Shown in pieces: positions 1-64,000 of a stretch of 64,000 nucleotides of DNA. Position 1 is the first letter of the stretch. Each line of letters begins with the position of its first letter. A program made the translations under genes and the position numbers. The stretch covers positions 62,001-126,000 of the forward strand of contig NZ_JAAIYO010000007.1 in the NCBI RefSeq assembly GCF_014930455.1. Direction: 5' to 3'. Under the pieces are notes generated by a model, which saw only the letters and a list, made by a program, of their open reading frames with translations, ran no database searches and was not told the origin of the DNA. The stretch is from Corallococcus soli. Lineage in GTDB: Bacteria; Myxococcota; Myxococcia; Myxococcales; Myxococcaceae.

Positions 1-89
1 ATGGGGGAGGGCTTCGCGGAGGCCGAAGCACCCGCGTGCGCCAGGGAGGGAAGCTGAAGCAACAGACAGACCCACAGGAACTTCTCCAT
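1..89 (-). CDS. N-terminus of a secreted protein, cut by the left window edge
   Basis: On the minus strand an ATG at 89 opens a frame that stays open to the window edge (29 codons seen). It reads as a classic signal peptide: MEKFLW, a hydrophobic core with VCLLLQLPSL, then an Ala-X-Ala site (AHAGASAS). A GGAG lies 8 nt before the ATG, which supports this start. Nothing of the mature protein is visible, so function is unknown. It diverges from the TPR-CHAT gene, with 183 bp between the two starts that must hold both promoters; I saw no convincing -35/-10 pair there (a TTGACG at 221 has no matching -10). Confidence 0.65.
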   Translation of the reverse strand, partial: MEKFLWVCLLLQLPSLAHAGASASAKPSP

Positions 90-272
90 CGCATTTTCTC
101 CGGCACGTTCATGGGCACGACAGATGGACCACGATGGTGGAGAGCCAGGGACTTGAAGAGTCATGCACGGAATCCGCCGGCTGCCCCGTCACCCCCCATC
201 CTGGCGACCTCCGCGTGACATTGACGGGGAACTGGGGCTCACTCGCCGTGTCTGCGTTCAAGGGGGGAACGG

Positions 273-3200
273 ATGCGCATGCTCAGGTGGATGGTCGTGG
301 TGCTTTGCTGTGTGGCGGGAGCGGCGGGTGGCGAGCCGCCACCGGATGCGCGACTGCAACAGGCACAGAAGGCTTTTGAAGAAGCGACAGCGCTCGACAA
401 GGCAAGCAAATACGCCGAGGCCATTGTGAAGGGCGAACAGGCGCTCGCGCTGCGGGAGGCGGTGCTCGGGAGCTCGCACCCGGAGGTCGCCACCTGTCTG
501 AACCTGCTCGGAAGGATCTACCGGCGTCAGGGGGAACATGTCCAGGCCGAGCCGCTGATTCAACGCGGGCTCACCCTCCGGGAGGAGACGCTTGGCAAGA
601 GCCATCCCGACGTCGCCCAATCGCTCCACAACCTCGCCCTCCTTTACAAGGAGCAGGGGTTGTATGGCCGGGCCGAGCCGATGATTCGTCGCGCGCTCGC
701 CATCCGGGAAGCGACCCTGGACGAGAACCATCCCGACGTCGCCCAAGCAATCAACAGTCTCGCCATCCTCTACAAGGAGCAGGGGTTGTATGACCGGGCC
801 GAGCCGCTCTACCAGCGCGCACTGGCCATTCGTGAAGCGGCCCTCGGCAAGAACCATCTCGACGTCGCCCAATCGCTCCACAACCTGGCCATCCTCCACG
901 GAAGGCAGGGCCTGTACAGCCAAGCCGAGCCGCTGATCCAACGCACGCTGGCCATCCAGGAAACGACCCTGGGCGAGAACCATCCCTTGGTCGCCAGCTC
1001 GCTCAACATCCTCGCCAGCCTCTACGAAGAGCAAGGGTTGTACGGCCGGGCCGAACCGCTCTACCAGCGCGCGCTGGCCATCCAGGAAGCGGCCCTCGGC
1101 ACGAACCCTTTCGAGATCGCCAGTGTGCTGAACAACCTCGCCAACCTCTACTGGGCACAGGGCCTGTACGGCCGGGCCGAACCGCTCTATCTGCGTGCGC
1201 TCGCCATCGCGGAGGCCGTCTTCGGCACGAGTCATCCCAGCGTCGCCACCCTGGTCAGCAACCTCTCCAACCTCTACAAGGAGCAGGGGGCATACGACCA
1301 GGCCGAACTGTTCGCGGAGCGCGCACTCACCATTCGGGAAGCGACCCTTGGCAAGAACCATCCCGACGTCGCCATCTCGCTCGACAGCCTCGCCAACCTC
1401 TACGCGGGACAGGAGTCTTACGACCTAGCCGCGCCGCTCTACCAGCGCGCACTCGGCATCCGGGAAGCAAGGCTCGGCAAGAATCATCCTGAGACCGCCA
1501 CCTCGCTCGACAACCTCGCCAACCTCTACGCGAACCAGGGATTGTACGGCCGGGCCGCACTGCTCCACCAACGCGCGCTCGCCATCGAGGAGAAGGCTCT
1601 CGGCAAGGGCCATCCCAATCTCGCCCAGTTTCTCAATCACCTGGCGCAGGTCAGGCTGGTCCAGCAGCGCCTTGGAGAAGCCGTTGCACTGTTCACGCGC
1701 GCCTTCGCCATGTCCGAGCAGCGCCTGCGCGACGAGGCGCTCGACTTCTCCGAAGCGCGTCTGGCCAACTTCCTCCAGTATCTGCGCCGCGATGAGGATC
1801 GCCTCCATGCGCTGCTGCGCGCGAATCCCGACAATGCTCGCGTGAAGAAGCTGTCCCTGGGCGCGACCCTGCTCCTCAAGGGCCGCTCCGTGGAGGAGAC
1901 GGCCGACATCTCCCGGGCTGTCTACCGCAGCCTGGGAGCACAGGAGCACGCCACCTTTGATCGGTTGCGCGGCCTGCGCACCCAGTTGGCCCAGCTCTCG
2001 TTCCAGGGGCCGGGCTCGCTTCCATCGGCGGCCTACCAGCAACAGCTCAAGCAGCTTGCCGCACAGGGTGATGCCCTCGAAGCAGAGCTCGCCAAGCGCT
2101 CCGCACCCTTGCGCACGATGGCCGCGTTGCCTTCCCTGGTGGACATCGTCGACCGTGTTGCTGCGGCCCTGCCCGGGAACGGGGCCCTGGTCGAGTTCAT
2201 CACCTATGAGGATCGCCCGCTGGTGCCCCGAGCCGGTCCCTCCAAGGCTCAGCTTCGCTACCTGGCGCTGGTGCTCCGTCCGGATGCCACCATTCGCGCC
2301 GTAGATCTGGGCCCCGCCGCGCCTATCGACGCGGCCGCCTCCAATCTGAGAGACGCCCTGGCCAACCGGGACACCACCTACCAGGCCCAATCCCAGGCGC
2401 TCTATCGGCTCGCCTTCCACCCCCTGCTGCCCCTGTTGGGCAAGACCCGCCGCGTCTTCCTCGCTCCCGATGGCCAGTTGGCCCTCGTGCCCTTCGCGGC
2501 CCTCCACGACGGCCACCAGTTCCTGGTGGATGCCTTCGACTTCACCTACGTCTCCTCCGGCAAGGACCTGCTGGCTCGCCCCCAGGAGACAGTCCCCGCA
2601 TCCTCCGTGGTCGTCCTCGCCGACCCGGACTTCAACGCCCCGCCCCAGCCCCCCGGTCCTGCCACGGACCCGACGCAGGTGGAGACCCAGCGATCTACCT
2701 CGGTCGAGCGCTTCCGCTCCTCGCTGCGCGAGGACTCAGTGCACCGGGCCTGGGCCACGGCTCCCCTCCCCGGCACCCGCCACGAGGCCGAAGCCATTCA
2801 GCACCTGCTGCCCCAGGCCCAGCTCTTCCTGGGCCCCGAGGCCACCAAGCAACGTCTGCTCCAGTTGCCCACCCCCGGCATCCTCCACCTGGCCACCCAC
2901 GGCTTCTTCCTGGAAGACGCTCCGGTGCCCAAGGGCTCCCGCGGCGTCGTCCACTTCGGCGCCTTGGGAGAGGAACCTCCCGGCTCGCGCCCACCGGATC
3001 CCCTGCTGCGCTCCGGCCTGCTGCTGGCGGGGGCGAGCGCGCCGACGTCCTCCAGCCCCACCGGGCCGCCAATTGACAGCGCCTTGGTGACGGCCCTGGA
3101 GCTGGCGGGCCTCAACCTCTGGGGGACCCAGTTGGTGGTCCTCTCCGCCTGTGACACCGGCAGAGGCGACGTCAGACTCGGCCAGGGCGTGTATGGGCTG

Positions 3201-3482
3201 CGCCGTGCCTTCCTCGTGGCCGGAGCGGAGACGGTGGTGATGAGTCTGTGGAAGGTGAACGACGGGGCGACCCACCCCCTCATGGAGGCCTACTACCGCA
3301 ACCTGCTCGCGGGGCAGGGCCGGGCTACGGCGCTGCGCGAGGCGATGCGCTCCTTCCGGCGGACGTATCCCCATCCCCACTACTGGGCCCCCTTCATCTC
3401 GGTGGGCAGCGACGCGCCCCTGCGTGCGCTGGCGCCAGGCGCTCCATCCCTTCCGGACACGAAGCCCACGGCGGCTCGCTGA
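273..3482 (+). CDS. Exported TPR-CHAT (caspase-like) protein
   Basis: 1069 residues. Residues 1-20 form a signal peptide (MRMLRWMVVVLCCVAGAAGG). Residues about 35-490 hold ten kinesin-light-chain-type TPR copies of 42 residues (consensus LAIREATLGKNHPDVA ... NLANLY), and the C-terminal third is a CHAT domain. The CHAT His-Cys dyad is visible: H876 in HLATHGFF and C960 in LSACDTGRG, followed by QGVYGLRRAFLVAGA. CHAT domains are caspase/separase-like cysteine peptidases; the TPRs normally bind a partner that controls them. The signal peptide places it outside the cytoplasm, so its substrate is probably periplasmic or surface-exposed; that is inference. GGGGGGA lies 5 nt before the ATG. The dyad looks intact, so I predict an active peptidase. 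Confidence 0.9.
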   Translation: MRMLRWMVVVLCCVAGAAGGEPPPDARLQQAQKAFEEATALDKASKYAEAIVKGEQALALREAVLGSSHPEVATCLNLLGRIYRRQGEHVQAEPLIQRGLTLREETLGKSHPDVAQSLHNLALLYKEQGLYGRAEPMIRRALAIREATLDENHPDVAQAINSLAILYKEQGLYDRAEPLYQRALAIREAALGKNHLDVAQSLHNLAILHGRQGLYSQAEPLIQRTLAIQETTLGENHPLVASSLNILASLYEEQGLYGRAEPLYQRALAIQEAALGTNPFEIASVLNNLANLYWAQGLYGRAEPLYLRALAIAEAVFGTSHPSVATLVSNLSNLYKEQGAYDQAELFAERALTIREATLGKNHPDVAISLDSLANLYAGQESYDLAAPLYQRALGIREARLGKNHPETATSLDNLANLYANQGLYGRAALLHQRALAIEEKALGKGHPNLAQFLNHLAQVRLVQQRLGEAVALFTRAFAMSEQRLRDEALDFSEARLANFLQYLRRDEDRLHALLRANPDNARVKKLSLGATLLLKGRSVEETADISRAVYRSLGAQEHATFDRLRGLRTQLAQLSFQGPGSLPSAAYQQQLKQLAAQGDALEAELAKRSAPLRTMAALPSLVDIVDRVAAALPGNGALVEFITYEDRPLVPRAGPSKAQLRYLALVLRPDATIRAVDLGPAAPIDAAASNLRDALANRDTTYQAQSQALYRLAFHPLLPLLGKTRRVFLAPDGQLALVPFAALHDGHQFLVDAFDFTYVSSGKDLLARPQETVPASSVVVLADPDFNAPPQPPGPATDPTQVETQRSTSVERFRSSLREDSVHRAWATAPLPGTRHEAEAIQHLLPQAQLFLGPEATKQRLLQLPTPGILHLATHGFFLEDAPVPKGSRGVVHFGALGEEPPGSRPPDPLLRSGLLLAGASAPTSSSPTGPPIDSALVTALELAGLNLWGTQLVVLSACDTGRGDVRLGQGVYGLRRAFLVAGAETVVMSLWKVNDGATHPLMEAYYRNLLAGQGRATALREAMRSFRRTYPHPHYWAPFISVGSDAPLRALAPGAPSLPDTKPTAAR

Positions 3483-3610
3483 ATTGGCCGCCTGTGCATC
3501 ATTTTCCGCCTCGCAGGCTCTCCTCTGGTGAAGGAGCCCCAGGCACCTTCACTCCATCTCGCGCCCCCTGCATCGAGGCCCTGCTCGCACCGCGCGGGCC
3601 GCGTATCAGG

Positions 3611-4225
3611 ATGCGACAGAGCATCATGACGAACTCCTTTGAGGCCAGGATCCTTAGAGGTCCAGAAGAGCTTGGCCATTACCGAAGGCTGCTCTTCGAC
3701 GCCTACATCCATGAGGCAGGCTGGAAGTTCAAACCAGCCAACCCATCCGGAATCCGGATATCGGGTCATGAGTTGCGGGATGATCGGGATGGCATCGCCA
3801 CCTGTTTCGGCGTCTTCCAAGAGGACAGGCTGGTTGGGGGCGCCAGGATTTGCGGGAGGCTCCAGGGCCGATTCGAGATCCATGGATACCAGCGCCGTCG
3901 GGATCTGTCCTTCCTGGATGCTCCCAATATGATCGAGGCGAGCCGAGCCGTGCTGCACTCCGAGTTCAGGGGCAGCGGCGCCTTCACGCTGCTGGTCCGC
4001 CATATGTTTGAATTCTGCGAGAACAACCAGTTGTCGCCCTTCACGCTCACCAGCGACCCGTCCGTGATGCGGTTCTACCAGCGGATCGGGATGCCGGCGG
4101 TCGATGGCTGCAGGTTCAAGTTCGAACCCGAGGATCCGGCGGAGGCGCAGCTGTTCCTCGTGGATTCACGAGGCGTGTTGGACACCGTCCTCAAACACCT
4201 GGAACAGCTCACGCGTACCCGCTGA
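3611..4225 (+). CDS. LuxI/FeeM-like N-acyltransferase (GNAT fold)
   Basis: About 204 residues. The frame is open far upstream, but that part overlaps the TPR-CHAT gene and is not protein-like, so I start at the ATG at 3611 (an ATG at 3626 is the alternative). The layout fits the autoinducer-synthase/N-acyl amino acid synthase branch of GNAT enzymes: an N-terminal RRLLFDAYIHEAGW, a middle strand LVGGARICGRL, an E-x-S-R motif in MIEASRAVLHSEFRGSG, and a C-terminal MRFYQRIGMP. Family members transfer an acyl chain from acyl-ACP or acyl-CoA to an amine. The substrate cannot be read from the sequence and no LuxR-type regulator is nearby. It lies 128 bp after the TPR-CHAT gene on the same strand. 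Confidence 0.65.
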   Translation: MRQSIMTNSFEARILRGPEELGHYRRLLFDAYIHEAGWKFKPANPSGIRISGHELRDDRDGIATCFGVFQEDRLVGGARICGRLQGRFEIHGYQRRRDLSFLDAPNMIEASRAVLHSEFRGSGAFTLLVRHMFEFCENNQLSPFTLTSDPSVMRFYQRIGMPAVDGCRFKFEPEDPAEAQLFLVDSRGVLDTVLKHLEQLTRTR

Positions 4226-4703
4226 CGATGGATGAATGTCAGGGGCCGGGGTCATGGACCGCATCCGGGTCGGCCAAACGGATCGCGACTCCTGATCGCT
4301 CAGGACTGGCCGCTTGCGGCCGGTTGCCCTTCGCCCGCGCGCGGAGGGAGGGTCAAGGGCGCAGAACCGTTCAGGTTTCGGCGTAGCCGACCCTTGACGC
4401 TCCCGAGCACGCGGGCTGGTCGGTCTCATCGGGACAGCGATCCGTGGAGGTGACCCACGCGCGATCCGATGGGGCGGCCCATGACAGGATGAAGGCCCGG
4501 CGTAACCCATACCCCATGCAATTCAGCGGGCCGCCCAGCTTGCACCTACCGCTCCGGCGACTCCGGGTTGCCGGCAAGAAGCGCACGCAGCGGTGTGTCC
4601 CAGCTCAGGGCCGCCTCATCGATGGCGAGCCCGTGTCCCTTCCTGGAGCGACGAGCAGCCATTGAATGCTCAGACAAGAGGCTGGAGGCCACGCGGGCCA
4701 CGG
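4226..4703 (+). other. 478-bp gap between convergent genes, no gene supported
   Basis: Lies between the ends of the acyltransferase gene and the Sel1 gene, which converge. The only structure seen is a short hairpin, GGCCGC/GCGGCC at 4308-4321 with a 2-nt loop, 83 nt after the acyltransferase stop. It has no T-tract, so it is a weak terminator candidate. Short open frames here have no ribosome-binding site and no recognisable protein features. Confidence 0.4.
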
Positions 4704-6053
4704 CTATCGCTGGGTGCAGGCCTCCGACACGCCGCCCTCGCAGGCTTTCTGGAGCAGCAGGGCAGAGCGGGCCTTGTTCCTGGGACCTCCGACGCCATTC
4801 GCGTAGTGGAGGCCCAGGTTGTAGCAACCCTTGGCCACTCCGCCCTCACAGGCCTTCTCATACAGCACGGCGGCGCGGCGCACGTCCTTGGGCACTCCGG
4901 CGCCATTCTCATAGAGCATACCGAGATTGGAGCAACCCGAGGCAGCTCCGCCCGTGCAGGCCTTTTCATACAGCACGGCGGCGCGGGGCTCATTCTGGGT
5001 CACGCCAAGGCCTATCGTGTAGAGCCTGCCAAGGCCGAAGCAACCCGGGGCATCCCCGCCCGTACAGGCCTTCTCATACAGCGTGGCGGCGCGGCGCGCG
5101 TCCCTGGCCACACCTCGCCCCTCCTCGGAGAGCACGCCGAGGCCGACGCACCCCCTGACCGCGCCGCCCGTGCAGGCCTTCTCATACAGCGTGGCGGCGC
5201 GGGCCTCGTCCTTGGGTACTCCGACGCCAGTCGCGTAGTGTATGCCAAGACTGAAGCAACCTAGAGGCTCACCGCCCGTGCAGGCCTTCTCCTGGAGCGT
5301 GGCGGCGCGGGGCCCGTCCTGAGTCACGCCAAGGCCCCTCACGTAGAGCCTGCCAAGGTTGAAGCAACCCTGGGCATCCCCGCCCGTACAGGCCTTCTCA
5401 TACAGCGTGGCGGCGCGGCGCGCGTCCTTGGCCACACCTCGTCCCTCCTCGGAGAGCACGCCGAGGCCGACGCACCCCTTGGCAGCTCCACCCGTGCAGG
5501 CCTTCTCAAACAACACAGCGGCGCGGGCCTCGTCCCTGGCAACTCCCCGGCCACTCTCGTAGCGCGAGCCAAGGTTGAAGCAACCCTGGAGCATTCCTCC
5601 CGTGCAGGCCTGCTCAAACAGCGTGGCGGCGCGGGCCTCGTCCTTGGGCACTCCCAGGCCCGACACATGGAGCCCGCCGAGGCTGAAACAGCCCGAGACA
5701 TCTCCGCCTACGCAAGCCTTCTCATACAGCGTGGCAGCACGAGCCTCGTCCCTTGGCACTCCAATGCCCCTCTCATGGAACACGCCAAGACCGAAGCAAC
5801 CCCGGGCCTTGCCGCCCGCGCAGGCCTTCTCAAGCAGCGTGGCGGCGCGGGCCTCGTCCCTGGGCACCTGGCGCCCTTCTGCATAGAGCCTGCCCAGGTC
5901 GAAGCAAGCCTGGGCCGCTCCGGCCATGCAGGCTTTCTGGAGTTTGCTGGGCGCCACGTCCTTCGGCGCTCCGCGGGCAGCCGCCCCCACCAACCCCATC
6001 ACGATGCACAACCACACACCCAATGGTGCCGCGACCTGTCGCAATCCTGACAT
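4704..6053 (-). CDS. Secreted Sel1-repeat (HcpA-like) protein
   Basis: 449 residues: a signal peptide (core VWLCIVMGLVGAAARGA), then from residue 41 eleven 36-residue Sel1-like repeats and a partial twelfth. Each repeat carries two cysteines in an AC-x-GG-x-x-x-GC-x-x-LG pattern followed by GVP(K/R)DEARAATLYEKAC. Paired cysteines within each helical hairpin are the mark of the Hcp/Sel1 class, where they form disulfides in exported proteins. These are solenoid scaffolds for protein-protein contacts; the partner is unknown. Repeats 5-7 and 8-10 are near copies of each other, a recent three-unit duplication. The ATG is preceded by a G-rich run. It converges on the acyltransferase gene. Confidence 0.85.
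   Translation of the reverse strand: MSGLRQVAAPLGVWLCIVMGLVGAAARGAPKDVAPSKLQKACMAGAAQACFDLGRLYAEGRQVPRDEARAATLLEKACAGGKARGCFGLGVFHERGIGVPRDEARAATLYEKACVGGDVSGCFSLGGLHVSGLGVPKDEARAATLFEQACTGGMLQGCFNLGSRYESGRGVARDEARAAVLFEKACTGGAAKGCVGLGVLSEEGRGVAKDARRAATLYEKACTGGDAQGCFNLGRLYVRGLGVTQDGPRAATLQEKACTGGEPLGCFSLGIHYATGVGVPKDEARAATLYEKACTGGAVRGCVGLGVLSEEGRGVARDARRAATLYEKACTGGDAPGCFGLGRLYTIGLGVTQNEPRAAVLYEKACTGGAASGCSNLGMLYENGAGVPKDVRRAAVLYEKACEGGVAKGCYNLGLHYANGVGGPRNKARSALLLQKACEGGVSEACTQR
4854..5501 (-). repeat. 324-bp tandem duplication inside the Sel1 gene
   Basis: Two adjacent 324-bp blocks (5178-5501 and 4854-5177), each encoding three 36-residue repeats. Repeat 5 matches 8 (both LSEEGRGVA), 6 matches 9 (both GLGVTQ) and 7 resembles 10. 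It is superimposed on the basic 108-bp periodicity that spans about 4704-5933. Confidence 0.8.
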
Positions 6054-6377
6054 CCGTGCCCCCCCATTGCAGCCAAGCGTTTCTCGGGCTGCCTCTGACT
6101 GACTTCATGGGCAGCCGCTCATCCATGGGATGAACGACCGAGGCGGAAAATGATGCAGAAAATCTGCATCGTCCCCCAAGGCACGTGTCACGTTCCCGTC
6201 GCCATGCCCTGTGCAGCCGAGGGGCGACGGCACGAAGCCGCTGCACCGACGACGGCGTGATGGGGTTTCCAGCCTATCGGCGTATGGCTCGGGAGTGCGC
6301 GCGGAGCTTCTTCGCCCGGGACGCGCTCGGGCCGTTTATGATGATCCCTGGCAAAGACTCACACCGACTCTCGGACG
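6054..6377. other. 324-bp gap upstream of the Sel1 gene, downstream of dusA
   Basis: Both flanking genes are on the minus strand, so this is the promoter region of the Sel1 gene and the 3' side of dusA. Apart from the palindrome at 6152-6170 nothing gene-like was found, and no good -35/-10 pair was seen. Confidence 0.4.
6152..6170. promoter_or_regulatory. Perfect 8+3+8 palindrome, possible operator
   Basis: GATGCAGA-AAA-TCTGCATC is a perfect dyad and AT-rich compared with its surroundings. It sits 99-117 bp before the Sel1 start codon. It has no T-tract that would make it a terminator. A dimeric repressor or activator site for the Sel1 gene is an inference. Confidence 0.35.
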
Positions 6378-7382
6378 TCAGGCCACGGCCTGCTGGAGCG
6401 CCGCTTCGCGCGGCACCTTCGCGGCGGCGGCGAGCACCACCTCCGGGCCCGCGCCGTCCTGGTGGGCGTTCTCGCTCAGGTGACGCCGCCACGCGCGCGC
6501 GCCCGGCAGGCCCTGGAAGAGGCCCAGCATGTGCCGGGTGATGGCGCCCAGCGGCGCGCCCTGGCTCCGCTGCGCTTCGATGTACGGCAGCATCGCGTCC
6601 ACCACCTCGTGCCGCGTGGGGGGCGCCTGCGTGCCGCCAAAGAAGCGCCGGTCCGCCTCCGCCAGCACGTAGGGCGATTCGTACGGAGCCCGCCCCATCA
6701 TCACGCCGTCCACGCGGGGCAGGTGTTCGGCCGCCGCGTCCAGCGTCTTCACGCCGCCGTTGAGGCTGATGTCCAGGTGGGGGAACTCCTGCTTGAGCCG
6801 GTACACCAGGTCGTACCGCAGCGGCGGCACGTCCCGGTTCTCCTTGGGGCTCAGCCCCTTCAGCCACGCCTTGCGCGCGTGCACGATGAAGCGCGTGCAC
6901 CCCGCCTGGGACACGCGCCGCACGAAGTCCTCCAGCGTCGGCCACTCCTCCAGCTCGTCGATGGCGATGCGCGACTTCACCGTCACCGGGATGCGCACCG
7001 CCTCCCGCATGGCCGCCACGCCGCGGGCCACCAGGTCCGGCTCCGCCATCAGGCACGCGCCGAAGCGGCCGGACTGCACGCGGTCACTGGGGCAGCCCAC
7101 GTTGAGGTTGATCTCGTCGTAGCCCCACTCCTCGCCGATGCGCGCGGAGGCCGCCAGCTCCTCCGGCTCCGAGCCCCCCAGCTGGAGGGCGACGGGGTGC
7201 TCGGCGGGCGTGAAGCCCAGCAGGCGGTCGCGCTTGCCGTGCAGCACCGCGCCCGTGGTCACCATCTCCGTGTAGAGCAGGGTGTGGCGCGTGATTTGAC
7301 GGAAGAAGTACCGGCAGTGCCGGTCCGTCCAGTCCATCATCGGCGCGACACACAGCGGCATGGGATAGGCCAGGGCAGTCAT
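6378..7382 (-). CDS. dusA: tRNA-dihydrouridine synthase A
   Basis: 334 residues. The FMN enzyme reduces uridine to dihydrouridine in the tRNA D-loop. Signs are the N-terminal [20 protein letters not shown], the catalytic Cys97 in [12 protein letters not shown] followed by GRFGACLM, and [16 protein letters not shown], all typical of the DusA subgroup. I chose ATG 7382, not an earlier start in the same frame, because Dus proteins begin a few residues before the APMM motif and AGGGGG precedes it. It is the third of three same-strand genes (squalene synthase family, hypothetical, dusA). Confidence 0.93.
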
Positions 7383-7482
7383 CCCCCCTTCCCTATCCGG
7401 AATCCCGCCGTCCGCCCAGAGGCCTCCCGGAGGGCCCCCCCAACCCCTCCGGAAGCAGGCGGCCACGCGGGCCGCCCGGGTC

Positions 7483-8052
7483 TCAAGCAGCGGGGCTGAG
7501 CACCACGCCCTGCTCCGCCAGCCACGCATCCACCAGGCGCTGGCCCGCGTCCGTCAGCGTGAAGCCCAGCCCGGCCCACTGCTGGCCGTTGAGCATCACC
7601 ACCTGCCCCAGCGCGCGCCCGAAGGCGGACTCCGGCGCCAGTTGCTTGAGCAGCGCGCCCGCGTAGTGGTGCAGGAACAGGTCGAAGTTCTTCGCGAAGT
7701 CCGGGTGTCCCGGAACCGAATCACTGCGCGTGTCCGCCGCCATGTCGTAGCCCTGGATGAGGCCACCGAAGCCCAGCACCTCCACCAGGAACGCGTGCAT
7801 CCGCGCCTGCCCCCGCACCCGCCCGGGCAGCCACCGCTCCGGCCCCGCCGCCGTCTGGAACGTCCACAGCCCGCGCTGACGCGTGGCGGCGAAGGGAATG
7901 CCCCCCTCCCCATCGCACGCCAGCCGGAGCGCCCGACGCTGCACCTTCGGAGGCGCCGCGTCCGGCCGCGCGGGGAAGTACACGATGACCGCCGGGGACG
8001 AGCGGGCGCAGTTCATGGGGGGCAGCACTCCAGGGGGAGAAGACACCAGCAT
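7483..8052 (-). CDS. Conserved-looking hypothetical protein
   Basis: About 189 residues from ATG 8052, or 177 from ATG 8016; neither has a strong ribosome-binding site. I do not recognise a family. It is soluble, with no signal peptide or membrane span, and contains [17 protein letters not shown] in the first third and a C-terminal [19 protein letters not shown] that would fold as helices. It lies 50 bp after the squalene synthase-family gene and 100 bp before dusA on the same strand, so co-transcription is possible but says little about function. Confidence 0.7.
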
Positions 8053-8102
8053 TGGAATTATCCGATGCAGGCACCTGGAAGTTGCGGCCTTTCGAACGCT
8101 TT

Positions 8103-9059
8103 TCAGGGGCCGGCGAGCGCTTCCACGGACTCGGGGAGCTGCCCCCGCTCCAGGGCGGCCTGGAGCGCGTCCATCTGGGCGCGCACCACGGCGCGCGACA
8201 CCTTGGCCCCCGCGCCGTCGCGGATCAGCAGCTCCAGCGTGGCCTGCGCCAGCAGCAGGGGCAGCGTGGTGAAGGCGAGCACGTCCCGGGGCGCCCCCGC
8301 GCCATAGAGGGCCCGCACGTAGCGGGCGGCCGCGATCAAGTCCTCGCCCGCCAGCCGCTCCACGTCCTGGAGCTGCACGTCCACGGGCAGCAGCGCGCGC
8401 CCCTCCTGCCGGTCCTGCCGCACGTCCTTGAGGATGTTGACCAGTTGCAGGCCCTCTCCGAACAGCGGGGCCAGCGCGCGCAGGTTCGGCGCGTACGGCG
8501 CGAGGCGCGGGTCCAGGACGAAGAGGTCCGTGAGCAGCTCCCCCACCAGCCCCGCCACGATGTAGCAATAGTCACGCAGTGACTGGAGCGAGCGCAGGGT
8601 CACGAGGCCCTCGGGGGTGGCGCCCGCGAGCACCTCGCGCATGCCCCGCACCGTCTTCAGCACGAAGTGGCGCAGGATGGCGCCGGCCTCCGTGCGCAGC
8701 GCGTCCAGGCTCGCCAGCAGCGAGGGGGTGCGCGAGAGCAGGTCCAGGTAGCCCGCGTTGTCCGTGGGGGGGCGCGCCAACCAGCCGCGCACCAGGGCCT
8801 CCACGTCCACCTGGGGGGCCTCCTGGAGCAGCGCCTCGAAGCCGGCCAGGGCCTCGCGTCGCTCCTCGCGCGACCAGGGGGCGGCGTCCTCCAGGGTGTC
8901 CGCGACGCGCAGCAGCAGGTAGCCCAGGCCCACCTCGCGGCGCAGGGGCTCCTCCAGCAGCGGGATGGCGAGCGCGAACGTGCGGCTGGTGCGCACGAGG
9001 AAGTCCGCCAGCTCGTCGTCCCGAAACGGCAGGGCTGTCACAGCGGAAGCATCACTCAA
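8103..9059 (-). CDS. Squalene/phytoene synthase family protein
   Basis: 318 residues from a TTG at 9059 that has AAGGA 7 nt upstream; the frame extends to a GTG at 9221, but that extension looks non-coding. It joins two prenyl diphosphates head to head. Both Asp-rich metal sites are present: DTLED (54-58) in LLLRVADTLED and NILKDVRQDRQEG near residue 210. The motif YCYIVAGLVGELLTDLF matches squalene synthases (YCxxVAGLVG) better than phytoene synthases. Substrate farnesyl diphosphate is therefore likely, with squalene or presqualene diphosphate as product. No hopanoid or sterol cyclase gene is in the window. Confidence 0.85.
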   Translation of the reverse strand: MSDASAVTALPFRDDELADFLVRTSRTFALAIPLLEEPLRREVGLGYLLLRVADTLEDAAPWSREERREALAGFEALLQEAPQVDVEALVRGWLARPPTDNAGYLDLLSRTPSLLASLDALRTEAGAILRHFVLKTVRGMREVLAGATPEGLVTLRSLQSLRDYCYIVAGLVGELLTDLFVLDPRLAPYAPNLRALAPLFGEGLQLVNILKDVRQDRQEGRALLPVDVQLQDVERLAGEDLIAAARYVRALYGAGAPRDVLAFTTLPLLLAQATLELLIRDGAGAKVSRAVVRAQMDALQAALERGQLPESVEALAGP

Positions 9060-9266
9060 GGAACCATCCTTCGCGAAGGGGCGCGCTCCGCCCGGGCCCG
9101 TGACTGCCACAAGCCACGCGTCGACACACGCGCGAACGTGAAGGATCCGCGGAGCCCGACGCCGCGCGGGCCCATGGACGGACACCGCGTCACGACCGCG
9201 CCAGGCCCGGGAGCAGGACACCGGAGGAGGGCCCTCCGGCGTCCCAGGGCCCCCGGGAGGCGGTCC

Positions 9267-10970
9267 TCAGGGGGCCGGGGCCACGGTGGGCTTCGGCGTG
9301 GCCGGGACGGCGGCCGGGGCCGGCGCCGCGGGGGCCTGGGGCTTCGGCTCGGGCTTCTCACGCGACTGCAGCCGGGCGCCGTTGTCGGCGGCGATGCGGC
9401 GGTACCACGCGTCCTGGTAGCGGGGGTGGTTCACCTTGCCCGTCCCGTCCCGCACGTTGCCGTCGATGTACTTCACGAGCAGCTGCTCGCCCAGCTTGCG
9501 CCAGCGCGCGTGCACCTTGTCGCCCTGCTGGAGCGAGTACTCCGTGAGGTACTGGCGGGCCTGCTCCGGCGTGCGCTTGTAGAGCACCTGCGCGATGCTC
9601 TCCACATGGGCCTGGTCCGCGAGGAACTGGCCCTCCAGCTCGCCCTGGGCCTTCTGCACGTCGACGATCATGTCGCTCCAGCGTCCGTAGGCCTGGTTCG
9701 ACACCCAGTTGAAGACCCAGAAGGAGGAGTCCCAGGAGAAGTCGCCGCGGCTGGCCACGCCCTGGGAGAAGTTCTTCGGCACCTGCCGGATGCCCGCGTA
9801 CATGGGCGTGTAGACGGTGGTGTACGTGTCATCCACGCCGAACCAGAGCACGCCGCCGATGGCGTTGGGCAGCGACGCGCGCATCTGCGCGACGAAGGAG
9901 AAGCCCGTCTGCTGCGTGGAGATGGCGCGCTCGTGGACGTAGTGCTTGCCGTCCACGTCCCACGTCATGGGCCGCCAGCGGTAGGGCGCCGCGTAGGGCC
10001 CCGCGCCCACGTCCTTGGACATGTCCAGCGGCGTGCCCTCGAAGTGGTCGCGCATGAGCGCCATCGTGTCCTGCACGGACACCTTCTTGTCCGGCTTCAC
10101 CCACAGGGGCAGGCGCTTGTTCAGGTCCGTGCCCTCCGCGTACTCCAGGCCCAGCTTCAGCGACGGGGCCGCGCGGCGGAAGATGCTCCACACGCGCCCT
10201 TCGGAGAAGCGCTGCCCGCCGAAGTCCAGCGGGTGGTACGTGTCCGCGAAGCTGAAGTCCTTGTCGGCGCCCGAGTACCAGCCCTTCGAGCGCGCGAAGG
10301 TGATGACGTCCGGCGAGTACAGCGTGGTGCTGGAGTCGTTGAGCGGGAACTGGCGGATGCGCGCCTGGTTGGCGTGCGCGGAGATGACGCCGTCGGGGAG
10401 CTTGCGGGCCACCCACACCGCGCCCTTCTGGCCTGCGCCCTTGCCAATCATCTCCAGCAGCCACGCCTCCTTCGGGTCCGCGATGGAGAACGTCTCCCCG
10501 GTGGAGGCATAGCCGTACTCCGCCACCAGGTCCGTCATCACCTGGATGGCCTCACGCGCCGTCTTCGCGCGCTCCAGCGCCACGTAGATGAGCGAGCCGT
10601 AGTCGATGATGCCCGCGGGCCCCTCCAGCTCCTTGCGGCCCGTGAAGGTGGACTCGCTGATGGAGAGCTGGTGCTCGTTCATGTTGCCCACCACGGAGTA
10701 CGTGGCGGGCAGCTCCTTGATGCGCCCCAGGAACTTGCCGGTGTCCCACTCCACGATGTCGCGCTGCGCGCCGGCCGCGTGACGGCGCGCGGGCGTGTAG
10801 TACAGCTCGCCGTACAGTTCGTGCGCGTCCGCCGAGTAGGTGATGAACGTGGAGCCGTCCGTCGTGGCGCCCTTCGTCACGAGCATGCTGGTGCATGCGT
10901 CCGCGACGGGGGCGACGAGCGCCGCCGTGAGCGGCAGCGCGGTGAACAGGGTCGAGGCAAATCGGTTCAT
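9267..10970 (-). CDS. Exported peptidase family C69 (dipeptidase)
   Basis: 567 residues. A signal peptide (MNRFASTLFTALPLTAALVAPVADA) ends exactly before Cys26 in ACTSMLVTKGATTDGST. In family C69/U34 this Cys becomes the N-terminal nucleophile after removal of the leader, as in other Ntn hydrolases, so export and activation could be the same cut. Middle motifs such as WLLEMIGKGAG, HANQARIR and FSWDSSFWVFNWVSN fit the family. The last 50 residues are a Pro/Ala-rich tail. A TAGATT hexamer lies only 8 nt before the ATG, which suggests a leaderless message. Confidence 0.88.
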   Translation of the reverse strand: MNRFASTLFTALPLTAALVAPVADACTSMLVTKGATTDGSTFITYSADAHELYGELYYTPARRHAAGAQRDIVEWDTGKFLGRIKELPATYSVVGNMNEHQLSISESTFTGRKELEGPAGIIDYGSLIYVALERAKTAREAIQVMTDLVAEYGYASTGETFSIADPKEAWLLEMIGKGAGQKGAVWVARKLPDGVISAHANQARIRQFPLNDSSTTLYSPDVITFARSKGWYSGADKDFSFADTYHPLDFGGQRFSEGRVWSIFRRAAPSLKLGLEYAEGTDLNKRLPLWVKPDKKVSVQDTMALMRDHFEGTPLDMSKDVGAGPYAAPYRWRPMTWDVDGKHYVHERAISTQQTGFSFVAQMRASLPNAIGGVLWFGVDDTYTTVYTPMYAGIRQVPKNFSQGVASRGDFSWDSSFWVFNWVSNQAYGRWSDMIVDVQKAQGELEGQFLADQAHVESIAQVLYKRTPEQARQYLTEYSLQQGDKVHARWRKLGEQLLVKYIDGNVRDGTGKVNHPRYQDAWYRRIAADNGARLQSREKPEPKPQAPAAPAPAAVPATPKPTVAPAP

Positions 10971-11076
10971 GGCGGCGCAATCTAGCAGGACTGCCGCCCG
11001 CTGCCCGCCCAGGCAGGTTGCCCGACCGGGAGGCGCCCGGGCCGGGGCCCGGGCGTGGGGCTCGCCGCCGTGCGGC

Positions 11077-11104
11077 ATGCACGGGGCCCATGGACGCCGT
11101 GCAT
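11077..11104. promoter_or_regulatory. Inverted repeat with 8-bp arms
   Basis: ATGCACGG and CCGTGCAT are separated by 12 nt. The element lies between the divergent C69 peptidase start (10970) and the small membrane protein (11213), so it could serve either as an operator. There is no further support. Confidence 0.25.
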
Positions 11105-11212
11105 CTCACTACTGCCCGCCCCGCGCGCTGGATGGCACCCGGGGTACGGGGACGCTAGGGTTGCCTCCGCGGTCCCCTGCGCACTTCCGCCCTGGGAACC
11201 CTGGAGGAAGCC

Positions 11213-11374
11213 GTGACGGAGATCGTGGTGGGCCTGGTCGTCTTCTTCGTCCTCACGGTCGTCCTGGGCCCGGCGCTGTGGAGCTCCCGCATCTGGTGGA
11301 GCAAGGCGGACCGGGAGAACGTGCGGGACAAGCACGGCCGCCCCCGCAAGGACGCGGAGGACGGCCGGCCGTAG
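11213..11374 (+). CDS. Small single-span membrane protein (53 residues)
   Basis: A GTG start with GGAGGA 5 nt upstream opens a 53-residue frame: MTEIVVGLVVFFVLTVVLGP is one hydrophobic helix, followed by a WWSKADREN segment and a charged tail ending RPRKDAEDGRP. The strong ribosome-binding site and the clean amphipathic layout argue for a real gene. Function is unknown. It converges on acs, with 18 bp between the stops. Confidence 0.6.
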   Translation: MTEIVVGLVVFFVLTVVLGPALWSSRIWWSKADRENVRDKHGRPRKDAEDGRP

Positions 11375-11392
11375 GCAGGGCCCGCCGGACCT

Positions 11393-13345
11393 CTACTCGT
11401 CGTTCTGACCGAGGGCGGCCAGCACGTTGAGGTCCTCCAGCGTGGTGGTGTCCTGCGTGGACTTCTTGCCCGCGGCCACGTCGCGCAGCAGCCGGCGCAT
11501 GATCTTCCCCGAGCGCGTCTTGGGGAGGCCTTCCGCGAAGCGGATCTCATCCGGCCGCGCGATGGCGCCAATCTCCTTGCCCACGTGCGTGGCCAGCTCC
11601 TTCTTGAGCGCGTCCGACGGGGCGTTGCCCTGCTTGAGCGTCACGAAGGCGACCAGCGCGGTGCCCTTCAGGTCGTCCGGGCGTCCCACCACGGCGGCCT
11701 CGGACACCTTCGCGTGCGCCACGAGCGCGCTCTCCACCTCCGCGGTGCCCAGGCGGTGGCCGGCCACGTTCACCACGTCGTCCACGCGGCCCATCAGCCA
11801 GATGTAGCCGTCCGCGTCCGTGCGCGCGCCGTCGCCGGTGAAGTACATGCCGGGCAGTTCGCTGAAGTACGTGCTCACGTACCGCTCCGGGTCCCCGTAC
11901 ACGGTGCGCAGCATGGACGGCCAGGGCTTCGTCACGAACAGCAGGCCGCCCTGCCCCTTCGGCACCCGGTTGCCGTCGCGGTCCAATATCTCCGCGTGGA
12001 TGCCGGGCAGCGGGAAGGTGGCGGAGCCCGGCTTGGTGGGCGTGGCCCCGGGCAGGGGGGAGATCATGATGCTGCCCGTCTCCGTCTGCCACCAGGTGTC
12101 CACGACGGGGCAGCGTCCGCCGCCGATGACGTCGCGGTACCACATCCACGCCTCGGGGTTGATGGGCTCCCCCACGCTGCCCAGCAGGCGCAGCGAGGAC
12201 AGGTCGTGCTGCTTCACCGGCCCGTCCCCCAGGCGCATGAAGGCGCGGATGGCGGTGGGCGCGGTGTAGAGGATGGTGGCCTTGTAGCGCTCGATGATGT
12301 CCCAGAAGCGATCCGGCCCCGGCTGCGTGGGCGCGCCTTCATAGAGCACCGTGGTGACGCCGTTCATCAGCGGGCCGTAGACGACGTACGTGTGGCCCGT
12401 CACCCAGCCCACGTCCGCGGTGCACCAGTAGACGTCGTCCTCGCGCAGGTCGAACACCCAGCGCGTGGTGAGCGACGCGTTCAGCGCATAGCCCGCCGTG
12501 GTGTGCAGCACGCCCTTGGGCTTCCCGGTGGAGCCGGACGTGTAGAGGATGAACAGCGGGTGTTCGCTCTCCACCCACTCCGGCTCGCAGGTGTCCGGCT
12601 GGCCCCTCACCAGCGTGTCCCACGCCATGTACTTCGGGCCCTCGGGGAGCTTCCCGTCGCCAGTGCGCGTGAGCACGACGACCTTCTCGATGCTGGGGGC
12701 GTTCGGGAGCGCGGCCTCCACGTTCTTCATCAGCGGCACCACGGCGCCCTTGCGCCAGCCGCCGTCCGCGGTGAGCAGCACCTTCGCGCCCATGTCCTTC
12801 ATGCGCTCCTGGAGCGCCTCCGAGGAGAAGCCGCCGAACACCACGGAGTGCACCGCGCCCACGCGCGCGCACGCCAGCATGGCGACGGCCGCCTCCGGCA
12901 CCATGGGCAGGTAGATGCCCACGCGGTCGCCCTTCTTCACGCCCAGGGACTTGAGGCCGTTGGCCAATTGGTTCACCTGCCGGGACAGCTCTCCGTAGGT
13001 GACGCTCCGGCGGTCGCCGGGCTCTCCCTCGAAGAGGATGGCGGGCTTGTCCTGGAGCTTCGGCAGGTGCCGGTCCAGGCAGTTGTAGGCGAGGTTGGTC
13101 CTCCCCTCGATGAACCAGCGCGCGTGGGGCGGCTTCCACTCCAGCACCGTCTGGAAGGGCTCCTTCCAGAAGAGCTCCTCGCGGGCCCGGTCTCCCCAGT
13201 ACTTCTGCGGGTCCTTCTCCGCTTCGTCCCACAGCCGCTGGTAGTCCTGCATGCTGCGGATGTGGGCCCGCCGGGAGAAGTCCTCGGGGGGTGCGAAGAC
13301 GCGGGACTCGTTCAGGACCGAGTCGATTGCCTGCGTGTCTGCCAT
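11393..13345 (-). CDS. acs: Acetyl-CoA synthetase
   Basis: 650 residues, the usual length. It activates acetate to acetyl-CoA through acetyl-AMP. Visible motifs: the P-loop-like [18 protein letters not shown], the [12 protein letters not shown] motif, [20 protein letters not shown], and the C-terminal [17 protein letters not shown] whose last Lys is the acetylation-controlled catalytic residue in the family. ATG 13345 is preceded by GGAGGGA at 5 nt. The lipoprotein gene upstream on the same strand ends 61 bp before it. Confidence 0.96.
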
Positions 13346-13406
13346 GGGCGTCCCTCCACTGCGCGTGGGAACAGCCCTCCTGTTGTAGGGGCCCGGCCCC
13401 CGAGTC

Positions 13407-13904
13407 TCAAGGCGACTCTTCGCAGCGGGTGTTGCCCTGAACGCCTTCGAAGCGGACCCACAGCTCGCAGTTGCAGCGCGCGACGCCGTTGGAGTCGTAG
13501 GCGAGCCGCAGTTGACCATTGAACTGCGTCGGGCACTGGGTCGTGGCGTCCAGGTGCAGGCGGACCTGATCGAGCAGGCACTCCTCGCCGGTCGTCGTGG
13601 TGCTCACGTTGGCCACGCTGCCGTCGGCGGTGAACGCCTCGCCGTCCTCCAGGAAGTAGCCGAGCAGCTGCATGTCCTGCACGCCGAAGTCCGCGCGCAC
13701 GACGCGGCCTGAAATCTGGAGGCTCAACTGGAACGCGCCGACCACCTCTGGCAGCAGGTTGCACTCGTCGCGCAGCACCTCCACGGGGGTCAGCGTGTAT
13801 TCGCCCTGGTTCTGGCTGTACGGCAGGCAGCCCGCCAGGGAAGGGGCCGTGAGCGCGAGGGCAGCGAGGCAGAGGCGTCGGAGGGTAGACACGGCACGCA
13901 CCAT
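13407..13904 (-). CDS. Lipoprotein of unknown function
   Basis: 165 residues. An N-terminal signal with the lipobox LAGC (Cys26) marks it as a lipoprotein. The mature part has five further cysteines, including a CNCEL pair near the end, and reads as a beta-rich domain ([18 protein letters not shown]). No family is recognised. It diverges from the NUDIX gene and runs toward acs. Confidence 0.75.
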
Positions 13905-13950
13905 CGCCCACGAGAGGCATCCGAAGCGGGCGCTCGGGTAGGGGCGAGGG

Positions 13951-13956
13951 TAGAGT
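13951..13956 (+). promoter_or_regulatory. TAGAGT -10-like hexamer close to a start codon
   Basis: TAGAGT ends 8 nt before the NUDIX ATG. The same hexamer precedes the starts at 30869 and 37905. No -35 is recognisable. If it is a -10, transcription would start at or next to the A of the ATG. Confidence 0.4.
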
Positions 13957-13964
13957 GCGACGCC

Positions 13965-14387
13965 ATGCCCGAATACCGCAACCCCAAACCCACCGTGGAC
14001 TGCATCATCGAGTTGTCAGGCGAGCGCATCGTGCTCATCCGCCGCGCGAATCCCCCCGTGGGCTGGGCGCTGCCGGGCGGTTTCGTGGATGAGGGCGAGC
14101 CGCTGGACAAGGCGGCCATCCGCGAGGCCAAGGAGGAGACGGGGCTGGACGTGACGCTGGAGGAGCAGTTCTTCAGCTATTCGGATCCGAAGCGCGACCC
14201 CCGGCTGCACACCATCTCCACGGTGTTCATCGCGAAAGCGACGGGCGAGCCGGTGGGCGCGGACGACGCGGCGGAGGCGAAGACCTTCACGCTGGACGCG
14301 CTGCCCAGGGACCTCTGCTTCGACCACGGCACCATCCTGTCCGACTACCTGACGTACAAGCGCACCGGGAAGCGCCGCAAGCTGTAG
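13965..14387 (+). CDS. NUDIX hydrolase
   Basis: 140 residues. The complete Nudix box runs from G39 to L61 ([20 protein letters not shown], then TGL) and matches GX5EX7REUXEEXGU. Family members cleave nucleoside diphosphates linked to another group; the short length and the [13 protein letters not shown] context resemble ADP-ribose pyrophosphatases, but the substrate is not determined. It is followed after 15 bp by the M50 protease gene and probably shares its transcript. Confidence 0.9.
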
Positions 14388-14402
14388 TCCGCCGGGGTCC
14401 GG

Positions 14403-15803
14403 ATGCACTACCTCTTCGTCCTGCTCGCCCTCGGGGCGCTGCTCATCGTGCATGAGCTGGGGCACCTGCTGGCCGCGCGCCTGCTGGGCGTGCGCGTGCC
14501 GCGCTTCACCGTGGGCTTCGGGCCGCCCCTGCTGTCGTTCCGGCTGGGGGGCACGCAGTTCGTGCTGGGGGCGATTCCCCTGGGCGCGTCCGCGGACCTG
14601 CGGGGCATGAACCCGCACCGCGCCGGGGAAGAGGACACGACGGGGTTCGGCACGCTGGGGCCGCTCAAGCGGATGGCCATCATCCTGGCGGGGCCGGTGG
14701 CGAACTACGCGGTGGCGATGGGGCTGCTGTTCGCGCTGTATTCGTCGGGCACGCACGTGGTGGTGCCGCTGACGGTGGGCACGGTGGTGCCGGGCTCGGA
14801 GGCGGCGCGAGCGCAGCTGCTGCCGGGGGACCGGCTGCTGCGCGTGGACGGCAAGCCGCTGGAGAAATGGTCGGACTTCGTCGCGCGGGTCGCGGACGGC
14901 GTGGGCCGCGAGCTGGAGCTGGCGGTGGAGCGACACGGCGAGCCGCGCACGGTGAAGGTGCGGCCCCGTGGGGATGAGCGGGGCACGGGGCGCATCGGCG
15001 TGAGCCAGCAGTACGTGTTCCGCACGCACGCGCCCGGCGAGGCGCTGCGTCAGTCGTTCGTGCACACGGGGCGGGTGGCCTCCGAGGCGCTGTCCACGCT
15101 GGTGGCGCTGGTGCGGGGCCCGGACGTCGCGGGCCGGGCCGGGCCGGGCGCGCTGATGCGCCAGGAGTCCTCCGACGTCGCGTCGTCCACCGCGTCGGGG
15201 CTGGATGCGCTGGTGCGCGCGATGGTGGCGGCGTCGGTGGCGCTGGCGCTGCTGACGATGGTGCCGGTGCCGGGGCTGGATGGTGGCCGGGTGCTGCTGC
15301 TCGCCGTCGAGGCGGTGAGCGGCCGGCGCATCCCGCCGCGCGTGGAGACGGTCGCGCAGACGGCCGGGTTCCTCTTCCTGTCGATTGGAATCGTGGCCAC
15401 GGCGGGCGCGGAGATCCGCCGCGCGCTGCCTGCCCCGTTGGAGTCCCGTGCCGGTCCGGGCGGCACGGCGGCGCCCACGCCTCCTGCGGTGGCGGGCGGC
15501 AAGCCTGCTCCGGCGGCTTCAACGCCTCCTGCGGTGATGGGCGGAAAGCCTGCGCCTGTCCCGGTGGTGTCCACGCCTCCAGTGGTGGCGGGCGGCAAGC
15601 CCGCGACCGTCCCAGCGGCGTCCACGGCTCCTGTGCCTGCTCCGGCAGCTGCAACGTCTACCGCAGGGTCGAACGGCAAACCGGGGTCCGCGACCGCACC
15701 ACCTCCTGCATCCGCGTCCACCACACCGGCTGCGACGCAGGACGCGGGAACCCCCTCCTCTGGTCAGCCACCGGCGCGCGTCGTGACGCCGGCCCCTCCC
15801 TGA
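14403..15803 (+). CDS. Site-2-type (M50) membrane metalloprotease with repetitive tail
   Basis: 466 residues. The zinc motif HELGH (17-21) lies in the first membrane span and the second M50 motif is in VPVPGLDGGRVLLLAVEAV. Between them is a PDZ-like domain (GSEAARAQLLPGDRLLRVDG). The last ~115 residues are low-complexity, with several degenerate copies of a PP-V-GGKPA-ST unit, and are not part of the M50 family. Such proteases cut membrane-bound substrates, often anti-sigma factors. This is a second M50 enzyme besides RseP at 27394-29025. Confidence 0.85.
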   Translation: MHYLFVLLALGALLIVHELGHLLAARLLGVRVPRFTVGFGPPLLSFRLGGTQFVLGAIPLGASADLRGMNPHRAGEEDTTGFGTLGPLKRMAIILAGPVANYAVAMGLLFALYSSGTHVVVPLTVGTVVPGSEAARAQLLPGDRLLRVDGKPLEKWSDFVARVADGVGRELELAVERHGEPRTVKVRPRGDERGTGRIGVSQQYVFRTHAPGEALRQSFVHTGRVASEALSTLVALVRGPDVAGRAGPGALMRQESSDVASSTASGLDALVRAMVAASVALALLTMVPVPGLDGGRVLLLAVEAVSGRRIPPRVETVAQTAGFLFLSIGIVATAGAEIRRALPAPLESRAGPGGTAAPTPPAVAGGKPAPAASTPPAVMGGKPAPVPVVSTPPVVAGGKPATVPAASTAPVPAPAAATSTAGSNGKPGSATAPPPASASTTPAATQDAGTPSSGQPPARVVTPAPP

Positions 15804-15973
15804 GACGACCGGCGCGGTAGAGCGCCTGCTCCTTCGTCCTGCGTGCGGCGCACGGAGCGCCTGCCGCCCGGGCAGATCTGCGCGGTCGCGCGCATCGCCC
15901 TCGATTGCAGTAGCCCCCCGCGCGCCACTAGAAGCCGGGCTCTCACCCGCTTCGGCTCCCCCCAGAGAACCGC

Positions 15974-18900
15974 ATGCCCCTGCCCCTGCCCCTGTCCCCC
16001 ACCCCTTCCGACGAACGTCACTTCGCGGGCGGGGGTGAGATGGGGGCACTGGTGCGTTCGCTGGACTGGGCCCAGACGCCGCTGGGTCCGTCGCGCGACT
16101 GGCCCGTCAGCTTGAAGACGATGGTGGGCGTGGTGCTCAACAACCGGTTCCCCATGCTCATGTGGTGGGGCCCGGAGATGATCCAGGTCTACAACGACGC
16201 CTACCGTCCGGTGCTCGGCCACAAGCACCCTGGCTCCCTCGGCGCTCCTGGCGAAGCGGTGTGGAAGGAGATCTGGAACGTCATCGGCCCCATGGCGAGG
16301 GGCGTGCTCGAAGGCGCGCCCGCGACGTGGAGCGAAAACCTGCCCCTGTTCATCAACAGCCGCGGGTTCATCGAGGAGACGTTCCACACGTTCTCGTACA
16401 GCCCCGTTCCCGACGAACAGGGCAGCGTGGGCGGCGTGCTCGTCACCGTGCGAGAGACCACCGAGGAGGTGCAGCACGACCGGCAGCTGCGCATGCTGCG
16501 CGACCTGGCGGCCCGCACCGCTGACGCCCGCTCTGCCGAGCAGGCCGCGCAGGTCGTGGTGGACGTGCTCGCGGGCAACGACCTGGACCTGCCCTTCACC
16601 CTGCTCTACCTGCTGGAGCAGGACGGAAACACCGCCCGGCGCGTGGGCAGCGCCGCGCTGTCGGAGGCCACGCTCGCCGCGCGGCCGCTCCAGCAGCGCC
16701 TGAGCGACGAGCGGGACACCGACTGGCCCTTCGCCGAAGCCGCCCGCACGGGCGAAGCGGTCGTCGTGGGGGACCTGTCGCGGCGCCTCATTGAGCTGCC
16801 CGGAGGCCGCTGGAACACCCCGCCCCCGCTCGCGGTGGTGCGCGCGCTGACGCGGCCGGGACAGGCGCGCCCCCTGGGCTTCCTCGTCGGCGGCGTGAGC
16901 CCCCGCCGCCAGCTCGACGCGCGCTACCACACGTTCTTCCAGCTCACCGCGGAGCAGGTCGCGTCCACGCTCGCCAACGCGCGCGCCTACGAGGAGGAGC
17001 GCCAGCGCGCGGAGGCGCTCGCCGCGTTGGATCGCGCGAAGACGGCCTTCTTCAGCAACATCAGCCACGAGCTGCGCACGCCGCTCACGCTGCTCTTGGG
17101 GCCCACCGAGGACGCGCTCGCCACCCCCGAGCGCACGCTCCAGGGTGAAGCGCTGGAGACGGTGCACCGCAACGCCGTGCGCCTGCGCAAGCTGGTCAAC
17201 ACGCTGCTGGACTTCGCGCGCATCGAAGCCGGCCGCGTGCAGGCCGCGTATGAGCCCACCGACCTCTCCACCCTGACCGCCGGGCTCGCCAGCGCCTTCC
17301 GCTCCGCCATCGAGCGCGCGGGGCTGGTGTTCGACGTCGACTGTCCTCCCCTGCCGGAGCCGGCCTGGGTGGACCACGAGATGTGGGAGAAGATCGTCCT
17401 CAACCTGCTGTCCAACGCGCTGAAGTTCACCTTCACGGGCAGCATCACCGTGGCGCAGGGGTGGCACGACGGACACGCCGAGCTGCGCGTCACCGACACC
17501 GGCACCGGCATCCCCGAGCACGAGCTGCCCCGGCTGTTCGAGCGCTTCCACCGCATCCAGAACGCGCGCTCCCGCTCCCACGAGGGCTCCGGCATCGGGC
17601 TGGCGCTGGTGCACGAGCTGGTGCGGCTGCACGGGGGCACCCTCGGCGTGCGCAGCGAGGTGGACCGGGGCACGACGTTCACCGTGCGCATCCCCGCGGG
17701 CTTCGGGCACCTGCCGAAGGAGCAGGTGACGTCCGCGCGGCACCACCGCGCCCCCCTGACGGGCGCGAACCCCTACGTGCGCGACGCCCTGGGCTGGCTG
17801 CCCGGAAGCCCCCCCGCGCTCGGGCAGGACGGCGAGCCCACGCGGCACGTCGACACCGCCGCGCTGGGCGCGCTGGGCCGCTCGCGCATCCTGCTGGTGG
17901 ACGACAACGCCGACATGCGCGACTACGTGGGCCGGCTGCTCGGCGTCACCTGGACGGTGGAGGCGGTGGCGGACGGCGAGGCCGCGCTCCAGGCCGCGCT
18001 CGCCCGGCCCCCGGACCTGATCATCACCGACGTGATGATGCCGCGCCTGGACGGCTTCGGGCTGCTCCAGGCCCTGCGCGCCGACGAGCGCACCCGGCAC
18101 GTGCCCGTCATCCTGCTGTCCGCGCGCGCGGGCGAGGAGGCCCAGGAGGAGGGCCTCAACGCGGGCGCGGATGACTACCTGGTGAAGCCCTTCTCCACCC
18201 GGGAGCTGCTCGCGCGCGTCACCGCCCAGCTCACGCGCTCGCGGCTGCGCGCGCTGGAGGCCGCGCACGGCGAGCGGCTGGCGCGCATCTTCCAGCACGC
18301 CCCCGTGGGCATCGCCATCCTGCGCGGCCCGACGCACGTCTACGAGTTCGCCAACCAGAACTACCTGCGGCTCATCGCCCACCGCGACGTGATGGGCAAG
18401 GGCATCCGCGAGGCGCTCCCGGACCTGGCCCACCAGGGCATCTACGAGCTGCTGGACGGCGTCTACACCACGGGCGAGCCCTTCATCGGCCGCTCCGTGC
18501 GCATCGTCTTCCACCACGCTCCGGAGCAGGCGCAGGAGGTCTTCTTCGACTTCGTCTACCAGCCCATGAGCGACGCGCAGGGGCAGGTGGAGGCCATCAT
18601 CGTGGTGGTCTTCGACGTGACGGAGCTGGCCACCGCGCGGCGTGAGGCGGAGTCCGCCAACCGCGCCAAGGACGAGTTCCTCGCGATGCTGGGCCACGAG
18701 CTGAGAAACCCCCTGGCCCCCATCCTCACCGCGCTCCAGCTCATGCGCCTGCGGGGCGACACCGCCGCGGAGCGCGAGCGCACCCTCATCGAGCGGCAGG
18801 TGACGCACCTGGTGCGGATGGTGGACGACCTGCTGGACGTCAGCCGCGTCACCCGGGGCAAGGTCTCCCTCAAGCGCGAGCGCATCACGCTCACCGAAGT

Positions 18901-19774
18901 GGTGGCCAAGGCGATTGAGCAGACCAGCCCCCTCATCGAGCAGCGCCAGCACACGCTGGAGGTGGACCTGCCCGCGCACGGCACGGACCTGCTGGACGCA
19001 GACCCCACGCGGCTGGCGCAGGTGTTCGCCAACCTGCTCACCAACGCCGCGAAGTACACCGAACCGGGCGGCTTCCTCGCGGTGACGGGCTCGCGCGAGG
19101 GCCGGGAGCTGGTCGTCAGCGTGCGCGACACGGGCGTGGGCATCGCCCCGGAGATGATGCCGCGCGTGTTCGACCTCTTCGTGCAGGAGCACCAGGCCCT
19201 GGACCGCTCCCAGGGCGGACTGGGGCTGGGGCTCGCCATCGCGAAGAGCCTGGTGACCCTGCACGAGGGCACCATCAGCGCCCAAAGCCCGGGCCGGGGC
19301 CGCGGCAGCACCTTCACGGTGCGCCTGCCCGCGTTGGAGGCGGAAGCGCCGGCCGCCCTGCCCACGCCGCAGCCCGGCGCGCTGGTGCCCCCGGAGCCCA
19401 CCACCGTGAGCGCGCGCGTGCTCATCGTGGACGACAACAAGGACGCGGCGGACGTGCTCTCCGAGTCCCTGGCGTTCCTCGGCTGCGACACGCGCGTGGC
19501 CTACGACGGCCCCAGTGGCCTGGAGGCCGCGAAGGGCTTCCTTCCTGAAATCGCCCTGCTGGACATCGGGCTGCCGGTGATGGACGGCTATGAGCTGGCG
19601 CGGCTGCTCCGGCAGCAGGAGGAGCCCCGCGCGATGAAGCTGGTCGCGGTGACGGGCTATGGCCAGGAGTCCGACCGCCAGCGCTCCAAGGCCGCGGGCT
19701 TCGACGCGCACCTGGTGAAGCCGCTGCACTTCGAGACCCTGGAGGCGCTGCTCAAGGATTTGACGGGAAGCTGA
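15974..19774 (+). CDS. Hybrid sensor histidine kinase with two kinase cores and two receivers
   Basis: 1266 residues, no signal peptide or membrane span, so cytoplasmic. Order: PAS-like (about 30-165), GAF-like (180-340), HisKA with H365 (FSNISHELRTPLT), HATPase with NLLSNALKFTF near 476, receiver with D686 (IITDVMMPRLDG), a second PAS (about 770-890), HisKA with H908 (LGHELRNPLAP), HATPase with NLLTNAAKYTEPGG near 1020, and a final receiver with D1197 (LLDIGLPVMDG). All four phospho-sites are intact, which would allow an internal phosphorelay. No separate output regulator is adjacent, so the target is unknown. Confidence 0.93.
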   Translation: MPLPLPLSPTPSDERHFAGGGEMGALVRSLDWAQTPLGPSRDWPVSLKTMVGVVLNNRFPMLMWWGPEMIQVYNDAYRPVLGHKHPGSLGAPGEAVWKEIWNVIGPMARGVLEGAPATWSENLPLFINSRGFIEETFHTFSYSPVPDEQGSVGGVLVTVRETTEEVQHDRQLRMLRDLAARTADARSAEQAAQVVVDVLAGNDLDLPFTLLYLLEQDGNTARRVGSAALSEATLAARPLQQRLSDERDTDWPFAEAARTGEAVVVGDLSRRLIELPGGRWNTPPPLAVVRALTRPGQARPLGFLVGGVSPRRQLDARYHTFFQLTAEQVASTLANARAYEEERQRAEALAALDRAKTAFFSNISHELRTPLTLLLGPTEDALATPERTLQGEALETVHRNAVRLRKLVNTLLDFARIEAGRVQAAYEPTDLSTLTAGLASAFRSAIERAGLVFDVDCPPLPEPAWVDHEMWEKIVLNLLSNALKFTFTGSITVAQGWHDGHAELRVTDTGTGIPEHELPRLFERFHRIQNARSRSHEGSGIGLALVHELVRLHGGTLGVRSEVDRGTTFTVRIPAGFGHLPKEQVTSARHHRAPLTGANPYVRDALGWLPGSPPALGQDGEPTRHVDTAALGALGRSRILLVDDNADMRDYVGRLLGVTWTVEAVADGEAALQAALARPPDLIITDVMMPRLDGFGLLQALRADERTRHVPVILLSARAGEEAQEEGLNAGADDYLVKPFSTRELLARVTAQLTRSRLRALEAAHGERLARIFQHAPVGIAILRGPTHVYEFANQNYLRLIAHRDVMGKGIREALPDLAHQGIYELLDGVYTTGEPFIGRSVRIVFHHAPEQAQEVFFDFVYQPMSDAQGQVEAIIVVVFDVTELATARREAESANRAKDEFLAMLGHELRNPLAPILTALQLMRLRGDTAAERERTLIERQVTHLVRMVDDLLDVSRVTRGKVSLKRERITLTEVVAKAIEQTSPLIEQRQHTLEVDLPAHGTDLLDADPTRLAQVFANLLTNAAKYTEPGGFLAVTGSREGRELVVSVRDTGVGIAPEMMPRVFDLFVQEHQALDRSQGGLGLGLAIAKSLVTLHEGTISAQSPGRGRGSTFTVRLPALEAEAPAALPTPQPGALVPPEPTTVSARVLIVDDNKDAADVLSESLAFLGCDTRVAYDGPSGLEAAKGFLPEIALLDIGLPVMDGYELARLLRQQEEPRAMKLVAVTGYGQESDRQRSKAAGFDAHLVKPLHFETLEALLKDLTGS

Positions 19775-19871
19775 GCCGGGGGCCGCCTTCCGGGAGGGCA
19801 GCCAGGCGTGGGGGCGTCCGCCAGGGGACGGCCCCCGACAGGAAGCCGGGCCGGAAGGGAGCGAAGGCTTT

Positions 19872-20567
19872 ATGCTCCCGCCCGACATGGCGACCGTTCC
19901 CGTGCCCTCCCCCAACGTGGCGGATGGCGGACTCTTCTGCGAGCTGTATTGGGGCACCTCCCTGGCGGAGGCCTGGAGCTACGGCCCCGAGCTGGCCCAG
20001 GTCCACGCCGCGCCCGACGAGACGGCCCCCCTGCCCCTCTACGGCTTCACCCTGCCGGAGGAGCCCTTCCTGCTCGCGGAGCGCACCCCGAAGGGCTGGC
20101 GTATCCACGTCCCGCCGTCGGCCCGGGTGGAGAAGAGCCTCAAGGGCGACGACTTCCACGCGGTGGGCCCGGAGGAGCTCACGGGCGCGCCCGGCCGCGT
20201 GTCCCTGGAGCTGCGCGAGGGCATGACGCTGCGGCTCGTGGAGGGAGAGCTGCGGCTGCTCGTGCAGCCCTCCGTGGTGAAGGAGCGCGCGGACCGCTTC
20301 CGGGTGCGCGACGTGGCCTGGATCATCATCGCGGCCATGCTCTTCCTGAGCGCCCCCGTCGCCTTCCTCACCATGGGGCCGGATCCGCAGCGCATCGCCG
20401 CGAGCAACGCGCGCGCGCTCCAGTCCGCCCATGACAAGGAGGAGGCGCGGCGCAAGACGCTCGGGTTGGACCAGCCCATGCGGCCCCTCTCGGCCGAGGA
20501 GAAGGCCACGCGCGAGCAGGACGGCGGCGCGCGCGTCACCGTCCCCGCGAGCTTCGGCGTGCGGTAG
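19872..20567 (+). CDS. Single-span membrane protein of unknown function
   Basis: 231 residues. An N-terminal soluble domain of about 140 residues opens LFCELYWGTSLAEAWSYGPE, and one membrane span follows (VAWIIIAAMLFLSAPVAFL, about 150-170). The ~60 residues after it are charged. The N-terminal domain resembles, by eye, the glide-type N-terminal modules that precede a TM segment in AgmX/GltJ-related myxobacterial proteins, but there is no C-terminal TonB/PglI-like region. AAGG lies 4 nt before ATG 19872; a second ATG at 19887 is possible. Its stop is 18 bp from that of the convergent MoaD-MoaE gene. Confidence 0.7.
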   Translation: MLPPDMATVPVPSPNVADGGLFCELYWGTSLAEAWSYGPELAQVHAAPDETAPLPLYGFTLPEEPFLLAERTPKGWRIHVPPSARVEKSLKGDDFHAVGPEELTGAPGRVSLELREGMTLRLVEGELRLLVQPSVVKERADRFRVRDVAWIIIAAMLFLSAPVAFLTMGPDPQRIAASNARALQSAHDKEEARRKTLGLDQPMRPLSAEEKATREQDGGARVTVPASFGVR

Positions 20568-20585
20568 CGGGGCGCCGGGGCCGCG

Positions 20586-21248
20586 TCAGGGCCCCAGTCC
20601 CACCCACACCTCGCCATCCTCGAAGAACTCCTTCTTCCAGATGGGCACGTCCTGCTTGAGCCGCTCGATGGCGTGCTCGCAGCCCCGGAAGGCCTCCTTG
20701 CGGTGCGCGGACGCCGCGGCGATGACGACGGCCAGCTCCCCCGGCACCAGCGTGCCCACGCGGTGCACGATGGCCAGCCGCGTGCCCGGCCACTGGTTCG
20801 CGACCTCCTCGCCAATCTCCGCGAGCTTCGCCTCCGCCATGGGCGCGTAGGCCTCGTACTCCAGCCGCAGCACGCGCCGGCCCTTCGTCTGGTTGCGCAC
20901 CGCGCCGGAGAACGTCACCAGCCCCCCGGCGGACTCCGCGGCCACCGCGGCCACGACCTCCGCCAGGACGAGCGGCCGGTCCACCACCGCGAAGAGGCCC
21001 GGAGCGCCTCCGGCCACGGGCGGAATCAGCGCCAGCTCCGCGCCCTGGGGCACCGGGGCGTCCGCCTCCACGAACTGCTGCTGCACCGCCACGCGCAGGT
21101 GCGGCAGGAGCGGCGTCAGCGCCGGGTGCCGCGCGGCGAGCAGCGCCAGCACGTCCGACACGCGCGCGCCGTCGGGCACCTCCAGGGACTCCCTCGCCAG
21201 ACCCGCGCGCTCGCGGGCCGCGGCGAAGTACAGCACCGTGACGGACAT
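20586..21248 (-). CDS. Fused molybdopterin synthase MoaD-MoaE
   Basis: 220 residues carrying both subunits of molybdopterin synthase in one chain. Residues 1-81 are MoaD (ubiquitin-like, opening MSVTVLYFAAARERAG) and end in the hallmark PPVAGG (G80-G81). Residues about 84-220 are MoaE, with SGAVRNQTKGRRV, HRVGTLVPGE, SAHRKEAFRGC and LKQDVPIWKKEFF. In normal enzymes the terminal Gly of MoaD carries the thiocarboxylate sulfur, so a fusion must be cut after GG, as reported for mycobacterial MoaX. No other moa gene lies next to it. GGAGG precedes the ATG. Confidence 0.93.
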   Translation of the reverse strand: MSVTVLYFAAARERAGLARESLEVPDGARVSDVLALLAARHPALTPLLPHLRVAVQQQFVEADAPVPQGAELALIPPVAGGAPGLFAVVDRPLVLAEVVAAVAAESAGGLVTFSGAVRNQTKGRRVLRLEYEAYAPMAEAKLAEIGEEVANQWPGTRLAIVHRVGTLVPGELAVVIAAASAHRKEAFRGCEHAIERLKQDVPIWKKEFFEDGEVWVGLGP

Positions 21249-21331
21249 GACCTGAACGCCCTCCAGCGCCCCCGCGTCGGGAGCGACAAGTGACAGGACC
21301 CAAGGCAGGGGTGCGCCCTGCGGCGACCGAC

Positions 21332-23137
21332 CTAGCGCTCGCGCAACACGACGCGGCCCTGGAGCCGACCTCCCCCGTCGGTGGGGGCGAAGTCGAGGAA
21401 CCCGTACTCCAGCGGGGTGAGGCGCTCCAGCAGCGCGCCGACGAAGACCTGGCTGGCCAGCAGCTGCCCCTGCCCCACGCCCGGCACCGAGCGCGCGCCC
21501 GCGAGGTCCGCGCGCAGCCGCCCCAGGTCCACCATCAGCGACAGGTGGCCCGGACCGAACGCCTCCCCGCCGAAGCGCGTGCGCAGCGTCGCGCCCACGT
21601 CGCCCCGCTCACGGCCGGCCAGCACCTCGCCCGCCTCCAGCGTGGCGCGCTCCGGGCTGAGCGACAGCGACACCGGCTGCTCCAGCAGCCGCGTGCGGAA
21701 GCGCGTGGTGTCCCCTTGCGTCTCCTTCTGGAAGACGAGCCCGTTGTCCTGGAGCTGCTTCTGCACCAGTTGGAGCACCGGCGGCAGCGACGTGAGCCCT
21801 GCCTCCATCACCACGGTGCCCTTGGGCGCCGGGCGCTGGTCGCGGATGAAGCCCTGGAAGAAGGCCGCCGCGTCGAAGTAGACGAGCATCGCCACGTCCC
21901 CGCGCAGCGCCTTCAGCAGCGCCTCCGCGTCCAGCCCCTGCGTGCGCCAGCGCTCCAGCGTGCGCTGCCGCCGGGGCGAACCGGGCGAGCCGAACACCAG
22001 CCGCGCAAGCTCCTCTGGCGGCACGGACAGCTGCGCGGCCGCCACCGGCCCCGCCGCCGCGCGCCCGAGCAGCGCCGAGGCCGGGCCCCGCGTCGCGCCC
22101 AGCAGCGGCCGGGACGAGGACAGGAAGCCGTCCAGCTCCGCCTGATCCGCCTGCACCGCCAGCGCGCCGAAGAAGCCCCGCACCGGCATGTCGTCCTGCT
22201 CCCCCTCCGGCACCGGCGGCGCGGAGAAGAGGAACACGCTGCCGTCGCGCACCTTGCCGCGCAATTCGCCCAGCAGCGCGTTCTCCGACACGCCCGGCCC
22301 CGACAGGGCCTCCACGCGGCGGCGCACGACGCTCACGTCCGGCGACTCCACCGCCAGCGCCTTCACCGTCTCCCCGGGCTCGGGCGCGTCCGGGGAGTCC
22401 GGCACCGCCAGGTACACGTAGCCCCGGTCCGCGAACAGCAGCATCGCGTGCCCGCCGTCCACCGGCTCCACGCGCGCGCTCCCATCCTCCTGGGGCAGCA
22501 CCCGGTGGCCGGCGCTCCGCAGCTCGCGCGAGACGGCCTCCAGCGCCGCGCGCATGTCCGTCACGCCCAACAGCGCCACCACGCCGTCGAAGCCCGGCAT
22601 CAGGAAGAAGCCGAAGCCCTCCTCCGGGTCCACCACCGTGGGGCCGCCCGAGAGGCTGCGCAGCAGCAGCGGCACCAGCGGCGCCTCCTCCAGCGAACGC
22701 CGGGCATTCCCCGAGCCAATGGCCCGCGCGTAGAAGTCCACCAGGCCCTCCACGTTGCCGCGCAGGCGGGGCACCCAGAGCACCGTCTGCGCGTCCTCGG
22801 GCACCGCGCGCAGCACCGGACGCGGCACCACGGTGAGCACCACCCGGGCCAGCTCCTTCTCCCCGTCCAGCGCGCGCACCGTGTAGCGGCCCTCGGTGGC
22901 CCACGCGTGGCGCACGCCCGGCGCCGTCCGGGGCGGCGTTCCGTCCCCGAAGTCCCAGGTGACGGAGGGCGCCTTCGCGTTCTGCGAGCCGAAGGACTCC
23001 GGCACGCCCGCCTCCAGCGTCCGCTCCGGGCCCAGGTCGGGCCTCACGCTCCGGCAGCCGGGGGCGACGAGCCCCACGGCGACCGTCAACAGGAGGAGCG
23101 GCAGACAGGACGGGAGCGCGCGGGGACGGGACGCCAT
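21332..23137 (-). CDS. Lipoprotein with a PKD domain
   Basis: 601 residues. A signal peptide with the lipobox APGC (Cys28) is followed by a PKD-type domain (VTWDFGDGTPP, about residues 58-105). The remaining ~490 residues are a large alpha/beta region with no family I recognise; segments such as EGFGFFLMPGFDGVVALLGV and DVAMLVYFDAAAFF suggest strands of a compact fold. It is the last gene of a three-gene unit, starting 10 bp after the preceding stop. Likely in the outer membrane or periplasm. Confidence 0.8.
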   Translation of the reverse strand: MASRPRALPSCLPLLLLTVAVGLVAPGCRSVRPDLGPERTLEAGVPESFGSQNAKAPSVTWDFGDGTPPRTAPGVRHAWATEGRYTVRALDGEKELARVVLTVVPRPVLRAVPEDAQTVLWVPRLRGNVEGLVDFYARAIGSGNARRSLEEAPLVPLLLRSLSGGPTVVDPEEGFGFFLMPGFDGVVALLGVTDMRAALEAVSRELRSAGHRVLPQEDGSARVEPVDGGHAMLLFADRGYVYLAVPDSPDAPEPGETVKALAVESPDVSVVRRRVEALSGPGVSENALLGELRGKVRDGSVFLFSAPPVPEGEQDDMPVRGFFGALAVQADQAELDGFLSSSRPLLGATRGPASALLGRAAAGPVAAAQLSVPPEELARLVFGSPGSPRRQRTLERWRTQGLDAEALLKALRGDVAMLVYFDAAAFFQGFIRDQRPAPKGTVVMEAGLTSLPPVLQLVQKQLQDNGLVFQKETQGDTTRFRTRLLEQPVSLSLSPERATLEAGEVLAGRERGDVGATLRTRFGGEAFGPGHLSLMVDLGRLRADLAGARSVPGVGQGQLLASQVFVGALLERLTPLEYGFLDFAPTDGGGRLQGRVVLRER

Positions 23138-23147
23138 GGGCGTTCCG

Positions 23148-23870
23148 TTAGTAATCCAACGCCAGACCGAACATCCAGCGCCGGCTGCCCAGGTTCAGGC
23201 CCGCGCTGCCGAAGTTGTTCACTTCCGCGTAGGTGTACTCGGCGAAGAGGTACGAGTGGTTCACGCCCAGGTCGGAGTCGAAGTCGCGCGCGAAGCGCGG
23301 CTCCAGCACGTCCAGGAGGAACGACACGCCCGCGGTGGCCGCGTAGCCCCACCGGCCACCCTTGGCGGTGTCACCGCCCACCACCTCGGTGCCGCTGCCC
23401 TTGGTCATCCACCACGGTGAGTAGACGAGCCCCAGCTTGCCGTACGGCACCAGCGGCACGCCCCATTTGAAGGCGGCGTAGTCGAACTTGTAGAAGCCGT
23501 TGAGCTGCAGGGGCACCACCTTCAGGGCCGCCTTGTCCGCCGCCGCGCCGCCGCCGTCCGCGAGCACCGCGTTGGCGTACTTCTCCCCGTAACCCGCGGA
23601 GAAGCCCAGGCCCGCCGTGCCGATGCCCTGGTAGAAGAAGCGCTGCAGCTCCAGCTCGATGAGCAGCAGCGACGAGTCCCCGAAGGTGTCCTTGTACGGA
23701 GTGCCGGTGAGGCCCTTCTCGTAGTCGATGCGAGGCTTGTAGCCGCCACCGCGGAAGATGATCGCGCCGGTGCGCGGGGAGCGCGTGGGAATCGTCACCT
23801 CCTGCGCCACCGCCGGAACCGCCAAGAGAAGCGCCGCGACTCCCAGCCCCACTGCCCTGCTGCTGCTCAT
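23148..23870 (-). CDS. Outer-membrane beta-barrel-like protein
   Basis: 240 residues: a signal peptide (MSSSRAVGLGVAALLLAVPAVAQ), then alternating amphipathic strands rich in Gly and aromatics, ending in SRRWMFGLALDY. The C-terminal aromatic residue (Tyr) fits recognition by the BAM machinery. ATG 23870 overlaps the stop of the upstream gene (ATGA), and GGAGGAAGG lies just before it. The partner genes are the MYXO-CTERM protein upstream and the PKD lipoprotein downstream. Confidence 0.75.
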   Translation of the reverse strand: MSSSRAVGLGVAALLLAVPAVAQEVTIPTRSPRTGAIIFRGGGYKPRIDYEKGLTGTPYKDTFGDSSLLLIELELQRFFYQGIGTAGLGFSAGYGEKYANAVLADGGGAAADKAALKVVPLQLNGFYKFDYAAFKWGVPLVPYGKLGLVYSPWWMTKGSGTEVVGGDTAKGGRWGYAATAGVSFLLDVLEPRFARDFDSDLGVNHSYLFAEYTYAEVNNFGSAGLNLGSRRWMFGLALDY

Positions 23871-24913
23871 GACACCTTCCTCCGAGACGACAGCCAGATG
23901 CCCAGCGCCGCCAGCACCGCACCGCCCGCGACGCCTCCGCCGGTGGCGGCACAACCGCCCTGTTCCTGGCCGTTGGCGTTCTTGTATGCGTCGAACAAAC
24001 CATTGCTCTTCACGGGCGTGCCTTGCACCTCCGCGGACGCGGCGCTCACGTTGCCCGCTTCGTCCTCGACCCTGGCACGGACCCGGTACGTCACCCCGTT
24101 GATGAGCCCCGTCGCCAGCACGTTGCCTTCACCGGCCGCCTTGTTGAAGCGAAGCGTGGGGCCTTCACCCTCCACGGGGGTGGTGCCAGCGTCGGCCTCC
24201 GCGCCCGCATCGACGTCCGCGCCCGCATCAAGGTCAGCGCCCGCATCGACGTCGGCACCCGCGTCGTCCGTGCCCGCGTCCTCGTCCATGCCCGCGTCGT
24301 CATCACCCGGCACTCCCGCATCCGCCGTCAGGATGGCGTTGAGCTCCACGATGACGTTGGAGTCCGTCTCCACGTTGTCCACCTGGACCGACAGCGCCGA
24401 GTCCCGCGCGATGACCTTGCCAATCGAAGGCGTCGCGGGCGGCTCGGGGTCGTACTTCACCTCATACGCGGGGGAGCCCACGTTGGAGTAGGTGGACGAG
24501 CAGGTCAGGTTAAACGAGTCCGAGATCGTCGGCGTGGAGGCGCACAGCTTGAAGGTGATCTCCTTCTGCTGTGAGTCGCACGTCGTCGGGGTCGCCAGCT
24601 TGGCGAGGACTTCGCTGACGGAGAAGTTCACGGAGCCCGTGGTGGCGGAGTTCACCGTGACGGTGTCCAGCACCAGGTCCGTCGTCGCGGGCTGCGACCC
24701 GCAGCTGCCCGAGGTGACATAGAAATAGAGGGTGCCCCCGTTGCAGAGGCTCCCGGTCCGGCTCCAGTTGAAGCGCCGTGGCGTGGCGCAGTTCGCCCGG
24801 GACGAGACCACCGTCGTGGTGGTGGAGGCCGTCGTGGTGAACTGCACCGCGGTCCCCGTCTGGGCCGCGACCGGGAGGGCGAAGAGCAGGAGGGCGACAA
24901 AGGGAAGGCGCAT
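23867..24913 (-). CDS. MYXO-CTERM surface protein with Asp-Ala-Gly linker
   Basis: 348 residues. A signal peptide (MRLPFVALLLFALPVAAQ) starts the protein. The first domain has several cysteines and many Ser/Thr. Residues about 198-246 hold eight DAG units (DDDAG, EDAG, VDAG and others). A fibronectin-III-like stretch follows (GLINGVTYRVRARVEDEAGN). The end is a sorting signal: GGC with Cys321, a Gly-rich hydrophobic span and SSRRKVS. This matches the MYXO-CTERM pattern, in which the Cys is processed by a myxosortase and lipid-anchored on the surface. It heads the operon and overlaps the next start. Confidence 0.82.
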   Translation of the reverse strand: MRLPFVALLLFALPVAAQTGTAVQFTTTASTTTTVVSSRANCATPRRFNWSRTGSLCNGGTLYFYVTSGSCGSQPATTDLVLDTVTVNSATTGSVNFSVSEVLAKLATPTTCDSQQKEITFKLCASTPTISDSFNLTCSSTYSNVGSPAYEVKYDPEPPATPSIGKVIARDSALSVQVDNVETDSNVIVELNAILTADAGVPGDDDAGMDEDAGTDDAGADVDAGADLDAGADVDAGAEADAGTTPVEGEGPTLRFNKAAGEGNVLATGLINGVTYRVRARVEDEAGNVSAASAEVQGTPVKSNGLFDAYKNANGQEQGGCAATGGGVAGGAVLAALGIWLSSRRKVS

Positions 24914-24925
24914 GGATGGGGCGGA

Positions 24926-24953
24926 AGGCTAGCAAGCGCGGGGCCACCGACAA
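24926..24953 (-). promoter_or_regulatory. Predicted promoter of the MYXO-CTERM operon
   Basis: On the minus strand TTGTCG (24953-24948), 16 nt, then TAGCCT (24931-24926). The start codon is 12 nt further on, so the leader would be about 5 nt. The same TAGC(C/G)T form with a 16-nt spacer is seen before gltK. Confidence 0.4.
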
Positions 24954-25040
24954 CACCCGTCCGGACGGCCCGTTCACCGGCAAAAGCCCCGGGTTCGCGC
25001 GCCAAACAGACACGCCATCCCCAAGGGCCGTGCCAAATTG

Positions 25041-26072
25041 TCAGGAGGGACGTTCCGTGAGCTTGAGGCCGGCCTCCACCAGTTGGGCGGCCGCCCGGCC
25101 GGCGTTGTCCACCGACGCGAAGAGGGTCACCCACTCCGGGGCCTGGGGGAAGGCGCGCACCCGGCCCACGTGGATGGCGGGGTCGGCCATCACCAGCATG
25201 GGCATGGGGTAGATGCGCTCGCCCGGGGCGTCCAGCACCTTGAGGGACGGGGACGTCTTCAGCGCGGCGCGCACCTGCTCCACCGGGCCCGGCTTCTTGA
25301 GCTGCACGTTCACGGTGAGGCCGTGGCCGTGGAAGGTGGGCACCTGCACGGCGGTGCCGGCCAGGACGGGCACCTCGCCCAGGGCGGCGAACAGGCGGGC
25401 GGCCTCCAGCGTCCAGCCACCCTCCTCCTCCGTCCAGGGGGAGTTCACCATGAAGCCGCCCACCTGGGGCACCAAGTTGAAGCCCACGCGGTGGGGGAAC
25501 GCCTGGGGCTCCGGCTCGCGGCCGGACAGCAGGTCCGCGGTCTGCTTCTCCAGTTCGGAGATGCCGCGCACGCCCGCGCTGGAGGCGCCCATCAGCGCCG
25601 TCACCTGCGCGCGCACCACACCGAACGCGCGGCGCAGGGGCTCCACCAGGTGCACCGTCGTGCTGGTGACGATGCCCGGCAGGCACACCACCCGGCCCTT
25701 GAAGGTGAAGCCCGGCCCCAGGGCCTCCGTGTTGAAGCCCGGGAGCACCAGCGGCACGTTGCCGTCGCTGCGGAAGGCGGGGCTCGCGTCCACGACCCAG
25801 GCCCCCGCGGCCTGCGCGGCCGGGGCCAGCGTGCGGGACGCCTCCGCCGGGGTGGCCAGCAGCACCAGGTGGACGCCCTTGAAGGCGTCCGGCGTGGCCA
25901 GCTCCACCTCCAGCGTGTCCTCGCCGTACTCCACCTCCAGGCCCTTGGAGCGCTCCGAGCCGAAGGCCCGCACCTGCTCCATGGGCACGTCGCGCGCGTA
26001 CAGCGCGGCCAGCACCTCGCGGCCCACCACGCCCGTGGCACCCACCACCGCGATTTGAAGGTTCTCTTTCAT
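25041..26072 (-). CDS. Aspartate-semialdehyde dehydrogenase-like protein without the catalytic Cys
   Basis: 343 residues with the ASADH fold: NADP site VVGATGVVGREVL, LLATPAEASR, the C-terminal VQVPTFHGHGLTVNV that carries the usual His, and a middle GASSAGVRGISELEKQT. The nucleophile region, normally NCST or NCTT, reads LPGIVTSTTVHL (131-142), with no Cys at the expected position; the only nearby Cys is C130. Families with this change include USG-1-like proteins. It may be a catalytically altered paralogue rather than the lysine/threonine pathway enzyme. AAGGAG lies 6 nt before the ATG. Confidence 0.8.
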   Translation of the reverse strand: MKENLQIAVVGATGVVGREVLAALYARDVPMEQVRAFGSERSKGLEVEYGEDTLEVELATPDAFKGVHLVLLATPAEASRTLAPAAQAAGAWVVDASPAFRSDGNVPLVLPGFNTEALGPGFTFKGRVVCLPGIVTSTTVHLVEPLRRAFGVVRAQVTALMGASSAGVRGISELEKQTADLLSGREPEPQAFPHRVGFNLVPQVGGFMVNSPWTEEEGGWTLEAARLFAALGEVPVLAGTAVQVPTFHGHGLTVNVQLKKPGPVEQVRAALKTSPSLKVLDAPGERIYPMPMLVMADPAIHVGRVRAFPQAPEWVTLFASVDNAGRAAAQLVEAGLKLTERPS

Positions 26073-26139
26073 GAGGGCTCCTTTACGCCACCGCCCCCAG
26101 GGGCGCGAGCACCGCGCGCGGAGCCCGTCTGAAAAGCGG

Positions 26140-26880
26140 TCAGTCTTCCCTGAGCCGCGACGTGGGCGCGGGGCCCGGCAGCGGCGGGAACTTGGGGTTG
26201 CGCTCCGGCTCCGACGCCCGGACGTAGTGCGGCTCCAGCGCGAACAGGGCCTGCATGGAATAGGCGTCCGGCAGCCGCGCGAGCCGCCCCACCTCCACCG
26301 CGGACGGGAAGGCCGGCCCGGACAGGAGCCGGTGCGGCGCGACGCCGTGCTTCTCCAGCGCCTGCCGGTAGTCCGTCAGCGCGGGCCCCAGCGCCACCGC
26401 CCCGGGTTCGGCGGCCATGCGCTGGGCCACCTCCTCCGGCGACATCGCGGTCTCCCCGGAGAGCGCCTCCACGGTGTGGCCGGTGCGGCGGTAGGCGCCC
26501 AGGTAGAGGTCGTCCCGGCGCGCCACGGCGAGGCAGAACAGCGGCACGCCCTCCGGGCCCTCCAGCGCCACCGCCGCCAGCGACGACGCGCCGGCCACCC
26601 TCAGGCCCGTGGCGTACGCGAGCGACTTCACCGTGGCGAGTCCGATGCGCAGGCCGGTGAAGGACCCGGGCCCCAGGCCCACCGCCAGCCCCTCCAGGTC
26701 CGTCAGCTTCAGGCCGTGGCGCGTGAGCAGCTCACCGACGACGCCGGGCAGGGCCTCGCTCTGTTTCTCCGGCGGAAGCACCACCACGTGCTCCACCGTG
26801 CGCAGGGCGTCCCCCTGGCGTTCCACCAGGGCGAGCGACAGCGTCAGCGTGGAGGTGTCCAGCGCGAGCAACACGGGCAA
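26140..26880 (-). CDS. tsaB: tRNA t6A modification protein TsaB
   Basis: 246 residues. TsaB (YeaZ) scaffolds TsaD in the threonylcarbamoyl-adenosine modification of tRNA position 37. Signs are the ASKHA start VLLALDTSTLTLSLAL, EKQSEALPGVV, and the family motif AVGLGPGSFTGLRIGLAT. No tsaC, tsaD or tsaE is in the window. It follows rlpA by 18 bp on the same strand. Confidence 0.92.
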   Translation of the reverse strand: MPVLLALDTSTLTLSLALVERQGDALRTVEHVVVLPPEKQSEALPGVVGELLTRHGLKLTDLEGLAVGLGPGSFTGLRIGLATVKSLAYATGLRVAGASSLAAVALEGPEGVPLFCLAVARRDDLYLGAYRRTGHTVEALSGETAMSPEEVAQRMAAEPGAVALGPALTDYRQALEKHGVAPHRLLSGPAFPSAVEVGRLARLPDAYSMQALFALEPHYVRASEPERNPKFPPLPGPAPTSRLRED

Positions 26881-26898
26881 CGTCCCTTCCTTCGTCCC

Positions 26899-27378
<480 letters not shown>

Positions 27379-27393
27379 CATCACCTCTTTGGG

Positions 27394-29025
27394 TCAGCGG
27401 GTCACGTCGTTGGTCACGGCCAGGAGCATCAACAGCAGCAGCAGCGCCAGGCCCACCATGTTCGCCACCTCGCGCACGCGCACGGGGATGGGGCGGCGGC
27501 GGATGCCCTCCCACACCGCGGACAGCAGCTGGAAGCCATCCAGCACCGGGATGGGCAGCAGGTTCATCACGCCCAGGTTGATGGAGATGATGGCCATCAG
27601 GTTGAGGAAGCTGTCCATGCCCTGCTCGGCGCTCTTCGCGGCGAGCTGGTACATCATGATGGGGCCGCCAATCGTGCTGGGCGACACCTTGCCCACCACC
27701 AGCCCGCCCAGCACCTGCACCATCTGCCCGACGATCTTCGGGACGATGAGCGCGGCCTCCTTGAAGGCGGCCACCGGGCCCAGGTCGATGGTCACCTTCT
27801 CCACCGGCGGCAGGTCCGCGCTGCTGAAGCTCCACGGGCGCACGCCGAACACCAGCGGCGCGCTCGTCTGGCCGTAGTCGTCGCGCATCTTGAGCGGCGC
27901 CTGCGCCAGCTTCTCCGTGCGCTCACCCTTTTCGCCGCGCCACGTGAGCGTGAAGGGCTGCGCCTGCAGGCCGTTGAGCACCGTGGCCAGCTTGTTGAAG
28001 GACTTCAGCGGCGTGCCGTTGATGGCCACGATGCGGTCGCCCGGCTGGATGCCCGCGCCCTCCGCCACGCTGCCCGACGCCACGGTCGCCACGTAGAGGT
28101 CCACCGCTTCGGCGCCCAGCGCCGCGGGGCCCTCGCCGGCCTGACGCGACAGGGACACCTGCTTCACCTCCGGCACGCGGCCGGAGACGACGCCCACCGC
28201 CACGGGCGACAGCCGCGCGACGCTCAGCTCCAGCGGCGAGCCCTCCGGCACCTTGGCCACTTCACGGTAGAGGGCCGCTTCGTCCTGCACGTGCACGCCG
28301 TTGACGGACAGCACCCGGTCAAAGCTCTTGAGGCCCGCGTTCGCCGCGGCCGAGCCCGCGAGCACGCCCACCACCGGCGGCTGCGGATAGGGGCTCACGC
28401 CAATCATCCCGCGCTCGACGGTGTCCACCGGGGACACCTCCGAGCTGCGCTCCGGCGTCACCTGCACCACCTGCTGCTGACCGTCGCGCTCCAGGGTGAT
28501 GGGCACCGGGCGCTCGAACTTGCCGACGAACGCGTCGCGCATGTCGTCGAAGGTGCGGACCGGCTCGCCCTCCACCTTGAGGATGCGGTCTCCGGGGCGG
28601 ATGCCCGCGGCGGCGGCGGCCATGTCCGGCGACACCATGCCCACGCGCGTGGACAGCGTCTCCTGGGGGCCCAGGAACACGAAGAAGTACACGAAGATGG
28701 GGAACACCAGGTTGAACGCCGGGCCCGCCAGCACGATGAGGCCGCGCTTCCAGGGTGGCTGCGCCAGGAAGCTGCGGGAGGCCTCCTCCGGCGACAGCTC
28801 CTCATAGGGCAGCTCACCCGCCATCTTCACGTAGCCGCCCAGGGGCAGCAGCGCCACCTGGTACTCCGTCTCGCCCTTGGTGAAGCCGATGAGCTTCGGC
28901 CCGAAGCCAATGGAGAACTTGAGGACCTTCACCCCGCAGGCCTTGGCCACGAGGAAGTGGCCGAGCTCGTGCACCGTCACGAGCACGCCCAGCAGGAGGA
29001 TGAAGAACCCGAGGTTCTGGAGCAT
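27394..29025 (-). CDS. rseP: RIP metalloprotease RseP with extra PDZ region
   Basis: 543 residues, longer than E. coli RseP (450). HELGH at 19-23 in the first span, the second motif NLLPIPVLDGFQLL near residue 490, and several spans. Three PDZ-like segments are visible: GIRPGDRILKVEGEPV, GLKSFDRVLSVNGVHV and GIQPGDRIVAINGTPL, where the E. coli protein has two. It cuts membrane-bound anti-sigma factors or signal peptides. ATG 29025 is used because the upstream part of the frame is not protein-like. It follows cdsA after 84 bp. Confidence 0.94.
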   Translation of the reverse strand: MLQNLGFFILLLGVLVTVHELGHFLVAKACGVKVLKFSIGFGPKLIGFTKGETEYQVALLPLGGYVKMAGELPYEELSPEEASRSFLAQPPWKRGLIVLAGPAFNLVFPIFVYFFVFLGPQETLSTRVGMVSPDMAAAAAGIRPGDRILKVEGEPVRTFDDMRDAFVGKFERPVPITLERDGQQQVVQVTPERSSEVSPVDTVERGMIGVSPYPQPPVVGVLAGSAAANAGLKSFDRVLSVNGVHVQDEAALYREVAKVPEGSPLELSVARLSPVAVGVVSGRVPEVKQVSLSRQAGEGPAALGAEAVDLYVATVASGSVAEGAGIQPGDRIVAINGTPLKSFNKLATVLNGLQAQPFTLTWRGEKGERTEKLAQAPLKMRDDYGQTSAPLVFGVRPWSFSSADLPPVEKVTIDLGPVAAFKEAALIVPKIVGQMVQVLGGLVVGKVSPSTIGGPIMMYQLAAKSAEQGMDSFLNLMAIISINLGVMNLLPIPVLDGFQLLSAVWEGIRRRPIPVRVREVANMVGLALLLLLMLLAVTNDVTR

Positions 29026-29109
29026 GGGCCGAACAGTAATCGCGCCCCCCGACCTGGACAACGCGCAACGACGTGCGCGAGGCAGACGGGCAGGCGCGAA
29101 AACAGGCAC

Positions 29110-29940
29110 TTAGGGCAGCAGGTGCCTCACGAACTGCACATAGACGAACACCAGCGGCGCGTTGAACACGAGCGCGTCGATGCGATCCAACACGCCGCCA
29201 TGTCCGGGAATGAGCTTTCCGGAGTCCTTCACGCCGTAAGCGCGCTTGAGCATGGACTCGCACAGGTCGCCCACGGGGCCCAGCAGTCCACCGAAGATGC
29301 CCAGCAGCACACAGTCCCAGACGGTGAAGACGGGGAAGAAGAACCCCCGGGCGATGAACATGCCCAGCACCGAGCCCACCATGCCGCCGAAGAAGCCCTC
29401 CCACGTCTTGTTCGGGCTGACGGCCGGGTAGAGCTTGTGCTTCCCGAGGAAGCGGCCCGCGAAGTACGCGAGCGTGTCGTTGGCCCAGGTGATGGTGAGC
29501 GCGCAGATGACCCACGCCAGGCCGTGCTCGGGCAGGAGCCGCAGCGCGGACAGCGCGGTGAGGCCGATGGCGCCGTAGAGGAAGCCCGTGACGAGGTGCG
29601 CGGCCCGGGTGGGGGCCTCCGCGAGCGCGCCCCGGAACAGGTTGTAGATCCACGCGAAGAAGAAGAAGACGGACGTCACCCAGAAGGCCGTCTCGCCCGT
29701 GCGGGCGGCGTCCTTCAGGGGGAGCAGCGGCATGAGGAAGGCGGCGGCCATGCCCACCCAGGCGGCGGCGCCCAGGCGCTTCTGCGTGATGAGGTAGTAC
29801 TCACCGGTGCACACGGCCGCGGCGGCGCCGAGCAGCACCGCGCTGTACCACCCGCCCAGGAACAGCAGCAGGAGCACCAGCGGCAAGAGGGTGATGCCCG
29901 TGAGGATGCGGATGAGGAGGTTCTTGTTCTTCTCGTTCAC
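29110..29940 (-). CDS. cdsA: Phosphatidate cytidylyltransferase
   Basis: 276 residues with about eight hydrophobic spans. It makes CDP-diacylglycerol from phosphatidate and CTP, the precursor of phosphatidylglycerol and phosphatidylethanolamine. The family signature KDSGKLIPGHGGVLDRIDAL is intact near the C-terminus. It starts with GTG, which overlaps the uppS stop in a GTGA, so translation is probably coupled. Confidence 0.94.
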   Translation of the reverse strand: MNEKNKNLLIRILTGITLLPLVLLLLFLGGWYSAVLLGAAAAVCTGEYYLITQKRLGAAAWVGMAAAFLMPLLPLKDAARTGETAFWVTSVFFFFAWIYNLFRGALAEAPTRAAHLVTGFLYGAIGLTALSALRLLPEHGLAWVICALTITWANDTLAYFAGRFLGKHKLYPAVSPNKTWEGFFGGMVGSVLGMFIARGFFFPVFTVWDCVLLGIFGGLLGPVGDLCESMLKRAYGVKDSGKLIPGHGGVLDRIDALVFNAPLVFVYVQFVRHLLP

Positions 29941-30731
29941 GCCTTGGCCCGCTGGGGTGTTTCGTCCCGGTTCAGCTGGGCGGACGTCAGCCCGAAGCGC
30001 CGCTCGCGGCCCTGGTACTGCGACAGGCAGCGCAGGAACTCTTCGGTGCGGAAGTCAGGCCAGAGGGCGTCGGTGAAGCACAGCTCGGCGTACGCCACTT
30101 GCCAGAGCAGGAAGTTGGAGATGCGCTGTTCGCCGCTGGTGCGCACCACGAGGTCCACGGGGGGAAGCCCGGAGGTCCACAGCCGCGACTCCAGGTCGTC
30201 CGCGCCCAGGTGCGCGGGGTCCAGCTCGCCCCGGGCCACGGACTCCGCCAGGGAGCGCGCGGCGCGCAGCAGCTCCTCGCGGCCACCGTAGGAGAGCGCC
30301 AGGGTGAGGACCATGCCGGTGTTGTGGGCGGAGTCGGCCATCAGCCGCTCCAGCGGGTCCTTCACGTAGCGCGGCAGCTTCTCCACCTCGCCAATGGCGT
30401 TGAGGCGGATGCCGTTGTCCAGGATCTCCGCGCGCTCGCTCTCAAGATATTCGCGCAGCAGTTCCATGAGCCCGGCGACCTCTTCGGCGGGGCGGGCCCA
30501 GTTCTGGGAGGAGAAGGCGTAGAGGGTGAGGGCCTGCACGCCCACCCGGCGGGCGGTGCGTGTCACCTCCCGCACACTCACGCTGCCCTCGCGGTGGCCC
30601 TCCAGGCGAGGCTGGCCCCGGAGCTCCGCCCAACGCCCGTTGCCGTCCATGATGATGCCCACATGGCGCGGGAGAGGCCGGGCCTTGACCTGGACCTCGA
30701 GAGGGGTGGGCAACACGGTGGGGCGATCCAT
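29937..30731 (-). CDS. uppS: Undecaprenyl diphosphate synthase
   Basis: 264 residues. It extends farnesyl diphosphate with isopentenyl units to the C55 carrier lipid of peptidoglycan and O-antigen synthesis. The catalytic Asp29 in HVGIIMDGNGRWA, YAFSSQNWARP, LSYGGREE and DLVVRTSGEQRISNFLLWQ are all present. ATG 30731 was chosen because upstream residues are not part of the family. The start lacks a clear ribosome-binding site but has a promoter 10 nt upstream. Confidence 0.95.
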   Translation of the reverse strand: MDRPTVLPTPLEVQVKARPLPRHVGIIMDGNGRWAELRGQPRLEGHREGSVSVREVTRTARRVGVQALTLYAFSSQNWARPAEEVAGLMELLREYLESERAEILDNGIRLNAIGEVEKLPRYVKDPLERLMADSAHNTGMVLTLALSYGGREELLRAARSLAESVARGELDPAHLGADDLESRLWTSGLPPVDLVVRTSGEQRISNFLLWQVAYAELCFTDALWPDFRTEEFLRCLSQYQGRERRFGLTSAQLNRDETPQRAKA

Positions 30732-30741
30732 GAAGCCGCGC

Positions 30742-30770
30742 ACCCTAGCGGTGGCTTCGCGTCGCGTCCA
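30742..30770 (-). promoter_or_regulatory. Predicted uppS promoter, near-leaderless
   Basis: Minus strand TGGACG (30770-30765), 17 nt, TAGGGT (30747-30742), then 10 nt to the ATG. Transcription would begin about 4 nt before the start codon. Confidence 0.4.
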
Positions 30771-30854
30771 CGGGCGCGTGGCCGGCCGGTCCCCCTCCCC
30801 CGCTGGCCGGTCGCCTGCCGGGGTTGAACGGTTCATGGGACACACAGGGCCGGA

Positions 30855-30860
30855 TAGAGT
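30855..30860 (+). promoter_or_regulatory. TAGAGT -10-like hexamer
   Basis: Ends 8 nt before the ATG at 30869, as before the NUDIX gene. The -35 candidate TTCATG at 30832 is poor. Confidence 0.35.
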
Positions 30861-30868
30861 GGGCTTCC

Positions 30869-31711
30869 ATGAAAACTCCTGATGCCCTGGGCCGGTTCCG
30901 ACTGCTGGGTGGCCTGGTGGGCCTGTGCCTGTTTGGTGGGGGTCCGGCCTTCGGGCAGGCGGTGGGGGCTGCGGCCCCGGCGTCCTCCAGGGACTACTTC
31001 ACGGCCGCGATGGCGGAGACGGCCCGGCTCCATGACGACCTGGAGTACGAGCAGGCACTGGCTGCTGTAACGCGGGCGAAGCGGCTGGCCCGGTCCGACG
31101 CGGAGCGGGCGTCGGCGACCCTCTATGAAGGCGTCGTGCTGGCGGACATGGGGCGGCGCGAGGAGGCGCGGGCTTCGTTCCGGGCGGGCCTGGTGCTGAC
31201 GCCGGACGCGAAGCTGCCGGTGAAGGTTTCGCCCAAGGTGGAGGACGACTTCGAGTCGGTGCGCAAGGAGGTCCAGCGCGACCGGCCGGCGGTGGCGCAA
31301 CCGGTCCCGGAGGTGACGCCCCGTCCAGCGGATGCGCCGGTGCAGCGGACGGTGGAAGCCGCCCCGACGTCGCCCTCGCGGCCGGTGGCGTCCGTGGCTT
31401 CGCCCGGCGTGGACCTGAAGGTGGATGCGAAGCGGCCGCAGGTGCGGCGGGTGCCGACGCTGTCGTGGGTGCTGCTGGGCACGGGCGTGGCGGCGGGAGG
31501 CGCAGGGACGTTGTTCGGGCTCCAGTCGCGCGGCAACGTGGACTCCGCGCGCGAGGCGGAGCTGTCCTCGTCCGTGGACGGACACCTGAAGGACGCTCGC
31601 GGTCAGGCGGTGGTGGCGAACGTCCTGTTCGGCACCGCGCTGGCGGCGGCGGTGGGCGCCGTCACTGCGTACTTCCTGAGCGATCCCTCGGCCGAGGCGG
31701 GCACGCCGTGA
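30869..31711 (+). CDS. Exported protein with TPR-like region and membrane spans
   Basis: 280 residues. A signal peptide (core LLGGLVGLCLFGGGPAFGQA) is followed by a helical TPR-like region (about 35-120: YEQALAAVTRAKRLARSDAE, GRREEARASFRAGLVL), a Pro-rich linker, and two hydrophobic segments near the end (WVLLGTGVAAGGAGTLFGL and VLFGTALAAAVGAVTAYFL). This layout is common in myxobacterial envelope proteins of unknown role. Its stop overlaps the GTG start of the next gene (GTGA). Confidence 0.75.
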   Translation: MKTPDALGRFRLLGGLVGLCLFGGGPAFGQAVGAAAPASSRDYFTAAMAETARLHDDLEYEQALAAVTRAKRLARSDAERASATLYEGVVLADMGRREEARASFRAGLVLTPDAKLPVKVSPKVEDDFESVRKEVQRDRPAVAQPVPEVTPRPADAPVQRTVEAAPTSPSRPVASVASPGVDLKVDAKRPQVRRVPTLSWVLLGTGVAAGGAGTLFGLQSRGNVDSAREAELSSSVDGHLKDARGQAVVANVLFGTALAAAVGAVTAYFLSDPSAEAGTP

Positions 31712-33381
31712 GGGCGTGGCTCGCGGTGGCCGGAGTGTGGCTGGGCGTGGGCTGCACCGTGCCCAGCAAGGAGGCCGTCGAGGTCCAGCGCTTCTGCACG
31801 GATGTGGGCCGGGGCTTCCAGGACGGGACCCTGCGGCTGACGGAGAACGCGACCTGCGACCGGGGAGTCGCCGTGGAGGTCCAGGCCCAGGGTTTCAGCC
31901 CGGGCTGTGTCCGGGTGTCGCTCCAGGACCGCGACCAGCGGGAACTCGCCACCACTTCGCTGAAGGGGACCACGCAAGTCACCCCGAACAACCCGGCCCA
32001 CCTTCGCGTCCTGCTCTCGGAGCAACAGGGCACCGCGTTCGACCTGGTCGCGACGGCCCATTATGCCAACTGCGAGGGGACGTCTCTGGCCCAGGCCCGC
32101 AAACAGGTAGAGGTTCCGAAGGGGAGCGTGCTGGGTGTCCAGCTCGTGGTGTCTGCAACGGATGTGGATGGGGACGGCTATGTCGATGTGGGCACCAGCG
32201 GCACGGACTGCGATGACCACAACGCACAACGCCACCCAGGAGCCCAGGAGGTCTGTAATGGCGTGGATGACAATTGCGCCGACGGTGAGACCGAGGCCTT
32301 CATTCCCTGGTTCGTCGATGAGGATGGCGATGGCTGGGCCGGTACACCCGCAGGCATGGGTTGCACACCTCCGGTGCCGGGCGCATCCCCGCAGTCGTTG
32401 GACTGTGATGAGAACTCCCCGTTCATCGCGCAGGGGATTGCAGAGATGTGCGACCGGTTGGACAACAACTGCGATGGGCGAGTGGATGAGGGCTGTTCCA
32501 CCTCGTCCTGGGTGATGCAGCCCGATGCGGGGACCAGCGACTGGACCGCGCTCGCGGCCTATGCGCCCAACAACACATGGCTCGCGACGGGGACAGGAGT
32601 GGTGTCCCACGTGGGCGATCACTCGCTCGCGAAGGGCTGCTCAGGATTCTGGAGGGCCGCGTGGAGCAGCCGTGACGGACAGGTGTTCCTGGCGTCGGCC
32701 AGCAACGGGCTGGCCTCCACTATTCCCGGAGTGACCACCTGCTACGAAACGAGTCCTCCATCCGCCTCGAATGACCTTACGGGTATCACCGGCCTTGAAA
32801 GTGCGAAGGACGGCGGAGTCCAGGGGGTCTATGCCGTGGCCAGCAACGGGAAGATCTTCCACTGGTCCATGCCCTTCAACGTGTCGGGCGCCGTCACCCA
32901 GCTCGACATGGTTCCCGCCAGCCTGAGAGCGGTGGACGGAGAGGGAACGACCGATACCCTGCTGGCCGTGGGCGTCCGGTCGGATGGTGGACCGGCGGCG
33001 TTCCGCTTCAACCCGGACGGTGGCCCCTGGCTGCAAGAAGACCTGGATGCGCCCCACAGCAGCGGCCTCTTGAGCGTGGACGTGGTGGACAGCCGACTGG
33101 CCTATGCGGTGGCTGACAACGGCACGGTGCTGGCGCGCGAGCGCGGCGTCTGGCGCATGCTACCGCCCCTGATGGGCTCGGAGCATTTGACGGACGTCGT
33201 CGCCTACGGCCGGAGCGGGGTCTACGTCTCCAGCCTCGAAGGCAGGATCCACCTGTTCAATGGCAGCACCTGGCAGACGATCTACACGGGGCTCCAGCCG
33301 CTCACGAACATCGACGGGCCACTCCCTACGGAGATATGGGCCGTGGGCCATAAGGGCACCGTGCTGCGGTACAAACCCTGA
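31708..33381 (+). CDS. Lipoprotein with MopE-type metal-binding repeats and a beta-propeller-like domain
   Basis: 557 residues from a GTG that overlaps the previous stop. The lipobox GVGC (Cys16) marks a lipoprotein. Residues about 152-193 (DVDGDGYVDVG, DCDD, CNGVDDNCADG) and 204-265 (DEDGDGWAG, DCDEN, MCDRLDNNCDGRVDEGC) are two repeats of the kind found in the copper-binding protein MopE. The rest, about 280-557, has repeating short strands with W, G and DG motifs (VYAVASNGKIFHW, AYAVADNGTVLARE, IWAVGHKGTVLRY) and looks like a WD/kelch-type propeller. Metal identity is not known. Confidence 0.8.
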   Translation: MRAWLAVAGVWLGVGCTVPSKEAVEVQRFCTDVGRGFQDGTLRLTENATCDRGVAVEVQAQGFSPGCVRVSLQDRDQRELATTSLKGTTQVTPNNPAHLRVLLSEQQGTAFDLVATAHYANCEGTSLAQARKQVEVPKGSVLGVQLVVSATDVDGDGYVDVGTSGTDCDDHNAQRHPGAQEVCNGVDDNCADGETEAFIPWFVDEDGDGWAGTPAGMGCTPPVPGASPQSLDCDENSPFIAQGIAEMCDRLDNNCDGRVDEGCSTSSWVMQPDAGTSDWTALAAYAPNNTWLATGTGVVSHVGDHSLAKGCSGFWRAAWSSRDGQVFLASASNGLASTIPGVTTCYETSPPSASNDLTGITGLESAKDGGVQGVYAVASNGKIFHWSMPFNVSGAVTQLDMVPASLRAVDGEGTTDTLLAVGVRSDGGPAAFRFNPDGGPWLQEDLDAPHSSGLLSVDVVDSRLAYAVADNGTVLARERGVWRMLPPLMGSEHLTDVVAYGRSGVYVSSLEGRIHLFNGSTWQTIYTGLQPLTNIDGPLPTEIWAVGHKGTVLRYKP

Positions 33382-33400
33382 ACGCCGGGTTCCTCGCGAA

Positions 33401-35251
33401 TCACTCCGTCAGCAGGTTGAGCTTGAAGAGATTGTCCTGGCCGGCCTTCACCGCAAAGGTCCGGGTCACGTCCTTCCTCAAGTCACTGTTCACGAGCCGC
33501 ACCCGGTGCGTCCCTTCCGTGACCTCGACGACACCGAACGGGGTCTGCCCCAGGTTCTTGCCGTCCAGATACACCGTCGCGTACGGACGGATCCGGAACT
33601 CCACTCTTCCCTTGGCCAACGGGCGAAGAGGCCTCGACGGCCTCACGGGACGGCCCGCATCTGGCGATGTGGTCGCCGCGCCCGCGTCAGCGTCAGTCGG
33701 ACCCGCATCCGCTTCCTCAGCGCCCGCGTCCTCAACCCCCGCGTCGGTCACGACCACCAGGGCCCCTGATGGAACAAGAGGATCCTCCGGCGCTCCGTTC
33801 GTGAGCGTCGGGTCCTTCGGAGGCGAATCGCCCTTCACCACGGGCGCCACGGGCTTTGAACCCGACCCGAGGACGACCCATCCCCCCGCCGACACCAGCG
33901 CGCCCAGGGCCACCACCGAAGCCACCACCACCCCACGACGCGAAGCGGGCTTCCCCACCGGACTCGCGGGCTCCACGACATCGCCACGCGCAGGAGTCGG
34001 CGGAGGAGCCACGGCTCGTGCGGGCGACGCACCTCGCGGCAGGAGATTGCCCGCGGAAGGCGTCGCGGGATCCGTCGCCGCATCAATGGAGCCCGACAGC
34101 GCCGGTTGCCCCGTCAGCGCGGGAGCCTCCAGGGAGTCCCGTCCACTGCCATCCGCCCTCTCCGCGCCGGCCTTCGCACCCCACGCCGTGCCCTTCCCGG
34201 CAGGCATCGGCGTCGTCAACGCCTCCGCGGCTCGCGGCGCCTCCCCTTCCGGACGAAGCTTCGGCTTTCCCGGCGCCTCCACGTCCAGGACCGCGGTCTC
34301 CCGCACCTTCGCCGCCACGGGCGTGGGCGGCGTCGAGGCGTTCTCCGTCACCTGCGCCACCAGCCGGGAGATCTGGAATGCGCCCACGGGCTCGCCCTGG
34401 GACATCACGAACCGCTCCAGGTCCGCCTGGAGCTCCCGGCAGTCCGGATAGCGCTCCGCCCGGTCCTTCGCGAGCGCCCGCTCCAGGATGCGCTGCATCG
34501 CCGGGGGCAGGTCGGGGCGGCGCTCCACCGCGGGCACGAAGGGCTCGAAGAGGATGGCCTGCATCATGCCCACCTCCGTCGCCGCGTCGAAGGGGCGCCG
34601 GCCGGTGAGCAGCTCGTAGAGCACCATGCCCAGCGCGTACACGTCCACGCGCGCATCCATGTTCCGGGCCTGGAGCTGCTCCGGGGGCATGTACGCGACC
34701 TTGCCCTTCACCACGCCCGTCTGCGTGCGGTGGCTCTGCCCCGCGACCTTCGCGATGCCGAAGTCCACCACCTTCACCGCGCCCTGCCGGGACACCAGCA
34801 CGTTCTCCGGGCTGATGTCGCGGTGGACCAGCCCCAGCGGCGTCCCCGTCTCCGGGTCCGCCAGCTCGTGCGCGAACGCCAGCCCCTCCGCGGCGCAGGC
34901 CACCATCTTCGCGCACAGCGCCACCGGCAGCGGTGCCTGCTGCTCCGTGGAGCGCTTGATGAGCCGGCGCAGCGTGGGCCCGTCGATGTACTCCATCGCC
35001 AGGAAGTAGCTGCCGTCGGCCTCGCCGAAGTCGAAGATCTGCACCACGTTCGGGTGGTCCAGCTGGGCGGCCAGCTTCGCCTCGCCCAGGAACATCTCCA
35101 CGAACGCCTCATCCTCCGCCAGGTGCGGCAGGATGCGCTTGAGCACCAGCGTCTTCTCGAAGCCACGCGGCCCGGCAGCCTTGGCGAGGAACACCTCCGC
35201 CATGCCCCCCGACGCGAGCTTCCGAACGAGCTGGTACTTCCCCAGTTGCAT
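33401..35251 (-). CDS. Membrane Ser/Thr protein kinase with PEGA domain
   Basis: 616 residues. Kinase domain at about 5-268: G-loop [10 protein letters not shown], catalytic Lys38, HRDISPEN with Asp145 (ISPEN variant common in myxobacteria) and DFG at Asp163. A disordered Pro/Ala linker follows, then a membrane span at about 437-458 ([20 protein letters not shown]), an external DAG-rich linker, and a C-terminal PEGA domain (549-616, [20 protein letters not shown]). It could sense an envelope signal and phosphorylate cytoplasmic targets. It diverges from the kinase at 35380. Confidence 0.93.
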
Positions 35252-35339
35252 TGGTGCCGAGGTTTCCCACGGTTTTCCGGAAAAGTGAAACGACCTCGAG
35301 GGTCGAGCGTCCGCTGGCCCGCAAGGTGCGAGCCGGTGT

Positions 35340-35369
35340 TTGACCGAGACGTGACGTGCTCCGTAGGAT
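35340..35369 (+). promoter_or_regulatory. Predicted promoter of the acidic-insert kinase
   Basis: TTGACC (35340-35345), 18 nt, TAGGAT (35364-35369), then 10 nt to ATG 35380. It lies in the 128-bp region between two divergent kinase genes. Confidence 0.5.
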
Positions 35370-35379
35370 CCGCGTCCCC

Positions 35380-36510
35380 ATGCCCCGCAAGGCCATTGGT
35401 CCCTACCGCGTGTTGGAGACGCTCGGCAGTGGCGGGGCCGGGACCGTGTATCGGGCCCGGGACCGCCGCACGAACGACGAAGTCGCGCTGAAGCTCCTGT
35501 CGACCGGTCCGTCCCTGGACGACCGCGCCGCACGCAGACTCGTGCGCGAATTCGAGACCCTGGCGGACCTGGCGCACCCCAACGTGGTGAAGGTCTTCGA
35601 GGCCGGCGTCCACGAGGGCTGGCCGTACCTGGCCATGGAGCTCATCGAAGGCCTCACCCTGCGCCACTACCTGGACGTGAGCACGGGCCAGCTGCAATCG
35701 GCCACGCCGCTCTCTCGCGCGCCGCTGTCCATCCGCCGCACCGAGGACGACGACTTCGGCAGCGTGGATGGCCCGGACGAGGACGCGGACGACGACTCGG
35801 TCGTGGACGAGGACAGCGACGACGGCACGTTCGGCCTCAACGCCTTCGCGGAGGAGGCCCCCAGCGAGGACCTGGCCAGCTTCCACGGCGCGGGCGCGGA
35901 GGACGACTCGGACTCGGACGACGTGCCGGTGGATCCGCGCCGCGAAGTCGCGCGCAGGCCGTCCACCCTGGCGCCCGTCACCCCGCCGCGCATGGCGGAC
36001 CTGAACCGCCCGGAGCGCATGGGCCGGCTGAAGGACGCGTTGCTCCAGGTGTGCGAGGCGCTGGCGTACATCCACGGCCACGGGCTGGTGCACCGCGACC
36101 TGAAGCCGTCCAACATCATGGTGGACGACGACCGGCAGGTGCGGCTGATGGACTTCGGCCTCGCCAAGTTCCTCGCGGACGACGCGGGCATCACCGCGGA
36201 CGGCAAGCTCGTGGGCACCTACCGGTACATGGCGCCGGAGCAGATTCTGGGAGAGCCGCTGGATGGGCGCTCGGACCTGTACAGCCTGGGCGTCATCCTG
36301 TACGAGCTGATGAGCGGGCGTCCGCCGTTCGACGCGAAAACGCCGCACGAGCTGTGGCGCCAGGTGCTGGAGACGGAGGCACCGCCGCTGCTCGCGCTCA
36401 ACCTGCATGGCGACCCGCAGCTCGCGCGCGTCGCCCATCGCCTCATCCGCAAGGAGCCGGACGACCGGTTCCAGACGGCCGAGGAAGTCTACGAGGCCCT
36501 CTCCGAGTGA
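35380..36510 (+). CDS. Ser/Thr protein kinase with a large acidic insert
   Basis: 376 residues, no membrane span. G-loop [11 protein letters not shown], catalytic Lys38, HRDLKPSN with Asp240, DFGLA with Asp258 and APEQ are all intact, so activity is likely. Between the hinge ([13 protein letters not shown], ending near 99) and the helix before the catalytic loop is a ~108-residue insert (101-208) rich in Asp/Glu ([21 protein letters not shown]). Ordinary kinases have a few residues there. The insert may bind a partner or be phosphorylated. The stop overlaps the next start (GTGA). Confidence 0.9.
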
Positions 36511-37469
36511 GCACCGCGACGACGCACACCCTCACCGTGGACGCCGCCAAGGCGGGCCAGCGCGTGGACCTGTTCGTGGGCGAGGCCCTGGGCCTGTCCC
36601 GCGCGCGCATGAAGCGCCTCTTCGACGAGGGCCAGGTGCGCGTCAACGGCCGCCCCGCGAAGAAGGGCCTGATGGTCGCCGCCGGCCAGCAGATCGCCGT
36701 GACGGTGGAGGAGACGACGCGCGAGGCCGTGCCCGACGCGGACTTCCCGCTGGTCATCCTGCACGAGGACGCCTCGCTGCTCTTCGTGGACAAGCCCGCC
36801 GGCCGGGCCTCCCACCCGCTGCAACCGGGTGAGACGGGCACCGTCGCCAACGCGCTCGTCTCCCGCTACCCCGAGTGCGCCCAGGCATCCCAGGACGCGC
36901 GCGAGGGCGGCCTGTGCCACCGCCTGGACGTGGAGACGTCCGGCGTGGTGGTCGCGGCCCGCACGCGCGAGGCCTGGACCGCCGTGCGCGAGTCCTTCAC
37001 CCAGCGCGCCGTGGACAAGCACTACCTCGCGCTGGTGACGGGGCCGCTCGCGGACGAGGGCGAGGTGGAGGTGCCCCTGCGCCACCACCCGCGCCACCCG
37101 GACCGCGTGGAGCCCGCCCCCCACGGCGCCGAGGACGCCCGCGAGGCGCTGTCCCGGTTCCGGGTGCTGGGCCGCTCCGGGGACTACAGCCTGGTGGAGG
37201 TGAAGATCCTCACCGGCGTGCTGCACCAGGTGCGCGCGCACCTGGCCGGCATCGGCGCGCCGCTGGTGGGGGACGCGCTCTACGGGGGCCGCGAGGCGCC
37301 GGAGCTGGGGCGCTTCTTCCTGCACGCCCGGTCGCTCTCCGTGCCCCACCCTGTCACGAAGGAGCCCGTGCGCGTGGTGAGCCCCCTGCCCCCGGACCTG
37401 GAGGCGGAGCTGGCGCGGCATGGCCTCACGCTGCCGGAGGCTGGCGGGGCTACTCCCCCATCACCTTGA
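36507..37469 (+). CDS. RluA-family pseudouridine synthase
   Basis: 320 residues from a GTG overlapping the kinase stop. Residues about 15-65 are an S4 RNA-binding domain ([18 protein letters not shown]), followed by the synthase domain with catalytic Asp141 in [28 protein letters not shown] and [20 protein letters not shown]. It converts uridine to pseudouridine in rRNA or tRNA; which site cannot be told. Co-translation with a kinase is unusual. The last 20 bp overlap the 3' end of the convergent yjbQ gene. Confidence 0.93.
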
Positions 37470-37863
37470 GGATGACGCGCTTGCGCCGCTGGCCGTCGAA
37501 TTCCGCGTAGAACACCTGCTGCCAGGGGCCCAGGTCCAGCTTGCCGGCGGTGACGGGGATCAGCACCTGGTGGTGGACGAGCATGGATTTGAGATGTGCG
37601 TCCCCGTTGTCCTCGCCGGTGCGGTGGTGGCGGTAGTCGGGGCCGGAGGGCGCCAGGTGCTGGAGCCAGCCCCAGATGTCCTCGTGGAGGCCGGGTTCGT
37701 CGTCGTTGACGAAGACGCCCGCGGTGATGTGCATGGCGGACACCAGCACCATGCCCTCCTGGATGCCGCTCTTCTTCACCAGCGCGGCCACGGTGTCGGT
37801 GAGGCGCACCAGCTCGCGCCGGGACTTCGTCTCGAACCAGAGGTATTCGGTGAGGGTCTTCAT
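37450..37863 (-). CDS. yjbQ: YjbQ/UPF0047 family protein
   Basis: About 137 residues from ATG 37863 (a GTG at 37872 is possible). The small beta-barrel UPF0047 fold is marked by [41 protein letters not shown] and [17 protein letters not shown]. coli YjbQ has weak thiamine-phosphate-synthase activity; the physiological role is unclear. The 3' ends of this gene and the pseudouridine synthase overlap by 20 bp. It diverges from dinB. Confidence 0.9.
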
Positions 37864-37888
37864 GGGCCGCACTGTCAGAGGGGGCCAC

Positions 37889-37894
37889 TAGAGT
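37889..37894 (+). promoter_or_regulatory. TAGAGT -10-like hexamer upstream of dinB
   Basis: Ends 10 nt before the dinB ATG at 37905. No -35 is evident at 16-18 nt. Confidence 0.35.
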
Positions 37895-37904
37895 GACTCA
37901 CGCC

Positions 37905-39107
37905 ATGCGAGCCATCCTCCACGTGGACATGGACGCCTTCTATGCGTCCGTCGAGCAGCGCGACAACCCGTCCCTGAGGGGCAAGCCCGTCATCGTTGGC
38001 GGGCATGCACAGCGGGGGGTGGTGGTGGCGGCCTCCTATGAGGTGCGGCCCTTCGGGGTGAAGAGCGCGATGCCCATGGCGCGCGCGGTGAAGCAGGCCC
38101 CGCACGCGGTGGTGGTGAAGCCCCGCTTCTCCGCCTACGCGGAGGCCAGCGAGCAGGTGTTCGCCATCTTCGAGCGCTACACGCCCCTCATTGAACCCCT
38201 GTCCCTGGACGAGGCGTTCCTGGACGTGACGGCGTCGGTGGGGCTGTTCGGCGCGGCGGCGGACATCGCGAAGCGGATCCGCAAGGAGATTGCCCACGAG
38301 CTGAACCTGCCTGCGTCCGCGGGCATCGCCACGGCGAAGTTCGTGGCGAAGATTGCCTCCGACCTGGCCAAGCCCAACGGCCAGCGCGAGGTGCGGCCCG
38401 AGGAGACGGTGGCCTTCCTGGCGGGGCTGCCGGTGTCGCGGCTGTGGGGGGTGGGGCCCAAGACGGAGGAGGCGATGAAGCGCGCGGGGCTGTCCACCAT
38501 CGGGGACGTGGCGGCGCGGGAGCTGGGGTGGCTGGAGGAGCGCTTCGGCTCCAGCGGCAGGCACCTGTGGGAGCTGTCGCACGGCATCGACGCGCGGGAC
38601 GTGGTGCCGGACCGGGCGGCCAAGAGCGTGGGCGCGGAGGACACGTTCGAGGAGGACCTGACGGGCCTGGAGACGCTGAAGCCGCACGTGCACGCCCAGG
38701 CTCTCCGGGTGGCGCGGCGGCTGCGGCGGGCGTCGCTGAAGGGCCGCGTGGTGCAGCTCAAGCTGAAGTTCGCGGACTTCACGCTCATCACCCGGCGCAC
38801 GACGCTGCGCGAGGCGACGGACGACGGGCAGGTGCTCTACCGCGCGGCGCTGGAGCTGCTGGAGCGCGCGCACGAGGGCAAGCCGATGCGGCTCACGGGC
38901 GTCAGCGTGCAGTTGGACGAGGACGAGGCGCAGCTCGGGTTGTTCCCGGCGGCGGCGCCGAAGACGTCCAAGCTGAATGAAGCGATGGACCGCATCGCCG
39001 CGCGCTTCGGCAGCAAGGCCATCACCATGGCGGACATCGCGGGCGCGGAGGCGCCGGACGACGATGACCCTCGCTCCGAGCGGCCGGTGGAGAAGCCGAA
39101 GCGCTGA
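37905..39107 (+). CDS. dinB: DNA polymerase IV (Y-family translesion polymerase)
   Basis: 400 residues. Start MRAILHVDMDAFYASVEQRD places the catalytic Asp8/Asp10; SLDEAFLDVT supplies the third acidic residue. Palm, finger, thumb and little-finger segments are complete (IATAKFVAKIASDLAKPNG, GVGPKTEEAMKRAG). Near the C-terminus AQLGLFPA is a beta-clamp-binding motif. It bypasses damaged template bases with low fidelity. ATG 37905 is preferred over the GTG at 37893. A direct repeat overlaps its last codons. Confidence 0.94.
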   Translation: MRAILHVDMDAFYASVEQRDNPSLRGKPVIVGGHAQRGVVVAASYEVRPFGVKSAMPMARAVKQAPHAVVVKPRFSAYAEASEQVFAIFERYTPLIEPLSLDEAFLDVTASVGLFGAAADIAKRIRKEIAHELNLPASAGIATAKFVAKIASDLAKPNGQREVRPEETVAFLAGLPVSRLWGVGPKTEEAMKRAGLSTIGDVAARELGWLEERFGSSGRHLWELSHGIDARDVVPDRAAKSVGAEDTFEEDLTGLETLKPHVHAQALRVARRLRRASLKGRVVQLKLKFADFTLITRRTTLREATDDGQVLYRAALELLERAHEGKPMRLTGVSVQLDEDEAQLGLFPAAAPKTSKLNEAMDRIAARFGSKAITMADIAGAEAPDDDDPRSERPVEKPKR

Positions 39108-39183
39108 AGCGCTCCAGCCCCTGCGCGACCCAGCGCCCGTTGGTGCGAAGCCGAAGCGCCGAAGCGCTCCGGCCCCTGCGCGG
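39092..39183 (+). repeat. 37-bp imperfect direct repeat at the end of dinB
   Basis: Copies at 39092-39128 and 39147-39183, 55 bp apart, differ at 2 positions. Both begin GAAGCCGAAGCG and contain GAAGCGCTCC. The first copy includes the last codons and stop of dinB; the second ends at the pcnB stop region. It separates two convergent genes. Confidence 0.7.
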
Positions 39184-39184
39184 A

Positions 39185-40909
39185 CTACCCCTCGCCCGCG
39201 TCGGAACCCGAGGACGACGGACGCTCCGCGCCCGAGCCGCCCTCGCCGTTCCCACCGCCGGTGCGACGACGGCGGCGACGGCGGCGCTTGCGCCGGGGGC
39301 CTTCCGCGTCCGCCGCGCCACTGGCGCTCGCGCGCTGCGGGGGCACCTCTCCGGCCTGCCACGCCTCCAGCGCCTCGCGCCCCTCGCCCGTGGCCTCCAC
39401 CGTCATCGCGAAGACGGCCAGGGCCTCGTTGAAGAGCGGGTGGCGGCGGAAGGCGCCCGCCTTCTTGCGGCGCTCCCCGGACAGCGTGCGCTGCATCAGC
39501 AGCAGCATGCGGCAGCGCTCGGCGATGCGGCGCGGCAGCCTCGCGGCCTCCACGAAGCCCGCGAGCAGGTCCTCGATGACGTGCGCGACGGACGCGCGGC
39601 CCTCGTCCTGGCCCTCCTCCGCCGGCTGCGTGCGGCCAATGGGCGCCAGCAGCGTCGCCAGGAGGATGGCGTCGTCCAGCACCTCGCCCGCCGACACGCG
39701 CTTATCCAGCGCCTGGGCGAAGGCGTAGAAGGTCTTCTCCCCTTCCTTGCCGTGCTCGCGCAGGTACGCGTCCACCGGCGGCAGCAGCAGCTTCAGCGCG
39801 TCCAGCGCCGCCAGCAGCTTCAGCGCCGGGGCGGACACGCCGCCGCGGATGAGCCGGAAGGTCTCCTCCAGCAGGCGCGCGGGCGCGCAGCGCGGCAGGT
39901 CCTCCACCGCGCCCTCCATCGCCGCGTAGGTGCGCGACTCGATGTCCAGGTCCAGCTTCGCCGCGAAGCGCACCGCGCGCAGGATGCGCACCGGGTCCTC
40001 GCGCATGCGCACTTCCGGGTCGCCGATGGTGCGGATGAACCGCTCGTCCAGGTCGCGCCGGCCGCGCACGTAGTCGATGACCCGACCTTCGGCCGCGTCG
40101 TAGAACAACCCGTTGATGGTGAAGTCGCGGCGGCGCGCGTCCTGCTGCGCCGTGCCGAAGACGTTGTCGTGGGTGATGAGCAGGTCCTCACCCGACGCCT
40201 CGTCCGTCGCCGCGCCCGGGGCGGGCTCCAGTTCCGTCGGGTTCGCGCGGAAGGTGGACACCTCCACGATCTTCCCGCCCTTGAAGTACACGTGCGCCAG
40301 CCGGAAGCGCCTTCCGATGAGCCGGCAGTTGCGGAAGATGGCGCGCACCTCACCCGGGTGGGCGCTGGTCGCCACGTCGAAGTCCTTGGGCTTCTTGCCC
40401 AGGAGCAGGTCGCGCACGCAGCCGCCCACCAGGTACGCCTGGTGGCCGTGCTGGTGCAGCCGCAGCACCACCTTGAGCGCGTCCGGATCCATCTCGTCCG
40501 GGTCGATCTCCGCCGGCTCGCCGGTGCGCGTGGTGGTGGGCGCCTGGAGCTCCGGCTCGTTCGCCGCGGGCTCCGGCTCCGGCTCCAGGATGACGGCCTC
40601 GGGCTCCTCGGCCTCGTCGCCCGCTTCGGCGGCGGCCTGGGCGTCCTCGGCCTCCGCGGCCTTCAGGGCCTCGGTGGCGCGGCGGATTTCATCGCTCACC
40701 TCGGGGTCGACCGGGCTGGCCTCCTCGGGGTCCTCGTCGTCGTCGAAGCCCTCGTCGTCCGCGTCCGCGGAGAAGGAGGGCTCGGTGCCATTGTCGAAAG
40801 GGGCCTCGGGGGCCCGGGCTTCAGGTTCACTGGGACGCACGGAGGAGTCCGCCGGCTCGGTGGCCGCGGTGCGCTCCTCCTGGCCCGTCAGGTCCAGGGG
40901 GGAAGACAT
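39185..40909 (-). CDS. pcnB: Poly(A) polymerase I with acidic N-extension and Arg-rich tail
   Basis: 574 residues; E. coli PcnB has 465. The nucleotidyltransferase core begins near 150: AYLVGGCVRDLLLGKKPKDF with metal-binding Asp176/Asp178, and CRLIGRRFRLAHVYFKGG and RRDFTINGLFYD, which favour poly(A) polymerase over CCA-adding enzyme. The first ~145 residues are acidic and disordered (DDEGFDDDED). The C-terminus has a run of ten basic residues within GPRRKRRRRRRRRTGGG and an acidic end. Polyadenylation marks RNA for decay. ATG 40909 has GAGG 8 nt upstream; an earlier ATG at 41044 is possible. Confidence 0.9.
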   Translation of the reverse strand: MSSPLDLTGQEERTAATEPADSSVRPSEPEARAPEAPFDNGTEPSFSADADDEGFDDDEDPEEASPVDPEVSDEIRRATEALKAAEAEDAQAAAEAGDEAEEPEAVILEPEPEPAANEPELQAPTTTRTGEPAEIDPDEMDPDALKVVLRLHQHGHQAYLVGGCVRDLLLGKKPKDFDVATSAHPGEVRAIFRNCRLIGRRFRLAHVYFKGGKIVEVSTFRANPTELEPAPGAATDEASGEDLLITHDNVFGTAQQDARRRDFTINGLFYDAAEGRVIDYVRGRRDLDERFIRTIGDPEVRMREDPVRILRAVRFAAKLDLDIESRTYAAMEGAVEDLPRCAPARLLEETFRLIRGGVSAPALKLLAALDALKLLLPPVDAYLREHGKEGEKTFYAFAQALDKRVSAGEVLDDAILLATLLAPIGRTQPAEEGQDEGRASVAHVIEDLLAGFVEAARLPRRIAERCRMLLLMQRTLSGERRKKAGAFRRHPLFNEALAVFAMTVEATGEGREALEAWQAGEVPPQRASASGAADAEGPRRKRRRRRRRRTGGGNGEGGSGAERPSSSGSDAGEG

Positions 40910-41349
40910 AGAAAGTACCTCGTGCGCGGACCCGGAGGACTCCACCGCTGCCGCCTCAAAGGAGGCCTCTCCGCGCGCGTCGTCTCCGGGCGCGGCTGGC
41001 AGCGTTCCGCCAAGGGGCGGGGGATGGGTCGGGTCTCGCGTCATTCGCCTCGGAAGGGCTGCCGTCTATCACGCATCCTCCCACCCATGGGGGCTGCGCT
41101 TAAGGACATTCGTCAGGGACGTGCGGGGTCCACCAGGGCCCCCCCGCCCGCCCTCCAGGCGCCGGTATCACCCGGCGCCCCACGCCCTCGAAAGGCGCCC
41201 TTCCAGGGCTAACACCCGGCCCCCGCCCCATCCGGGCACCCTGCCCCGGGCGACGGGCACGCCGGGCCCTCCTGGACGGTCCCCAAGCAGGCAGGCACCC
41301 GCCGCCACCCGGCCATGGGAGCCCCCGCGTGGAACGGGCGGGAAGCCCG
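40910..41349. other. 440-bp gap, no gene supported
   Basis: Upstream of pcnB and downstream of the HAD gene (both minus strand). It contains the hairpin at 41158-41179 and otherwise only G+C-rich DNA without a supported start or ribosome-binding site. If pcnB starts at 41044 the gap shrinks to about 305 bp. Confidence 0.4.
41158..41179 (-). terminator. GGCGCCGG/CCGGCGCC hairpin downstream of the plsX operon
   Basis: A perfect 8-bp stem with a 6-nt loop (TATCAC), about 170 bp after the stop at 41350. No T-tract follows, so a Rho-independent terminator is not certain. Confidence 0.35.
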
Positions 41350-42396
41350 TCAGGTCGAGGGCTTCGTGGAGCGACCCTTGTGGGTCCGGGGCAGCGCGTG
41401 GGAGATGAGCGACACGTAGTCCACCGCCTGCACCTTCGGCGGGGGTGGCTGCGTGCCCAGCGCGGCCAGGCGCTTGCTGAACGCGGCCAGGATGTCCGGC
41501 ACGGGCCGCATCGCCTTGAGCAGCGCGTTGGGCCCCTCCATCGCCTGGGACAGCGCGATGGCGGCCTGCTGCAGCGGCAGGCCGCGCCTCAGCAGGTCCT
41601 GGAAGGAGTTCGACAGCGTGATGATGTTGTGCCCCGCCGTCTGCACCATCTCCACGGCGATCTTCAGCACCTGGGGCGCCGTGAGGTGGCCATCCGCCAG
41701 CAGCACCAGGGCCGCCTGGAAGTAGTTGAAGATGGGCACCACGCGCGGCCCGTAGGCCGTGAAGTGCGCGGGCGGCGTCAGCCGGTCCAGGTGGATGAAG
41801 ATGCGGCGCACGGGGTCCGCCACCGGGATCTTCTTCCACGCCTCGTGCACCCGCGCGACGTCGTCCGGGTACACCCCGCCCGCCTCCAGCACCTGCGACA
41901 GCACGCGCTCGTCCACCCGGCCCGCGATGAGGTCCGCGTAGAGCGAATAGATGAACGCGTCCGCCTCCGCGTCGTCGCCGAAGAGGACCTCCTCCGCCTC
42001 CACGGGCGCGTGGATGCGGCTCTCCAGGATGACGGGCAGCTTGTAGCCCACCTGTCCGCGCAGGGCCCGGAAGCGCCCGCGCAGCAGGTTGCTGACGTTG
42101 TCCTTGAGGACGAACTCGTCCCACTGGACGCCGTCCAGCTTGAGCTTCTCCTCCAGCACCGCGCGCATCTGCTTGGGGCTGCCGGACACGATGCACAGCC
42201 GCGAGTCCCCCTGCTCCGCCAGCTCCCGGATGAGCGCGGAGGCGCCCGGCACGGCGACCTTCTCATGCGCCTTCTGGAACGCGGTGCGGAACAGGTCGCG
42301 CAGCGACTCGAAGTCCGTCTGGAGGTACGTCTTGTCCAGGTCCCACCGGTAGATGCGGCGCGGGGGGCGAGGGTCGATGCGGTCCGGCAGGCTCAC
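41350..42396 (-). CDS. HAD-like phosphatase of the APP1/LNS2 type, coupled to plsX
   Basis: 348 residues from a GTG that overlaps the plsX stop (GTGA). An N-terminal DxDxT motif (WDLDKTYLQTD, Asp19/Asp21) is followed by CIVSGSPKQMRAVLEEKLKL and GQVGYKLPVILE, the layout of HAD phosphatases of the lipin/APP1/LNS2 kind, which dephosphorylate phosphatidate. The C-terminal ~150 residues are helical and not recognised. With plsX in front a role in phospholipid metabolism is likely, but the substrate is inferred from family resemblance. Confidence 0.75.
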   Translation of the reverse strand: MSLPDRIDPRPPRRIYRWDLDKTYLQTDFESLRDLFRTAFQKAHEKVAVPGASALIRELAEQGDSRLCIVSGSPKQMRAVLEEKLKLDGVQWDEFVLKDNVSNLLRGRFRALRGQVGYKLPVILESRIHAPVEAEEVLFGDDAEADAFIYSLYADLIAGRVDERVLSQVLEAGGVYPDDVARVHEAWKKIPVADPVRRIFIHLDRLTPPAHFTAYGPRVVPIFNYFQAALVLLADGHLTAPQVLKIAVEMVQTAGHNIITLSNSFQDLLRRGLPLQQAAIALSQAMEGPNALLKAMRPVPDILAAFSKRLAALGTQPPPPKVQAVDYVSLISHALPRTHKGRSTKPST

Positions 42397-43436
42397 CGCG
42401 CCAGGCCCTCCTGGATGGCGGTGCCCAGCTCGTTCGCCACCGCCTTCGCGGCCACCTTGCCCGCGTTCGCGATGGCGCGCGCCTTGGAGCGACCGTGCGC
42501 CTTGATGAAGATTCGGTCGAACCCGAGGATGGGCGCGCCGCCGTACTGCTCCCAGTCCGTGATGTCCTTGAGCCGCTCGATGCCGGAGGACAGCATGGCC
42601 AGGCCCGCGCGCCAGCGCAGGCTCTCCTTGTAGGCGTACTGGGCCAGCTCCATCACCGTGTCGTGCACGCCCTCCAGCATCTTCAGGCACACGTTGCCCA
42701 CGAAGCCGTCCGTCACGATGACGTCCACCGTGCCGCGCGGGATGTCGATGCCCTCCACGTTGCCGGTGAAGTTGAGCCCCGTCATCTGCGACAGCCGCTG
42801 GTGCGCCTCCACCACCCGGGGCGGGCCCTTCTGTGGCTCGATGCCGTTGGACAGGAGCGCCACCTTGGGCCGCTCGTTGCGGGAGATGATGCGCGCGTAC
42901 GCGCTGCCCATGACGGCGAACGCCACCAGGTCCTCGGCGGTGGCCTCCACCGTGGCGCCCACGTCCAGGATGAGGCTGAAGGGGTCCTGCTTCGCCCCGC
43001 GCACGCCCCGCGTCGGGTACACCGTGGCCAGCGCCGCGCGGCGCACGCCCGGAATCAGCTGGAAGTGGCGCTTGCACGCGAGCACGCCCGCGCCCGTGTT
43101 CCCCGCGGACACCAGCGCGTGCGCCTCCCCTTCCGCCACCAGCCGGGCGGCCACCGCCACGGAGGACTCGGGTTTGCGCGCCAGCGCCTCGCCGGGCTTT
43201 TCGTCCATGCCCACGAAGTCCGCGGCGTGGTGCACGGAGATGCGCTCGCCGTTGTGCTTGATGCCCGCCAGGGCCGCGTCGATGACAGGACGGTCCCCCA
43301 CGAGCAGCGCGTGGATGTGCGGAGACTCCAGCGAGAGCTGGGCAGCACCCCGCACCACCTCCTCCGGGCCGTGATCGCTCCCCATCACGTCGAACGCGAT
43401 GGTGATGTGCTGCGGCTTCCCCACCATGGACTCCAT
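42393..43436 (-). CDS. plsX: Phosphate acyltransferase PlsX
   Basis: 347 residues. PlsX makes acyl-phosphate from acyl-ACP, the first step of PlsY-dependent phosphatidate synthesis. Motifs: IAFDVMGSDHGPEEVV, SAGNTGAGVLACKRHF, LDVGATVEATAEDL and DGFVGNVCLKMLEG. The start ATG at 43436 is 1 bp after the MFS stop; a second ATG at 43427 is possible. The usual fabH/acpP neighbours are absent. Confidence 0.95.
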   Translation of the reverse strand: MESMVGKPQHITIAFDVMGSDHGPEEVVRGAAQLSLESPHIHALLVGDRPVIDAALAGIKHNGERISVHHAADFVGMDEKPGEALARKPESSVAVAARLVAEGEAHALVSAGNTGAGVLACKRHFQLIPGVRRAALATVYPTRGVRGAKQDPFSLILDVGATVEATAEDLVAFAVMGSAYARIISRNERPKVALLSNGIEPQKGPPRVVEAHQRLSQMTGLNFTGNVEGIDIPRGTVDVIVTDGFVGNVCLKMLEGVHDTVMELAQYAYKESLRWRAGLAMLSSGIERLKDITDWEQYGGAPILGFDRIFIKAHGRSKARAIANAGKVAAKAVANELGTAIQEGLAR

Positions 43437-43437
43437 C

Positions 43438-44736
43438 CTATGAGCTTTGCTCGGCGCCCGCTCCCGACATTCTCACCTGTGTCACCAACGACAGTGCCAG
43501 GACACCCCCCACCCCCACCAGCACCGCGCCCGTCCCGTAGGGGGCCGCGGGGCCCAACCGGGTGAATAGCAGGCCGCCCAGCGCCGGTCCCACGATGCGC
43601 CCCAGCGAACCGCAGGCCTGATACGCGCCCAACACCGCCCCCTGGCGCTCCGAGGGCGCGTGCAGCGACACCAGCGCCGACAGGCACGGGTTCACCAGCG
43701 CGGAGCCCACCGCCAGGAGCCCCATGACCGGGAAGAGCCACCCGTACGTGGGGGCCACCGGCAGGAGCGCCAGCCCCGCCGCCGTCAGCGCGAACCCCGC
43801 CACGGCCACCGGGGCCTCGCGCCCTCCCCTGCCCCCCGAGCTTGCCACCGGCCCATGCCCGGGGGCCACCAGCCTGCGCACCAGCCCGCCCTGCACCAGG
43901 GCGGACAGCACGCCCACCACCGCGAAGAGGGCCCCGGAGCGCAGGCTGGCCTCCTTCAGCACCGCCGCGTCCGGGTGCACCGCGTGCACCAGCCACCCGC
44001 CCTCCAGGGGCACCGCCCCGGACGACAGGAAGCGCGTGAGGAGGAACACGGAGAAGGTGCCCTCCATCTGCGCGAAGGCCACGGTGAAGAGCAGCACCAG
44101 CACCACGCACCGGCCCACGACGGGCATCGTCAGCACGGACGCGGCGCCCTTCATGGTGCGCACCGTGGCGGACGGGCTCCCCGGCACCCGCGTCTCCGGC
44201 AGGAAGAACCAGGTGTTGATGAGGTTGAGGGCGGACAGCCCCGCCGCGAACAGGCCGATGGCGAGGTTGCCGCCCCACGCGCCCAGCACGCCGCCCAGCG
44301 CCGGCCCCATCACGAAGCCCAGGCCGAACGCCGCGCCGATGATGCCCATGCCCCGCGCGCGCTCATGGGGCTTGGTGATGTCCGCCACCACCGCCTGCGC
44401 CGTGGACACGTTGCCGCCGGACACCCCGTCGATGACGCGGGAGAGGAACAGCAGCGGCAGCGTGTCCGCGAAGGCGAACAGCACGTAGCCCGCGAGCGAA
44501 CCCACCTGGCTCAACAGCAGCACCGGCCGCCGGCCGAACCGGTCCGACAGCCGCCCCATGATGGGCGCCGCCACCAGTTGCATCAGCGAGTACACCGCGA
44601 CGAGCAGCCCCACCGTGAAGGGCGACGCCCCGAAGCGCACGCCGTACACGCCCAGTTGGGGAATCAGGATGCCGAACCCGATGAGGTCCAGGACGGCGAT
44701 GCCGAACACCACCCGCAGCGACGCCTCCCGAGCCAA
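43438..44736 (-). CDS. MFS drug-efflux-type transporter
   Basis: 432 residues with 12 hydrophobic spans from a TTG start (GGAG 6 nt upstream). The loop 2-3 motif GRLSDRFGRRPVLLLSQ and the span 5 motif GFVMGPALGGVLGAWGGN resemble the TetA-type H+ antiporters. Substrate unknown. It begins a three-gene unit with plsX and the HAD gene (1-bp gap, then a 4-bp overlap), so coupling to lipid synthesis is worth noting but not explained. Confidence 0.85.
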   Translation of the reverse strand: MAREASLRVVFGIAVLDLIGFGILIPQLGVYGVRFGASPFTVGLLVAVYSLMQLVAAPIMGRLSDRFGRRPVLLLSQVGSLAGYVLFAFADTLPLLFLSRVIDGVSGGNVSTAQAVVADITKPHERARGMGIIGAAFGLGFVMGPALGGVLGAWGGNLAIGLFAAGLSALNLINTWFFLPETRVPGSPSATVRTMKGAASVLTMPVVGRCVVLVLLFTVAFAQMEGTFSVFLLTRFLSSGAVPLEGGWLVHAVHPDAAVLKEASLRSGALFAVVGVLSALVQGGLVRRLVAPGHGPVASSGGRGGREAPVAVAGFALTAAGLALLPVAPTYGWLFPVMGLLAVGSALVNPCLSALVSLHAPSERQGAVLGAYQACGSLGRIVGPALGGLLFTRLGPAAPYGTGAVLVGVGGVLALSLVTQVRMSGAGAEQSS

Positions 44737-44764
44737 CTCGAACTCCCCTCGTCCACGGGCCTGC

Positions 44765-44810
44765 GAAAAGAGAAAACCGCCGGAGCGCTCAGACCAAGCG
44801 CTCCGGCGGG
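44765..44810 (-). terminator. Rho-independent terminator after gltC
   Basis: A perfect 13-bp stem (44777-44789 with 44797-44809, arms CCGCCGGAGCGCT and its complement), 7-nt loop. On the minus strand it is followed by the T-rich run TTTTCTCTTTT. It starts 32 bp after the gltC stop and lies just before the MFS start codon. Confidence 0.92.
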
Positions 44811-44841
44811 CCGGGAGACTCCCACCTGTCCTGCCGTGCGT

Positions 44842-46869
44842 CTACATCGCGCCGGCGGACTGGATGTTGCGGTTGGCCGTGTCGCGTTCGATGCAGCCCT
44901 TGGTCATCGTGTACTGGTACGTGCCCAGCTCGTCACGCCAGTACTCGCCCTCGTAGGGCCAGTAGAGCTGATCGTCCGCGACCGCCACGGAGTACTTGTA
45001 CTTCTTGACGATGGCCGTGCGGCCGCCCGCCTTGAGCTGCTCCTCCAGGAACTCCTTCTCCTTGGTGGTCGTCTCGAACTTGATGCGCAGGCCGTTGGCC
45101 AGGAGCAGCTTGAGCGCGCCCAGCTCCGTCTCCAGCTTGCCCTTGGCCATGATGCCGGCCTTGGAGATGAGGCTGGTGCGCTGGACCTTGAGGCCCTCCA
45201 GCAGCTGCTTGGTCAGCTCGGAGTACTTGAACGTGTCGCCCTTGTTGGCGAACAGGTCCATCTCCCCCTCGAGCTCCAGGATGGAGTCGTTGGTCTTCTT
45301 CAGGTCCTGGTCCGTGAGGGCCAGCCGCAGGATGCGCTCCAGGAGCACGTCCGTGCCGTTCTTCTCCAGGCCGTCCTTGTTCTTCTTCTGCACGTCGGCG
45401 AGCACCGTGTAGTACTCGCTCGCGTCCATGTTCTTCTTCACGAGCGAGTCCAGCTCGTCGTGCACGGGCAGGTAGGTGCGCTCGAAGTCCTGGAGGATGA
45501 GGTTGGACTCCCGGTAGCGGCAGTTCTCGTAATAGATGACCGCCTTCAGGATGAGCGCCTCCGGGAAGTACTCCTCGCGGAAGAAGGGCGACGACAGGGT
45601 GATGAGGTTGCCCAGCGCCTGCTCGTACTGGCCGATGCGGTAGTTGGCCCAGGAGGACTCGAAGAGCGCCTCCAGCCACTGCGTGTTCCCGCGCTCCACC
45701 TTGTTCAGATAGAAGATGGAGAAGCGGTTCTGCTGCATGCCGTAGTGCGTGCGCGCCAGCTGCATGAACGCCAGCTCGCGCAGCGACTTGTCCAGCTTCG
45801 CCTGCTCGCCGGTGCGGCCCGCCATGGGACGGGTGAGGCGCACCACTTCCTTCATCGCCTCCACCGACGCCAGCACGTCCGTGTTGCCGCGCTTGCTGGC
45901 CGCGTCCTTGTTGCGCGTGCCGTTGCGGAAGAAGGCCAGGCCCTCCAGGTACTTCGCGCGCGGGTAGAACGTGTCCGTGCGCGGGATGGACAGCGCCAGG
46001 CGCTTCACTTCCTCGAAGCTCTTGTCCGCGTTCTCCGTCTGGCCCACCTGGTCCAGCGCGCGACCGCGCACGAAGTGGTAGCGGGCCAGCAGGTAGCGGA
46101 ACTCGTTGCGGAACTTCTCCGGGAACTCGTAGTTCGCGTACCGCGCGATCTCATCCAGGATGACCGTCTCGTTCTGCGTCTTGCGGCTGATGAAGAACAG
46201 CCACTCCAGGCTCGTCTTGAAGAACTTCGTGGACGGGCCCGCCGCGAGGATCTTGGAGAACTCGCCCAGCGACGAGTGGTACAGGCCCATGCGGTAGAGC
46301 GACTTGGCCAGCACGTAGCGCGCTTCGGTGTGCAGGCCCTGGAGCTTGGCGTCGCCCAGCAGCTCGTGCGACGCCATCGCCGCCTTCTCGTACTCGTCGG
46401 CCTTGAACAGCGAGATGGCCGCGTCCAGGCGCTGGCGGTCCGCCGTCTTGCCGGACACGTCCACCGCGTCGAACGTCATTGTGGGCGCGGGCGGCTTGTC
46501 GTTGTCGCCCGTGAGGTCCAGGCCCAGGCCGCCGCCACTCTGGGCGGGCTGCGCGGGCTTGACGGGCGCGGGGGTGGCCGCGGGCGTCGCGGTCATCGGG
46601 GGCGTGGCGGGGTTGACCGCGGGCGGCGTGGGGGCCACTTCAGGAGACGCCGTGGTGTCGGAGGACGTGTCGGCGGTGTCCTCCGCCGGCGCGGCCTTGC
46701 CCTTGCCGCGCTTGGAGGAGGTCTTCTTCTTGGCGGACGACCCCTTCTTCTTCTTCTTGGACTGGCCCGCCAGGTCCAGCCCTTCAAAGGACTGGGCCAT
46801 CGTGGGGGCCGTGTACGCGAGCGTGAGCCCGAGGACGGCGAGACGGAGGAACCGGTGGGTGCGCATCAT
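44842..46869 (-). CDS. gltC: Gliding motility protein GltC (TPR-type, periplasmic)
   Basis: 675 residues, very near the M. xanthus length as I remember it. A signal peptide (RFLRLAVLGLTLAYTAPTMA), a Lys-rich segment (SKKKKKGSSAKKK), a Pro/Ala linker, then TPR-like helical repeats (YVLAKSLYRMGLYHSSLGEF, YLLARYHFVRGRALDQVG, LEALFESSWANYRIGQYEQA). With the two upstream barrel genes and gltK the order matches the known outer-membrane part of the Agl-Glt gliding machine. The start is 2 bp after the previous stop, with no clear ribosome-binding site, so it is probably translated by coupling. Confidence 0.87.
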   Translation of the reverse strand: MMRTHRFLRLAVLGLTLAYTAPTMAQSFEGLDLAGQSKKKKKGSSAKKKTSSKRGKGKAAPAEDTADTSSDTTASPEVAPTPPAVNPATPPMTATPAATPAPVKPAQPAQSGGGLGLDLTGDNDKPPAPTMTFDAVDVSGKTADRQRLDAAISLFKADEYEKAAMASHELLGDAKLQGLHTEARYVLAKSLYRMGLYHSSLGEFSKILAAGPSTKFFKTSLEWLFFISRKTQNETVILDEIARYANYEFPEKFRNEFRYLLARYHFVRGRALDQVGQTENADKSFEEVKRLALSIPRTDTFYPRAKYLEGLAFFRNGTRNKDAASKRGNTDVLASVEAMKEVVRLTRPMAGRTGEQAKLDKSLRELAFMQLARTHYGMQQNRFSIFYLNKVERGNTQWLEALFESSWANYRIGQYEQALGNLITLSSPFFREEYFPEALILKAVIYYENCRYRESNLILQDFERTYLPVHDELDSLVKKNMDASEYYTVLADVQKKNKDGLEKNGTDVLLERILRLALTDQDLKKTNDSILELEGEMDLFANKGDTFKYSELTKQLLEGLKVQRTSLISKAGIMAKGKLETELGALKLLLANGLRIKFETTTKEKEFLEEQLKAGGRTAIVKKYKYSVAVADDQLYWPYEGEYWRDELGTYQYTMTKGCIERDTANRNIQSAGAM

Positions 46870-46871
46870 GC

Positions 46872-47747
46872 TTAGGAACCGGAGGGGAAGAAGAAGGACA
46901 GGCCCAGCTCGAACAGGATCTGGTTGCGGAGGTACGTGGGCGTGGGCTCCCGGCCCTTCTCCACGTAGATGAGGTCGCGCAGCTCCGTGCGCAGCGTCAC
47001 CCAGCGGTTGAAGAAGAAGCGCAGGCCGACGCCCACGTTGCCGCCGGCCGTGAGGTAGGACTTGCCACCCGCGATGGCCTGTCCGTCCACGAGCGTCGTC
47101 TCCGGGCCGCGGTACTGCACCACCGAGGCGCCGAGGATGCCGTACATGTCGAAGTGGACGAACTTCTCCGCCAGCAGCGACAGCTTGCCGTAGATGGGCG
47201 CCCACTGGACGTCCGCGCCGCCCAGCAGCGTGAGCTGCCCGGGGGCCTGACCGTCCAGCTCACCCTTGGTGGGCGCGCGGCAGCCACGCGTGTCGCCGCC
47301 CGAGCCCTCCGTGAAGGTGCAGATCTGCGCGGAGCCGGCCACGGAGTTCACCGCGTAGCCAGCGCGCAGGCTCACGCCCAGCGTCTCCGACGGGTAGTAC
47401 GTGAGCGAGCCGCCGAAGATGTACTTCTTGTAGAACGCGTCGCGGATGGTGATGGACGCGGACGGGCTCACTTCAAAGCGGCCCTTCTTGAGGAACATGT
47501 GGCCGGACACCGGCCGGATGCGCTCGCGAAGGGGGCCCAGGGCGTCCTTGTCCACCTCGGACACGTCACCGGCCTCCTCCTCCTGGGAGCCGGCCGAGGC
47601 CCTGGGGGCGGGCGCCGGAGCCGCGGCGGGTGCCGGAGCCGGAGCCGCGGCGGCCGGAGCCGGCGCGGAGGTGTCCTGGTCGGTGGCGCCGGCCAGGGCG
47701 GGGACGCCCGCGCACAGGGTCAGCAGCAGACGGAAGGAGGGCTTCAT
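46872..47747 (-). CDS. GltA/GltB-type outer-membrane beta-barrel (second copy)
   Basis: 291 residues. A signal peptide (SFRLLLTLCAGVPALAGA), an Ala/Pro-rich linker, then an eight-strand-like barrel. It is paralogous to the protein encoded just upstream: both have FLKKGRFEV/YLKKHRFEL, (R/N)D(A/P)FY-K, WAP(I/L)YGK and HFD-Y. The stop of the upstream gene and this ATG overlap (ATGA). In M. xanthus GltA and GltB are the two outer-membrane barrels of the gliding machine; I cannot tell which of the two this is. Confidence 0.83.
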   Translation of the reverse strand: MKPSFRLLLTLCAGVPALAGATDQDTSAPAPAAAAPAPAPAAAPAPAPRASAGSQEEEAGDVSEVDKDALGPLRERIRPVSGHMFLKKGRFEVSPSASITIRDAFYKKYIFGGSLTYYPSETLGVSLRAGYAVNSVAGSAQICTFTEGSGGDTRGCRAPTKGELDGQAPGQLTLLGGADVQWAPIYGKLSLLAEKFVHFDMYGILGASVVQYRGPETTLVDGQAIAGGKSYLTAGGNVGVGLRFFFNRWVTLRTELRDLIYVEKGREPTPTYLRNQILFELGLSFFFPSGS

Positions 47748-48571
47748 TCGGACTCCCTCCCCGTCGAGCGCAGGGGCAGGAAGATGGAGATGCCCGCGTT
47801 GAGGGTCATGATGTTCTGGATGGCGCCCTTGCTGCTGCCCAGGGGCTGATCCACATAGGAGGTGTTGATGAGGGCCACGTTGACGGCCAGGTAGTCCTTG
47901 GTGACGAACCGCATGCCCAGGCCCAGGTCGAAGGCCGGGTTGAGGCCGCGCTCGGGCAGCGCGGAGGTCTCCGTCTTCACCACGCCCATGCCGCCCATCA
48001 GGTAGCCGTCGAAGTGGAGGATGGAGTTGAGGAAGGACACCTTGCCGTACAGCGGTGCCCACTCCACGTCGCCCATGGCGGACCACTGGGGCACGGAGTT
48101 GTAGATCTTGCTGTTGAAGGTGCGCTTGGCGGTGCGCACGTCATCCGACGGCAGCACCTGCATGAGCGAGCCGCGCGCGGAGATGGCCAGCGTGTCCGCC
48201 AGGTGCCAGGCGCCGCGCAGCGACCCTCCGAACTTCGAATAGAAGGGGTCGTTCACCGAGAGGGTCACCAGCGGGGTGAGCTCGAAGCGGTGCTTCTTCA
48301 GATAGACCTTGCGCTGGACGCTCTTCACCCGGTCGTCCTGGGTGATGTCCGTCAGCGGCATCAGCGCCTCCGGTGGGATCTCCTTCGCCTTGTCGGCGGT
48401 GGGCGGCGACGCGGGGCGGGCTTCCTCGTCCGGTGGCGGCGTGGGGTTTTCTTCGGGAGGCTTGGGCTGGGCGTCCTCGGTGAGATCGAGGCCCATGCCT
48501 TCCTGACTCTGGGCGGGGGCCAGCGCGGGCCACATCAGGCTCAGCGCAAGCATCAGCGTGGGGCGGTTCAA
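47744..48571 (-). CDS. GltA/GltB-type outer-membrane beta-barrel (first copy)
   Basis: 275 residues from a TTG at 48571, chosen because it gives a normal signal peptide (MNRPTLMLALSLMWPALAPA); the ATG at 48553 removes the positive n-region. After a Pro-rich linker (PPEENPTPPPDEEA) come beta strands ending LNAGISIFLPL. It is the first gene of the gltB/A-gltC unit and is paralogous to the next protein. It diverges from gltK, with 270 bp between. Confidence 0.82.
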   Translation of the reverse strand: MNRPTLMLALSLMWPALAPAQSQEGMGLDLTEDAQPKPPEENPTPPPDEEARPASPPTADKAKEIPPEALMPLTDITQDDRVKSVQRKVYLKKHRFELTPLVTLSVNDPFYSKFGGSLRGAWHLADTLAISARGSLMQVLPSDDVRTAKRTFNSKIYNSVPQWSAMGDVEWAPLYGKVSFLNSILHFDGYLMGGMGVVKTETSALPERGLNPAFDLGLGMRFVTKDYLAVNVALINTSYVDQPLGSSKGAIQNIMTLNAGISIFLPLRSTGRESE

Positions 48572-48749
48572 GTCCGGGCGCTCCGTGGGGGGGAGGGGGC
48601 GTACTGCCACCGGAAGGCAGCATGACATCAGCCACGCCATCCTATCGGCCGTATTCCCAACCATCAACCGCCACGACGTGCCTGCTTCCTCTGATATCCT
48701 GCGGTGTTCCTTCACAATTCCACCGTTCCCGTGCACCGCAGGTCGGTGG

Positions 48750-48777
48750 TTGGCGTGAAGGAGGGCTGTGCTAGCGT
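48750..48777 (+). promoter_or_regulatory. Predicted gltK promoter
   Basis: TTGGCG (48750-48755), 16 nt, TAGCGT (48772-48777). The start codon is 64 nt downstream, so this gene has a leader and a GAGGT ribosome-binding site. Confidence 0.4.
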
Positions 48778-48840
48778 TTCCGGCTTCCGGGTGTCCCTTC
48801 CCCCCACGCCCCGGTTCCTTCCTTCCTAGAGGTCTCAACG

Positions 48841-49341
48841 ATGTTCGTGCGATCCGCGCTGTTCCTCTCCGCCGTCCTCCTGCTGGGAGGCTGCGAGGTC
48901 ACCACCGAGTTGGGCAAGCCGTGCCGGCTGGTGCGCAAGGCGTCCGCAGAGGAGCAGGAAACCTTCGGCCGCAAGTTCATGCCCATCCTGGAGCGGGACG
49001 TGGCGCCGGATCAGGACTTCATCTCCTTTGGTTCGCTGGACTGCGAGGACCTCATCTGCGTGCGCGACGTGGACAGCGTCCGCAGCGAGGATCCGACGGC
49101 CGAGGCCCTGGGCTACTGCAGCAAGGAGTGCGTGCAGGGGACCACCACGGGCTGCGAGGTGACGCGCGATGACGCGCCCGAGGGGCTCGCGCCCCGGATG
49201 ACGTGCCGCCCCCTGCTCCTGGATCAGGCGACGCTGGACGCCATCCGCGTGGCGGACGAGCAGAAGTACCGCGACACGTTCGGGGAGAACAATTCGCCCT
49301 ACTTCTGCGCCGGCGCGTCCCCGCAGGCCCAGGGCACCTGA
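48841..49341 (+). CDS. gltK: Cys-rich lipoprotein, GltK-like
   Basis: 166 residues. The lipobox LGGC (Cys18) gives a lipoprotein; eight more cysteines (LDCEDLIC, YCSKEC, GCEV, MTCRP, YFCAG) probably pair in disulfides. It stands next to and divergent from the gltA/B-gltC genes, where M. xanthus has the outer-membrane lipoprotein GltK (AgmO). The assignment rests on this context, lipobox and size, not on a sequence motif I can name. Confidence 0.7.
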   Translation: MFVRSALFLSAVLLLGGCEVTTELGKPCRLVRKASAEEQETFGRKFMPILERDVAPDQDFISFGSLDCEDLICVRDVDSVRSEDPTAEALGYCSKECVQGTTTGCEVTRDDAPEGLAPRMTCRPLLLDQATLDAIRVADEQKYRDTFGENNSPYFCAGASPQAQGT

Positions 49342-49366
49342 AGCAGGGTGCACTGAACAGTCGTCT

Positions 49367-49395
49367 CGCGCGAAAGGGTTAGACCTTTTCGCGCG
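49367..49395 (+). terminator. Hairpin downstream of gltK / upstream of the VWA gene
   Basis: CGCGCGAAAGG pairs with CCTTTTCGCGCG (one extra T), loop 6 nt. No T-tract follows. The right arm is part of an element shared with the promoter region of the gene at 53285, so this could also be regulatory. Confidence 0.4.
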
Positions 49396-49445
49396 CCCCG
49401 TTCGTAAAGGCAGGGCTCGCGTTCCACACGCTTTGGAGTCCTGCC

Positions 49446-50879
49446 ATGAATCGTACGGTCCTCTTCCTCGCCCTGGCCGGTGGCCTGGCCCTCACCGCCC
49501 TGGTGCTGGGCCTGCCCCGGGGTGAGGACACCCCGCCCACGCCGCACGTGGTGGTGACGACGCCGCTCCCGCCCGCGACGCCGCCCCCCGTCTTCCAGAC
49601 CGGGGCCACGGGCTCCATCCTCGTCAAGAGCCGGCTGGCGCACCCGTACCTCCCGGTGGGCGCGTCGGAGACGTACGTGACGGTGGACCTCACCGGCATG
49701 GAGGTCGCGGGCGCGAAGCGCAGCCCCGTGAACCTGGCGGTCGTCATCGACCGGTCCGGCTCCATGAGCGGCTACAAGCTCCAGCAGGCGAAGCAGGCCG
49801 CGCGGCACCTGGTGACGCTCCTGCGCGAGGAGGACCGGCTGGCCATCGTGCACTACGGCTCGGACGTGAAGAGCCTGCCGTCGCTGCCGGCCACGCCGGC
49901 CAACCGCGAGCGGATGGCCCAGTTCATCGACGGCATCTGGGACGACGGCGGCACCAACATCAGCGCGGGCCTGTCCGTGGGCCGCACGCAGCTGGCGTCC
50001 GCCATGGGCGGTCGCGCCTCCGTCCACCGCCTCATCCTGATGAGCGACGGCCAGCCCACCGAGGGCGTGTCGGACGAAGAGGGCCTGAAGAACGTGGTGC
50101 GGGAGATCCGCGCCGCCGGCATCACGGTGAGCTCCATTGGCGTGGGCACCGACTTCAACGAGGACCTGATGCAGGCCTTCGCGGAGTACGGCGCGGGCGC
50201 GTACGGCTTCCTGGAGGACGCAAGCCAGCTGTCCAACCTCTTCCAGCGCGACCTTCAGCAGGCCACCACCGCGGTGGCGCGCAACGTGGAGCTGTCTTTC
50301 GAGCTGCCTCCGGGCACGACGCTGGGCGAGGTGCTGGGCTACCGCGCGCACCAGGCCGGCAACACCGTGCGCGTGGCGATGCCGGACTTCTCCGCGGGCC
50401 AGGTGGAGCGCGTGGTGGTGCGCCTCAACGTCACCGCCCCCACGGCCGGCCAGTCCGTGCAGGTGGCGGGGCTGAAGCTCACGTACACGGACCTCATCGC
50501 CCGGCACAACGTGGAGGACCAGTCCCGGCTGACCGCGATGGCCACCAACGTCCAGGAGGAGGTCGTGCAGCGCCAGGACAAGGAGGCCACGGTGTACGCG
50601 GCCCGGGCGCGCGGCGCGCAGAACCTCCAGAAGGCCGCGGAGGCGATGAGCCAGGGCAAGAAGGACGAGGCCCGGAGCTACCTGAAGATGAACCAGTCGC
50701 TCTTGTGGGAGGCCGGCAACGTGGCGGGCGCGGCGGCGGTGGCCGAGGATCAGGCGGAGCAGGCCGCGTCCATGAAGGCCTATGACGACGCGGATAGCGA
50801 GGAGTCCCAGCGCGCCGCGGTGAAGAGCAGCAAGGTGAAGGCGCTCAAGGGCTTTGGGCGGATGGGCTCCACCTACTGA
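49446..50879 (+). CDS. Membrane-anchored VWA-domain protein
   Basis: 477 residues. An N-terminal hydrophobic segment (LFLALAGGLALTALVLGLP) anchors or exports it. A von Willebrand A domain runs from about 95 to 270, with the intact metal site D101-R-S-G-S-M-S, GTNISAGL and ILMSDGQPTEGV. A beta-rich domain follows (about 285-365) and then an acidic helical tail. VWA domains bind proteins through a Mg2+ ion. It lies 104 bp after gltK but in its own unit; no motility role can be read from the sequence. Confidence 0.88.
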   Translation: MNRTVLFLALAGGLALTALVLGLPRGEDTPPTPHVVVTTPLPPATPPPVFQTGATGSILVKSRLAHPYLPVGASETYVTVDLTGMEVAGAKRSPVNLAVVIDRSGSMSGYKLQQAKQAARHLVTLLREEDRLAIVHYGSDVKSLPSLPATPANRERMAQFIDGIWDDGGTNISAGLSVGRTQLASAMGGRASVHRLILMSDGQPTEGVSDEEGLKNVVREIRAAGITVSSIGVGTDFNEDLMQAFAEYGAGAYGFLEDASQLSNLFQRDLQQATTAVARNVELSFELPPGTTLGEVLGYRAHQAGNTVRVAMPDFSAGQVERVVVRLNVTAPTAGQSVQVAGLKLTYTDLIARHNVEDQSRLTAMATNVQEEVVQRQDKEATVYAARARGAQNLQKAAEAMSQGKKDEARSYLKMNQSLLWEAGNVAGAAAVAEDQAEQAASMKAYDDADSEESQRAAVKSSKVKALKGFGRMGSTY

Positions 50880-50899
50880 CGGGCAGCCTCCGGGGCCCA

Positions 50900-50919
50900 C
50901 CGTCACGGAACCGTGACGG
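50900..50919. promoter_or_regulatory. Perfect 9+2+9 palindrome between VWA gene and purE
   Basis: CCGTCACGG-AA-CCGTGACGG, 20 nt after the VWA stop. It could be a terminator stem for that gene (no T-tract) or an operator; which one is not determined. Confidence 0.4.
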
Positions 50920-51009
50920 CGGGCGCTGGAAAGCGGCGGACGCCGGGTGGTGTGCGGGGGGAGCGCTCGGCCCCCCGCCCCCTGGCGACGCGAAGCGGCA
51001 TCTTCGCGG

Positions 51010-51038
51010 TTGACCTGTGGAATCGCGTGGCCCTATCT
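51010..51038 (+). promoter_or_regulatory. Predicted purE promoter
   Basis: TTGACC (51010-51015), 17 nt, CTATCT (51033-51038). It gives a leader of about 48 nt that contains the hairpin at 51046-51068. Confidence 0.4.
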
Positions 51039-51045
51039 CCGCGTT

Positions 51046-51068
51046 CTTCCAGGCTTCACCCCTGGAAG
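51046..51068 (+). promoter_or_regulatory. Hairpin in the purE leader
   Basis: CTTCCAGG pairs with CCTGGAAG over a 7-nt loop, 25 nt before the purE ATG. It does not match the purine riboswitch layout; no other function is suggested. Confidence 0.25.
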
Positions 51069-51092
51069 GGCGCACTGGAGGCGCGAGACAGC

Positions 51093-51596
51093 ATGGCGGC
51101 GAGCGCGAGCACCCCGTGGGTCGGGGTCATCATGGGCGGCAGAAGCGACCTCGAACACCTGCAACCGGCGATCGACATCCTCGCCGAGCTGCGCATCCCG
51201 CATGAGGTGCGCGTCGTGTCCGCGCACCGCACCCCGGACTGGATGATGGAGTACGCCTCCACCGCCGAGTCCCGGGGCCTGTCGGTCATCATCGCGGCGG
51301 CGGGCGGCGCGGCGCACCTGCCCGGCATGGTGTCCAGCAAGACGCTGCTGCCGGTGCTGGGCGTGCCCATGCCCACCACGGTGCTGAACGGCTTCGACGC
51401 GCTGCTCTCCATCGTGCAGATGCCCAAGGGCGTCCCGGTGGGCACGCAGGCCATTGGCAAGCCGGGGGCCGCCAACGCGGCGCTGCACGCGGCGGCCATC
51501 CTCTGCCTCAAGTACCCGGAGCTGCGCGAGCGGCTGGGCGCCTGGCGCAAGGCCCGCACGGATGAGGTGCTGGCGCACCGCGAGGTGTCCGGATGA
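51093..51596 (+). CDS. purE: N5-carboxyaminoimidazole ribonucleotide mutase PurE
   Basis: 167 residues (class I PurE). Motifs GVIMGGRSDLEHLQPA, VVSAHRTPDWMMEYA and AAGGAAHLPGM are complete. It moves the carboxyl group in the two-step route to CAIR that begins with PurK. GGAGG lies 12 nt before the ATG, a bit far. The last bases overlap the purK start (ATGA). Confidence 0.96.
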   Translation: MAASASTPWVGVIMGGRSDLEHLQPAIDILAELRIPHEVRVVSAHRTPDWMMEYASTAESRGLSVIIAAAGGAAHLPGMVSSKTLLPVLGVPMPTTVLNGFDALLSIVQMPKGVPVGTQAIGKPGAANAALHAAAILCLKYPELRERLGAWRKARTDEVLAHREVSG

Positions 51597-52735
51597 CGGC
51601 GCGCGTGGTGCTCCCCGGCGGCACGCTGGGCATCCTGGGCGGAGGGCAGTTGGGGCGCATGATGGCGCTGGCCGCGCGCACGCTGGGCTACCAGGTGCAG
51701 GCGTTGGATCCGGACTCCACCTGCCCCGCCCGCTCGGTGGTGGACCGCTGCCTCACCGCGTCCTTCTCCGACACGTCCGCCGCGGAGGACCTGGCGCGCT
51801 CGTGCGACGTGGTGACGCTGGAGATTGAGAAGGTGTCGCTGGCCACGCTGAACGCCGTCGCGCGCCACGCGCCCATGCGGCCCGGCGCGGACGTGCTGTC
51901 CGTGGTGCAGCACCGCGGCCGGCAGAAGGCCTGGCTCGCCAAGGGCGGCTTCCCGCTGGGCCCGTGGCGCGAGGCGAACTCGGAGGCGGAGCTGGCGGCC
52001 GCCATCACCGCGCTGGGCGGCAAGTGCTTCATCAAGTCCAGCGAGGGCGGCTACGACGGGCGCGGCCAGTACGAGGTGAAGGGCGCCTCCGAGGCGGCCG
52101 TCGCGTGGAAGGAGCTGGGCGAGCGCTCCGTGGTGGTGGAGGCCGCGCTCGACTTGAAGGCGGAGCTGTCGGTGCTCGTCGCGCGCGGGCCGGATGGACA
52201 GCTGGCGGTGTATCCGCCCGCGTTCAACCACCACGAGGACCGCATCCTGGCGTGGTCGCTGTTGCCGGGCCCGCTGCCGGAGGCGGTGCTGGCGCAGGCG
52301 TCGCAGGTGGCGCGCGACATCACCGCGGGCCTGAAGGTGGAGGGGCTGCTGGTGGTGGAGATGTTCCTCCTGGGGGACGGCTCGCTGCTGGTGAACGAGG
52401 TGGCGCCCCGGCCGCACAACAGCTTCCACTCGACGGAAGTGGCGTGCCTGACGAGCCAGTTCGAGCAGGCCGTGCGCGCGGTGTGCAACCTGCCGCTGGG
52501 CTCCGTGGAGGTGGTGCGCCCCGCGGCCATCGTCAACCTGCTGGGCGACCTGTGGCTGAGCGAGGGCGGCCCCCGCTTCGAGCAGGTGCTGGCGATGCCC
52601 GGCGTCCGGCTGCACCTGTACGGCAAACGCGACGCGCGCAAGGGCCGCAAGATGGGCCACCTGTCCGCGGTGGGCACCACGCCCGAGGACGCGCTCACCC
52701 GCGTGAAGGCCGCCGCCACGCTCCTGGGGATGTGA
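51593..52735 (+). CDS. purK: N5-carboxyaminoimidazole ribonucleotide synthase PurK
   Basis: 380 residues with an ATP-grasp fold. Start GTLGILGGGQLGRMMALAA, then KSSEGGYDGRGQYEV, VVVEAALDL and the C-terminal LLVNEVAPRPHNSFHSTEVA. It makes N5-CAIR from AIR, ATP and bicarbonate. The start overlaps the purE stop, the usual purEK arrangement. Confidence 0.96.
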   Translation: MTARVVLPGGTLGILGGGQLGRMMALAARTLGYQVQALDPDSTCPARSVVDRCLTASFSDTSAAEDLARSCDVVTLEIEKVSLATLNAVARHAPMRPGADVLSVVQHRGRQKAWLAKGGFPLGPWREANSEAELAAAITALGGKCFIKSSEGGYDGRGQYEVKGASEAAVAWKELGERSVVVEAALDLKAELSVLVARGPDGQLAVYPPAFNHHEDRILAWSLLPGPLPEAVLAQASQVARDITAGLKVEGLLVVEMFLLGDGSLLVNEVAPRPHNSFHSTEVACLTSQFEQAVRAVCNLPLGSVEVVRPAAIVNLLGDLWLSEGGPRFEQVLAMPGVRLHLYGKRDARKGRKMGHLSAVGTTPEDALTRVKAAATLLGM

Positions 52736-53217
52736 CGCCCGTGAAGACGAACGCCGCCCGGCTGCTGGACTCGCTCGGCGTCGCGTACAGCTTGCGCGAC
52801 TACGACGTGGATCCAGATGATTTGTCTGCGGAGACCGTGGCCGCCAAGGTGGGCATGCCCGCCGAACAGGTGTTCAAGACGCTGGTGGCCCGGGGCGACC
52901 GCACCGGCGTGTTGATGGCGGTGGTGCCCGGCAACGCGGAGCTGGACTTGAAGGCCCTGGCGCGGCTGAGCGGCGACCGCAAGGTGGAGACGGTCCCCCT
53001 CAAGGAGCTGCAGCCGCTCACCGGCTTCATCCGGGGCGGCGTCACCGCGCTGGGGGGCAAGAAGGAGTACCCCGTCTACGTGGATGAGACGCTGGAGCTG
53101 TTCGACTCCGTCGCCGTGTCGGCGGGGGTGCGCGGCACGCAGATACTCCTGGCCCCTGCGGACTACCTGCGCGTGACGAAGGGCCGGACGGGGCCGCTGT
53201 CGCGCCCCAAGGCGTAG
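52732..53217 (+). CDS. ybaK: Cys-tRNA(Pro) deacylase YbaK
   Basis: 161 residues from a GTG overlapping the purK stop; GTG 52741 is an alternative. The start MTPVKTNAARLLDSLGV resembles family N-termini. Signs are VFKTLVARGDRTG with the conserved Lys, PGNAELDLKALARLSGDRKV and LTGFIRGGVTALGGKKEYPVYVDE. It hydrolyses mischarged Cys-tRNA(Pro). It probably sits on the purEK transcript. Confidence 0.9.
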   Translation: MTPVKTNAARLLDSLGVAYSLRDYDVDPDDLSAETVAAKVGMPAEQVFKTLVARGDRTGVLMAVVPGNAELDLKALARLSGDRKVETVPLKELQPLTGFIRGGVTALGGKKEYPVYVDETLELFDSVAVSAGVRGTQILLAPADYLRVTKGRTGPLSRPKA

Positions 53218-53284
53218 ACCTTTTTCGCAGGTCGCGCGTTCGAAGGGACATTCCCGGCCCGAGGGCCGTTCCCGGGGTGTCCCG

Positions 53285-54517
53285 ATGAATGCCGCCGTGT
53301 TGCAATTCCACCACCGCGAAGCCTTCGAACACACCGTCACGCGCGCGCTGGTGGCGGGCGCGGGGGCGGGGCTCGCGCAGTGGCTGACGCTGCGGATGGG
53401 CATGCCCATGCCGCTGGCATGGCTGGTGCCCGCCGCGGTGGTGCTGGCGTGCGCGCGCGGAGACCGGTGGGACCGGGGCCTCCTGAGCGGGCTGGGGCTG
53501 CTGCTCATCGGCCTGCCCTACGGCCTGGGCCTGTCGCCCGGGTGGACGGTGGCGCTGAGCGGCGCGGCCGCGGGCGGCCTGCTGGTGCGCGCGCGCCTCA
53601 ACGAGCTGGGCGAGGAGGGCCAGGTGGCGGAGGCCCGCCCCACCCTCGTGCACTACGGCCTGGGCAGCGTGCTGGGCGCGGGGCTCACCCTGGCGGGCGG
53701 CGCGGTGGCGGACGTCCTGGCGCCGCGGCTGGCCTCCGTGGCCACGCCCACGCTGCTGGCGGCGGTGATGGTGGGCGGCATCGTGGGGCTCTTCGTGGGC
53801 CTGGGCGCCATCGCCGCGCACCTGGCCCTCACGGCGGATCCGGTGGAGGCGCGCGCGGAGGAGCTGCTGCCCCAGCTCTCCGGCGACTTCCACACCCTGT
53901 CCGAGCGCGCCCTGTCGCTCTACCGGCAATGTGGCCAGTCCCTGGCGAAGCTGCCCCGCGAACCCGCGCGCGAGGAGCTGGCCCGCACGCTGGCGCGCAT
54001 CACGCGCGGCGCGGTGGAGCTGGCGTCCGAGTGGGCCGGCGTGGAAGCGCAGCTGGAGGAGCGCGCCACCGCCGAGCTTCATGCGGAGCGCGACAGCCTG
54101 GAGAAGAGCGCCCGCGCCAGCACCGACGCGGTGGCCCGCCGGCAGTTGGAGGTCGCGGCGGCGTCGCTGGCCGAAGAGGTGGAGCGGCTGGGGGACATGC
54201 GTCAGCGGCGCGAGCGGATCATCGCGCGGCTGCGCGCGGAGGTGGCGCTGCTGGAGCGCGCGCGCGTGGCGCTCCTGTCGCTGCGCAGCGGTCAGGCCCA
54301 GCTCAAGGCGGCGGAGCTGGCCTCGCTGGCGCGGCGCTTCCGCGCTCTCTCGACTGCCCAGGGAGAGGAGGGGCAGGCCATGGACGCGGTCGCGGCCCAG
54401 GTGACGCTCGCCCAGGTCCCGTCGGCGGAAGTCGCGCCCATGACGCCCGTGGACGCGGCCCCCCTGTCCCCGGAGGGCGCCAACGTGCCGGAAATCCAAC
54501 GGATTCGCGGGGAGTAG
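53285..54517 (+). CDS. Membrane protein with a long coiled-coil C-terminus
   Basis: 410 residues. About six hydrophobic segments in the first 180 residues (LAWLVPAAVVLACA, LLSGLGLLLIGLPYGLGL, LLAAVMVGGIVGLFVGLGAI) are followed by a ~200-residue helical region with heptad-like patterns (ERATAELHAERDSLEKSARA, LEVAAASLAEEVERLGDM). No known family is recognised. It is transcribed from a region sharing a TAGACCTTTT element with the VWA gene. Confidence 0.75.
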   Translation: MNAAVLQFHHREAFEHTVTRALVAGAGAGLAQWLTLRMGMPMPLAWLVPAAVVLACARGDRWDRGLLSGLGLLLIGLPYGLGLSPGWTVALSGAAAGGLLVRARLNELGEEGQVAEARPTLVHYGLGSVLGAGLTLAGGAVADVLAPRLASVATPTLLAAVMVGGIVGLFVGLGAIAAHLALTADPVEARAEELLPQLSGDFHTLSERALSLYRQCGQSLAKLPREPAREELARTLARITRGAVELASEWAGVEAQLEERATAELHAERDSLEKSARASTDAVARRQLEVAAASLAEEVERLGDMRQRRERIIARLRAEVALLERARVALLSLRSGQAQLKAAELASLARRFRALSTAQGEEGQAMDAVAAQVTLAQVPSAEVAPMTPVDAAPLSPEGANVPEIQRIRGE

Positions 54518-54654
54518 CCGGGGCGGGGACACCTTTCTCAGTTTCCGGGAAGGGGTGTGGGGTCTTCCCGCAAGCGTCCTTTTGGATCTTCCGGCCTCCT
54601 CAAGGGAGGGGGGGACTGAAGCTTCCCCCCCGGGCGCGGTACATTTTGGGAGTC

Positions 54655-56433
54655 ATGAGCCTGCCCTCCCCCAGCAAGCCCGGCCCGCCACCTCCCTGGC
54701 TGTGGAACGGAGACGAGCCGAGGGTCGCCACCGTCTTCCAGCCCATCGTCGACCTGCTCAGTGGCGAGGTGCTCGGCCACGAGGTGTTGTCGCGCGGGCT
54801 GGGTCCGGTGGAGTCCCCCAACGAACTCTTCAACCGCGCGCGCGTGGAGGGGTTCACCTACGAGCTGGAGCGTGCGTGCTGGACCGCGGCGGTGCGCCGC
54901 ATCGCCACGCTGCCGGAGGCGCAAGCGCGCGGGCCCTTCTTCTTCAACGTCAGCCCCGACGTGCTGAGCGACGAGCGCTTCGGCGGCGCGTCCACGCTGG
55001 AGCTGCTGCGCTCGCACGGCCTCAGTCCCCGGCAGATCGTGCTCGAAATCACCGAGCGCAGCACCTTCGAGGACACGGAGCAGCTGCGCATGCTCGCGCG
55101 GCGGTACGCGGAGCAGGGCTTCGGCATCGCGCTGGACGACTTCGGCGCGGGGCACTCCGGGCTGGTGACGCTGGTGCACAGCGCGCCGGACTTCATCAAG
55201 CTGGACCAGGCGCTGGTGCGGGACATCCACCTGCACACGTACCGGCAGCACCTGGTGAAGTCGCTGGTCGCCTTCGCGCAGCGCGTGGACGCGGTGCTCA
55301 TCGCCGAGGGCGTGGAGACGTGGAACGAGCTGGCCGTGCTCCTGCGCCTGGGCATCCGGCACGCGCAGGGCTACCTGCTGGCGCGTCCGGTGAACACGCC
55401 CCAGCGCCCGGGCGCGGACTTCGCCGAGCGCTGCCGCGAGGCCATCCGCGCCCTGCACCACCGCGAGCACGAGGACGACGAGACGGTGGGCAGCATGATC
55501 ATCCGTCCCCCGTGCGCGCCCGCCGCGTCGCTCGCGGTGGAATTGGACCGGCTCTTCCGCCGCACGCCGGGCGAGGACCACGTCGTGCTGCTGGACGGGG
55601 AGCGGCCGCGCGCGGTGGTGACGCGGCGGAGCTTCTACGCCCGCTGGGGTGGCACCACCGCCGACGAGCGCCCCGCGCTGGTGGACGCGCCTGCCGACGC
55701 GCTCATGGTGGTGGAGGACGCCACGGCCATCACCGCCCTGGCGCGCATGGCGATGCGCCGTCCGCCCGAGTCCGTCTACGATCCGGTGGTGGTGACGGAC
55801 GCGCAGGGCCACTTCCTGGGCACGGTGACGATGAAGCAGCTCATCGCGCGGGCCTCGGACCTGGAGCAGCACGCGGCCACCGGCGCGCATCCGCTCACGG
55901 ACCTGCCCGGCAGCCGGATGATCGAGCGGTGGATCCGCGCCGCGCTCCAGGGCGGCGCGTTCACCATCATCTACGGCGACCTGTTCCACTTCCAGGCGTA
56001 CAACGACCGCTACGGGTTCCTCCAGGGGGACCGGGTGATCCGCCACACCGCGAGCCTCCTGTCGGAGTGCCTGCACCTCTTGCCGCCCGGCTCGCACCTG
56101 GGCCACGTGGGCGGCGACGACTTCGTGCTCGTGTGCCCCGAGGGCGTGTCCCCGGAGGTGCTGCACACCCTCTGTCAGCGCTTCGACGCGGAGAAGGTCC
56201 CGCTCCATGGCCCGGAGGACCTGCGCCGCGAAGGCTTCACCGTGAGCGACGCGCCGGGCACGCCCCCGGTGCCGGTGACGCTGAGCCTGGCGGCGGTGGA
56301 CCAGCGGGGCCTGTCCCCCTCCCCCCACCCGGCGGAGCTGTCCGCGGTCGCCGCGTCCCTGCGCAAGAAGGTGAAGGCGCTGGCGGAGAAGACGAACGCC
56401 AGCACGTTCCTGTTCCAGCCGGCGTCGGAGTAG
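54655..56433 (+). CDS. EAL-CBS-GGDEF protein (c-di-GMP turnover)
   Basis: 592 residues, no membrane span. EAL domain about 20-265: the signature reads E43-V-L-S-R, followed by FNVSPDVLSD, EITERST, LDDFGAG, FIKLDQALV and IAEGVE, so the residues for phosphodiesterase activity look present. CBS-like pair about 270-400. GGDEF domain about 410-590 with LTDLPGSRMIERW and GGDDF near 486, an Asp where Glu is usual, and no RxxD inhibitory site. It probably degrades c-di-GMP, with the GGDEF part regulatory or weakly active. GGGAG precedes the ATG. Confidence 0.92.
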   Translation: MSLPSPSKPGPPPPWLWNGDEPRVATVFQPIVDLLSGEVLGHEVLSRGLGPVESPNELFNRARVEGFTYELERACWTAAVRRIATLPEAQARGPFFFNVSPDVLSDERFGGASTLELLRSHGLSPRQIVLEITERSTFEDTEQLRMLARRYAEQGFGIALDDFGAGHSGLVTLVHSAPDFIKLDQALVRDIHLHTYRQHLVKSLVAFAQRVDAVLIAEGVETWNELAVLLRLGIRHAQGYLLARPVNTPQRPGADFAERCREAIRALHHREHEDDETVGSMIIRPPCAPAASLAVELDRLFRRTPGEDHVVLLDGERPRAVVTRRSFYARWGGTTADERPALVDAPADALMVVEDATAITALARMAMRRPPESVYDPVVVTDAQGHFLGTVTMKQLIARASDLEQHAATGAHPLTDLPGSRMIERWIRAALQGGAFTIIYGDLFHFQAYNDRYGFLQGDRVIRHTASLLSECLHLLPPGSHLGHVGGDDFVLVCPEGVSPEVLHTLCQRFDAEKVPLHGPEDLRREGFTVSDAPGTPPVPVTLSLAAVDQRGLSPSPHPAELSAVAASLRKKVKALAEKTNASTFLFQPASE

Positions 56434-56458
56434 CGGGCGCGAACGGCCGCCGGCGTGC

Positions 56459-57003
<545 letters not shown>

Positions 57004-57007
<4 letters not shown>

Positions 57008-57405
57008 GGGTGCTGGGGGTGCAGGGGCTTGTTGAGCAGCTTCTCCGTCAATTCGGAGCCCAGGCTGTCGGACATGAGCCGCTCCACCAGCGTCTCGAAG
57101 TCCACCCGCTGGGACTCGCTGCTGTAGATGAAGCGGATGCCCATGCCGGGCTCCTCCGCGTCGCCCTTGGACCAGACGACCTCGCCCAGCAATTCAAAGG
57201 GGGCCTCGCGGTGCGGCACCGTCAGCTTGAAGAGGAAGCGCGTGCCGATGGGCAGCGGTTTCTTCGTCTTGATGAAGGTGCCACCCTTGCTGATGTTCTT
57301 CGTGTAGTCGGCGAAGAACGAATTGAGCTTCTTGTAGTCGACCTTCAGCTCGATGGGCGCACGACCGTGGGTGCGCAGTTCGGATCCGCTCTTCTGTTCG
57401 GACAT
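57004..57405 (-). CDS. PilZ-domain protein
   Basis: 133 residues. It has the c-di-GMP-binding motifs: RTHGR (11-15, RxxxR) and NISKGG (37-42, NxSxxG). The domain fills the protein, so it is a stand-alone adaptor, resembling the myxobacterial gliding-related PilZ paralogues. The EAL-GGDEF gene at 54655 is close but on the other strand. The ATG at 57405 is used because upstream residues are not family-like. Confidence 0.9.
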
Positions 57406-57430
57406 GCGGCCGGGGAGTATAGGGGACACC

Positions 57431-59791
57431 ATGCGGCAAGTCCTCCCCCGTGCCCGGGGTCTGTTGCGCCGTCCGGCCGTCCTGGCCACCGTGCTGCTGC
57501 TCGCCGGTGGGGGGTCGGCCCTCGTCCTGCTCCCCCTCTTCGGGGTGCCCGGCTTCGAGCTGGGGCTCGCCCTGTCCATCGCCGTGGGCCTGCTCGGAGG
57601 GGGGACGGGCATCGCCGCCGCCCACCAGGAGCGCCGCATCCTCACCGGCGCCCTGCCCCCCCCCGCCCAGGCGGAGGCGTCCGCCCTGCCCGGCACCGCC
57701 GTGGGCCGCGCCCTGGGGGCCAGCCTCCTCTTGAACCTGGGGGTGCTCATCCCCCCCTTCGTGTGCGCCCTGCTCTTCGCCCGCTTCCGCACCGCGTGCG
57801 ACCCGTTCGAGCTGGCGGGCTTCTACCCCCTGCTCACCGTGCCCTCCGCCGTGCTCGCCTCGTCGGCGGGCGTCTTCCTGGGCTTCGCGACGGGCCGTCC
57901 CCGGGGCGCGGCGGGCCTGTACGCCCTGCTGATGGTCGCGTCCCTGGTCGTCACGGTGGTGCCCATCGTCTTCGGGCCCCAGGTGTTCGCGTTCAACGTC
58001 TTCCTGGGCCACCTGCCCGGCCCGCTCTACGACGAGGCCCTGCGGATGACGGCCGCGCTGGGCTGGTTCCGCGTGGAGACGCTGCTGTGGGCGGGCGCGT
58101 TCGCGGGGCTCAGCCTGGCGCTGCTCGACGTGCGCACCGGCAGGCTCTCGCTGAAGGGGGCGCGCGTGGGGGGCCTGGGCCTCACCGCGCTGTGCGCCGC
58201 GGGCATCTGGATGCTGGAGGCCCGCGCGCCCCAGCTGGGCCTGCGGATGACGGACACGTACCTGGCGGAGGAGCTGGGCGGCCTGCGGGAGACGGAGCAC
58301 TTCGTCCTGCACTACCCGCGCGGCAAGTCCCGCGAGGACGTGGACCGGATGGCCAGGGATCTGGAGTTCCGCTTCGCCCAGACGGCCCGCTTCCTGGGGG
58401 TGGCCCCCACGGAGCGCGTGCGCGTGTGGCTCTACCGCTCCGAGGACGAGAAGCAGCGGCTGGTGGGCGCGGGCCGCACCCAGTTCGCCAAGCCCTGGCG
58501 CACCGAGCTGCACATCCAGGACCGGCCCTTCCCCCACTCCGTGCTGCACCACGAGCTGGCGCACGTGATGGCGGCCCCCGCGGGCTCGGGCTTCTTCCGC
58601 GTCACCACCCGGCTGGGCGTGTGGCCGCTCATGGGCGTCATCGAGGGCCTCGCCGTGGCCGCGGACGACCCCGTGCAGGGCGAGCTCACCCTGCACCAGT
58701 GGGCCGCGGGCATGCGCCGGCAGGGGATTGCCCCGGACATGCGCGACCTCATGGGGCCCAAGGGCTTCTACCAGTCCGCCCCCGCGCGCGCGTACACCGT
58801 GGCGGGCTCGTTCCTGCGCTACCTGGCGGACACGTACGGCGCGGACAAGCTGAGGGCCGTCTACGCGCACGCGGACTTCGACGCCGCCTACGGGCAGCCG
58901 CTGGACGCGCTCGTCACGGAGTGGGAGCGCATGCTGGACGCGCTGCCCCTGGACGCCTCCACGCTCGCGCGCGCCTTCGCCCGCTTCCGCTCCGGCAGCC
59001 TCTTCTCCCGCGCCTGCGCCCGCGAGGTGGCCCGGCTGTCGGACGCCGCCCGCGACGCGCTCGCCAGCGACCCGCAGGACGCGCTGCTGCGCTTCCAGCG
59101 CGCCGCCGCCCTCCAGCCCGAGGAGCCCTCCTTCCAGCTGGGCCAGGCAGTGGCCCTGGATGCGCTGGAGCGCTCCGCCGACGCGGCCGGGGTGCTGGCG
59201 TCGCTCGCCGAACAGGTGAAGGACCGGCCCACGCTCGCCGCGGAGGTGGCCGTGGCCCGCGCCGACGTGGCCCTGCACCTGGACAACCCGGACGCGGCGC
59301 GCGCGTTCCTCGGGGCCGCGCTCGCGCTGGACCCCGGGCCGGAATTGACGCGCACCGCCCAGGTGAAGCTGGCCGCGCTGGAGACCCCGGCGCGCCGTGC
59401 CCCCATCGAAGCCTACTTCCGCGCGTCGCATGAGGAGCTGCGCCTGCTGCTGTTGGACCGCGCCCTGCTCGTCTCGCCCCAGGACCCGTGGCTGCGCTAC
59501 CTGCTGGGGCGGCGGCTGCACCAGGTGGGTGCGCCGGCACTCGCCGCGGATCAGCTCCAACGTGCCCTGGCGGACACCGCGCTGCCGGAGGCCATCCGCC
59601 GGGAGGCCACGCGGCTGCGGATTGAAGCCGCCTACCTGGCGGGCGACTGCGGCACCGTGAGGCACGAGGTCGGTGCACTTCCGGACTATGGCGCCGCGTT
59701 CCGCGCGGCGGCCAGCGAGTGGCGCGAACGATGTGACTTCGAGCAGACGACCTTTCGAGGACCCCTGGTGCCGCGTCAGGCTTTCCGCTAG
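57431..59791 (+). CDS. Polytopic membrane metalloprotease (gluzincin-like) with TPR tail
   Basis: 786 residues. Six to seven membrane spans in residues 1-265 are followed by a Peptidase_MA-like domain with HELAH (H374-H378, in VLHHELAHVMAA), a likely third ligand in the helix GVIEGLAVAADD, and TPR-like repeats to the end (LRFQRAAALQPEEPSFQLGQ). This gluzincin-type zinc motif is intact. The position of the active site outside or inside the membrane is not determined. TATAGG lies 7 nt before the ATG, and AGGGG overlaps it. Confidence 0.8.
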   Translation: MRQVLPRARGLLRRPAVLATVLLLAGGGSALVLLPLFGVPGFELGLALSIAVGLLGGGTGIAAAHQERRILTGALPPPAQAEASALPGTAVGRALGASLLLNLGVLIPPFVCALLFARFRTACDPFELAGFYPLLTVPSAVLASSAGVFLGFATGRPRGAAGLYALLMVASLVVTVVPIVFGPQVFAFNVFLGHLPGPLYDEALRMTAALGWFRVETLLWAGAFAGLSLALLDVRTGRLSLKGARVGGLGLTALCAAGIWMLEARAPQLGLRMTDTYLAEELGGLRETEHFVLHYPRGKSREDVDRMARDLEFRFAQTARFLGVAPTERVRVWLYRSEDEKQRLVGAGRTQFAKPWRTELHIQDRPFPHSVLHHELAHVMAAPAGSGFFRVTTRLGVWPLMGVIEGLAVAADDPVQGELTLHQWAAGMRRQGIAPDMRDLMGPKGFYQSAPARAYTVAGSFLRYLADTYGADKLRAVYAHADFDAAYGQPLDALVTEWERMLDALPLDASTLARAFARFRSGSLFSRACAREVARLSDAARDALASDPQDALLRFQRAAALQPEEPSFQLGQAVALDALERSADAAGVLASLAEQVKDRPTLAAEVAVARADVALHLDNPDAARAFLGAALALDPGPELTRTAQVKLAALETPARRAPIEAYFRASHEELRLLLLDRALLVSPQDPWLRYLLGRRLHQVGAPALAADQLQRALADTALPEAIRREATRLRIEAAYLAGDCGTVRHEVGALPDYGAAFRAAASEWRERCDFEQTTFRGPLVPRQAFR

Positions 59792-59824
59792 ACGCGGGCC
59801 ATACATCCCGGAGGTGGACGGCGC

Positions 59825-60352
59825 ATGCAGTTCGTCAAGAAGCAGCGGATCCAGGGCACGGTGGACGAGGTGGAGCGCGCGCTCCTCGACGAGCGCTACT
59901 TCCCGTTCCTGCTCCAGCACCACGGCGTGCTGCTGGAGTTGCAGCCCCTGGAGGTGAAGGCGGACGGCGACCGCGTGCACCGCAAGGTGCGCTACCGCCC
60001 CAAGCCCGTCATCGCCACCATCGGCACCAAGAAGGTGCCGCCCGAGTGGTTCGCCTTCATCGAGACGTCCACCTACGACAAGCGCAAGAAGGAGCTGTCG
60101 TTCACCAACACGCCCACGTCCCAGACCATCTCCAACATGATGGTCAACAACGGCGTGCTGCGCCTGCGCGACCTGGGCAACGGGGAGACGGAGCGCACCA
60201 TGGACGGGGAGATCAAGCTCAAGCTCCCCTTCCTGCTCAAGGCCGTGGCGTTCATCGGTGAGAAGGTCATCGAGTCCGAGGGCCTGAAGATCCTCGACAA
60301 CGAGGTGCCCGTCCTCAACCGCTTCATCGCGGAAGTCATCCGCGCCAAATAG
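59825..60352 (+). CDS. Hypothetical protein, START/SRPBCC-like
   Basis: 175 residues. One N-terminal helix (VDEVERALLDERYFPFLLQH) then an alternating strand pattern (RVHRKVRYRPKP, KKELSFTNTPTSQTISN) and a long C-terminal helix. This suggests a lipid-binding-type SRPBCC fold, but I am not certain. It follows the protease gene after 33 bp on the same strand. Function unknown. Confidence 0.65.
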   Translation: MQFVKKQRIQGTVDEVERALLDERYFPFLLQHHGVLLELQPLEVKADGDRVHRKVRYRPKPVIATIGTKKVPPEWFAFIETSTYDKRKKELSFTNTPTSQTISNMMVNNGVLRLRDLGNGETERTMDGEIKLKLPFLLKAVAFIGEKVIESEGLKILDNEVPVLNRFIAEVIRAK

Positions 60353-60369
60353 TCAAAGCGCGCTTCACG

Positions 60370-60424
60370 GGCGGGGCCTGGGAATGGGTTGACACCCATG
60401 CGGTTGAACCCATAAGGCCCCGCC
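60370..60424 (+). promoter_or_regulatory. Nested inverted repeat with promoter, abutting a start codon
   Basis: Outer arms GGCGGGGCCT (60370-60379) and AGGCCCCGCC (60415-60424) are a perfect 10-bp pair; inner arms ATGGGTT (60384-60390) and AACCCAT (60407-60413) a perfect 7-bp pair. The right outer arm ends one base before the ATG at 60425. TTGACA (60389-60394), 16 nt, CATAAG (60411-60416) lies inside, 8 nt before the ATG. No ribosome-binding site is seen. Confidence 0.6.
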
Positions 60425-60895
60425 ATGCACAACCGCTTCCTCGCCCTCTGCGCCGTCTTCCTCCTGGCCGCGTGCGCCCCGAAGCGCATTCCCGGCACGG
60501 AGTTGCAGGACACCGACGACACCCGCGCCATCCTCGCCGTCATGGAGCGCTACCGCGCCGCCCTGGAGGCGCGCGACGCGAAGGCCATCCAGTCCCTGGT
60601 GTCCCCGAAGTTCCGCGACGATGGCGGCACCGAGGGCCCGGAAGACGATCTCACCGCCGCCAACATGGGCGCCCACCTGGAGGCGCTCTTCCAGAAGCTC
60701 CAGAACCCCAAGGTGGAGATCAACGTCCGCCGCGTGGAGATCCGCGAGGACGAAGAGGTCGCCTCCGCCATCTACTACTGGAACGCGTCCTGGCGCATGC
60801 CCGGCCTCAACGCCCGGCCCCAGCAGGACTCGGAGCTGGAGCAGATGGTGTTCCAGAAGGTCGACGGCGACTGGAAGATCGTCTCCGGCATCTAG
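60425..60895 (+). CDS. Small lipoprotein, NTF2-like
   Basis: 156 residues. A signal with lipobox LAAC (Cys17) precedes an alpha+beta domain (LAVMERYRAALEARDAKAIQ, LVSPKFRDDGG) resembling NTF2-like/SnoaL folds. Function unknown. It lies 72 bp after the previous gene, with a strong dyad and promoter in the gap, and is probably translated from a leaderless message. Confidence 0.75.
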   Translation: MHNRFLALCAVFLLAACAPKRIPGTELQDTDDTRAILAVMERYRAALEARDAKAIQSLVSPKFRDDGGTEGPEDDLTAANMGAHLEALFQKLQNPKVEINVRRVEIREDEEVASAIYYWNASWRMPGLNARPQQDSELEQMVFQKVDGDWKIVSGI

Positions 60896-60909
60896 GCCGT
60901 CACACGACG

Positions 60910-61878
60910 TCACACGCCGATGAGCGCGCGCAGCCCGTCCGGCCCCAGGCCGCCCAGGGCCCGCGCCCGTGACAGGTACGTGCGGTAGTCCTTGGGCGCG
61001 AGCTTGTCCGCGCCCAGCGGCGACAGGTGGTAGTCGCGGATGCGGCTCGCGGTGAAGCGCACCGCGCCGTAGAGGGCGTGGCCGAAGAGCGCCGCCTTCT
61101 CCACCTCGGCCAGCGGCCGGGCGTCCTGGTAGCCGCGCAGGAGGGCCTGGCACAGCGCGGGCTGGTAGCCGTCCTCGAAGCACCACGCGTTGAGGGTGAT
61201 GGCGACGTCGCGGGTGTACGCGTCCACGCAGGCCATCTCGAAGTCGAAGAAGGCCCCCACCCGGTCGCCCAGCCACTTCACGTTGTCCAGGAAGAGGTCC
61301 GCGTGGATGACGCCCCGGGGCTCCAGGCCCTGGTGCTCCGCCGCCGCGCGCGCAAGCAGCCCCTCCAGCTCCGCCGCCACCGCCGCCAGCTCCGGCTCCG
61401 ACCGCTGCCGCAGCCCGGTGAGCCAGCCCGCCACCACCTCCGGGCCGTAGGGGTTGTCGCGCGAACCAGCGAAGGACTGCGTGGTGCGGTGCAGCTTGCC
61501 CAGCTCCAGGCCCAGCTGCTCCAGCAGCTCCGGCGTCAGTCGGGCCCGGGTGAGCTCCTCGCCCGCCAGCCACTTGAAGACGCTGATCCTCCCGCCGTGC
61601 AGCTCCAGGAAGGGGTCGGGGCCCGTCGGCGCGAGCAGCACTGGCGCCGGGAAGCGCGCGCGCGCCAGGTGCTCCAGGAGCGCGGCCTCGAAGCGCAGGT
61701 CGTCCGGCGAGCGCACCGTGGTGTGGCGCACGAAGACGCGGCCCGCGTCCGTCTCCAGCCGGTGGTTGGTGTTGATGGAGCCCTGCGGGATGGGCGTCAT
61801 CCCGCGCACGGTCCCCAGGCCGTATGCGTCCGCCACGCGGGTGAATGCCTCGGGGGGAAGTGTCGTGTAGACCGCCAT
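60910..61878 (-). CDS. thrB: Homoserine kinase (ThrB, type II)
   Basis: 322 residues with an APH/ChoK fold. The start MAVYTTLPPEAFTRVADAYG and IPQGSINTNHRLET match ThrB type II; the catalytic HADLFLDNV and the metal-binding FFDFEMACVD are intact. It phosphorylates homoserine for threonine synthesis. AGGAGG lies 6-7 nt before ATG 61878. No threonine synthase gene is adjacent. It converges on the NTF2-like gene, with 14 bp between the stops. Confidence 0.85.
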   Translation of the reverse strand: MAVYTTLPPEAFTRVADAYGLGTVRGMTPIPQGSINTNHRLETDAGRVFVRHTTVRSPDDLRFEAALLEHLARARFPAPVLLAPTGPDPFLELHGGRISVFKWLAGEELTRARLTPELLEQLGLELGKLHRTTQSFAGSRDNPYGPEVVAGWLTGLRQRSEPELAAVAAELEGLLARAAAEHQGLEPRGVIHADLFLDNVKWLGDRVGAFFDFEMACVDAYTRDVAITLNAWCFEDGYQPALCQALLRGYQDARPLAEVEKAALFGHALYGAVRFTASRIRDYHLSPLGADKLAPKDYRTYLSRARALGGLGPDGLRALIGV

Positions 61879-61926
61879 CGCGTGCCTCCTGGGCTTGCCG
61901 CCCCGCCTGCGGGCAGCCCCCACCCG

Positions 61927-61955
61927 TTGACACCCCGGGAGGGCGGACCTATTTG
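61927..61955 (+). promoter_or_regulatory. Predicted sigma-70-type promoter of the TPR gene
   Basis: TTGACA (61927-61932), 17 nt, TATTTG (61950-61955): consensus spacing and a perfect -35. The ATG at 62021 is 65 nt downstream, with GAGG as ribosome-binding site. This is the best promoter in the window. Confidence 0.6.
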
Positions 61956-62020
61956 TCCATGCCCGTCCTACTTCGCATAACTGTCTGAAAATCTTCAATC
62001 TTCGCGCGTGAGGCCACCCC

Positions 62021-63607
62021 ATGGACACGTCGGGTCGCGGTGACTGGAAGCGTCGCGAGGGCCTGGGCAGTGCGTTGCTCCAGATTGGCGTCGTCGCGGT
62101 GGTGCTGGCCGCCGGGGTGACCTGGTACGTCCACCGCGGACAGGTGCGCCAGGAGGTGGACGCGCACCTGCGCGCGGCCCGCGCCGCGGCCCTGAAGGGC
62201 AACCCGAGCGACCTGGCCATGGCGCAGCAGCAGTTGGAGACGCTCTTCACGCTCTCCCCCGACTCGCGCGACGCGCGCGCCCTGTCCGCCGACATCCAGA
62301 CGGTGCTGTGGCTGGACCACCACCAGCCCGGCGCGGACGCGAAGGCGCGCGAGCAGCTGGACAGGGCGGAGGCCATGGGCTCCCGCTCCGGGGAGCGCTA
62401 CGGCGCGCGCGTCCTGCTGCTCGTGGGCGAGGGCAAGACGGCCGAGGCCCAGACGCTGCTGGACGGGCTCAAGGCGCAGGGCGCCAACAGCCCCAAACTG
62501 ACGCTCGCGCAGGCGCGGCTGCTGCAACGGCAGGGGCGGCTGTCGGAGGCCCGGCAGGCCTTCGCGCGCGCGGCGGAGGGGGCCTGGAGGGACCCGCGCT
62601 TCTCCACGGCCTACGGCGAGGTCCTGCTCGACGAGGGGCTGTTCCCCCAGGCGGTGGAGGCCTTCTCGCGGGCCACCTCCGCGAACCCGGACCACCTGCT
62701 GTCGAAGGTGACGTCCGCGCTGGCGCAGCTGTACGCGGGCAGGAACCCGGACGGCGTGAAGGTGACGCTGGACGAGCTGCGCACGCGCGGCAAGGAGCTG
62801 ACGCCCGCGCTGAAGGCCCGCCTCGCGGTGGCCCAGGCGGAGGTGGCGCTGGCGAGGGGCGCGCCCGACGAAGCCCTCCCGCTGACGGACGCGGCGCTCA
62901 AGGACTCGCCGGACGAACACTACGCCCTCTTCACGCGGGCGCGCGCGCTGGCGGCGAAGCGCGCCCCGGAGGCCCGCGCGGCCTTCGAGGCGGCCGTGGC
63001 GAAGCATCCCACCGCGCCCCTGCTGGCCCTGGACGGCGCGCGCCTGCTCCAGGCCCAGGGGGACGGCGAGGGCGCGCTGGCGCTGCTGGAGACCTACGAG
63101 AAGACCTTCCGCGACGTGAAGGTGGGCACCTCGGACGGCAAGTCGGTGGCGGCGCTGGACCGGGATGACCGGTACTGGCTGGCGCGCGGCGGGGTGATGG
63201 AGCTGGCGGGCCGGCAGGACGACGCGCTCGCGGCCTATGACAAGGCGCTGGCGGCGCGCGGCGTGGGGCTGGCGAAGGCGCAGTACGCCAAGGGCGCGCT
63301 GCTGCTCGCGCGCAAGGACTTCGAGGGCGCCCGGGCGCTGCTGTCCGCCGTGGCCCCGGACACCGGCGCGGGCAGCATGCCGGAGGCGTACGCGGCGCTG
63401 GGTGAGCTGCTCTTCGCCCAGGGCGACTTCGCCGCCGGGTGCCAGCAGCACTACTTCGCCCTCGTGCGCGCCCGGGCCCAGGGCACGCCGCCGGAGCTCA
63501 TCGCCACGAAGGCCAACGACATCAAGAAGCGCCTGGAGACGTCCGGCCAGCCCGCCATGGCCAAGGCGTGGCTCACGGAGGCCGGGCCGCTGTTCCAGCA
63601 GAACTAG
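62021..63607 (+). CDS. Membrane-anchored TPR protein
   Basis: 528 residues. One membrane span (LLQIGVVAVVLAAGVTWYV, about 20-38) anchors it, with the rest outside the cytoplasm or inside depending on topology. About ten TPR-type helical pairs follow (ARQAFARAAEGAWRDPRFST, AVEAFSRATSANPDHLLSKV, DDALAAYDKALAARG). TPRs bind partner proteins; none is indicated. It is monocistronic between the thrB divergence and a convergent gene. Confidence 0.8.
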   Translation: MDTSGRGDWKRREGLGSALLQIGVVAVVLAAGVTWYVHRGQVRQEVDAHLRAARAAALKGNPSDLAMAQQQLETLFTLSPDSRDARALSADIQTVLWLDHHQPGADAKAREQLDRAEAMGSRSGERYGARVLLLVGEGKTAEAQTLLDGLKAQGANSPKLTLAQARLLQRQGRLSEARQAFARAAEGAWRDPRFSTAYGEVLLDEGLFPQAVEAFSRATSANPDHLLSKVTSALAQLYAGRNPDGVKVTLDELRTRGKELTPALKARLAVAQAEVALARGAPDEALPLTDAALKDSPDEHYALFTRARALAAKRAPEARAAFEAAVAKHPTAPLLALDGARLLQAQGDGEGALALLETYEKTFRDVKVGTSDGKSVAALDRDDRYWLARGGVMELAGRQDDALAAYDKALAARGVGLAKAQYAKGALLLARKDFEGARALLSAVAPDTGAGSMPEAYAALGELLFAQGDFAAGCQQHYFALVRARAQGTPPELIATKANDIKKRLETSGQPAMAKAWLTEAGPLFQQN

Positions 63608-63623
63608 CGCGCGCCGGAGGCGT

Positions 63624-63650
63624 CATGCCTGGGACGTGCTCCCAGGCATG
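63624..63650. terminator. 11-bp hairpin between convergent genes
   Basis: CATGCCTGGGA pairs perfectly with TCCCAGGCATG over a 5-nt loop. It lies 17 nt from each of the two converging stops, which fits a bidirectional terminator, although no T-tract follows. Confidence 0.6.
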
Positions 63651-63667
63651 CTCGCCGGCCGCGAGCG

Positions 63668-64000
63668 CTACAGGAGTTCGGAGGGGTCCAACCGGCGCTG
63701 CTTCGCCTTCATCACGCGCCACTCCCCGTCGGCTTCCTTCTCGAAGACGCCCTCGATGGAGTAGGCGTTGAGGACGCTGTCGCGCGCCAGGTCCTCCAGC
63801 TTGTCCGCCTGCGAGCGGCCGAAGATGAAGCGCGCCTCGAAGTCGGCCTGCGTGGGCGTCACCTCGTGCACCTGGATGTCGGTGGTGAAGATGCGGACCC
63901 ACTGACCGCGCAGCACCTGCGCGGCCAGGATGCGGTGCACGTCCTGGCGGCTCCAGCCGTCCGTCGTCTTGAAGCGCTCGGACACGCCCTCCATCACCCC
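63668..64000 (-). CDS. Hypothetical protein, probably cut by the right window edge
   Basis: 109-110 residues are visible. The frame stays open to the window end; GTG 63997 and ATG 63994 are possible starts but may be internal. It contains YSIEGVFEKEADGEWRVMKA near the end, a pattern of the NTF2-like superfamily. Function unknown. Confidence 0.6.
   Translation of the reverse strand, partial: GVMEGVSERFKTTDGWSRQDVHRILAAQVLRGQWVRIFTTDIQVHEVTPTQADFEARFIFGRSQADKLEDLARDSVLNAYSIEGVFEKEADGEWRVMKAKQRRLDPSELL

Follow-up and report, generated by a model that had tools for sequence, protein, structure and literature searches.

SigH and SigR are ECF sigma factors whose regulons are concerned with thiol and heat stress. 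In excerpts of the published descriptions, SigR recognises GGAAT-N18-GTT (PMC2375139), and the SigH-type promoters of Corynebacterium are given as GGAAT-N18-19-GTT, with tabulated examples of the form GGAATG-N17-GTT and extended boxes that read gGGAAta and (t/c)GTTgaa (PMC10012870). The same GGAAT -35 box, GTT -10 box and 17-19 nt spacing that these excerpts report for Corynebacterium (PMC10012870) and Streptomyces (PMC2375139) are found in the 55 bases described here, which lie in front of a lipoprotein gene in a 64,000-nucleotide stretch of DNA (the window), part of the 9.44-Mb genome of a Corallococcus-like myxobacterium, although this is a different phylum and the genes look envelope-related rather than concerned with thiol or heat stress. 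E. coli sigma-E differs, having a -35 box of GGAACTT (PMC3397946) and a GTC-type -10 (PMC10012870) in the parts of those papers that describe it. Two further kinds of element bear comparison. Leaderless-mRNA promoters resemble the locus in that 6 nt separate the putative -10 from the ATG, although AAGG, a candidate Shine-Dalgarno sequence, is also present at the lipoprotein gene; and start-sequestering leader hairpins resemble it in that some of the predicted folds have a stem that adjoins the AUG and includes AAGG, although the left arm of that stem is upstream of both promoters and only readthrough RNA could form it. We think it rather probable that the 55 bases constitute a compact double promoter, ECF-type and housekeeping-like, to which a lineage-specific outer inverted repeat has been added.

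The gene concerned encodes a DUF4440/SnoaL-like lipoprotein, which we take to have an NTF2-like fold and in which a lipobox (LAAC) was spotted by eye. A protein search found its relatives in Corallococcus (83-94% identity), two Myxococcaceae MAGs, Hyalangium (70%) and Myxococcus (62%), and 95 of the 96 family genomes contain a match to the gene. Upstream of it, on the same strand and after a gap of 72 nt, is a DUF2505-like gene (Table 1), the apparent end of which can be seen by eye in front of the orthologue in many genera, and which is a possible source of readthrough RNA into the lipoprotein gene. Orthologous upstream regions were used from 90 of the 95 genomes with a match, under 23 genus labels, of which we take g1 to be Corallococcus, g41 Myxococcus and g16 Hyalangium; G065, G080, G111, G112 and G113 were left out, and weak second matches in G083 and G069 were excluded. 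These sequences are related, and counts of sequences or genera are not counts of independent events, the genus count being the fairer of the two. The alignment of g1, g18 and g41 has 45 rows and 36 distinct sequences. One record, BNCN01000003.1, is titled Comamonas sp. KCTC 72670 and holds a Myxococcus-like orthologue; it was grouped here in g41, and the organism name looks wrong.

Table 1. Positions of the promoter elements, repeat arms and flanking genes in the window.
Feature	Position	Strand	Sequence, evidence or remark
DUF2505-like gene, upstream neighbour	59825..60352	+	PF10698 E 3.8e-5, 24.3 bits, under the cut-off of 26.9
Outer repeat, left arm	60370..60379	+	GGCGGGGCCT; sequence and repeat finder
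ECF-type -35 box, GGGAAT	60380..60385	+	Orthologue spacing counts; published SigH/SigR promoter form
Inner repeat, left arm, overlapping both -35 boxes	60384..60390	+	ATGGGTT; repeat finder
Housekeeping-like -35, TTGACA, within the ECF spacer	60389..60394	+	Fixed N18 spacing in orthologues
ECF-type -10 box, GTTG (GGTTGAA)	60403..60406	+	Conservation in g1, g18 and g41; spacing control
Inner repeat, right arm	60407..60413	+	AACCCAT; repeat finder
Putative housekeeping-like -10, TAAGGC	60413..60418	+	TAAGG in 36/36 distinct sequences
AAGG, possible Shine-Dalgarno for a start near 60412-60414	60414..60417	+	36/36 distinct sequences; putative role
Outer repeat, right arm; also leader adjoining the ATG	60415..60424	+	AGGCCCCGCC; sequence and repeat finder
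DUF4440/SnoaL-like lipoprotein gene	60425..60895	+	Pfam PF14534 E 3.6e-9, PF13474 5.7e-6

By these comparisons the most widely conserved signal in the 55 bases is GGAAT-N17/18-GTT, the core of which occupies 60381-60405 with an N17 spacer and can be read at greater length as GGGAATG-N16-GTTGAA. Across the 90 regions GGAAT and GTT are separated by N17 in 60, N18 in 6, N12 in 5 (from one genus) and N13 and N14 in 1 each, and there are no instances at any other spacing from 8 to 29, N19 included. N17 and N18 together account for 66 regions and 15 of the 23 genera, and in single-base shuffles (n=300) GGAAT-N17-GTT occurs in a mean of 0.09 and a maximum of 2 of the 90. Every one of the 36 distinct g1, g18 and g41 sequences has the TT of the -10 box, and 28 of them have the G preceding it. 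The boxes resemble those of promoters read by stress-type (ECF) sigma factors, with membership of the SigH/SigR class assigned by sequence form alone. Thirty of the regions are without the N17 form and 24 have neither N17 nor N18; eleven of the 27 Myxococcus sequences are among these 24, nine having ATT or CTT in place of GTT and two also being without GGAAT. Genera g8, g12 and g5 keep the GGAAT/GTT boxes without TTGAC or the outer repeat, and the ECF-type boxes are probably the oldest part of the block because they are the most widely shared.

A different motif, TGACA-N3-TG(G/T)CA, is present in the promoter region of eight orthologues (L027, L028, L031, L080, L081, L082, L084 and L094, of genera g14, g17, g19 and g20), 41-64 nt before the start of the match. 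Seven of the eight are without GGAAT-N17/18-GTT, the exception being L027 (g20), which has the N18 form, and a different regulator may have taken over at these loci. A further candidate promoter, at L034, was dropped, as it sits in coding-looking sequence.

Interleaved with the GGAAT/GTT pair, and 9-10 nt downstream of it, is a second pair, TTGAC/TAAGG. The pattern TTGAC[AT]-N18-TA[AG][AG]G (60389-60417 in the window) is found in 52 of the 90 regions and 5 genera, and among the other spacings from 10 to 25 there is one sequence at N17 and none elsewhere; in the aligned genera the last base of the -35 is A or T (TTGACA, TTGACT). The sequence-only reading had taken CATAAG (60411-60416) for the -10, which is not borne out, in that the invariant part is TAAGG, with the C of CATAAG present in 29 of the 36 distinct sequences and the A after it in 19. 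The vegA promoter of M. xanthus may have a TAAGGG-type -10. The -35 is TTGACA; a scan for the sigma-70 consensus gave no match, TAAGGC is a poor TATAAT, and there is no TATAAT-like -10 at 16-18 nt from the -35. We refer to the pair as housekeeping-like and do not class it as a member of the sigma-70 group. AAGG ends 7 nt before the ATG, and the invariance of TAAGG could also stem from its position in the leader. With its end just before the ATG, TTGAC-N18-TAAGG is a possible leaderless promoter. The earlier proposal of a promoter inside the repeat agrees with the promoter-type conservation seen here, but it had missed the element that is most widely conserved.

The promoter elements are interwoven with a nested inverted repeat, which had been described from the sequence as perfect 10-bp outer and 7-bp inner arms and is indeed present, both by inspection and with a repeat finder. 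The outer arms are complementary at 10 of 10 positions with 35 nt between them, and the inner arms at 7 of 7 with 16 nt between. Two details required correction: the outer arm ends at 60424, immediately before the ATG at 60425 and not one base short of it, and TTGACA and CATAAG, although both present, are not enclosed free of the arms but overlap them. In a window as GC-rich as this one, perfect 10-bp repeats are fairly common, with nine instances (arms of at least 10, loops of 3-60 nt) versus a mean of 12.55 (8-20) in 20 dinucleotide shuffles. When the 72-nt intergenic region was shuffled, such a repeat arose in 8 of 2000 shuffles and a nested 10+7 arrangement in none of 2000, this being a post hoc test. 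Separately, GCGGTTG (60400-60406) is complementary to CAACCGC (60430-60436) in the first codons, and the two are paired in the predicted fold of 60353-60500.

The outer repeat is limited to Corallococcus, Myxococcus and g18, where it is perfect in 31 of 45 sequences, retains a 6-bp core in 12 more and is broken in 2. All 16 Corallococcus sequences have perfect arms; among the 27 Myxococcus sequences 15 are perfect and 25 have the 6-bp core, and both g18 sequences have the core only. In the 45 sequences of other genera GGGGCC is present in 1 and GGCCCC in 11, and both together at the proper spacing in none. The left-arm columns are conserved and the ten columns upstream of them variable in the 36 distinct sequences of the three genera, the right arm hardly varies in g1, g18 and g41, and the outer repeat is probably under constraint. 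Within the same 36 sequences 96.9% of the outer-arm cells are paired, and at most 59.4% when the arms are slid by 1-3 columns; there are no compensatory changes. Leaving the two end pairs aside, the other eight pairs have 12 changed cells, of which 10 become G-U; at the end pairs all 9 changed cells are unpaired. The G-U changes lean slightly towards an RNA role for the outer arms, with few events counted. The inner repeat was rejected as a conserved structure: 78.2% of its cells are paired, its two innermost pairs are broken in 21 of the 36 sequences, and its right arm is not kept in Myxococcus. The expectation that the arms would be conserved in relatives thus holds for the outer arms, in three genera, and fails for the inner ones. 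Some Myxococcus sequences have a CCCGCC-like stretch, noticed by eye just upstream of the left arm (L041, L045, L048, L051, L055, L056, L058-L061, L063, L065, L067 and L068), which could pair locally with GGCGGG of that arm and rival the outer repeat.

In the double-promoter arrangement that we favour, GGGAAT and GTTG would be bound by an ECF sigma factor with SigH/SigR-type recognition, whose RNA would start near 60412-60414 and have a leader of 11-13 bases that carries AAGG; such an RNA could not form the outer hairpin, because it would be without the left arm. A housekeeping-like polymerase would bind TTGACA and TAAGGC, about one helical turn downstream, with its RNA starting at or next to the ATG, approximately 10 nt from the ECF start. 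As neither RNA would hold the left arm, the hairpin would concern readthrough RNA only, and the arms would otherwise act as DNA. The outer repeat may lower the translation of readthrough RNA from the DUF2505-like gene, or it may be a DNA operator. The switch between two modes of expression proposed in the sequence-only reading survives this comparison in changed form. The most elaborate version, which we regard as very unlikely in its entirety, is that the block sorts three RNAs (a readthrough RNA muted by the hairpin, an ECF-driven RNA with a short leader and AAGG, and a leaderless housekeeping RNA), with the choice of sigma factor setting the mode of translation initiation as part of an envelope ECF regulon.

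Several simpler explanations have to be weighed against the double promoter and a functional repeat. A single housekeeping promoter (TTGACA with TAAGGC or CATAAG) that gives a leaderless mRNA, with GGGAAT and GTTG being incidental, would account for the fixed spacing of TTGAC and TA[AG][AG]G in the 52 regions, and for L074 and L077, which have no GGAAT yet keep TTGACT and TAAGG. We consider it distinctly unlikely, since GGAAT-N17/18-GTT extends to 15 genera versus 5, including g8, g12 and g5 where TTGAC is absent, and the GGAAT/GTT motif recurs at other homologous genes (see below). For the repeat itself, chance occurrence in a GC-rich leader, with no function, is consistent with the lack of any excess of perfect 10-bp repeats in the window and with the poor conservation of the inner arms; the conservation of the left-arm columns beside variable ones argues against it, and we think chance rather improbable. 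Similar standing can be given to an operator, with a dimeric or looping protein bound to both arms, whose centres are 45 bp apart, so as to block polymerase between them. It would explain why the pair of arms is restricted to g1, g18 and g41 and why the left arm is preserved beside sequence that varies freely, but changes to G-U break the symmetry of the DNA while keeping the RNA pair, although the independent events are few, and a separation of 45 bp is unusual for one dimer.

Action of the outer repeat in readthrough RNA, where the leader would pair with the left arm and most translation would come from RNAs with a start inside the repeat, is doubtful but possible. It fits the sharp dependence of arm pairing on register and the fact that the right arm makes up almost all of the leader, and the outer hairpin is present in the predicted folds of 60253-60500 and 60353-60460; on the other side are the absence of compensatory changes, the unpaired changed cells at the end pairs, and the best fold of 60353-60500, which is another structure. 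The 60353-60460 RNA folds only moderately better than shuffled sequences (z -1.46), of which 13 of 200 did as well. In readthrough RNA from 60253 the predicted unpaired probability is 0.27 for AAGG and 0.67 for AUG, about as accessible as in RNA from 60412 (0.31 and 0.61), and the sole difference is in the bases between AAGG and AUG, at 0.02 and 0.51 respectively. The suggestion that a readthrough hairpin would hide the start is therefore upheld insofar as the hairpin forms in two of the three stretches folded, but not in its consequence, the AUG being no less accessible in the longer RNA. Two other RNA-level interpretations were set aside. A search of 60100-60700 for intrinsic terminators found none with loops of 3-8 nt, a limit that is blind to a 35-nt loop, and a terminator reading was rejected in that there is no T run, the right arm being followed by ATGCACAACC. 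A known family of cis-regulatory RNA was ruled out, as Rfam covariance models gave no matches in 60100-60700 at E values up to 1.

The ECF-type boxes are also found in front of other genes. GGGAAT-N17-GTTG occurs 11 times in the genome of the window (G000), 10 times in G091 and 13 times in G072, these representing three genera, and three homologous promoters with the boxes but with different spacer sequences are common to all three genomes. One is that of the NTF2-like/DUF4440 lipoprotein gene (L103, L147 and L144). A second precedes a gene for a multi-spanning, transporter-like protein of about 428 amino acids (L098, L139 and L146; 79% and 66% identity to L098 of Corallococcus), for which Pfam MFS_1 is matched only below the cut-off. 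The third is in front of a gene for a lipoprotein with VYPSG (L104, L149 and L152; 46% and 38% identity to L104 of Corallococcus). By eye, the gene upstream of this last lipoprotein encodes LLEDE.LVDQVTNLVELP in the three genera, and the neighbourhood is kept. Further sites precede genes for an FKBP_N/FKBP_C lipoprotein (L097), a Peptidase_S13 carboxypeptidase (L105), an MFS transporter (L102) and a Peptidase_S46 protein (L151). In one Myxococcus genome (G091) L141 and L151 have similar starts, each after GGGAAT-N17-GTTG, and L141 resembles Peptidase_S46 by eye.

The genome-wide enrichment of the motif is mild, N17 accounting for 11 of the 98 GGGAAT/GTTG matches over 18 spacings in G000. By a crude classification, 20 of the 34 N17 sites are promoter-like versus 12 of 40 at other spacings (Fisher one-sided p 0.012), and of the other 14 N17 sites 7 are coding and 7 have no gene start nearby; the classifier wrongly put the window's own site among the coding ones, and with that set right the count would be 21 of 34. 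The control for enrichment was the other spacings and not the reversed pattern (no matches in strict form; 42 versus 318 over all spacings), which was not used as a measure because it contains a TA step, which we take to be rare in such genomes. The longer form GGAAT-N15-CGGTTG has 4 matches versus 2 for its control in the same genome and, with up to two mismatches, 14 in the window versus 11.46 expected, and GGAAT-N15-YGGTTG has 87 versus 17 over 16 related, non-independent genomes, where some recurring matches may be coding. Of 46 PF08281 matches, 30 were examined for a sigma factor gene with the motif within 200 nt upstream of its open frame, and none had it; PF08281 also catches non-ECF proteins, and two motif matches are inside open frames (L113 and L126).

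Judged by its promoter and those that share the boxes, the lipoprotein gene is predicted to belong to an envelope-related ECF regulon. Sigma-E envelope stress regulons typically include genes for FKBP-type isomerase lipoproteins, D-Ala-D-Ala carboxypeptidases and lipoproteins, and all three kinds are among the predicted members here. No description of an ECF regulon with GGAAT promoters in myxobacteria was found in the literature searched, which covers few subscription journals. The sites at homologous genes of three genera suggest a predicted ECF promoter class, GGGAAT-N17-GTTG, for envelope-related myxobacterial genes. The predicted start sites are concrete and can be checked against the published M. 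xanthus Cappable-seq data, named in an excerpt of PMC8844925 as E-MTAB-11042. If the overlapping promoter pair is true, the site would test whether the choice of sigma factor sets leader length.
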